Shown here: in pieces, positions 1 through 37,999 of the stretch | How positions within the stretch are numbered: position 1 is the first letter of the stretch | Layout of the letters: the number at the start of each line of letters is the position of its first letter | Assembly: GCA_028870715.1 (NCBI GenBank) | Contig: JAGWOZ010000007.1 | Coordinates: forward strand, 1-37,999 | DNA length: 37,999 nt | Source of the DNA: Betaproteobacteria bacterium | GTDB taxonomy: Bacteria; Pseudomonadota; Gammaproteobacteria; Burkholderiales; Burkholderiaceae_C | Reading direction: 5' to 3' | Position numbers and translations under genes: made by a program | Notes under the pieces: generated by a model | What the model saw: the letters and a program-made list of their open reading frames with translations, nothing else | Database searches by the model: none | Told to the model about the DNA's origin: nothing

Positions 1-563
1 TAAAGCGGTGCTTGTGGTTTGGTCGTGCCGGTGCCGCTTGCCCCGAGCCGCTGCGCCCCCTGTTTCAAAGCACGGTCAACAAAAGCCTGGTAAAAGTCGG
101 GCTCTCCCGCTCCCACCAGCCGATCCGCTACCTCCTGACCATCGGGGCCGAAGAACAGCACGGTAGGAGCCAGACTCACCTTGTAATGCTGTGCCAGTGC
201 CTGGCCAGTGGTCGCCTTGCCGCGGAAATCGAGCAAACGGTAGTCCGGCTCCATCTCAACTTGCAACACGACATACCCATCCTTTGCCAACCATTGGTAG
301 GTGCTTTTGCGCAGACGCTCACAGTAAGTGCACCCCGGCAAACTGAACATGACGACCAGAGGCTGGTGCTGCGCCGCGGTGCGGGCGACGCTTGCCTGCA
401 AATTGCGTGCAGGGGCCAGGGGCGTGTCGCCTCGTGACACCCCGGCCATCGAGAGCGACAGGCCGATTGTGGCCACCGTACCAAACAGCAAAGCGCGCAG
501 GCGCCCGCGCAAGACGGCAGCCGTGGAACGTGGTGCAAAACAGTTGAAATATGAGTGCAGCAT
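1..563 (-). CDS. Secreted thioredoxin-fold protein (CTYC motif), 3' end truncated by window edge
   Basis: Read on the minus strand from ATG at 563 and open to the window edge (not in ORF track): MLHSYFNCFAPRSTAAVLRGRLRALLFGTVATIGLSLSMAGVSRGDTPLAP...PLVVMFSLPGCTYCERLRKSTYQWLAKDGYVVLQVEMEPDYRLLDFRGKATTGQALAQHYKVSLAPTVLFFGPDG; signal-peptide-like N-terminus, CxxC and cis-Pro region of the thioredoxin fold. Confidence 0.8.
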   Translation of the reverse strand, partial: MLHSYFNCFAPRSTAAVLRGRLRALLFGTVATIGLSLSMAGVSRGDTPLAPARNLQASVARTAAQHQPLVVMFSLPGCTYCERLRKSTYQWLAKDGYVVLQVEMEPDYRLLDFRGKATTGQALAQHYKVSLAPTVLFFGPDGQEVADRLVGAGEPDFYQAFVDRALKQGAQRLGASGTGTTKPQAPL

Positions 564-612
564 GGCAATGCCTCCGGCCGTGTGGATGCACGCATACACG
601 GATAATGCTTCT

Positions 613-1185
613 ATGCTAAATCCCTTTCGACACCCCGCGCGACTTTGTGGCTGGCACAACCTTGTCGCGCTCCTGATCGCCGCAAGCAGCCTGGCCGCTT
701 GTTCGCCAGCCCTCAATTGGCGCGACATTCGGCCCAAGGACATCGACATTTTGCTCACGTTCCCTTGCAAGCCGCAACAGATCGCCCAGAGTGTGCAACT
801 GGCCGGCAAAATCGTCCGGATGAGCATGACGGGTTGTGCCACGGATGGCATGACCTTTGCCCTGGCGCATGCGGACATGGGCGATCGCACGCTGGTTGGC
901 CCTGCCATGACAGCGCTGCACACGGCTGCGCTGCAAAACGTCGCGGGTCACGTGATGCACAGCCAACCCGCCGGGGTGGCGCACGCCGCGCACGACCTGC
1001 CCGACGCCCTGGACCTGGAGATCGCCGGTACATCGCCCAGCGGCAAGCCCTTGCGCGAACGCGTGGTGCTTTTTGCGCAGGGCACCCAAGTGTTCCAGAT
1101 CACGACCTTCGCGCAGACCTCGCACTATCGTGCCGACGCGGCGCAGACCTTTTCCAGCTCAGTGCGGCTGCCCGCTCCAGGCTGA
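613..1185 (+). CDS. Putative lipoprotein of unknown function
   Basis: In-frame ATG at 613 of the 328..1185 ORF: MLNPFRHPARLCGWHNLVALLIAASSLAACSPALNW; lipobox LAAC; divergent from the thioredoxin-fold gene. Confidence 0.75.
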   Translation: MLNPFRHPARLCGWHNLVALLIAASSLAACSPALNWRDIRPKDIDILLTFPCKPQQIAQSVQLAGKIVRMSMTGCATDGMTFALAHADMGDRTLVGPAMTALHTAALQNVAGHVMHSQPAGVAHAAHDLPDALDLEIAGTSPSGKPLRERVVLFAQGTQVFQITTFAQTSHYRADAAQTFSSSVRLPAPG

Positions 1186-1255
1186 CGCCCCTCAGTCCAA
1201 GCGGATGTTGCAATGCAGCTAAACTGCCGCAACAAGCAAACAGGAGTTGCCCTGC

Positions 1256-1678
1256 ATGCCCGGGATTCTCATCATCGCCCACACCCCGCTCGCCAGCGCC
1301 CTGCGTGACTGCGCGGCGCACGTGTACGCAAGCTGCCCGATTGGCCTGGAGGCGATCGACGTTCCCGCCGACGCGTCACCTGAAGCCATGCTCGGGCAAG
1401 CCAAGCTGGCGCTTGAACGTGTCGCCAGCGATGGCGCAGCGCTGGTGCTCGTGGATGCGGCCGGCGCAACTCCCTGCAACCTTGCCCAACGCCTTGCCGC
1501 AGCGCCCGGCATGTCTGCCGTGCGGGTGGTATCTGGCGTGAACCTGCCCATGCTGCTGCGCACCGTGTGCTACCAAAAGGAGCCACTGGACGCGCTCGTC
1601 ACGCGCGCACTGGATGGCGGCCAACGCGCCATCGCGGAGTTGCACCTCGACGAGGTGTCCGAGGTCCCCAGATGTTGA
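1256..1678 (+). CDS. PTS EIIA-Man (fructose/mannose-type IIA) protein
   Basis: MPGILIIAHTPLASALRDCA...LVLVDAAGATPCNLAQRL...VVSGVNLPMLLR; IIA-Man family pattern with N-terminal His; overlaps the HPr start. Confidence 0.85.
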   Translation: MPGILIIAHTPLASALRDCAAHVYASCPIGLEAIDVPADASPEAMLGQAKLALERVASDGAALVLVDAAGATPCNLAQRLAAAPGMSAVRVVSGVNLPMLLRTVCYQKEPLDALVTRALDGGQRAIAELHLDEVSEVPRC

Positions 1679-1941
1679 AGCGCGACTTGATCATCGCCAA
1701 TAAGCTGGGGCTGCATGCCCGGGCATCGGCCAAGCTCACCAAGCTCGCCTCGGAGTTCGCCAGTGACGTTTGGCTGAGCAAGGGGTCGCGACGCGTCAAC
1801 GCCAAAAGCATCATGGGCGTGATGATGCTCGCAGCAGGCCAGGGGTCAAAAATCGCGGTTGAAGCCGATGGGGACGACGCACAGCAGGCGCTGGACCAAA
1901 TCGCACTTTTGGTCGACGACAAGTTTGGCGAGGGCGAATAG
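1672..1941 (+). CDS. ptsH: Phosphocarrier protein HPr
   Basis: MLKRDLIIANKLGLHARASAKLTKLAS...SIMGVMMLAAGQGSKIAVEADGDD; canonical LGLHARA active-site His. Confidence 0.95.
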   Translation: MLKRDLIIANKLGLHARASAKLTKLASEFASDVWLSKGSRRVNAKSIMGVMMLAAGQGSKIAVEADGDDAQQALDQIALLVDDKFGEGE

Positions 1942-2099
1942 CCGCTGGCCACAGGGCACTGATGGCGGTTGCGAGGTGCTCGAAACCGGCCGCAGGCGCC
2001 ACTGCAACATTTCCACACACGCGTGGCAAACACCTGCAAAACTCGGCGCGCATGATGCGGTGCATTGTCCCTTCGAGGGACGCACCTGGAAAGTTGATC

Positions 2100-2693
2100 A
2101 TGTCCCACAACGCTCTGACCGTCACACTGCGCAAATACGCCGCCCCCTGGAGAATTGTGGGTGCCTTCGCGCTTGGCCTGTGCCTGCAGGAAGGCAATGC
2201 AATGGCGCAGAATGCCCCATCACGGCCTGACGTGGCGGCCGTGAGCCCCGCCGCCCCCTCGACAAGCGCAGGCGTGCAAAACCGCGCGAGGTGCCACTGG
2301 AGAGGACACGGCGCTGCTCGCCGCATGCGGACTCTGCTGGACCGCGTGCATGCCACACCGGAACAACGCGAGCGCATCCGCGAGCTGCGGACCACCACGA
2401 TAAAAAACAATCGATCGCTGATGCAGCAGATGCGCGCGCTCAGGGGCGACCGCATGCGGCTTCTGGCCGCCTCCACGATCGACCGCGGCGCGCTGGAAAC
2501 GTTGCGCAGCAAGCAAATGCGGCTGTCCGACGAATTGTCCAAGAACATGAGCCAGATGCAGTACGAGATTGCCGAGGTTCTCACCCCGGCACAGCGTCAG
2601 GAGATCTATCGGCTGCTCGAAGAGCGCCAGCAACATTGCACAAGGCATGGTGGCTATGGTCCGACGGGCCCTGGCGCCGGGTACCGGCAATAA
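2100..2693 (+). CDS. Spy/CpxP-like (LTxxQ) periplasmic protein
   Basis: Signal-like N-terminus, helical TPEQRERIRELR... and LTPAQRQEIYRLLEER (LTxxQ motif); directly upstream of a two-component system. Confidence 0.7.
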   Translation: MSHNALTVTLRKYAAPWRIVGAFALGLCLQEGNAMAQNAPSRPDVAAVSPAAPSTSAGVQNRARCHWRGHGAARRMRTLLDRVHATPEQRERIRELRTTTIKNNRSLMQQMRALRGDRMRLLAASTIDRGALETLRSKQMRLSDELSKNMSQMQYEIAEVLTPAQRQEIYRLLEERQQHCTRHGGYGPTGPGAGYRQ

Positions 2694-2732
2694 TCTCACC
2701 CAGGTGCGCTCTGCGCCAACGATGGCACGCCA

Positions 2733-3455
2733 ATGAACCCCCGCGTTCTGCTGATTGAAGACGATACCCGGCTCGGCCAGATGGTGGACGACTACCTCAG
2801 CGGCGCGGGCTGGCAGGTCCAGCGCGCTGCGACCTTGGCCCAGGCGCGTGCCGCGCTGCACTTGGGCGACGCGGTGGGTCACGGCCCTGGCTTCGACGCC
2901 ATCGTGCTCGATCTCATGCTTCCCGATGGCGATGGGCTGGACTTCTGTCGGGACCTGCGTGCCGCCGGGAGCGATCTGCCCGTGCTCATGCTCACGGCGC
3001 GCGGAGATCCGCTCGACCGTGTGATTGGCCTGGAGCTCGGCGCTGACGACTACCTGCCCAAGCCGTTTGAGCCGCGCGAGTTGAAGGCCCGACTTCGCGC
3101 CATTGTGCGACGTCGTCAAGGTGCAGTGGAAACCTCGCAAGTCTTGAGATTTGGCAAACTGGAGGTCGATCCAGCGGCGCGCCAGGTTCGCATTGACGGC
3201 GAAGTGCGGCCGCTCACCGGCTATCAGTTTGACCTGCTGCTTGCGCTGGCGCGCCATCCCGGACGCGTACTCTCGCGTGACTTCCTTCTCGACGCCGTGA
3301 AGACGAGTGATGCGCAGGATGTCTACGACCGATCCATCGATGTGCACATCAGCCGCATTCGCGCAGCGCTCGAAGATGATCCGCGGCACCCGCGCCGCAT
3401 CCTCACCCTGCGCGGTGCCGGTTACGTGTTCGCGCGCAGCCAGGACGTGGCGTAA
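2733..3455 (+). CDS. OmpR/CpxR-family response regulator
   Basis: MNPRVLLIEDDTRLGQMVDDYL...DAIVLDLMLPDGDGLDFCRDL...VLMLTARGD...GADDYLPKPFEPREL plus C-terminal winged helix (VDVHISRIRAALEDD...GAGYVFA). Confidence 0.93.
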   Translation: MNPRVLLIEDDTRLGQMVDDYLSGAGWQVQRAATLAQARAALHLGDAVGHGPGFDAIVLDLMLPDGDGLDFCRDLRAAGSDLPVLMLTARGDPLDRVIGLELGADDYLPKPFEPRELKARLRAIVRRRQGAVETSQVLRFGKLEVDPAARQVRIDGEVRPLTGYQFDLLLALARHPGRVLSRDFLLDAVKTSDAQDVYDRSIDVHISRIRAALEDDPRHPRRILTLRGAGYVFARSQDVA

Positions 3456-3468
3456 CGCTGCGCATGAG

Positions 3469-4632
3469 ATGGATAGCCAGGCCTCAACCCCCTCGACCAG
3501 CAATGCCAGGTCGGGCCTGACGCAGCAAGAGCGAAGCCAGGCGGCGGGCGCGCCGGCTGGCTTCGCCGTGCGCATGCCGCTTTGGGCGCGCATCGGTCTG
3601 GCTCTCGCGCTGGCGCTTCTGGTGCAGGCTTTGGTGTCGGCCATGGTGATGCACTGGCTGTTCTTTTCCGATCCCCAGGAGGTGGCGCTACGGCATGAAA
3701 TGTTTCGCGCTTTCATGCATGTCTATGGCATCCAGCCCTCGCCTTGGCGGCGACTGCTGCTGTCACCCCTGACCACGACCGTGCTCACGGCTGTCGTCGT
3801 CGGCGCCGTCACCTTTCCTCTGATGCGTCACCTCACGCGCAGGCTGCAACGCCTGCAACGCGGTGTGCAAGCGCTGGGAAACCTCGACCTGGGCGCGCGC
3901 GTCCCTGTTGAAGGGCGTGATGAGGTTGCAGCACTGGCGGTGGCGTTCAACCAAGCTGCCGGGCGCATCGAGACACTGGTGAACAGTCACAAATCGCTGC
4001 TTGCCTACACGTCGCATGAACTGCGTACACCGCTTGCGCGCTTGAGCATGGCGCTGGAAACCCTGGGACAGCCCGCGCCACACGACACGGCGCGTGAGGC
4101 CGCCTTCGATGAGGCCCGTCGCGATCTTGCCGAACTGGATGAACTTATCGGCACCATCCTCCTGTTCAGCCGGCTCGATGCCGCAGGCACACGCGCGCTT
4201 GACGTGCGGGAGGTGGACGTGCTGGCTGTGGCAGCCGAGGAAGCGGCGCGGGAGAATATCGAGGTGCAGGGCGACTGGGTGCGGATTCAGGGCGATGAAC
4301 GCCTTCTGCGCCACGCGATCCGCAACCTGCTGGATAACGCCCGCAAGCACGCGCCTGGGCACCTGGCCGAATTGACCGTGCAGCTCACGGCGCGTGGCGC
4401 GCGCGTGACTGTCTGTGACCGAGGTCCGGGTGTGCCGCTGGCCGAGGTCGAACGCATATTCGAGCCGTTCATTCGCCTCCACGGCCGGGGGGACGGCAGC
4501 GGCCTGGGTCTACCCCTTGTGCGACGCATTGCGCGGCTGCATGGTGGCGATGCGTACTATGAACCAAATCCCAAAGGCGGCGCCTGCTTCGTGCTCGACG
4601 TGGCCAGCTTGGACCCTGCCCTGCGCCCCTAG
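3469..4632 (+). CDS. Membrane sensor histidine kinase (CpxA/RstB-like)
   Basis: Two TM segments, HAMP-like region, SHELRTPLARLSMALE (H-box), NLLDNARKHAP (N-box), DRGPGVP and GSGLGLPLV (G-boxes). Confidence 0.92.
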   Translation: MDSQASTPSTSNARSGLTQQERSQAAGAPAGFAVRMPLWARIGLALALALLVQALVSAMVMHWLFFSDPQEVALRHEMFRAFMHVYGIQPSPWRRLLLSPLTTTVLTAVVVGAVTFPLMRHLTRRLQRLQRGVQALGNLDLGARVPVEGRDEVAALAVAFNQAAGRIETLVNSHKSLLAYTSHELRTPLARLSMALETLGQPAPHDTAREAAFDEARRDLAELDELIGTILLFSRLDAAGTRALDVREVDVLAVAAEEAARENIEVQGDWVRIQGDERLLRHAIRNLLDNARKHAPGHLAELTVQLTARGARVTVCDRGPGVPLAEVERIFEPFIRLHGRGDGSGLGLPLVRRIARLHGGDAYYEPNPKGGACFVLDVASLDPALRP

Positions 4633-4682
4633 AATCGTGCCGGCCTAACCACGCCGTACCGCACGGCATCTACCATTGCGCC

Positions 4683-6440
4683 ATGGCACTGCAAATCTTC
4701 GGTATTCCGGTTTCTCGGGGCATCGCCGTCGGGCGCGCGGTGCTGATGTCCTCCGCGCGCCTGGACGTCGCACATTATTTTGTCGACCCCGGCCACGAAG
4801 AGCAGGAAGTCAACCGCTTGCGTGCAGCGCGCCAGGCCATACGCGCTGAACTGGACGCGCTGCAACTGGAGTTGCCGAGTGACGCCCCGCCCGAACTCAG
4901 CGCCTTCATCGACGTGCACAAGATGCTGCTCGACGATCCGCAGATTGGCCGCGAAACGGCCACTTGGATCCGCAAGCGGCGTTACAACGCCGAGTGGGCG
5001 CTAACTGCCCAACTGGAAGTGATTGGACGCAGCTTCGACGAGATGGACGACGCGTACCTGCGCGAGCGCAAGGCCGACGTGGAGCAAGTCGTCGAGCGTT
5101 TGCTTCGTGCGCTGCGCGGCACCGGCGGCATGGCCCGCGGCACGGCCGGAGACGAAGACCTGGTGCTGGTGGCCCACGATATCGCCCCGGCCGACATGAT
5201 GCAGTTCAAGCAGGGCGTATTCCGCGGGTTCGTCACCGATGTGGGCGGCAAGACCTCGCACACCGCCATCGTCGCGCGCAGCCTGGACATCCCGGCCGTG
5301 GTCGGCGCGCGTGAGGCCAGTCGCCTCATTCGTCAGGACGACTGGATCATCATCGATGGCGACAGCGGCCTGCTCATCGTCGACCCCTCGCCCATCATTC
5401 TCGAGGACTACCGCGTGCGCAAGCAGGAGTCCGAACTCGGCCGCCAGCGCCTCACGCGTCTGAAAAACACGCCGGCCCGCACGCTGGACGGACAGATGGT
5501 GGAACTGCTCGCAAACATCGAGCTGCCCGATGATTGTGAAACAGCGCTCGCGGCAGGCGCTGCTGGAATTGGCCTATTCCGGACCGAGTATCTGTTCATG
5601 AATCGCGCCCACGACCTGCCCGGCGAGGAGGAACAGTATGAAGCGTACCGCCGCGTGGTGCAGGGCATGAACGGGCGTCCAGTCACCATACGCACGATCG
5701 ATATCGGCGCTGACAAACCCCTTGATGCGGAGGCAAACTACCGGGACGGCGAGTTCACCCACCTCAACCCCGCACTGGGCTTGCGCGCGATTCGCTACAG
5801 CCTGTCAGACCCGGCCATGTTTCGGGTGCAGTTGCGTGCGCTGTTGCGTGCCGCAACCCATGGTCCGCTGCGCATTCTCATCCCCATGCTGGCGCACGCC
5901 ACCGAGGTTCACCAGACCTTCATTCAGCTCGACATGGCCCGCGCCGAGCTGGCAGCATCGAATCGGCCGCATGGTGCCCCCGAGACTGGCGCCATGATCG
6001 AAGTACCTGGCGCGGTGCTCATGTTGCCCCTGTTCCTCAAACACTTCGACTTCATCTCGGTCGGCACGAACGACTTGGTGCAGTACACGCTGGCCATCGA
6101 CCGTGCCGATGAGAGCGTCGCCGGCCTGTACGATCCGCTGCATCCGGCCGTGCTGCAACTGTTGGCTCAGACCATTGCCCAAGCACACGCGGCTGAGAGC
6201 TGGAAGGGACGCGCCGTCCACGTCAGCGTATGCGGCGAAATGGCGGGCGACCCGACCCTCACCCGCTTGTTGCTGGGACTGGGCCTGCGGAGTTTTTCCA
6301 TGCATCCGGCACAACTGCTGAGCGTCAAGCAGGAGGTGCTGCGCGCCGATTGCGCCAGGCTCGCACCTTTGGCACGAGCCGTATTGGCCGAATACGAGCC
6401 CGAGGGCCAGCAGCGTGCACTGGCCGCGCTCATGAACTGA
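4683..6440 (+). CDS. ptsI: Phosphoenolpyruvate-protein phosphotransferase (Enzyme I)
   Basis: GGKTSHTAIVARSLDIPAVVG active-site His; GLFRTEYLFMNR; VSVCGEMAGDP; 585 aa. Confidence 0.96.
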   Translation: MALQIFGIPVSRGIAVGRAVLMSSARLDVAHYFVDPGHEEQEVNRLRAARQAIRAELDALQLELPSDAPPELSAFIDVHKMLLDDPQIGRETATWIRKRRYNAEWALTAQLEVIGRSFDEMDDAYLRERKADVEQVVERLLRALRGTGGMARGTAGDEDLVLVAHDIAPADMMQFKQGVFRGFVTDVGGKTSHTAIVARSLDIPAVVGAREASRLIRQDDWIIIDGDSGLLIVDPSPIILEDYRVRKQESELGRQRLTRLKNTPARTLDGQMVELLANIELPDDCETALAAGAAGIGLFRTEYLFMNRAHDLPGEEEQYEAYRRVVQGMNGRPVTIRTIDIGADKPLDAEANYRDGEFTHLNPALGLRAIRYSLSDPAMFRVQLRALLRAATHGPLRILIPMLAHATEVHQTFIQLDMARAELAASNRPHGAPETGAMIEVPGAVLMLPLFLKHFDFISVGTNDLVQYTLAIDRADESVAGLYDPLHPAVLQLLAQTIAQAHAAESWKGRAVHVSVCGEMAGDPTLTRLLLGLGLRSFSMHPAQLLSVKQEVLRADCARLAPLARAVLAEYEPEGQQRALAALMN

Positions 6441-6488
6441 GGGCGGCAGCGCCGACCACGCCGCGCGCGGCACTTCACCTTTTCCGCC

Positions 6489-8072
6489 ATGACCCAATCC
6501 TCTTCAGCATCGCCGCATCAAGGGCAGGCGCTTCAACGGCTTTCCCGGCGCCGATTTTTGCGCTGTGGCCTGTGCGGCTTTTCCTTGTTCCTGGGCGTTC
6601 AAGCGGACACGCGCGCAGCCGAAGATGAACCGATCGCAAGCCTGCCGGCGCTGGGCGATGCGGCGCAAGGCGTGCTGTCGCCCGCCGTGGAAACCCGGCT
6701 TGGCCAGCGCATCATGTCCGAGATGCGCCAGCAACCTCAATACCTTCACGACGTCCTATTGCGTGACTACCTCCAGGGTATCGTCGAACGGCTCACCCCG
6801 GCCGCCGACGCGGCCGCAGAACCAGATGCCCCGCACCACTTCGGCGTGTTCCTGCTGCGTGACCCCACCTTCAACGCCTTCGCCCTTCCCGGGGGCGAAA
6901 TCGGCGTTCATACCGGACTGGTGGTGGACGCGCAAGCCGAGGCGCAGCTGGCCGCGGTCTTCGCGCACGAGCTCTCGCACGTCACCCAGCGCCATATCGC
7001 GCAGCGACTGGCGCAGGCGGGCACCGGCAATCTTTTGTCCATCGGCTCGCTGGTGCTCGCCATTCTGGCCGGCGCCGCCGGCAGCGGACAGGCCGCCGAA
7101 GGGCTCGCACTCGGTGGACAGGCGGCCGCAGTGGACCGCGCGTTGCGCTTTTCGCGCAACAACGAACGCGATGCCGATCGCGTCGGCACCGGGATACTGC
7201 GTGCTGCCGGCTATCCTCCCCAGGCAATGGCCAGCATGCTCGAGCGGTTGCAGAGCTTGTCGCGGCTGGATAACGCCAGCGTCTTCGCATTCCTCCAAGA
7301 CCACCCACTGACAAGTGAACGCATCGCCGACGCGCAGGCACGTGGTGGCAACCAGCCCCTCCCCCCGGACCGCAGCCTGCCGTTTTGGTTGATGAATGCC
7401 CGAGCGCGCGTGCTGACTTACCAGCGCACGGACGACCTGCGTCGCCTCGCCGAGCAACTGGCGCAGCCGTCGCCCGACCGCCCCCAGGACTTCCCAGCTC
7501 AGCAGGTCGCTTGGGCCTATGGCCAAGCGCTGGCATGGCTCGACATCAAGCGGCTACGTGCAGCGGACGCGGCCCTCGAAGAGGCCACACGCCTGTCCGC
7601 GAGCTTCAGCGCCCACGATCGCCTGCCGCTTGATTTGGCCCAAGGTGAGATGTTGCTCGCTCGCTCGCAGCCGCAGGCCGCAGTGGATCTCGCGCGCCGC
7701 TTGCGTACCGTGGATGCAACCTCGCGCGCCGTCCTCCACCTGCAGGCACGCGCGCTACTAGCCTTGCCCGACAAGCATGCAGCACGCGATTTCCTGCGTG
7801 AACAGACCGTGCTGCACCCGCGCGACGCGCGGATGTGGACCTGGCTTGCCCAGGCCTACGCGGCCACGGGAGAATTTGCAGCCCAGCACCGGGCCACCGC
7901 GGAGGCATATGCCCTGCAGGGCAATCTTGAAGGCGCGGTGCTTCAACTCAAGATCGCCCAGAAGACGCCGGGCGCCAACTACTTCGAGGCCTCCATCATC
8001 GACGCCCGCCTGGAGGCGCTGCAGCAGCAATTGAAGCAGGACAAAAAGCTTGACAAACTACTTCCGCAATGA
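6489..8072 (+). CDS. M48-family zinc metalloprotease with TPR-like C-terminus (BepA-like)
   Basis: VFAHELSHVTQRHIAQRL (HExxH), ERDADRVG third ligand; repeat-rich C-terminus; N-terminal SRRRFLR twin-arginine-like signal. Confidence 0.88.
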   Translation: MTQSSSASPHQGQALQRLSRRRFLRCGLCGFSLFLGVQADTRAAEDEPIASLPALGDAAQGVLSPAVETRLGQRIMSEMRQQPQYLHDVLLRDYLQGIVERLTPAADAAAEPDAPHHFGVFLLRDPTFNAFALPGGEIGVHTGLVVDAQAEAQLAAVFAHELSHVTQRHIAQRLAQAGTGNLLSIGSLVLAILAGAAGSGQAAEGLALGGQAAAVDRALRFSRNNERDADRVGTGILRAAGYPPQAMASMLERLQSLSRLDNASVFAFLQDHPLTSERIADAQARGGNQPLPPDRSLPFWLMNARARVLTYQRTDDLRRLAEQLAQPSPDRPQDFPAQQVAWAYGQALAWLDIKRLRAADAALEEATRLSASFSAHDRLPLDLAQGEMLLARSQPQAAVDLARRLRTVDATSRAVLHLQARALLALPDKHAARDFLREQTVLHPRDARMWTWLAQAYAATGEFAAQHRATAEAYALQGNLEGAVLQLKIAQKTPGANYFEASIIDARLEALQQQLKQDKKLDKLLPQ

Positions 8073-9916
8073 CGCGATCGCCTGACGCCCTGAACAGCAA
8101 GCCCGGTGCACGCCCTGCTCAACTCCTGCTGCTGTTCGCGCTTGCCCTTCCCTTTGTCTGGCCCTTCGACCCCGGCCCCACCGCCAAAGCCGGCAGCATG
8201 CTGCTGGCCGCTGGGTTATGGAGCCTGGTCATCCTTGCCATGGCCGCAACAGGCTATGTCCCGCGCCTGGGCGCCGCAGTGTGGGGATTCGTCGCGCTGG
8301 GGGCGGTACTCGCCGCGCAAGCGCTGGGCGGCTACCTCGCCTACCCGGGGCAGGGCTGGCTGTCCGTGTTCCTCTTATTCGGCGCAGCGCTGGTGGCCGG
8401 ATTGGGCTTGGCTTTGTCGCGCGAGCCTTCCTGGTTGCGCATTGCCTCAGCTGCCTTGCTTGCACAGGGGTTGGCCCAAGTGGCGATCGGGCTGGTGCAA
8501 TTCTGCTTATGGCAGGTGCCTGCGCTCGGCCAATGGTTTAACGAACATGCCCCTTGGTTCTTCCAGCTGATCAGTTTCCCCGGCAGTGGCCGGATTTATG
8601 GCAACCTGCGCCAACCCAATCATTACGCCACAGCCGTTGCGCTGGGCTACGCGGGGCTGGCGGGATTGGCCCCGCGGTTGCGTGTACGGCACATCTGGAC
8701 GGCAAGCGTGCTTATGGCATGGGCACTCGTCGTCAGTGGCTCGCGCACGGGTACGGTGCATGTGGTCGCGGTCAGTTTGCTGGTTCTGTTGGCTGTTCCT
8801 CGCGCCTGGCGCAGCCCGCAGTGGCGGCCGCTGCTCGCCGCACCACTCCTGTACGCGGCCTGGTGGTTCGTCCTGCACGAAGCCGACCATCTGGGTCTGA
8901 TCAGCTATCTGGACGCGGTGACCCGTCAGCTTGACCAACCCGTGAACGCGCGCTCCATCATCTGGCGCAATGCATGGCAGGTGTTTCAGATGCACCCGCT
9001 CACCGGCTGGGGCTGGGGTCAAATTGGCTGGGGCCTGGAACAAACCACATTGGCGGGCCATTTGCACCCGCTGCCGCTCGACAACATCGACAATGCGCAC
9101 GACCTGATCCTGCAACTCCTGGCCGAGACCGGGATTGCGGGCACGCTGCCGGTGATGCTGATCGCTGCCGTGTGGGTTTGGAAGGTCGCGCAGCCCTGGC
9201 GCGCAGGCATGGCCGGCGCAGCACGCCGCATTGCCCTGCTGCCCGGTTTGATGGCCGCAACCTTCATCGCCATGCACAGTCTGGTCGAATACCCGCTTTG
9301 GTATGTTTACTTCCTGCTCACCTTCGCCTTCGTGATGGGGTGGGCCGAAGGCGCGGCGATGCCTGCGCATCTCACGCCATCGCCGCGCAGCCGCATTCCG
9401 CTGGGTGCGCGGCGCATGGCGGGTGTTGTTGCCGGTGGATTGGCTCTGCTCCTGGTCATCAAGGCCGCAGCGGACTACGCGCGCACGTCGGATGTGTACG
9501 GCGGCGACCCCCGAGCCAGTCTGCAGGCGCGCAAGACGGCGCTACGGGATGACTGGTTTTTCCTGCCGCTGGCGCAGTTTGCGCAGGCTGCTGCCGTGCT
9601 GCCTGCGCCGGATGCGAGCCGCAGCGAACTGCTGGCCGACTTGGCCCTTCTCGATCGCTCGTCTCACGCCTGGGGTGACCCGGGTCTGCTCACGCGCCGC
9701 ATGATCGTGCTGCTGCGACTCGGCGAAACGGACAAGGCGCTGGCGCTCGCTCGCTATACAGCCCATGCCTTTTGGAGGTACGCACCCCAGACAGCCATCA
9801 ACTTCGGCACACTTGCGGCCGCAAGCGGCATGCAGGGCGACCCAAGGGTGGCGCGAATCCAGGACATCTTGCGTCACGCGCCCGTTCTGAGACGCATCGT
9901 GGTGCCACGGCGGTAG
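8069..9916 (+). CDS. PglL/WaaL/Wzy-type O-antigen ligase or O-oligosaccharyltransferase
   Basis: Polytopic protein with GRIYGNLRQPNHYATAVALGY and NIDNAHDLILQLLAETGIAGTLPV, C-terminal Wzy_C-like region; overlaps the upstream stop by 4 nt. Confidence 0.82.
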   Translation: MTRSPDALNSKPGARPAQLLLLFALALPFVWPFDPGPTAKAGSMLLAAGLWSLVILAMAATGYVPRLGAAVWGFVALGAVLAAQALGGYLAYPGQGWLSVFLLFGAALVAGLGLALSREPSWLRIASAALLAQGLAQVAIGLVQFCLWQVPALGQWFNEHAPWFFQLISFPGSGRIYGNLRQPNHYATAVALGYAGLAGLAPRLRVRHIWTASVLMAWALVVSGSRTGTVHVVAVSLLVLLAVPRAWRSPQWRPLLAAPLLYAAWWFVLHEADHLGLISYLDAVTRQLDQPVNARSIIWRNAWQVFQMHPLTGWGWGQIGWGLEQTTLAGHLHPLPLDNIDNAHDLILQLLAETGIAGTLPVMLIAAVWVWKVAQPWRAGMAGAARRIALLPGLMAATFIAMHSLVEYPLWYVYFLLTFAFVMGWAEGAAMPAHLTPSPRSRIPLGARRMAGVVAGGLALLLVIKAAADYARTSDVYGGDPRASLQARKTALRDDWFFLPLAQFAQAAAVLPAPDASRSELLADLALLDRSSHAWGDPGLLTRRMIVLLRLGETDKALALARYTAHAFWRYAPQTAINFGTLAAASGMQGDPRVARIQDILRHAPVLRRIVVPRR

Positions 9917-10046
9917 CCGCGCAGCGCTTGCAGGGGTTTTTGCCGCGGCGCAAAATATCGCCAATTGAAGGGCTGTTGCACCCCGCCGGTCGCACGCGTA
10001 TACAGCCTGGATTCGCGTGCGAACCCACCCCACCTCGGAGAGAGTC

Positions 10047-10775
10047 GTGTTGCCATCTCGCATCAGCCAGGTCCTGGCCAGCCCCGCTTTTCGCGAAGGC
10101 GCGCGCGATATGCGCGCGGTGGGCCTCGGGGTGAGCGCCTGGGGGCTGGTAACCGGTGTGGCGATGGTCAAATCGGGCCTGAGCGTTGGACTGGCGCTGA
10201 TCATCAGCCTGACGGTGTTCGCTGGCAGCGCGCAACTCGCAGCGCTTCCCCTGATCGCAGCGGGGGCCCCATTGCTGCTGGTACTCGGCGCGGCATTTTG
10301 CGTGAACCTGCGCTTTGTTGTATTCAGTGCGCAAATGCGCCCTTACCTGGAGCGCCTCAGCCTGCGAAAACGGCTCGCCTATGGCTATTTGATTGGCGAC
10401 GTCAACCTGGTCATGATGCTGCGCCGCCATCCCGTAGCGGACGGGAGCGCCACGCAGACGCAGTATTTTCTTGGTGGTGGGTTGACCAACTGGGCGTTTT
10501 GGCAGGTGCCGTCGATCATTGGCATTCTCCTCGCTGACCTGTTTCCGGATTCGTGGGGGGTAGGCTTTGCCGGAACGCTGGCGCTTTTGGCCATCGTGCT
10601 GGGGCTGATGGCCAACCGCGCGGTGGCCGGGATCATCATCATGGCTTCGGCACTGAGCACGGCGTTGTTCTGGCTGCCCCTCAAGCTCAACCTCGTGTTG
10701 GCCATCGCGCTGGCCCTGATGGTCGGCATGAGCTGGGACGCCTGGGCCCAGCGGCGCACAGGACTTGCGATCTAA
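10047..10775 (+). CDS. azlC: AzlC-family branched-chain amino acid transport protein
   Basis: GTG start at 10047 with GGAGAGAG upstream; FREGARDMRAVGLGVSAWGLVTGVAMVKSGLS; LRFVVFSAQMRPYLERL; paired with AzlD. Confidence 0.88.
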   Translation: MLPSRISQVLASPAFREGARDMRAVGLGVSAWGLVTGVAMVKSGLSVGLALIISLTVFAGSAQLAALPLIAAGAPLLLVLGAAFCVNLRFVVFSAQMRPYLERLSLRKRLAYGYLIGDVNLVMMLRRHPVADGSATQTQYFLGGGLTNWAFWQVPSIIGILLADLFPDSWGVGFAGTLALLAIVLGLMANRAVAGIIIMASALSTALFWLPLKLNLVLAIALALMVGMSWDAWAQRRTGLAI

Positions 10776-10786
10776 CAGCCTCTTCC

Positions 10787-11113
10787 ATGAGTTTCCTCAA
10801 CGACACCGCCCTCGTGGTGGGCCTTACCGCTGTGACCGTCATCTCGCGCGCGTTGTTTCTGATGCCGCACAAGCCATGGGACCTCCCCTCGCGCCTGCGC
10901 CTGGCGCTGCGGTACGCGCCCGCTGCAGCATTGGCGGCTGTGGTGGCGCCCGAATTGCTGCTACACACCAGTTTGGGGCCTTCCTGGGTGAAGCTGGGGG
11001 CAGCGGCCGTCGCCAGCGGCTACTTTCTGTGGCGCCGCGGCATTCTTGGCACAATCCTGAGCGGCATGCTGGCCTACTGGGTGTTGATGGGGCTTCAGGG
11101 CTGGCTGGGCTGA
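10787..11113 (+). CDS. azlD: AzlD-family branched-chain amino acid transport protein
   Basis: MSFLNDTALVVGLTAVTVISRALFLMPHKPWDLPSRLRLALRYAPAAALAAVVAPEL; small hydrophobic protein directly after azlC. Confidence 0.85.
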   Translation: MSFLNDTALVVGLTAVTVISRALFLMPHKPWDLPSRLRLALRYAPAAALAAVVAPELLLHTSLGPSWVKLGAAAVASGYFLWRRGILGTILSGMLAYWVLMGLQGWLG

Positions 11114-11583
11114 GTCGAGTGGGCTGAGCGGCTTGGGGCTGCGTCCTGATGCCGTCGCCAAAGCTGCAATTGGGCGAGTGCGCCACTGTGACGGATGGCC
11201 CCTGGTTGCTCTGCCGGCCTTCGTCAAGTCCGGATTGCTGTCGACCCGGCAATTAGAAAGTCTGGTTTCCATCATTCCTTGGCAACCCGCACGGGGGACA
11301 ACAGTGATGCCCGCATCTGCGCATCGGCCAATCCCGTGCCCATCGCGAGCGTGGGCTTCGCGTGAGCATGGCGGCGCCACCAAGGCGATTTCGTGCAAGA
11401 TGGGCGAGGGGTGCCGCAAACTGCTCGTGGCGTCACCCCGATCCGGTGCCGGGGTCTTGGCTCGCCCGCGTCAGAGTTGCGTGCGCGACATCAAAAATTG
11501 AGCGCAGAACGTCGGTCTTTTACACGAAACCGACGCGAAGTGGCCCTACACTGCAGAGCATTCATCCACGCCTCCTTCATTCC

Positions 11584-13014
11584 ATGTCCCGCGCAACCAA
11601 AATCGTCGCCACCATTGGCCCGGCCAGTTCGTCTCCCGAAGTGCTCGAGCGCATCATCCGCGCCGGCGTGGACGTGGTGCGATTGAACTTCTCCCACGGA
11701 AAGGCTCAGGATCACATCGATCGCGCGGCGCTGGTTCGTGAGACGGCGACGCGGTGCGGAAAGGAAGTGGCGATCATGGCGGATCTGCAAGGACCGAAGA
11801 TCCGGGTCGGCAAGTTTGAAAACGGCAAGGTGATGCTGGAAAACGGCCGGCGATTCACGCTTGATGCCGAGTGCGAACTGGGCAATCAGGACATCGCGGG
11901 CCTCGATTACAAGGATCTTCCTCGCGACGTGAAGCCGGGCGACCGCCTGCTCCTTAATGACGGGCTCATCGTGCTCGCGGTGGATGCGGTCGATGGCTCC
12001 AGGATCATCACCACGGTGGTCATCGGCGGAGAGCTGTCGAACAACAAAGGCATCAACAAGCAGGGCGGCGGGCTTTCTGCACCGGCGCTTACGGCAAAGG
12101 ATATGGAAGACATCCGCACCGCGATGGCCTTCCGGGCTGATTACCTCGCCGTGTCGTTTCCCAAGAACGCCACCGACATGGAACTTGCCCGGCAACTCGC
12201 CAACGTCGCCGGGGATCCGCACGGCCATAGGCCCGGGCTAATCGCGAAGATCGAGCGCGCCGAGGCCATTCCGGCGCTGGCTGAGATCTTGCGCGCCTCC
12301 GACGGCATCATGGTCGCACGAGGTGACTTGGCCGTCGAAGTCGGCAATGCGGCGGTTCCGGCGCTACAAAAGCGGATGATCCGAATGGCCCGCGACATGG
12401 ATCGAGTGGTGATCACCGCAACCCAGATGATGGAGTCGATGATCACCAACGCCGTGCCGACCCGCGCCGAGGTTTCGGATGTTGCCAATGCTGTTCTCGA
12501 TGGCACTGACGCGGTCATGCTCTCGGCCGAAACCGCCGCGGGCAAGTATCCGGTAGAGACTGTGGAGGCCATGGCAAGCATCTGCCTTGAGGCAGAGCGG
12601 TTTGAAGAGATGAAGCTGGAGCATGACTTCATCGACAAGCAGTTCACGCGCATTGACCAGTCCATCGCCATGGCAGCGCTCTTCACTGCCCACCATTTGG
12701 GCTGCAAGGCCATCGTCGCTCTCACTGAATCCGGGTCAACCGCGCTCTGGATGAGCCGCCACCGGGTGCGCATGCCGATTTACGCGCTGTCCCCCAAGGA
12801 GGATTCGGTGCGCCGCATGGCCTTGTACCGCAATGTGCGGCCAGTGCTCATGCATTTCTCGAAAGATCGCGATGAAGCCCTGAAACAGGCGGAGACCCTC
12901 TTGGTGAGGAACCGCGCGCTGACCGGGGGAGACAGCTATGCGATCACTTGTGGAGAGCCCATCGGCACTGCCGGCGGCACCAACATGCTCAAAGTCATGC
13001 GCGTTGCGCGCTGA
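11584..13014 (+). CDS. pyk: Pyruvate kinase
   Basis: MSRATKIVATIGPASSSPEVLERIIRAGVDVVRLNFSHG...IMVARGDLAVEVG...TATQMMESMITNAVPTRAEVSDVANAVLDGTDAVMLSAETAAGKYPVE. Confidence 0.97.
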   Translation: MSRATKIVATIGPASSSPEVLERIIRAGVDVVRLNFSHGKAQDHIDRAALVRETATRCGKEVAIMADLQGPKIRVGKFENGKVMLENGRRFTLDAECELGNQDIAGLDYKDLPRDVKPGDRLLLNDGLIVLAVDAVDGSRIITTVVIGGELSNNKGINKQGGGLSAPALTAKDMEDIRTAMAFRADYLAVSFPKNATDMELARQLANVAGDPHGHRPGLIAKIERAEAIPALAEILRASDGIMVARGDLAVEVGNAAVPALQKRMIRMARDMDRVVITATQMMESMITNAVPTRAEVSDVANAVLDGTDAVMLSAETAAGKYPVETVEAMASICLEAERFEEMKLEHDFIDKQFTRIDQSIAMAALFTAHHLGCKAIVALTESGSTALWMSRHRVRMPIYALSPKEDSVRRMALYRNVRPVLMHFSKDRDEALKQAETLLVRNRALTGGDSYAITCGEPIGTAGGTNMLKVMRVAR

Positions 13015-13033
13015 TCGCCCGATGGTTCAGAGC

Positions 13034-13061
13034 CATCGCCGGGACGGCTCCGCCGGCGATG
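13034..13061. terminator. Candidate hairpin between convergent pyk and FHA genes
   Basis: Perfect 9-bp inverted repeat CATCGCCGG-N10-CCGGCGATG; no long T tract, so only a candidate terminator. Confidence 0.5.
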
Positions 13062-13076
13062 AGGTTCGGTGCCCTT

Positions 13077-13781
13077 TCAGGCTGGCAAAATCTGCAGCCG
13101 CGTGCCGCCTGCCAGTTCAATGACGTCGCCGGCTGCCAGTACCGCGGGAACAAGTCCAAGTGCGCCACCATTGATGCGCACGCGCTGCTCACCTTCGACT
13201 TGGGAGAGTTCGTAACCTCGCGGATTGCGCTGGATGGATACCACCATCACGCCATGCTGGCCGAATGTCGTTTGCGGTTTGCTGAGGGCCAACTCGGTAC
13301 CCGCTGCAGGGCCGCTCACCACGCGAATCTTGAAGGTCGGTAGGCTCGGGTCGTTATATTGCGTGGCGCTGTAGCTGGAGGGCGCCGCGCCACGCGAGTT
13401 GCGAAAACCGGTACTGGCCCCACCGGAGTTGCTGAAGCCAGTCGGGCCAAATCGCGAATTGCCAAATCGCGAACCTGCGAAGGCCGACGCCTTGGAGTCC
13501 GACAGCAGGCGCAGCGTGTACTTGCCAATGTCGAGGGAATCCCCCTCATTAAAGGGCGCACGCTTGATCGGCTTGCCATTGATGTATGAACCGTTCGTGC
13601 TGCCGAGGTCCTGCACCACGTAGCCATCCCCCTCACGCAGCAGCACAGCATGCTCGCCGCTGACTGCCAGGTTGTCGATCACCACGTCGTTGTGCGGGCG
13701 ACGCCCCAGCGTGATGCGGTCCTTATTGAGGACCACTTCCTTAAGCACCTTGTCGTCGAGAAAGATGACCAGCTTGGCCAT
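13077..13781 (-). CDS. FHA-domain protein with a degenerate second FHA-like domain
   Basis: ITLGRRPHNDVVIDNLAVSGEHAVLL...DLGSTNGSYINGKPI (GR, SxxH, NG motifs); C-terminal FKIRVVSGPAAGTELALSKPQTTFGQHG... resembles FHA without the phosphopeptide-binding residues. Confidence 0.88.
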   Translation of the reverse strand: MAKLVIFLDDKVLKEVVLNKDRITLGRRPHNDVVIDNLAVSGEHAVLLREGDGYVVQDLGSTNGSYINGKPIKRAPFNEGDSLDIGKYTLRLLSDSKASAFAGSRFGNSRFGPTGFSNSGGASTGFRNSRGAAPSSYSATQYNDPSLPTFKIRVVSGPAAGTELALSKPQTTFGQHGVMVVSIQRNPRGYELSQVEGEQRVRINGGALGLVPAVLAAGDVIELAGGTRLQILPA

Positions 13782-13857
13782 GGCGATTCTGCCTTGTGGT
13801 TGGGGTTGGAAGAAAACGTCAGTGGGAAATTACGCCGGGCTACGCTTGTTGTGGCAA

Positions 13858-14643
13858 TTATTCGTGGGAATGGTGATTCACCTGAACCATGATGACTGAA
13901 ATATTATCGCGCCCACCGGCCAGATTGGCTTCCTGCACAAGCCGTCGAGCCGCGGCCTCTGCAGCCCCATCGTAGTCGTTGAGGATCGTCTGCATCGTGT
14001 TGTCGGACAGCATATCGCTCAAGCCGTCGGAGCAAAGCAGGATCTGGTCCCCGGGCAAAACCGGGTGCATGGTGATTTCGGGCTCCAGCGCAAGGTCGAC
14101 ACCCAGTGCGCGTGTCACCAGATTTTTCACCGCTTTACCACTGGGGTCACCCGCTCGGACAAGGCCCATGTCGATCTGCTCCTGCAGCAGCGAGTGATCC
14201 TTGGTGATTTGCGACAGGCGCTGCTGCCGCAAAAGATAAGCGCGCGAATCGCCTGCATGTCCCAGCACCACCACATTGCCCGTGAAGGCAGCCACCACGA
14301 GCGTCGTGCCCATGCCCGTATAGCGTGCATCCTGCTTGGCGGATCGGTAGATTTGGCTATTGGCGCGGCGGATGGCTTCGCTCATGGCCTGCGACAGATC
14401 CATGGCGCTGATGCGTGGATACTCGCCCTTTAATCGTGCCAAATCGGCACAAATCTGCGCCGCTGCCACCCCGCTGGCCACCTCGCCGGCGGCGTAGCCG
14501 CCCATCCCGTCGGCCAAGACTGCGATGCCTGACATCGGATCGCAGGCAATGGCATCCTCATTGTGCTCACGTATCCGGCCCTGGTCCGTGCAACTGACCA
14601 TTTCCAGTCTTGCAACAGGCGGCGGTGCGGCGATGCGTTCCAT
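13858..14643 (-). CDS. PP2C-family serine/threonine phosphatase
   Basis: IREHNEDAIACDP...VLADGMGGYAAGEVAS...GHAGDSRAYLLR...LLCSDGLSDML...GGRDNISVIMV. Confidence 0.93.
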   Translation of the reverse strand: MERIAAPPPVARLEMVSCTDQGRIREHNEDAIACDPMSGIAVLADGMGGYAAGEVASGVAAAQICADLARLKGEYPRISAMDLSQAMSEAIRRANSQIYRSAKQDARYTGMGTTLVVAAFTGNVVVLGHAGDSRAYLLRQQRLSQITKDHSLLQEQIDMGLVRAGDPSGKAVKNLVTRALGVDLALEPEITMHPVLPGDQILLCSDGLSDMLSDNTMQTILNDYDGAAEAAARRLVQEANLAGGRDNISVIMVQVNHHSHE

Positions 14644-14662
14644 GGTCAGGCACCCTCCGCGA

Positions 14663-15442
14663 TCAGCATCCGACAACCGGCTGGCGATGGCGCTGGCGCA
14701 TCCACCGTCCCGCGCCCCAGACAAACACCGCGCCTACGGCACCGGCCACTGCCGTTGCATGCTTGGCCCACGTTTGCTGCATCCACGACTCAGCCAGCGG
14801 ATCCGTGACAACCAGGCCTCCAGCGATCCAACCCAGCAGCATGGCGCCCAACGTGATGATGACCGGGAAACGCGCCATCAAGCGGATGACCAACTGGCTG
14901 CCCCAGACGATGATGGGCACGCTCAGCGCGAGTCCGAAAATCACCAGGATCAGGCTGTGATCAGAGCCCGCGTTCTGGGCCGCCCCGGCGATGGCAATCA
15001 CGTTATCCAGGCTCATGACGAAATCAGCCACGATCACGGTCTTGACGGCAGACCAAAGCCTGTCTGGCGCATTGACGGCGCCATGCCCGCCATGGTCCTC
15101 TTCTTCAGGCTGCATCAGTTTGGCACCGATCCAGAGCAGCAGCAGCGCACCCGCGATTTTCAGAAAAGGCAACCTCAGCAGCGTGAGCGCGAAGAAGATC
15201 AGGACCACGCGCAACGCCACCGCGCCCACCGTACCCCAGATGATGGCTTTCCGGCGCTGCAGCGGCGGCAGCTTGCGACTCGCGAGTGCGATGACCACAG
15301 CGTTGTCACCACCCAGCAGGATGTCGATGAGGACGATTTGGCCCAGGGCAGCCCAGAAAACGGGGGTGAGAAAGGAATCCAGGGTCAAGGTGAAGCTCCG
15401 AATGCTCGCGGTGTGTGCAATGCGCAGGCGTGCGCACGTCAC
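14663..15442 (-). CDS. TerC/YjbE-family integral membrane protein
   Basis: VLIDILLGGDNAVVIALASRKLPPLQRRKAIIWG...VADFVMSLDNVIAIAGAAQ; true start may be an internal TTG nearer LTLDSFLTPVFW. Confidence 0.87.
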   Translation of the reverse strand: MTCARLRIAHTASIRSFTLTLDSFLTPVFWAALGQIVLIDILLGGDNAVVIALASRKLPPLQRRKAIIWGTVGAVALRVVLIFFALTLLRLPFLKIAGALLLLWIGAKLMQPEEEDHGGHGAVNAPDRLWSAVKTVIVADFVMSLDNVIAIAGAAQNAGSDHSLILVIFGLALSVPIIVWGSQLVIRLMARFPVIITLGAMLLGWIAGGLVVTDPLAESWMQQTWAKHATAVAGAVGAVFVWGAGRWMRQRHRQPVVGC

Positions 15443-15557
15443 CGCAGCATAGCGGGAGACGACCGCGAACGAGCGGAGACAGGCCGTGTGGCTCTCGCCA
15501 CTTGTGCGGACTGTGGCAGGATTCAGACGCGCGCCAGCACGCGCGCCCCAAAGTTCC

Positions 15558-16454
15558 TCAACCCAGTCGCTGCTTCATGAGCTTACCCATTTCCGAAGGA
15601 TTGCGCGTCACGGTGAAGCCGCAAGCATCCATCACTTCGAGCTTGGCTTCGGCCGTATCGGCACCGCCCGAAATGAGCGCTCCGGCATGGCCCATGCGCT
15701 TGCCCGGTGGCGCGGTGACGCCCGCGATGAATCCGACGATGGGCTTGCGCATATGCTCCTTGGCCCATCGTGCGGCTTCGGCCTCGTCCGGGCCACCGAT
15801 CTCGCCGATCATGATCACGCCATCGGTATCCGGATCGTCATTGAACAATTTCAGGACGTCGATGTGCTTCAAACCATTGATCGGATCGCCGCCGATCCCC
15901 ACGGCGCTGCTCTGCCCCAATCCCAGCTCCGTCACCTGGCCCACAGCCTCGTAGGTCAGCGTACCGGAGCGCGAGACGACGCCGATGCGGCCCTTGCGGT
16001 GGATGTGCCCGGGCATGATCCCGATTTTGATTTCGTCGGGCGTAATGAGGCCCGGACAATTCGGCCCGAGCAGCAGTGTCGGTTTTCCACCCTGGGCTTC
16101 CCTGGCGCGCATCTTCGCGCGCACTTCCAGCATATCGCGCACCGGAATGCCCTCGGTGATGCAGATGACCAAGTCGAGGCCGGCCTCCACGGCTTCCCAG
16201 ATGGCCGCGGCTGCGCCAGGGGGCGGGACGTAGATCACGGATACGGTGGCGGCGGTGGCGGCTCGCGCCTCGGCTACGGTTGCGTGAATCGGAATACCTT
16301 CGAAGTCTTCCCCGGCCTTCTTGGGGTTGACTCCAGCGACAAAGGCAGCGCGTCCGTTGGCATAGTCGCGGCACATGCGCGTATGGAACTGGCCTGTCTT
16401 TCCCGTGATGCCTTGGGTGATGACCTTGGTGTGTTTGTCGATGAGGATGGACAT
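15558..16454 (-). CDS. sucD: Succinyl-CoA synthetase alpha subunit
   Basis: MSILIDKHTKVITQGITGKTGQFHTRMCRDYA...LLGPNCPGLITPDEIKIGIMPGHIHRKGRIGVVSRSGTLTYEAV...GHAGALISGG. Confidence 0.97.
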   Translation of the reverse strand: MSILIDKHTKVITQGITGKTGQFHTRMCRDYANGRAAFVAGVNPKKAGEDFEGIPIHATVAEARAATAATVSVIYVPPPGAAAAIWEAVEAGLDLVICITEGIPVRDMLEVRAKMRAREAQGGKPTLLLGPNCPGLITPDEIKIGIMPGHIHRKGRIGVVSRSGTLTYEAVGQVTELGLGQSSAVGIGGDPINGLKHIDVLKLFNDDPDTDGVIMIGEIGGPDEAEAARWAKEHMRKPIVGFIAGVTAPPGKRMGHAGALISGGADTAEAKLEVMDACGFTVTRNPSEMGKLMKQRLG

Positions 16455-16587
16455 GTATATGGCTCCGAGCGTGGCAAAGAATCCGTCGGCACTTTCCGGC
16501 GATCCTTTGCCTGGGGGTTTTGTGGCTAGCGCAATGAGCTTGGGGCGGCCTTACGCCACTGCGCCAACATGGGGAAAACGATCGCCA

Positions 16588-17748
16588 TCAAGCCGCTGCT
16601 GCAACGACTTTTTCAGCCGCTTCAGCCAAGGTTTCCGCACTGATGATCGGCAGACCTGACGCAGCCAGCATCTGCTTGCCCTGATCCTCATTGGTGCCTT
16701 TCATGCGCACCACCAGTGGCACCTTGAGTGACACCGCCTTGCTGGCGGCAATCAGGCCTTCGGCGATCACGTCACAGCGCATGATTCCGCCGAAAATGTT
16801 CACCAAGATGGCCTTGACATGGGGGTTGTGCAGCATGATCTTGAACGCTGCGGTGACCTTCTCGGCCGTTGCGCCACCACCCACGTCGAGAAAATTGGCC
16901 GGCTCGCCGCCGAACAGCTTGATGGTGTCCATCGTGGCCATGGCCAAGCCCGCACCGTTGACCAAGCAGGCGATGTTCCCGTCGAGTTGGATGTAGGACA
17001 ACTCGTGCTTCGACGCCTCGATCTCCGCGGGATCTTCCTCGTCGAGATCACGCATGGCGACGAGTTCGCTGTGGCGGAACAACGCGTTATCGTCAAAGTT
17101 GAACTTGGCGTCCAGCGCCTTGACGCCACCGTCACCTTGCAGGATGAGAGGATTGATCTCGGCCAGCGACGCATCCTTGTCCCAAAATGCACGGTATAAG
17201 CCCTGAAGCGCGCGGGCACCTTCGGCTCGGCTGGCCTCCGGCAGGCCGATGCGCTCGCACAGCAGCAGCGCATCAGCGTCTTGCAACCCAGCCAGAGGGT
17301 CAACCCAGACCTTATGAATTTTCTCCGGTGTCTTGGCCGCCACCTCTTCGACGTCCATGCCCCCTTCGCTGGAGGCCATGACGACGATCTTCTGGGCTGC
17401 CCGGTCAATGACCAAACCGGCGTAAAACTCCTTTCGAATATCAGCGCCTTCCTCAATGAGCAACCGGCGCACCGTCTGGCCCTGGGGGCCGGTCTGGTGG
17501 GTAATGAGTTGCATGCCCAGCATCTGCCCAGCCAGCTGGCGCACCTCGTCCACGGACCGGGCCAGCTTCACGCCCCCACCCTTTCCGCGGCCGCCGGCGT
17601 GAATCTGCGCCTTGACGACCCACACGGGGCCGCCCAGGTTCTGCGCCGCGTGCACAGCCTCGTCCACGGTGAAAGCTGGAGTACCACGGGGCACCGGCAC
17701 GCCATATTCCTTCAGGATCTGTTTGCCTTGGTATTCGTGGATCTTCAT
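16588..17748 (-). CDS. sucC: Succinyl-CoA synthetase beta subunit
   Basis: [31 protein letters not shown]...[20 protein letters not shown]...[17 protein letters not shown]. Confidence 0.97.
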
Positions 17749-17796
17749 TGTGGGGGGTCTCCAGTGGTTGTTGGTGCCGTGCGCCGCGCGCGGCGC

Positions 17797-18471
17797 TCAG
17801 GTGGTGGATGGGGGTGAAATCTGGGGGTTCGCTTCAACGGCTGCGGCCCCTGCGACGGGCGGCTTCCACCAGCGTGGGTAGTAGCGCAGCACGGCGGGCC
17901 CATCAACGCGAAGAGCATGGCAACGGTCGAGTTGGAACGGTTGCCGGCTGTCTCCTGCTTCGGGTCGCACCACTTCCCCGGCGAAGGCCTGGATGGCTGC
18001 GGTGGGCAGAACACGCGTGAGCTCGGTGATGTGTGTGCAGCCGAGCACCCCATGCAGACACTGCTTGACGGAATGGGAGAAGCCTCGCAACAGGTTCATC
18101 CCGATCAGGGCGCGGTAGGCATCGCCATAGTCGTCGCAGTAACCGGGATAGGGCGATGCGTGCGTTTTCGCCTCCGCGTCAACCACGTGGAAGGTGGTGT
18201 CGATGGTCAGGCGCAAATGCATGTGATGGATCGGTTCACCCGCGCTGCGCAGCCCGGTAGCCAACTCAAAATCCCGTGCCTTGGTGTCAACGAGTTCAGC
18301 CTCGATATCCCACAGACCATCATCGCGCGCATAAACCTGCACATCGATGGCGCGCTTGTGGACCAGGCGCCGGGTGGCAGGGGGAGCTGCGGGCTCACGG
18401 CGATCAGCAGGGGGAGCGTGGGTGGAGGTCTCGGTCAGCGGCACGGGAATTGATGCAACGCAAAAAATCAA
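17797..18471 (-). CDS. DUF2889-family protein
   Basis: RRLVHKRAIDVQVYARDDGLWDIEAELVDTKARDF...PYPGYCDDYGDAYRALIGMNLLRGFSHSVKQCLHGVLGCTHITEL; typical recX-sucC neighbourhood. Confidence 0.78.
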   Translation of the reverse strand: MIFCVASIPVPLTETSTHAPPADRREPAAPPATRRLVHKRAIDVQVYARDDGLWDIEAELVDTKARDFELATGLRSAGEPIHHMHLRLTIDTTFHVVDAEAKTHASPYPGYCDDYGDAYRALIGMNLLRGFSHSVKQCLHGVLGCTHITELTRVLPTAAIQAFAGEVVRPEAGDSRQPFQLDRCHALRVDGPAVLRYYPRWWKPPVAGAAAVEANPQISPPSTT

Positions 18472-18560
18472 GTTTAGCAGCGCGTCGCATCAGGCATGCA
18501 AGCGGCCGGCTTGCACCGACGCATGCGTGCGAATCCGGACCATCGAATCCGGATGCCGGC

Positions 18561-19073
18561 TCAACTCTCATCATCGCCATCACCCGCAAGATGCGACGCA
18601 TCGGCACCGCGCTCCCCTCGGATCACCTGCATCACCACCTCGCGGCCAAAACCTCGTGCCAGCAAGAAGCGCTGCTGTCGCGCGCGTTCCTGGGCAGTGG
18701 CGGCGGGCTCCGGATATCGGCGGCGCAGGATGCGCTGCGCCCGGAGCAGATCGGGCTCGCCCGACGCACCCAAAACATGATCGACCAGATCCCCGTCCAA
18801 ACCGTGGCTGCGGAGTTCAACAGCGATGCGCTGGCGGCCATACTTGGCTTGGCGCCTGCGTGCCAATGACTCGGCGAAACGCTGCTCGTCGAGCAGGCCC
18901 AAGGCCTGCAACTCGTCAAGCAGCGCGGCAAGCCCAGCGAGATCGGGTGCGGACTCGTTCTCGCTGGGCTTGATCGTGCGTGCGAGTTTGCGCTCGAGCT
19001 CGATGCGACTGTACTCGCGCGTCGCCAACAGGCGCAGGGCACGAACTCTGAGGCTTGGCGCCGGCGCGGCCAT
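18561..19073 (-). CDS. recX: Regulatory protein RecX
   Basis: LRVRALRLLATREYSRIELERKLA...LLDEQRFAESLARRRQAKYGRQRIAVELRSHGL; immediately downstream of recA. Confidence 0.92.
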   Translation of the reverse strand: MAAPAPSLRVRALRLLATREYSRIELERKLARTIKPSENESAPDLAGLAALLDELQALGLLDEQRFAESLARRRQAKYGRQRIAVELRSHGLDGDLVDHVLGASGEPDLLRAQRILRRRYPEPAATAQERARQQRFLLARGFGREVVMQVIRGERGADASHLAGDGDDES

Positions 19074-19087
19074 GACGAATCACCAAC

Positions 19088-19110
19088 CGTGCCAGTCGAA
19101 GTCTGGCACG
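19088..19110. other. Short hairpin in the recA-recX intergenic region
   Basis: Perfect 8-bp inverted repeat CGTGCCAG-TCGAAGT-CTGGCACG, 14 nt before the recX start. Confidence 0.6.
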
Positions 19111-19145
19111 TGCGCGCTACCGGCCCGGCACACTCTACCCTGGCG

Positions 19146-19180
19146 CTCCCTGCACTCCCTGCACTCCCTGCACTCCCTGC
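19146..19180. repeat. 9-bp tandem repeat, about 4 copies
   Basis: (CTCCCTGCA)x3 + CTCCCTGC read directly; reads AGGGAG-TGC repeats on the recA/recX coding strand. Confidence 0.9.
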
Positions 19181-19233
19181 GCTCATCAAGGGGGATTTGC
19201 CAGCTCTGCGCGCGACGCACTACAGCGGCCGGC

Positions 19234-20283
19234 TTACTCATCCATCTGGGGCTCAGCCGCCGGTTGCATGCCCGGAACGCCAAGTTGCTCCCGCACGGCA
19301 TTCTCTATCTCACGGGCAATGGCTGGATTCTCCTTGAGAAACTCGCGGGCGTTGTCTTTGCCCTGACCGATCTTCTCACCCTTGTATGCGTACCAGGCGC
19401 CGGACTTGTCCACGATCTTCGCCGTCACGCCGAGGTCAATGATCTCCCCCTCGCGGGAGATCCCTTCACCGTAGAGAATATCGAACTCGGCTTGCTTGAA
19501 CGGCGGCGCAACCTTGTTCTTCACAACTTTGACCTTCGTCTCCGAGCCAATGACCTCTTCACCCTTCTTGATGGCGCCGATGCGGCGTATATCCAGGCGT
19601 ACCGAGGCGTAAAACTTCAGCGCGTTGCCACCCGTCGTGGTTTCCGGGTTGCCAAACATCACGCCGATTTTCATGCGGATCTGATTGATGAAAATGACCA
19701 GGCAGTTCGTGCGCTTGATGGTGCCGGTCAGTTTGCGCAGCGCCTGGCTCATGAGTCGCGCCTGCAGACCTGGCAACGAGTCACCCATCTCGCCCTCGAT
19801 CTCGGCCTTCGGCGTGAGGGCCGCAACCGAATCAATCACGATCAGATCCACCGAGCCCGACCGCACCAGGGCGTCGGCGATTTCCAGCGCCTGCTCTCCG
19901 GTATCGGGCTGAGAGATGAGCAAGTCCTGCAGGTTCACACCCAGCTTTTGCGCGTACTGCGAATCCAGCGCGTGCTCAGCGTCGATGAAAGCGCACACGC
20001 CGCCGAGTTTTTGCATCTCGGCGATGACTTGCAGGGTCAGCGTGGTTTTGCCCGATGACTCCGGTCCATAGATCTCCACCACGCGCCCACGCGGCAAGCC
20101 GCCCACGCCAAGCGCGATGTCCAGACCGAGTGAGCCCGTGGAGACCACTTGAATGTCTTCAACCACCTCGCCTTCGCCCAGGCGCATGATTGACCCCTTG
20201 CCGAACTGCTTCTCGATCTGCGACAAGGCTGCTGCCAGCGCTTTTGACTTTTCTGCGTTCATCATGCCCTTGCCTTGTTCCAT
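19234..20283 (-). CDS. recA: Recombinase RecA
   Basis: [25 protein letters not shown]...[21 protein letters not shown]...[43 protein letters not shown]; start may be 20268 or 20265 (MMNAEKSK). Confidence 0.98.
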
Positions 20284-20328
20284 TTCTCAAACCCCATTTG
20301 TTTCACGATAGGGCACAATTTACCATAA

Positions 20329-20344
20329 CTGTATAAACCTACAG
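20329..20344. promoter_or_regulatory. LexA/SOS box upstream of recA
   Basis: CTGT-ATAAACCT-ACAG, exact CTGT-N8-ACAG, about 45-60 bp upstream of the recA start. Confidence 0.85.
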
Positions 20345-20641
20345 CCTCGTTGCACGCGCTGCCGCGCGCCGGGCTATATGCCTGCCTTCGGGGACTGCAC
20401 CGCCCATTGTGCACACCGCCAAGCTCGGCCGCCCAAGGGCCAAGCATCGTGATGCGATGCCTGCAACCGAGCGAAGGCCGCATCACGGGGCGCACCGTGA
20501 TGCGTTGACGGATGGTCCAACAGGCCGCAAGGCTGATCAGCGTACACGGGTCCGGCGCGCGGGCTGGGTATTTGGATTTCCGGACCTCGCTCCACCGTCG
20601 CCGGATTGCGCAGAATGACGCTTGCCATCAACCCCGACCGG

Positions 20642-20668
20642 CGCCTAAAGCGACTGAAGTCGTTGGCG
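20642..20668. repeat. Short REP-like palindrome
   Basis: CGCC-TAAAG-CGACT-GA-AGTCG-TT-GGCG: nested inverted repeat in the recA/GDSL intergenic region. Confidence 0.4.
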
Positions 20669-20720
20669 GGCTGCGGCTTGACCTTGACTTAAGCCCAACC
20701 GATGGCCTGTCGATCGGCCG

Positions 20721-22085
20721 TCACGGTGCCCAGCCGAACCCTGCCATGGCATGCAAGGTCGCAGCAGCGATGACTTGGTAGCCAGCAGGCGTCGGGTGCA
20801 CGGTATCCGCAAACAGCCAGCTCCCAAGATTGGAAGGGTTCGCTCCCGCAGCAGCGTTGGGCGTGTGCACGTTGCAAAGCAGGGAGCTGGGCACGAGCTG
20901 CATGTTGCACCACGGCGTCGTGACATTGGTAAAGCCGAACTGCGCAGGCTGCGCGATTTCCTGATTGAACAGCGCAAAGCCGTCGATCATTTTCACTGGC
21001 CTGCCCTGCAGTTGGTTAAGCAACCGCTGGTTAAACACCTTGACGAGCCTGGACAGGATGTAGCAGGGCTGGGCCGGATCCTGATTGTTGCAGGTCGTGC
21101 CACCCGAGAGTGACTGGCCAAATGGGGAAAGTGAAGAATCGGGCAAGGTGTACACCATGACGTACTGCCCCCCCATGGCAATGATCTTCTGAACCACCGC
21201 CGCAAGTTGATCTGCCGCTGCCGCCACCGTGGACTGCGCCACTGTCAGTGCGTGCAGCGTGGCCCTCTGCTGCACAGCAGCGATCTGGTCCTGCGTCAGC
21301 GGGGATCCTGCCTGAGCCGCTTCGACCACGGCTTCGGTCACAGCGCTTTGTACCTGCGTGCTGAGATTGGCTAGCGCGGCAAAAACATCGTTGTTTCCGG
21401 CAAAGACGGTGATGAGCTGGCTTGGATTGAACGCTCCAAATTGGGCATGGTAATTTCGCACCTGCTGGGTCACGGGGATCGTCAGAGCTCCTTGAGCGTG
21501 CCCGATGCCGTCCGGGTTGCGAACCATGGAACCGCCCTCGGCAAAGTCCGTGCACGATCCCTGCAAGGCGAAGGCGCAAAGTGCCTGGGTGGCATTCGTC
21601 GTTACGCCAAACGGCGTCAGATAGACGGCCCCCTGCGGCGAACCATAGCCCACAAGATTCGGCGTCATGCGCAATCCGAGGTCTTGGGCAAGGATGTTGG
21701 TCCAATTGCCCGATGGCGCGCCGTTAACCGTGAATTGCCCCCCCGCGGGGTACGGCAAGCCGTCGAACGCGACGTTGTAGGGTGCAACGCTATAAATGCT
21801 GACTGCAGCCAGTGTATAAGCGCCATCATCCGACAAGCTGTCCCCAAACACCACCGTTTGCTTGAATCCACCATCTGGCGCCTGCGATGGTGCCGTGCTG
21901 GCAGCATTGACGCTGGAAACTGTGGACAGTCTGGGGTATTGCGGCCCATCGTCGCCTCGCATGCCGGCAGCGTTGGCGCTCGATACGAGGGAAAGGGAGG
22001 GTGCGCTGCCGAAGTCCCCTGCCCAATGGCCGCCAAGGGCCAGAACGGTTGCGAGAGTTACGGCGGGCCAAGGTAGGTTACGCAT
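20721..22085 (-). CDS. Secreted GDSL/SGNH-family hydrolase
   Basis: Signal peptide; QTVVFGDSLSDDGAYTL (block I), TVFAGNNDVF (block III-like), FADTVHPTPAGYQ (block V). Confidence 0.88.
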   Translation of the reverse strand: MRNLPWPAVTLATVLALGGHWAGDFGSAPSLSLVSSANAAGMRGDDGPQYPRLSTVSSVNAASTAPSQAPDGGFKQTVVFGDSLSDDGAYTLAAVSIYSVAPYNVAFDGLPYPAGGQFTVNGAPSGNWTNILAQDLGLRMTPNLVGYGSPQGAVYLTPFGVTTNATQALCAFALQGSCTDFAEGGSMVRNPDGIGHAQGALTIPVTQQVRNYHAQFGAFNPSQLITVFAGNNDVFAALANLSTQVQSAVTEAVVEAAQAGSPLTQDQIAAVQQRATLHALTVAQSTVAAAADQLAAVVQKIIAMGGQYVMVYTLPDSSLSPFGQSLSGGTTCNNQDPAQPCYILSRLVKVFNQRLLNQLQGRPVKMIDGFALFNQEIAQPAQFGFTNVTTPWCNMQLVPSSLLCNVHTPNAAAGANPSNLGSWLFADTVHPTPAGYQVIAAATLHAMAGFGWAP

Positions 22086-22373
22086 GCTGATGCCTCCCAA
22101 ATTTGTCTCGATGGAGGTTCTGGCTGACGCCGGATCGGCATGACAACCTCAACTCCGAGAACGAAATCAAGTGACCGTTCACGCACAGGCTATCCGACAC
22201 AGCGCTTGTTGAGCAAGTCCGGATTACCCTGAGACTGATGGATCGTCGCCGTTCAGGCCCTTAACGCCTGCGAGCCGCAGTGGCGGCCATACCCGTCACG
22301 TCCCGCGCATTGCGTGTTCCAGGCCTTGAAGCGTGACCGCCACGACCAGCAATTGGTGCCTGCGGGCGCTGCG

Positions 22374-23459
22374 CTACGCACCCTGCACGCGCGACCCGTG
22401 GGATGCGCGCTGCAGACGGTCGCGCACGGCATCCCAAGCCGGATCTGACGGCGGCATCTCAACCCAAATGGCGTCCAGGCCCCGCATGTCCAACTCGCGC
22501 AAGGTGGCGTAAAGCGCTTGGGCGAAACCGACAGCATCCGAAGGTAGAGCAAACCAAGTTGCCGACGGGTTGTCCCCCGGTTGGGGATGCACAGCGAGTA
22601 CCCCGACATGGCGCGCTCCAGACCAACGGGCATCAATTTCCGGGGCCGAGCACAAAAAAAGTGGCGTTGCTGGCGCATAGTGCGCCGCCAGCGCTCCCGG
22701 CACTCGCGGTGAGATGTCAAATCTCTGCTCTTGTCGATCGCTCGCGGATTCCACAGTGAGCGCACCCCGGCCCTCCGCCTCGAGCGGGGCGGATCTCTGC
22801 AAGCCCAGGAGAAGCGGGTCACACCCCAGAACGGTGGCAATCGCCTCGGCGGGGAGCCCGCCTGGGCGGAGGATGCGCGGAGCGCCGCCGCTTTGCACCT
22901 GCGAGCAGTCCACGATGGTGCTTTCGATGCCCACCGTACAAGCCCCTCCATCGAGCACCATGGCTACCGCGCTCCCCAGTTCGGCGCGTACGTGCGCTGC
23001 CGTCGTCGGGCTGACGCGACCGAAGCGGTTGGCCGACGGCGCGGCCAACCCTCCCTGACCGTGCCTGAAAATGGCCAGCACAGCCTGAGCCATCGGGTGA
23101 GCAGGACTGCGTAACGCGATCGTGTCCTGCCCGCCGGCACAGGCCTCGGCCATCCCGGAGCGGCGTCGCAGGACAAGAGTGAGCGGGCCTGGCCAGAAGG
23201 CATCAATGAGCCGGCGCGCCGCATCCGGCAGCCCGACGGCCCACCGCTGAGGGTCCGCATCGCGGTGGAGGTGGACGATGACGGGGTGATCCGCGGGGCG
23301 GCCCTTGACCGCAAAGATTTTGCGCACTGCGGCCGCGTTGTCGGCATCTGCCGCCAACCCATACACGGTTTCGGTGGGCAAACCGATGAGTTCGCCGGCT
23401 TCCAGCAACCGGGCCGCCCGCGCGATCTCGGAGGGGTGCATTGTGGTTTTGCTCACCAC
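22374..23459 (-). CDS. Threonylcarbamoyl-AMP synthase, Sua5 type (YrdC + Sua5 C-terminal domain)
   Basis: ARLLEAGELIGLPTETVYGLAADADNAAAVRKIFAVKGRPADHPVIVHL...SPRVPGALAAHYAPATPLFL; 361 aa. Confidence 0.94.
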   Translation of the reverse strand: MVSKTTMHPSEIARAARLLEAGELIGLPTETVYGLAADADNAAAVRKIFAVKGRPADHPVIVHLHRDADPQRWAVGLPDAARRLIDAFWPGPLTLVLRRRSGMAEACAGGQDTIALRSPAHPMAQAVLAIFRHGQGGLAAPSANRFGRVSPTTAAHVRAELGSAVAMVLDGGACTVGIESTIVDCSQVQSGGAPRILRPGGLPAEAIATVLGCDPLLLGLQRSAPLEAEGRGALTVESASDRQEQRFDISPRVPGALAAHYAPATPLFLCSAPEIDARWSGARHVGVLAVHPQPGDNPSATWFALPSDAVGFAQALYATLRELDMRGLDAIWVEMPPSDPAWDAVRDRLQRASHGSRVQGA

Positions 23460-23481
23460 CTCAGGACCTTGTCGTGGCGAC

Positions 23482-24657
23482 TCAAAAGGGCTCCAGGCCC
23501 AGTGCTGTGCACGCCTGCAGCGCGCTTGTCCGCGCCGCCTGGGGCGTGGCTGCGGTAAACGTCAGGTGGCCCATCTTGCGTCCGGCTCGCGCTTCGCGCT
23601 TGCCATACAAGTGCAAATGCGCGCCGGGAAGACTCAGCACGGCTGGCCAGTCGGGCTCGCGCCGGCTACCGGCTGCGTCGAACCACAGATCTCCCAGCAG
23701 ATTAAGCATCACAGCCGGGCTATGTAACCGTGGCTGCGCCAAGGGCGCACCCACAAGAGCACGCACCTGAAGGTCAAATTGGGAGAAATCGCAGGAATCC
23801 AGCGTGTGATGCCCGGAGTTATGAGGGCGTGGCGCCATTTCGTTGGCCACGAGTCCCCCATCTTCCAGCATGAAGAACTCCACGCACAGCACACCCACGT
23901 AATCCAGCCCCTCTGCGATGGCCAGCGCCGCCTGAACCGCGCGCTCGGCGGTGGCCGTGTCCAGCTCGGGCGCCGGGGCAAAGCTGGCGAACAAGATTCC
24001 AGACCGGTGCAGGTTCTGCTGGGGTGGGAAGTACACCATTTGCCCGTCTCTGGCCCGTGCCAAGACCACCGAGATCTCGAGGTGCAAATCAAGCTTGCGC
24101 TCCAGCACGCAAGGCACACCGCCGAGCGCACGCCAAGCGGCCGGCAGCTCGGCAGCGCTTGTCACCCCAGCTTGGCCTTTGCCGTCGTAGCCCATGCGCG
24201 CAGTCTTCAATATGCCCGGCACGAGCCCATCGATCTGCGCGGTTCGCGCGGCCTCCTCGCTGTCAATGCGCACATGCGGCGCGCACGGCACACCCAGACG
24301 GGTAAACAAGGCCTTCTCGGCCGCCCGGTCCTGGCAAATGGCGACGGCCGGCGCATGCGGAGCCAGCTGCACGTGTGCGTCCAGCCAACGCAGTGCGGCG
24401 GCTGGCACGTTCTCGAACTCCACGGTGACGGCTGCAGCGCTGCGGGCGAGCTGGTGCAGGCCATCGGCGTCATCATAGGCAGCGTTGATATAGATCGGGG
24501 TGACCTGAGCTGCCGGGGCGTGAGCGTCGGGCTCCATGATCGCAACGCCATAGCCGGCGGCCTGCGCCGCTTGTGAGAACATGCGGCCAAGCTGGCCTCC
24601 ACCGAGCACGCCAAGGGTGGCGCCTGGTGCGATGTAGGGGAAAGTGGCAGTTTTCAT
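23482..24657 (-). CDS. purK: 5-(carboxyamino)imidazole ribonucleotide synthase
   Basis: LGVLGGGQLGRMFSQAAQAAGYGVAIMEPDAHAPAAQVT...EFFMLEDGGLVANEMAPRPHNSGHHTLDSCDFSQFDLQVRAL. Confidence 0.96.
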   Translation of the reverse strand: MKTATFPYIAPGATLGVLGGGQLGRMFSQAAQAAGYGVAIMEPDAHAPAAQVTPIYINAAYDDADGLHQLARSAAAVTVEFENVPAAALRWLDAHVQLAPHAPAVAICQDRAAEKALFTRLGVPCAPHVRIDSEEAARTAQIDGLVPGILKTARMGYDGKGQAGVTSAAELPAAWRALGGVPCVLERKLDLHLEISVVLARARDGQMVYFPPQQNLHRSGILFASFAPAPELDTATAERAVQAALAIAEGLDYVGVLCVEFFMLEDGGLVANEMAPRPHNSGHHTLDSCDFSQFDLQVRALVGAPLAQPRLHSPAVMLNLLGDLWFDAAGSRREPDWPAVLSLPGAHLHLYGKREARAGRKMGHLTFTAATPQAARTSALQACTALGLEPF

Positions 24658-24733
24658 TGATCCTTGGCGGCATGCGCCCTGTGCTGCTGAGCGTGGGCCC
24701 TGCGCGTTCGGATGAAATCGGAAGTGCGAAGGC

Positions 24734-25216
24734 TCAAAGCCTCACCTGCATGGCTTGAGCCTGCGCTGTCTGCTCGGCGCGGAACACGCCCAGTCGGGCC
24801 TCCAGGGCTGGATCGGATGCGGCAAGCATGGCCACGGCGAACAGTCCGGCATTGGCTGCCCCGGCCTCCCCGATGGCAAAGGTGGCCACTGGCACGCCTT
24901 TGGGCATTTGGACAATGGACAACAGAGAATCTTCACCGCGCAGGTACTTGCTCGGCACCGGCACGCCCAGGACGGGCACGGTGGTTTTGGCGGCCAGCAT
25001 GCCTGGCAGATGCGCCGCGCCGCCAGCGCCGGCGATGATCGCCGCTACGCCGCGGGCGCGTGCAGTCTCCGCGTAGGCGAACATCGCGTCTGGCATGCGA
25101 TGGGCCGACACCACGCGAGCCTCGAACGTGACATCGAAGCGCGCAAGAATCTCCGCCGCGTGTCGCATCACGTCCCAGTCAGAACTTGAACCCATCACCA
25201 CGCCGATCAACGCCAT
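24734..25216 (-). CDS. purE: 5-(carboxyamino)imidazole ribonucleotide mutase (class I)
   Basis: [76 protein letters not shown]; an alternative ATG lies at 25228. Confidence 0.96.
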
Positions 25217-25331
25217 GGACGCTCCCATCGAAACCCGACATTTTACGGGTACCGGTATGCTTTGCCCTGAAGCGCCACGCGCTGGAAATGTCGCGCCTTG
25301 GCCCCACATATCGAGTTTTGGAGCAACCATC

Positions 25332-26228
25332 ATGATCGACGCAACCATTGCCAATTTTGAAACCGAGGTGGTTGAAACCTCAAGGACGATTCCCGTGCTG
25401 GTGGATCTATGGGCGCCATGGTGCGGCCCTTGTCGCAGCCTGGGCCCCGTGCTGGAAAAGCTGGAAACCGCCTATGCGGGACGATTCAAACTCGTGAAGG
25501 TCAACACGGAGGAAGAGCAAGATCTCGCGGCCGCCTTTGGCGTGCGGAGCATCCCCATGGTGGTGTTGATGAAGGACGGCCAACCGGTCGATGGCTTTGT
25601 CGGTGCGCTGCCCGAAGCACAGATCCGACAGTTCCTCGACAAGCACGTGCCTGCGGCGGCCGAACCGGAGCCAACCGAGGACGAAGCTCAAGCCCTCGAC
25701 ACGCTTGCGAGCCATGACCCGAATGCCGCGCTTGAGAAACTCCAGCAAGCGTTAGCAACCAATCCAGCGAACGACACGGCTCGCGCGGACTACGTCAAAC
25801 TGCTTCTCCAGCAGCAACGCGTGGACGATGCGCGCCGCGCTTTCGAGCCTCTTGAAGGCAAGGTGGCACTGGATCCACGTGCAGCGGCACTCAAGCACTG
25901 GCTGGATGCCATCGCTGCGGCCGCCGCCGCACCCGACGAAGGTGCGTTACTGGCGACCATTGCCGCCAACAAGCGGGACTTCAGCGCACGGTTTGCGCTC
26001 GCACAGCGCCATATGGCGGCGCAACAATGGACGGCGGCAATGGACGATCTGCTCGAAATCCTGATGCGCGACAAATCATGGAATGATGAGGCGGCACGCA
26101 AGACCTATTTGGCGATCCTCGAGATCATCACGCCGCCCGCGGCCAAACCCGCCGAAGGGAAAGCTCCTGCCACGGATCCGACGGTGGAAGGATACCGCCG
26201 CCGCTTGAGTATGGTGGTTCTGAGCTAA
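25332..26228 (+). CDS. cnoX: Thioredoxin/TPR co-chaperone CnoX (YbbN)-like
   Basis: [83 protein letters not shown] + TPR-like C-terminus. Confidence 0.88.
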
Positions 26229-26304
26229 GGCACTGCTGGTGATGATCCAAGGGTGACCACACCCCATGCGGGGCAACGCGGGGTGGGCCTCCCAATAGAC
26301 CAGG

Positions 26305-26886
26305 TCAAAGACTGATCTGCGTGCCCAGCAGCTTGAGAAACTGCGCGATCCAGGCTGGATGCGCGGGCCAGGCTGGTGCCGAGACAAGATTGCCCTCGGT
26401 CACGGCTGCGTCCACTGGAATGTCCGCGTAATGGCCTCCTGCGGCGGTGACCTCCGGTCCGCACGCCGGGTAGGCAGAGCACTGCCGCCCTTGGAGCACG
26501 CCGGCAGCAGCCAGAATCTGCGCGCCATGGCACACCGCTGCAACCGGCTTGTTTGCAGCGAAAAAATGCCGCACGACATCCAGAACGCGTGCATTCAGGC
26601 GCAGGTACTCGGGTGCACGACCACCGGGAATGACCAGGGCATCGAAGTGCTCAGGCTTGATTTCGTCGAAGGTCGCATTGAGGCTGAAGTTGTGCCCGGG
26701 CTTTTCGGAATACGTCTGCGCCCCCTCGAAATCATGGATCGCCGTCTTCACCTGCTCGCCCGACTTCTTTCCAGGACAGACAGCGTGCACTTGGTGGCCC
26801 ACAGCCAGCAGCGCCTGGAAGGGAACCATGGTTTCGTAGTCTTCGGCATAATCACCGACCAGCATCAAAATGCTCTTCGCAGCCAT
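26305..26886 (-). CDS. DJ-1/PfpI-family protein
   Basis: [51 protein letters not shown]...[14 protein letters not shown]...[16 protein letters not shown] (nucleophile-elbow Cys-His). Confidence 0.92.
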
Positions 26887-26979
26887 TGAAGGTCTCCTGT
26901 TTTTGAACCCGCCGGCCCATGCCGGGCCGCCCCATTTTGCATGGACGGGCTGCTCCCTTCAACCGCAACAACGAACTTT

Positions 26980-27882
26980 CTAGGACGCCGCGGTAAGGCG
27001 CTCCAGCGCTTCACGGTATTTCGCCGCCGTACCTTCGATCACGGCTTGCGGCAGCTCGGGTGCAGGTGCCTTCTTATTCCAGCCCGGCACAGCTTCCAGC
27101 CAGTCGCGCAGGAACTGCTTGTCGAAGCTCGGAGGCGAGATACCTTCGCGCCACTGGTCAGCAGGCCAGAACCGCGAAGAATCCGGGGTGAGCGCCTCAT
27201 CCATCCAGACCAAGCGACCTTGGGTGTCCAGGCCGAACTCAAACTTGGTGTCCGCCAGGATGATGCCCCGCTTCGCCGCGTGCGCGGCGGCCCGGCTGTA
27301 GATTTCCAGGCTGATATCGCGCACCTGGCCCGCGAGTTCCACGCCGACGAGACGCACCATGCGACCGAAATCGATGTTCTCGTCGTGCTCACCCAGATCC
27401 GCCTTCGTCGCGGGAGTGAAGATGGCATGCGGCAGTCGCGCCGCTTGAGGCAGGCCACGGGGAAGGTCCACACCACAAACCTTGCCACTGGCTTGATAGT
27501 CCTTCCAGCCGCTCCCGGCCAGATACCCACGCACAACGGCTTCCACCGGCAAGGGTTTCAGGCGCTTGACCACCAGCGCACGCCCACGCACCTGGTCGCG
27601 CTCGTTCGTCGCAACGACCGACTCGGGGTCGACGTCGGTGAGATGGTTCGGTACCACGTCCTGCAGCAATCCGAACCAGAAGCACGAAATGCGTGTAAGC
27701 ATCTCGCCCTTCCCCGGTATGCCCTGCCCCATCACCACGTCAAACGCGGAGATGCGATCCGTGGCAACCATGAGCAACATGTCGTCGCCCACCGCATAGT
27801 TGTCGCGAACCTTGCCGCGCGACACAAGCGGCAAGGAAGTGATGGACGTGGTCAGCAAGGCGGGTGGCATGCGTCTGGGCAA
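26980..27882 (-). CDS. purC: Phosphoribosylaminoimidazole-succinocarboxamide synthase
   Basis: [48 protein letters not shown]...[16 protein letters not shown]...[12 protein letters not shown]. Confidence 0.96.
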
Positions 27883-27942
27883 TTGAGTATGGCAGGTCAG
27901 CCGACGATTGTAGGCGCCGACAGGCGCCAGCGCGATCGAGGC

Positions 27943-28617
27943 TTAGACCGCGCGCACCTCAGGCAGATGCCCCACCTTGACCAATATGGTGCAGCCTTCC
28001 CGGCTGTAGGGTTCATGCTGGCTGTTATGCGGACTGCGCAGCCAGGAACCCGCCGGATAATGCCCGTGCTCGTCCGAAAACACACCGTCCAGAACGAAAA
28101 TCTCCTCGCCGCCCCAATGCCGATGGCGGTTGAAATAGGTGTTCGGTGCCCAACGCACCAATGCCGTGTGCTCGCCACCGAACTCGGCCAGCGGCATGAC
28201 GCGAAGGCCGTCCACCAACCCTGGCAGCCAAGGCTGCACGGTGGTGTCAATCACGATCCGTTGGTCGTCGCCAAGGGCGAAGTGCGAAAGCTTGACGAAC
28301 AGTTCGCAGCCGAGCGCGCTGCGGGGCGCGTGGCTCGATGCGGGCGGATTGCGCACATAGGTACCCGCTTGGTAGCACCCATGCTCATCTTCGAACATGC
28401 CATTGAGCACGAAGAATTCTTCGCCCCGAGCATGCACGTGCGAGGCAAAGGACGAACCCGGCGCGTACCGCACGACTGACGTCGCACGGCCGCTTTCAGC
28501 GTTCTCGCGCTCCAGGGGTTTGCGCCACACCCCAATTGCGGGTGACGGCGTCCAGTCCATCGCCATTGTTTGCACGCTGAGCCGTTGCTCAAAATCCAGA
28601 TGCAGGTTCGTATCCAT
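27943..28617 (-). CDS. Tandem ChrR-like cupin protein
   Basis: Two repeated cupin halves: VVRYAPGSSFASHVHARGEEFFVLNGMFEDEHGCYQAGTYVRNPPASSHAP and LVRWAPNTYFNRHRHWGGEEIFVLDGVFSDEHGHYPAGSWLRSPHNSQHEP; ATG at 28617. Confidence 0.88.
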   Translation of the reverse strand: MDTNLHLDFEQRLSVQTMAMDWTPSPAIGVWRKPLERENAESGRATSVVRYAPGSSFASHVHARGEEFFVLNGMFEDEHGCYQAGTYVRNPPASSHAPRSALGCELFVKLSHFALGDDQRIVIDTTVQPWLPGLVDGLRVMPLAEFGGEHTALVRWAPNTYFNRHRHWGGEEIFVLDGVFSDEHGHYPAGSWLRSPHNSQHEPYSREGCTILVKVGHLPEVRAV

Positions 28618-28657
28618 GCACCGAACTGTAAAAGCTCCCTGCGAGCCTTGCTGGCCC

Positions 28658-28686
28658 GAGGGTTTTGCGCATGCGCGCAAACCCTC
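28658..28686. other. Long imperfect palindrome upstream of the cupin gene
   Basis: GAGGGTTT-T-GCGC-ATGC-GCGC-AAACCCTC: 12-bp stem with one bulged T. Confidence 0.65.
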
Positions 28687-28852
28687 ATCTGCGGCGAAAT
28701 GCTTCGACACAGGCGATACACGGATGAAACATTTACTCTACCCAGTATCCACTAGATTGCACAGCAGCCATGGCTTCCCTCCTCATTGACATGGTCAGGC
28801 GCGGCGGCTTCCCAGACGGTAGCTGTCGCGCCGCCCACAATCCTGCGAACCA

Positions 28853-28898
28853 AAGCAGCCATCGAGGCCCGGAAAGAACCAAGCCCCGATGGCTGCTT
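28853..28898. other. 12-bp perfect inverted repeat
   Basis: AAGCAGCCATCG-N22-CGATGGCTGCTT in the cupin/rhodanese intergenic region. Confidence 0.7.
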
Positions 28899-29032
28899 GC
28901 GAGGCATTCCAAAGCGGCATCGCAGGCGCCGGGAGGAGGCGGGGTGCCGGCCGAGCTACTGCGCAAGTGCCGGCATGACGAAACGGTAATGGTGATTGCA
29001 GTCTGATCGATTTGAACCACGGAGGAGTTGAG

Positions 29033-30013
29033 ATGCAAATGAAGCACCTGATGAGCGCCGGGCTACTGAGTCTGGGTCTTGCCGCTGCGCAAGGCGCTGT
29101 GGCCATGGACGTGCCGGGGCCACTGGTCACGCCGCAATGGCTGCACGCCCACCTGAACGATGTGACGGTGGTGGATATCCGCGGCGGCGCCAGTATGAAA
29201 CGATTCACGGCTCAACCGCAGTTGGGCAAGAATCACATGATCGAGAAGACTGGTGGCCATATCGCCGGCGCTGACTTGGTCAACTTCAACGACATTCGCC
29301 AGGACCGCACGGTGGACGGCGTAAAGCTCAAGGCCATGATGCCCACCGCCGCATACTTCACGAAGGTGATGGACGAAGCCGGCCTGAATACGGGCAAGCC
29401 CATCGTCATCGTGCCTACGGGAAATGCCGTGTTCGCGATGGACCGCGGCACTCGCCTTTACTTTCAACTGCGTTACTTTGGCGTGCCGCACGGGCAACTC
29501 GCCATTCTCAACGGCGGCACCAACGCCTGGATCAACGCCGGTTACCCGGTGAGCATTGCACCGGCACCCACCGCCACGGGTGACTGGAAGGCCACAGGTG
29601 AGGACAATGCGATTCTCGCCTCAATGCAGCAGGTCAAGGACGGGCTGCGCCAGGGCACGGAGCAATACATTGATGCCCGCCCCACAGCGCAGTTTCTCGG
29701 CATTGCGAAGAAGCCGATCAACAAGACCGCGGGCCACCTTGCCGGCGCCAAGTCGTTTCCCATTGATGCCATCGTGAAAAACGACCATGGCGCTGCCATG
29801 TTCATGACCGCGGCTGAGTACAAGAAAATCTTCCACGACTTCGATATCAGTCCGACCAAGCCCACGACGACGTACTGCAACACCGGCCATCTGGCCTCGG
29901 GTGCCTGGTTCGTAGTCCACGAGATCCTGGGCAACAAGAACTCGAGACTGTATGCGGGCTCCATGAATGAGTGGACCAACCTGGGCAACCCCACAGTGGG
30001 TCTGCCGAGCTGA
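29033..30013 (+). CDS. Exported two-domain rhodanese (thiosulfate/3-mercaptopyruvate sulfurtransferase)
   Basis: GGAGGAG RBS; MQMKHLMSAGLLSLGLAAAQGAVAMDVPG signal; TVVDIRGG...; active-site loop TTYCNTGHLASGAWFVVHEILG. Confidence 0.9.
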   Translation: MQMKHLMSAGLLSLGLAAAQGAVAMDVPGPLVTPQWLHAHLNDVTVVDIRGGASMKRFTAQPQLGKNHMIEKTGGHIAGADLVNFNDIRQDRTVDGVKLKAMMPTAAYFTKVMDEAGLNTGKPIVIVPTGNAVFAMDRGTRLYFQLRYFGVPHGQLAILNGGTNAWINAGYPVSIAPAPTATGDWKATGEDNAILASMQQVKDGLRQGTEQYIDARPTAQFLGIAKKPINKTAGHLAGAKSFPIDAIVKNDHGAAMFMTAAEYKKIFHDFDISPTKPTTTYCNTGHLASGAWFVVHEILGNKNSRLYAGSMNEWTNLGNPTVGLPS

Positions 30014-30075
30014 AATCCTCTCTGTGGCGAGCGAATCGATCGCCAGCCTGAAATTTTTCAGTTCGACCGGCGCCC

Positions 30076-30101
30076 TGCCCTGTGCGGGGCGTTTTTCCTC
30101 G
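30076..30101 (+). terminator. Intrinsic terminator-like hairpin after the rhodanese gene
   Basis: CGCCCTG-CCCTGTG-CGGGGCG followed by TTTTT (7-bp stem with one G-U). Confidence 0.65.
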
Positions 30102-30132
30102 CGCGTGGGCTCCGGCAATGCGCGGGGCACGC

Positions 30133-30166
30133 AAAAACCCCCACCACGCAGAGGGTCACGTGGTGG
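30133..30166 (-). terminator. Intrinsic terminator for the aroG-DUF2970 operon
   Basis: Minus strand CCACCACG-N10-CGTGGTGG-GGG-TTTTT. Confidence 0.75.
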
Positions 30167-30260
30167 TGGACGATCGCGAGTGCCGCCTGGTGAAGGATGT
30201 CGCCACGCGCGTGACGGATCCAAGGCCTGCACGGACCCCCTCGGATGCGGCTGACATCAG

Positions 30261-30500
30261 TCAACCAGCAATGCGATGGACCAGCACGGTCAGGGCCGTA
30301 ACGATGACAGCAGCCACGATGACGCCGGCCACGATCACGTGGTGCAGCTGGAGCATGGCAAAGTCTCGCTCACGGTCCTGCCGCCGGCGCAGGCCCACCA
30401 TCGCGGTGGCAACCGCCCCCAAGGCGCGCAGGGTGCCGCGCAAAAAGCCGACCTTCGAGCCCGCCCTGGCTTGCTGCATAGAGGTGGATTGGACCGTCAC
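30261..30500 (-). CDS. DUF2970-like small membrane protein
   Basis: GTG start at 30500 overlapping the DAHP synthase stop by 4 nt (GTGA); ...LRRRQDRERDFAMLQLHHVIVAGVIVAAVIVTALTVLVHRIAG with a single C-terminal TM. Confidence 0.7.
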   Translation of the reverse strand: MTVQSTSMQQARAGSKVGFLRGTLRALGAVATAMVGLRRRQDRERDFAMLQLHHVIVAGVIVAAVIVTALTVLVHRIAG

Positions 30501-31624
30501 TTGCGCTTGCGCCGGGCCTTCACTCCGGCGGCGAGCACTTCAATGAGGTCGACCGACGCATTCCAGGGCAGGCAGCCATCGGTAATGCTTTGCCCGTAGG
30601 TCAGACTGCCAGGAGCATCCTTGCCCGGCGTGAACTTCTGAGATCCTCCAACCAAATGACTCTCGACCATCACGCCAAAGATGCAGCGCTCTCCATCGGC
30701 CAGTTGGGCGGCGATGTCGCGTGCCACGTCAAGCTGGCGCTCAGGCCTCTTTTCGCTGTTGGCGTGAGAGCAATCAATCATGAGCCTGCACTCGAGCTTG
30801 GCGGCTTCCAATTGCTCGCAAGCTGCACGCACGCTTGCTGCGTCATAGTTCGGTGTCTTGCCTCCGCGCAGGATTACGTGGGTGTCCTTGTTGCCGCGCG
30901 TTTGCACAATGGCCACTTGACCACTTTTGTGAACGGAGAGGAATGAATGTGGACGTCGCGCCGCCTGGATGGCATCGATGGCGATTCGCAGATTGCCGTC
31001 GGTTCCATTCTTGAATCCGACCGGTGCGGACAGCCCGGACGCCAACTCCCGATGCACCTGACTTTCCGTGGTGCGTGCACCGATGGCGCCCCATGAAATC
31101 AGGTCGCCGATGTACTGCGGCGAGATCACATCCAGGAACTCACCTCCCGCCGGCATCCCGATGCGGTTGATGTCGATGAGCAGCTCGCGCGCAATGCGCA
31201 GACCCTCATCGATACGGAAGCTCTGATCGAGATAGGGGTCGTTAATCAACCCCTTCCAACCGACGGTCGTGCGGGGCTTTTCAAAATACACGCGCATCAC
31301 GATCTCGAGTGCCCCTGCGTGCCTCTTGCGCTGCTCAAGAAGGCGCTCCGCATATTCCCGCGCCGCCTTTGGATCGTGGATCGAGCAAGGCCCAATCACG
31401 AGCAACAACCTGTCGTCCTCGCCCTGCACGATCCGGTGCACGGCGCGGCGCGTGTCCTGGATCAGCCGCTCAACCGGCGTCCCGGCGATCGGGAAAAACC
31501 GGATGAGATGTTCAGGGGGTGGCAATGGCGTGACGTCCCTAATGCGTTCGTCGTCTGTCGCCGAGGTTTTCTCGGGTTGGGCGGCGCGCCACTCAGGCAA
31601 AGCGCTCGACGACTTCGATGGCAT
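30497..31624 (-). CDS. aroG: 3-deoxy-7-phosphoheptulonate (DAHP) synthase, AroG/F/H type
   Basis: LLLVIGPCSIHDPKAAREYAERL...MRVYFEKPRTTVGWKGLINDPYLDQSF...GARTTESQVHRELASGLSAPVGFKNGTDGNLRIAIDA...IDCSHANSEKRPERQ; start at 31624 chosen for its AGGAG; the ORF extends to 31690. Confidence 0.95.
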   Translation of the reverse strand: MPSKSSSALPEWRAAQPEKTSATDDERIRDVTPLPPPEHLIRFFPIAGTPVERLIQDTRRAVHRIVQGEDDRLLLVIGPCSIHDPKAAREYAERLLEQRKRHAGALEIVMRVYFEKPRTTVGWKGLINDPYLDQSFRIDEGLRIARELLIDINRIGMPAGGEFLDVISPQYIGDLISWGAIGARTTESQVHRELASGLSAPVGFKNGTDGNLRIAIDAIQAARRPHSFLSVHKSGQVAIVQTRGNKDTHVILRGGKTPNYDAASVRAACEQLEAAKLECRLMIDCSHANSEKRPERQLDVARDIAAQLADGERCIFGVMVESHLVGGSQKFTPGKDAPGSLTYGQSITDGCLPWNASVDLIEVLAAGVKARRKRK

Positions 31625-31730
31625 GGCGGTGGCTCCTGTCGTGTTGGGTTGATCGGAAAATTCCCGAAACAATGGGTCGTCGTGGAACATGGCGGGCTTG
31701 CTCGTTGCGGAGTGCCACCCAATCCCGGCG

Positions 31731-31763
31731 AAAAAAAACCGCCGGACTTGGCCGGCGGTTTTT
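31731..31763 (-). terminator. Intrinsic terminator (candidate attenuator) in the aroG leader
   Basis: Minus strand AAAAACCGCCGG-CCAAGT-CCGGCGGTTTTT-TTT: 12-bp perfect stem, T8 tract, located before aroG. Confidence 0.9.
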
Positions 31764-31777
31764 GGGGATTCGTTGAT

Positions 31778-31855
31778 TCAGGCTGAACGCTGCCCTCTCC
31801 CTCCGCCGGCGCGGTGCGAGAACCAAAAATAAAAGCCAAACGCGAAACTGTACAT
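31778..31855 (-). CDS. Aromatic-rich leader peptide MYSFAFGFYFWFSHRAGGGRGQRSA
   Basis: ATG TAC AGT TTC GCG TTT GGC TTT TAT TTT TGG TTC TCG CAC CGC GCC GGC GGA GGG AGA GGG CAG CGT TCA GCC TGA; codons 2-12 contain 5 Phe, 2 Tyr, 1 Trp; no clear Shine-Dalgarno. Confidence 0.75.
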   Translation of the reverse strand: MYSFAFGFYFWFSHRAGGGRGQRSA

Positions 31856-31881
31856 GGCAGATTTTTTTGAGAAGGCGTCCT

Positions 31882-31911
31882 AGTGTAGCCTCGACTGGCC
31901 ACCTGGAGCAA
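31882..31911 (-). promoter_or_regulatory. Candidate sigma70-type promoter for the aroG leader transcript
   Basis: Minus strand TTGCTC-N18-TACACT, placing transcription start about 20 nt before the leader ATG. Confidence 0.45.
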
Positions 31912-32021
31912 GCGCGGCGCCCGCTGACGGCGTCTTTCCGCTTTGCTTTGGTGCAACACCGCCACCGGCTTCGCACCGGTCCTTACCATACATGCATGCA
32001 TATGGCCCCTCGGGAGTTGAG

Positions 32022-32843
32022 ATGGAAAGCCTCAGGAACCTTCAGCAATTGGGATTCGCACCTGGAAGTCCTCCGAGACTGGAAGCGCGCGCAACCGAGA
32101 TCGAGCTTCCGGAATATCACGGGAAAGACGACGTCGAATCCGAGCTTGGCCAGTTGCGCAACACCATCGGCGAGTTGCAGGACCGCATGTTCACGCGCAA
32201 GGAACTTTCGCTGCTCGTGGTGTTGCAAGGCATGGACTCAGCCGGCAAGGACAGCACGACCAAGGCCGTGTTCACGGGCATCAATCCGCTGGGCATCCAT
32301 GCGGCCTCGTTCAGCTTTCCCACGCCGCTGGAACAGCGGCACGATTTTCTCTGGCGCGTTCATGCGCATGTGCCATCGCGCGGATGCGTCGGTGTCTTCA
32401 ACCGCAGCCATTACGAAGACCCTGTGATCGCGTTCGTCCATAAACAGATCAACCACGCCACGTTCCGGCAGCACCTGACGCAGATTGCCGATTTTGAACG
32501 CATGCTCGCAGAGGATGGCACGACCATCCTGAAGTGCTTCTTGCATATCGGGTTCAACGAGCAGCGCAAGCGACTGCAGGAACGCGTCGACAATCCCAAG
32601 AAACATTGGAAATTTGATCCCTCGGACCTGTCCGAGCGCAAGCTGTGGGGGGACTACCACAGTGCTTACGAGTCAGCCCTGAGTCTGAGCAATGCCGGTC
32701 ACGCACCATGGTATGTCGTGCCCGCCGACCATAAACCCGTACGCAATCTGCTTGTGGCACGATTGGTCGTGCAAGCCCTTCAATCCATGCCCCTACGCGA
32801 ACCGTCCCCCAAACCGGAGCTGAAGGGTTTGAAGGTGCCGTGA
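32022..32843 (+). CDS. ppk2: PPK2-family polyphosphate kinase/phosphotransferase
   Basis: LLVVLQGMDSAGKDSTTKAVFTGINPLGIHAASFSFPTPLEQRHDFLWRVHAHVPSRGCVGVFNRSHYEDP...WKFDPSDLSERKLWGDYHSAYE; start could be 31992/31995. Confidence 0.92.
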   Translation: MESLRNLQQLGFAPGSPPRLEARATEIELPEYHGKDDVESELGQLRNTIGELQDRMFTRKELSLLVVLQGMDSAGKDSTTKAVFTGINPLGIHAASFSFPTPLEQRHDFLWRVHAHVPSRGCVGVFNRSHYEDPVIAFVHKQINHATFRQHLTQIADFERMLAEDGTTILKCFLHIGFNEQRKRLQERVDNPKKHWKFDPSDLSERKLWGDYHSAYESALSLSNAGHAPWYVVPADHKPVRNLLVARLVVQALQSMPLREPSPKPELKGLKVP

Positions 32844-32856
32844 AGCGAAGGCCTGC

Positions 32857-32937
32857 GCGTGGCTTGGCCTGGATGGGGGACAACCTCCGTGCTGGGCTGC
32901 TGGCAAGCCACGCACGGAGGCCACAGGCATCCGTGCG
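32857..32937. other. Overlapping, mutually exclusive inverted repeats between convergent genes
   Basis: GCGTGGCTTG(32857-66)/CAAGCCACGC(32904-13); CCTCCGTGC(32884-92)/GCACGGAGG(32912-20); CGCACGGA(32911-18)/TCCGTGCG(32930-37). Confidence 0.6.
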
Positions 32938-32964
32938 TCCTGGAGCACTTGGCGAATGGCGCGC

Positions 32965-33402
32965 TCAGTCGCAGGTTTTGCCGCGCGCGGCGTGGTCACC
33001 CGCGGCCTTGGCAGCAGCTTCGCTCATGTATTCCCCGTGCTTCGTCTTGCCGTAGTACTTGTCACCGGGGCAGTGGTAGACCTTGGTTGCGGTATTCACC
33101 CACACCTTGCCAGCGCCGCCGCCGGCTGCAGGGGCGGTGCCGGCCACGGGCTTGGTCTCGGACTTTTTCGCCGCTGACTCCTTGGCACTTGTTGTCGTGG
33201 GTGAGGCGCCTGCAGCAGGCGCGGCCTTTGCCATGCACGATTTGAGGAACTCGGTGCGAGCCTTGCCCTTGAGCTTTTGCTCCTTTGCCTGCTTCTCACA
33301 CTGCACCTTTTCTGCATGCCCGGCGAGAATGCCGGCGGAGGCTGCGGCAGGCACCGAAAACGTTGCCGCGACACATAGAGCGAGGATCCAGATGCGCATC
33401 AT
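32965..33402 (-). CDS. Secreted small protein with a PsiF-like repeat
   Basis: [23 protein letters not shown] signal; [23 protein letters not shown] (PsiF-repeat pattern); low-complexity linker; [38 protein letters not shown]. Confidence 0.78.
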
Positions 33403-33566
33403 CGAATGGCCTTTCAAGCGAGCGAGGTACAACCGTACCTAAAGCGAAGAATCCCGCTGCGTGTTGAAACGGGATCAGCAGTGCCAATCCCGGCATGCGG
33501 GGCATGATCCAATGTAACCCACGACGCGAGACCCTGCGCGATCGGGCGGATCGGCCACGTCCGCGA

Positions 33567-34103
33567 TCAACGCGATGAAGACCACATGCGGCGCAGCAGG
33601 CCGTCACGCACGATGAAATGATGGTGCGCGGCCGCCAATACGTGCAAAGCAATCAGCCCCAGCAGGACGTAGGCGACGATTTGGTGCACGTCGCCGAGTG
33701 GCCGGGCCCAGGCTGCGCCCTGCGCCGCCAGCGCCGGAAGGGGGACCCATCCGGCCCAGTGCACGGTCCAGCCACGGGCCGAGGCATTGGCCCAACCCAG
33801 CAGTGGCAACGCGATGAATCCGGCGTAGAGCAGCCCGTGGGTTAAGCGTGCAATGCGGTCCTGCCAAGCGGGCGCCGGATGCGGGTCCGGAACCCCACTG
33901 ACGCCCCGCCACAACAGTCGCAGCAGCATCAAGCTCAAGATGAACGTGCCTAGCCCCAAATGCCAAGCCACCAGCCCAACGGGCCGCGTGTCGCGGTGGA
34001 TATCGGGCATCGTCCAGGCAATGGCAAACTCCAATGCGATGAGGCCGAAGATGGCCCAATGGAGCCATCGGGCGGGAAGGTTGTAGACAGCAGTTCCAGA
34101 CAT
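33567..34103 (-). CDS. Cytochrome b561 family membrane protein
   Basis: YNLPARWLHWAIFGLIALEFAIAW...HLGLGTFILSLMLLRLLWR...DVHQIVAYVLLGLIALHVLAAAHHHFIVRDGLLRRM; conserved His ligands. Confidence 0.9.
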   Translation of the reverse strand: MSGTAVYNLPARWLHWAIFGLIALEFAIAWTMPDIHRDTRPVGLVAWHLGLGTFILSLMLLRLLWRGVSGVPDPHPAPAWQDRIARLTHGLLYAGFIALPLLGWANASARGWTVHWAGWVPLPALAAQGAAWARPLGDVHQIVAYVLLGLIALHVLAAAHHHFIVRDGLLRRMWSSSR

Positions 34104-34237
34104 GACATCAGCCTCGTAAATGGCACTTGACTCCGTATGCTAGGCCCCGCCACTTAGCCGGTACTGAGTGCACATCGCGTGCACGGAGGCACCAATGGCG
34201 TCGTCACGCCGTCGTACGGTGCGCGCACGCATTCGCC

Positions 34238-35701
34238 CTAGCCCGTTCCGCCCACTGTCATCTTGTCGATGCGCAGCGTGGGCTGGCCGACGCCAACAGG
34301 AACGCTCTGCCCCTCCTTGCCGCAGGTTCCCACCCCGGGGTCAAGTTGCATGTCGCGCCCAATCATGCTCACGTGCGTGAGCACATCCGGGCCGTTTCCG
34401 ATGAGCGTGGCACCTTTCACCGGATAAAGAAGCTTGCCCTTTTCGACCCACCAGGCTTCGCTCGCGGAAAACACGAACTTGCCGCTGGTGATGTCGACCT
34501 GGCCACCGCCAAAGTTCACCGCATATAGACCACGGTCAAGGCTGGCGATGATTTCCTCGGGATCCGTGTCGCCGGCCAGCATGTAGGTATTGGTCATGCG
34601 CGGCATGGGCACATGCGCATAGCTCTCACGCCTTGCGTTGCCTGTTGGCTTGCGCTTCATTAACCGTGCATTGAGCGTATCTTGCATGTAGTCCACCAGA
34701 ATGCCGTCTTCGATCAGGACGGTGCGCTCGGTGGGGTTGCCCTCATCATCGACATTGAGCGAGCCACGGCGCTCGGCGAGCGTGCCGTCATCCAGCACGG
34801 TCACGCCCTTGGCGGCGACCCTTTGGCCCAGCTTGCCAGCGAATGCACTTGAACCCTTGCGGTTGAAGTCGCCCTCCAAACCATGCCCGATCGCCTCATG
34901 CAGCAGGATGCCGGGCCAGCCATTTCCAAGCACGACGCTCATCTCTCCAGCGGGCGCAGGACGCGACTCGAGGTTGAGCAAGGCCTGGCGCACGGCCTCA
35001 TCCACATGATGCCGCACGGCGGCCTCGGTAAATGCGCTCAAAGGGTAGCGTCCACCGCCTCCCGAGGAGCCCGTCTCGCGACGCCCGTTCTGTTCGGCAA
35101 TGACCGTGACGTTGAACCGTACCAAGGGACGCACATCGGCGGCAAGCATGCCGTCCGAACGCATGACCAGAACCACATCGTATTCACCCGCCAGACTGGC
35201 CATGACTTGGACCACGCGAGCATCCTTCGCACGGGCCATGGCGTCCGCAAGCTTCAATAGCTCCACCTTCGCAGCAGAGTCCAGTGCGGCCAACGGGTCA
35301 ATGGGCTCATAAAGCGCATGCCCGGCCGTTGTGCGTGCATCGCCCCCCAGTTTCACCCGCCCACGCCCTTGACGCGCAATGGCGCGCACGGTGTCAGCCG
35401 CTTCCATCAGCCTGGCCGCCGAAATGTCATCCGAGTACGCGAACGCCGTTTTGTCGCCCTCGATCGCACGAATCCCGAAACCTTGCTCGATCCCGAAACT
35501 CCCGCTCTTGACCAAGCCCTCTTCCAGACTCCAGCCTTCCGAGCGTGTGTATTGCAAATAGACGTCTGCATAGTCGAGCCTGTGCTCGAAAGCACGGGCC
35601 AGAGCGCCTTGCAATATTGATTCGTCAATGCCATAGGGCGTCAGGAGCAGACGACGCGCTTCATCCAGGCGCAGCACAGTGGGTTCGATCAGCATATTCA
35701 T
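34238..35701 (-). CDS. tldD: Metalloprotease TldD
   Basis: RSEGWSLEEGLVKSGSFGIEQGFGIRAIEGDKTAFAYSDDIS...LLHEAIGHGLEGDFNRKGSSAFAGKLGQRVA...GKEGQSVPVGVGQPTLRIDKMTVGGTG. Confidence 0.96.
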   Translation of the reverse strand: MNMLIEPTVLRLDEARRLLLTPYGIDESILQGALARAFEHRLDYADVYLQYTRSEGWSLEEGLVKSGSFGIEQGFGIRAIEGDKTAFAYSDDISAARLMEAADTVRAIARQGRGRVKLGGDARTTAGHALYEPIDPLAALDSAAKVELLKLADAMARAKDARVVQVMASLAGEYDVVLVMRSDGMLAADVRPLVRFNVTVIAEQNGRRETGSSGGGGRYPLSAFTEAAVRHHVDEAVRQALLNLESRPAPAGEMSVVLGNGWPGILLHEAIGHGLEGDFNRKGSSAFAGKLGQRVAAKGVTVLDDGTLAERRGSLNVDDEGNPTERTVLIEDGILVDYMQDTLNARLMKRKPTGNARRESYAHVPMPRMTNTYMLAGDTDPEEIIASLDRGLYAVNFGGGQVDITSGKFVFSASEAWWVEKGKLLYPVKGATLIGNGPDVLTHVSMIGRDMQLDPGVGTCGKEGQSVPVGVGQPTLRIDKMTVGGTG

Positions 35702-35855
35702 GGGGAGATTGTAGGAAGGGCCGCTTGCCCCCTCGGCTGGCGTGGGCAGCGCGGGCGGCAAACCGGCGGGAATACAGCACGAGCAGCCAATTTAGGTGCC
35801 GAGAGCAGGATCTGCGCCCCTTGAAATTCACGCCGCGTGCCCGCAACCGCCCGCG

Positions 35856-36347
35856 TCAGTCTGAGGTTGCAGGCGCCTGCCATAGCCCGCTCTTGCCGCC
35901 CTGCTTTTCGAGCAGGCGCACATCACTTATGACCATGCCGCGGTCCACAGCCTTGCACATGTCGTAGACGGTCAGCAAACCAACCTGCACGGCCGTGAGC
36001 GCTTCCATCTCGACGCCTGTGCGGCCACGCGTTTCCGCACGAACAAGGCACCGCACGGAACTCGTCGCCGGATCCGCGCTGAACTCGACCGCCACGCGCG
36101 TAAGCGCAATGGGATGGCAAAGCGGAATGAGATCCGCCGTTCGTTTGGATGCCATGATCGCCGCAATGCGCGCGACGCCCAGCACGTCCCCCTTCTTGGC
36201 GGTGCCCGACTGGATCAACGCCAGAGTCTCAGGGCGCATACGGATCGTTCCGGTGGCCACGGCCACGCGTGCAGTTTCATCCTTGGCACCCACGTCGACC
36301 ATATGGGCCTGGCCGGCGGCGTCGAAATGCGTGAGCGGCGATGTCAT
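35856..36347 (-). CDS. moaC: Cyclic pyranopterin monophosphate synthase accessory protein
   Basis: [33 protein letters not shown]...[39 protein letters not shown]...[47 protein letters not shown]. Confidence 0.96.
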
Positions 36348-36397
36348 ATCAGGCTCGGACCTACGGATTCGAAGAATGAGGCGTTGCAGGGCACCGC

Positions 36398-37234
36398 TCA
36401 GGACGTTTGGGCAACCGCGATCGCTTCGCGCAATGCGGCAGCCTCGGCACGTGCTGCCGCGGCAAAGTCGGCGCCCACACTTGCGTAGAGCACGCTTCGT
36501 GAGGCATTGATCAAGAAACGGTGGTGTGCGGCGTGCACAGTTGCAGGCAAGTCACCGCCCTGCGCGCCAATGCCGGGAATAAGCAATGGCGCCTCAGGGG
36601 CGATCGCTCGGATGCGGACGATGTCGTTGGGCCGCGTGGCGCCCGTGACCAGGCCAATCTGCCCGGTTCGGTTCCACGGCCCAGTGGCCAAGCGCGCGAC
36701 GCGCTCGAACACACGCTCCGCGGCAAGATCCGGGTGCTCTGGCTCGGCCTGGATTCGCAGTGCCTGGATGTCTTCGCCTCCGGGGTTGGAGGTACGGCAC
36801 AGCACAAACAGGCCTCGGTCTGGGTGGCTTTGAACGTAGGGGTCGAGCGAATCGGCTCCCATGAAGGGTGACACCGTGAGCGCATCAGCACCGTATCGCT
36901 CAAACGCTTCCCGAGCGTAATGGCGCGCGGTCGAGCCAATGTCCCCGCGCTTGGCATCAAGAATGACCGGCACTCCGGGCGCGTTGCGGTGGATGTGGGC
37001 AATGAGCTTTTCAAGCTGGCCTTCGGCGCCTACGGCGGCGAAATGAGCGATCTGCGGCTTGTAGGCACAAACGAGATCGGCCGTGGCATCGACGATAGCC
37101 GCGCAGAAATCAAACAGCCGCGTGGTGTCGCGTGTCCATGGCGCAGGGAGACGCTCAGGCTCCGGATCCAGGCCCACGCAAAGCGCGCTGCGATTGTGGC
37201 GCGCGGCCTTCTCCCACTGGTCGATGAAAGTCAT
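36398..37234 (-). CDS. pyrF: Orotidine 5'-phosphate decarboxylase (PyrF type 2)
   Basis: [30 protein letters not shown]...[24 protein letters not shown]...[44 protein letters not shown]. Confidence 0.96.
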
Positions 37235-37244
37235 GCGCGGTATT

Positions 37245-37999
37245 TTAGGAAGCTGCTGCAGAGTTCGTCGCCAAGGCCACTGCAAGCTGCTCCTGTGCAA
37301 AGCACAGGTCTGCCCAGGCCTTGGCCTTATCCAGTGGTGTGCGCAGCAGATAAGCGGGGTGATAGCTCACGACGACAGGAATGTCCCGGTAGTGAAACAG
37401 CCGTTGCCGCAGCCGCCCGATCGGATCAGGGCTGCCGGTGAGGGTCTGCGCCGCGAATCGTCCCAGGGCCAACAACAGGCGCGGACGCACAAGCGCGATC
37501 TGCCTTGCGAGAATGGGCTCGCATTGTGCGATCTCGTCGGTCTCGGGATTGCGGTTGCCCGGCGGGCGGCATTTGATGACGTTGGCGATGAACACCGCTT
37601 GCGCCTCATCGGCACCATTGCGCGCCAAGCCCGCCGCGCGCAGCATATTGTCAAGCAGCTTTCCTGCGGCCCCGACAAAAGGCTCACCCAAGCGGTCTTC
37701 CTCGGCTCCTGGCGCCTCTCCGATCACCATCACATGCGCTCGGGGATGCCCAGCGCCAAACACGGCTTGGTGGCGTACGGCGCCAAGCTTGCAAGCACGA
37801 CAATCATGCGTGAAGGCAGCCAGCTGCTCCATGTCGAGCGTTGCAATGCTCTGCAGCCTCAGAGCAGACGCCTGCGGAGCCCGCGTGGGCTCCGAGACCC
37901 GCTTGGGCGGCGGCGTGGATGCGGGCGGCGCGTCGCCCGGGCTTCCCATGCGGCTCGGTGCATGCGCCGCAACACTGCGTTGATCGGCGGCAAGGGGGC
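37245..37999 (-). CDS. Family-4 uracil-DNA glycosylase, 5' end likely beyond window
   Basis: CRACKLGAVRHQAVFGAGHPRAHVMVIGEAPGAEEDRLGEPFVGAAGKLLDNML...NVIKCRPPGNRNPETDEIAQCEPIL...VVSYHPAYLLRTP; reading frame stays open from 37949 to the edge. Confidence 0.9.
   Translation of the reverse strand, partial: PLAADQRSVAAHAPSRMGSPGDAPPASTPPPKRVSEPTRAPQASALRLQSIATLDMEQLAAFTHDCRACKLGAVRHQAVFGAGHPRAHVMVIGEAPGAEEDRLGEPFVGAAGKLLDNMLRAAGLARNGADEAQAVFIANVIKCRPPGNRNPETDEIAQCEPILARQIALVRPRLLLALGRFAAQTLTGSPDPIGRLRQRLFHYRDIPVVVSYHPAYLLRTPLDKAKAWADLCFAQEQLAVALATNSAAAS

Follow-up and report, generated by a model that had tools for sequence, protein, structure and literature searches.

DAHP synthase opens the shikimate pathway and, in the textbook account of Escherichia coli, is controlled by allosteric inhibition together with repression by TyrR and TrpR. 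The DNA upstream of a DAHP synthase gene in a Betaproteobacteria bacterium raises the question of whether this enzyme may also be controlled by the ribosome, through the translation of a short reading frame rich in aromatic codons. The gene lies in a stretch of 37,999 nucleotides of contig JAGWOZ010000007.1 (referred to here as the window), and the first-pass annotation of this DNA had proposed a ribosome-mediated attenuator in front of it. We have read the locus directly and compared it with aroG loci of related genomes. The conserved ORF and terminator, the covariation of the pairing arms, the spacing of the control codons and the position of all strong matches examined in front of aroG support that proposal. 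The element is very probably a transcription attenuator of aroG that would respond to the charging of Phe-, Tyr- and Trp-tRNA, with conditional termination as its predicted outcome.

Anatomy of the aroG leader

The gene proposed to be regulated (30497..31690, minus strand) encodes a class I DAHP synthase; the first-pass annotation had called it a DAHP synthase, and it matches TIGR00034 (aroFGH) with an E-value of 1.8e-155. Its start is probably the ATG at 31624 rather than the one at 31690, because the former is preceded by AGGAG at 31637..31633 while the latter has no Shine-Dalgarno sequence. A DUF2970 ORF of 79 amino acids (30261..30500, minus strand; PF11174, E = 3.1e-14) overlaps the aroG stop codon, so the two genes are possibly cotranscribed as an operon in the source genome. 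Nine relatives were inspected on the downstream side of aroG, and most of them show no evident DUF2970 ORF there. On the upstream side, tldD of the window (34238..35761, minus strand) is located 2.4 kb away, with a divergent PPK2 gene (31992..32843, plus strand) and others in between; in Comamonadaceae relatives, a reading frame with a tldD-like end adjoins the leader on this side.

Direct reading of positions 31940 to 31600 on the minus strand places the ATG of the leader at 31855 and its stop codon at 31780..31778, giving an ORF of 25 codons (31778..31855, minus strand) that encodes MYSFAFGFYFWFSHRAGGGRGQRSA* and is kept in relatives. An in-frame TAG is found eight codons 5' of the ATG, and no Shine-Dalgarno sequence precedes it. 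The putative control codons are codons 2–12 (31820..31852, minus strand), eight of which are aromatic (five Phe, two Tyr and one Trp). Among ORFs of 12–45 codons starting with ATG, exactly one in the window has at least six aromatic codons in 11, and this is the leader, with a terminator after it; it is also the sole one with at least eight. In 60 dinucleotide-preserving shuffles of the window, ORFs with at least six aromatic codons in 11 occurred at 0.05 per window, none reached seven or eight, and none was accompanied by a terminator.

The leader stop codon is separated by 14 nt from the stem of an intrinsic terminator (31731..31763, minus strand; −18.5 kcal/mol), in which 31763..31752 and 31745..31734 form a perfect 12-bp stem, AAAAACCGCCGG/CCGGCGGTTTTT, with T8 at 31738..31731. 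Inside the leader ORF, region 2 (GCCGGCGG, 31810..31803, minus strand) carries a GGCGG core and is perfectly complementary over 8 nt to region 3 (CCGCCGGC, 31758..31751, minus strand) in the 5' arm of the terminator. Region 3 can thus pair either with region 2, as an antiterminator, or with region 4. The ORF, upstream TAG, 14-nt gap, terminator and 8-nt complement had all been described in the first-pass annotation, and every coordinate and sequence proved exact. That annotation had also listed the 2:3 pairing of only 8 bp as a weak point. The 8-nt complement is confirmed, but the antiterminator can be longer, since GGGA (region 2b, 31801..31798, minus strand) is complementary to UCCC (region 3b, 31768..31765, minus strand); this possible extension also draws on a permutation test between species (see below). 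RNAfold assigns −25.0 kcal/mol to the antiterminator segment of the window and −15.0 kcal/mol to a possible 1:2 protector hairpin, UUCUC..CCGC/GCGG..GAGAG (31795..31822, minus strand).

Upstream of the leader, a −35 box, TTGCTC (31906..31911, minus strand), and a −10 box, TACACT (31882..31887, minus strand), are predicted with a spacing of 18 bp. The same spacing, with TTGC(n)(n) as the −35 and TACACT or TAAACT as the −10, is found in 11/11 loci of the window's clade (L001–L011), where the −10 box lies 24–26 nt before the leader ATG. In the window it ends 26 nt before the ATG, which is not a leaderless placement, and transcription is predicted to start near 31875, leaving a 5' UTR of about 20 nt.

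Conservation, codon content and covariation in relatives

The aroG relatives come from two sources, namely whole genomes within the genus, family and order of the source bacterium and named genome contigs, with a few loci representing one contig duplicated in two collections (such as L004 and L031). In the roughly 330 nt that precede the aligned gene, 92 of the 110 aroG loci have a short ORF rich in aromatic codons and, after it, an intrinsic terminator; the 30 nearest loci are all among these. Comparison with orthologues in other Burkholderiales, which the first-pass annotation had suggested as a check, therefore finds both parts conserved across the order. Carriers include Polaromonas, Variovorax, Acidovorax, Hydrogenophaga, Rubrivivax, Rhizobacter, Caballeronia, Burkholderia, Paraburkholderia, Massilia, Janthinobacterium and Rugamonas. 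Among the same 110 loci, those of Polynucleobacter, several Methylotenera and some Cupriavidus have no leader element; at L048, L060, L062, L065, L066, L102, L107 and L108, from these three genera, the aroG orthologue has neither a recognizable leader nor a recognizable terminator. These cases may represent either losses or replacement by another type of control. No aromatic leader precedes the paralogous, second DAHP synthase gene in the source genome (C367), nor the paralogous gene in five relatives.

Phe codons are present in 91/91 leaders, Tyr codons in 89/91 and Trp codons in 78/91, with Trp missing from most Oxalobacteraceae leaders. The idea that one switch would sense all three end products, put forward in the first-pass annotation, fits the codons of the window but extends to Trp in most, not all, of the relatives. 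The positions of these codons are restricted as well. Measured from its first base, the last aromatic codon sits 9–18 nt before region 2 in 86/89 leaders, most commonly 12–13 nt, and 12 nt in the window. At 9–24 nt before region 2, a Phe codon occurs in 89/89 leaders and a Tyr or a Trp codon in 68/89 each. Overall, aromatic codons are dense at 12–35 nt ahead of region 2, and hardly any lies nearer to it than 9 nt. If the ribosome footprint is taken to be like that of E. coli, a ribosome stalled on any of the control codons would leave region 2 free. Codon choice also differs from that of the downstream gene: TTT makes up 62% of the Phe codons in the leaders of the 91 relatives versus 18% in aroG of the same loci.

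We aligned 71 leaders with MAFFT, without regard to structure, and regions 2 (inside the ORF), 3 and 4 fall in register. Their cores, GGCGG, CCGCC and GGCGG respectively, are invariant or nearly so. In this alignment, the 2:3 helix is paired in 96.1% of cells and the 3:4 (terminator) helix in 97.1%, values that fall to 15–68% when the partner is slid by one to three columns. At a position flanking the core, C-G is replaced by U-A in both helices in 10–11 sequences, with the three positions changing together from C-G-C to U-A-U. Pairing is kept in further variants, such as GAGGCGGU with ACCGCCUC in L087. The covariation of terminator and antiterminator that the first-pass annotation had proposed to look for is thus present, with the 2:3 and 3:4 arms co-changing in 71 relatives. 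In a register-free test that is inflated by relatedness, the 2:3 duplexes formed within each species are more stable than those of 1000/1000 between-species permutations, and a second helix, formed by GGGA/GAGAG after region 2 with UCCC/CUC before the A tract, likewise beats 1000 permutations under the same inflation; a negative control fails the test (69/1000). For the 1:2 protector hairpin, folding predicts a structure in nearly every one of the 71 leaders (mean z −1.08), column-wise covariation in the alignment is not significant, and 953/1000 permutations in the register-free test pair at least as well as the leader's own sequence. We consider this hairpin possible.

The first-pass annotation had counted the lack of an obvious Shine-Dalgarno sequence before the leader ATG as a weakness. 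The lack is real and extends across the clade: an anti-Shine-Dalgarno energy below −4 kcal/mol is calculated for 2% of the leaders, compared with 47% of long ORFs and 11.5% of upstream sequences after shuffling. It is a conserved property of the leaders rather than a defect. In 41/41 Comamonadaceae-type leaders, a −10 box that is nearly always extended (TGnTAcaTT) ends 6–8 nt before the ATG, and transcription in these relatives (L025–L072, L080) is predicted to begin on or next to the ATG, making a leaderless transcript. The distance is mostly 25–39 nt in relatives from Burkholderia and Oxalobacteraceae, while three loci from another order (L143, L168, L172) seem to have a spacing similar to the leaderless type. 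In Burkholderia cenocepacia and Cupriavidus metallidurans, leaderless mRNAs have been reported (PMC4603805, PMC7563307).

We also searched genomes with a covariance model built from the leaders. At E ≤ 0.01 it matches 94/300 Burkholderiales genomes and 17/276 genomes of the class, some of the searched genomes having also contributed to its training. Strong matches (E ≤ 4.5e-8) are located directly upstream of aroG in 34/34 cases examined; weak class-level matches (E ≥ 7e-4) have aroG directly downstream in 0/11. In two further orders of the class, 34/151 and 6/97 genomes have matches at E ≤ 0.001, and these matches had no part in the training. The 20 other-order loci examined, among them those from the class search, all precede aroG. 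Their leaders include MNAAATRFYWYYFPKPLAEEGLRSP, and nearly all of these loci keep region 2 complementary to region 3.

Predicted mechanism and alternative explanations

From this arrangement we infer the following course of events. Transcription would start at most a few tens of nucleotides before the leader ATG, about 20 nt in the window as predicted, and a ribosome would begin the 25-codon leader without the help of a Shine-Dalgarno sequence, with efficient translation of the leader being assumed. Under a shortage of charged Phe-, Tyr- or Trp-tRNA, the ribosome would stall in codons 2–12 and leave region 2 free to pair with region 3, probably extended by GGGA:UCCC. The terminator could then not form, and aroG would be transcribed. 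With the tRNAs charged, the ribosome would run through region 2, region 3 would pair with region 4, and RNA polymerase would stop in U8. One feature constrains how repression could be achieved. In the window, another 25 nt of the leader ORF follow region 2 and the stop codon lies beyond it, so a ribosome paused at the stop codon would clear region 2 instead of masking it. Repression would therefore have to depend either on the passage of the ribosome across region 2 or on the 1:2 hairpin, the latter in a putative protector role. In the place of its stop codon the leader differs from that of E. coli trp.

The same anatomy can be read in other ways. A constitutive terminator that insulates aroG from upstream transcription, next to a functionless ORF, would make sense of the strength of the stem, and a terminator is plausible after an upstream frame that ends like tldD in Comamonadaceae relatives. 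The gene upstream in the window is divergent, however, and the conserved promoter predicted between the upstream gene and the terminator implies that termination acts on aroG's own transcript; insulation also gives no account of the aromatic ORF, of the distance between this ORF's codons and region 2 or of the 2:3 covariation, and we regard it as highly improbable. Control of the terminator by a metabolite riboswitch, a T-box or a protein-binding leader would equally involve a terminator with an alternative pairing, which is present. Yet neither the window nor any of 20 relatives has a match to an Rfam family at its gathering threshold, the conserved structure is confined to short pairing arms, and conservation follows the codons, so that this explanation has next to no probability. 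A third possibility is arrest by the nascent peptide, as in TnaC, with the aromatic-rich peptide itself stalling the ribosome when a free aromatic compound or an intermediate is present. The peptide is indeed conserved beyond what the codons need, with the order F-Y-F-x-Y-F-W-F-S in many Comamonadaceae, but Phe and Tyr swap freely: between nearest neighbours, changes in the aromatic codons comprise 75 synonymous and 93 nonsynonymous ones, 38 of the 93 being Phe/Tyr exchanges. The part after the aromatic codons varies in its end length and changes by clade as the pairing of region 2 demands (PGGRE, PLADREG, SNPKAVE, PLAEEG). Since these residues track the RNA pairing, codon reading is favoured over a peptide signal, with RNA as the effector, and there is very little chance that arrest is the mechanism.

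The terminated leader could also act mainly in trans, as a small RNA or as the leaderless mRNA of a small protein, with attenuation being secondary. A terminated leader of about 145 nt starting near or at the ATG would resemble the trans-acting rnTrpL of Sinorhizobium meliloti, which comes with the peptide peTrpL (PMC7298713). However, the strong cases examined all link the element to aroG, and its conserved parts are those of a cis switch, which makes a mainly trans-acting product very unlikely. A broader proposal adds to attenuation instead of replacing it. Here the lack of a Shine-Dalgarno sequence, which is conserved and in many relatives goes with a predicted leaderless start, would be part of the sensor, reporting aromatic tRNA charging and also how well the cell can initiate by the non-canonical 70S route. 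The terminated RNA or its peptide would have a further function in trans, like trpL of S. meliloti; for this combination we see a small but appreciable chance. Ribosome-mediated attenuation in response to aromatic tRNA charging is the reading with which we continue.

Comparison with known leaders and attenuators

A check for prior description, also suggested in the first-pass annotation, returned nothing from Rfam, NCBIfam or the literature searched that corresponds to this element, the nearest being aroF leaders of other phyla. The Rfam families Phe_leader (RF01859; 17.0 bits, E = 2.5, threshold 55 bits), Leu_leader (RF00512; 19.3 bits, threshold 50) and Burkholderiales-2 (RF02917; 22.2 bits, threshold 67.9) were considered and rejected. 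NCBIfam has no model for these leader peptides, and tblastn of one leader against plasmids gave no match. No description of an aroG leader element in Burkholderiales was found in the literature searched, which comprised papers available without subscription. The main texts of transcriptome papers on B. cenocepacia, C. metallidurans and Herbaspirillum do not mention aroG.

Attenuator-like leaders in front of DAHP synthase genes have been described elsewhere. In Corynebacterium glutamicum, a leader peptide with Phe-Tyr-Phe has been reported, on the basis of RNA-seq, upstream of aroF (cg1129) (PMC4046766). It resembles the aroG leader as far as its description goes, but belongs to an actinobacterium and is mentioned with only three control codons. 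The uORFC-13-1 motif upstream of aroF in Acholeplasma similarly combines an upstream ORF, having at least one Phe codon, with a terminator (PMC8632094), although the phylum and the RNA motif are different and Tyr or Trp codons are not described there. For aroF of E. coli, attenuation has been hypothesized only (cited in PMC8632094 and PMC2659441), and the hypothesis also covers aroF of Shewanella (PMC2659441). The closest parallel for the start of the leader is the S. meliloti trpL attenuator, in which the leader ORF is leaderless at the 5' end of the transcript (PMC7298713), as predicted for the aroG leaders of the Comamonadaceae-type relatives. In contrast to the aroG leader, it controls trpE(G), responds to Trp and is found in an alphaproteobacterium. 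Because it is accepted as an attenuator, a ribosome-binding site can be seen as typical of attenuators but not strictly defining.

Pooled Phe, Tyr and usually Trp codons in one leader would give a large bacterial group and two further orders a different, translation-based control of DAHP synthase. The relatives would also form a natural set of attenuators that lack a Shine-Dalgarno sequence, many of them with a predicted leaderless start. With such a set one could test whether a ribosome-binding site is needed and what each aromatic codon contributes. The element, which is absent from Rfam, could be added as a family using the covariance model built in this study.

Judged by its sequence features, the aroG leader looks like an undescribed but widely conserved member of the classic trp/phe-type attenuators. 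It shares with the trp, pheA and his attenuators of E. coli a short ORF of cognate codons and a mutually exclusive antiterminator and terminator, while those attenuators have a Shine-Dalgarno sequence and read a single amino acid. The proposed pooling of several amino acids has its counterpart in E. coli ilvGMEDA, where one leader reads several amino acids of connected pathways, albeit with branched-chain amino acids and different genes.
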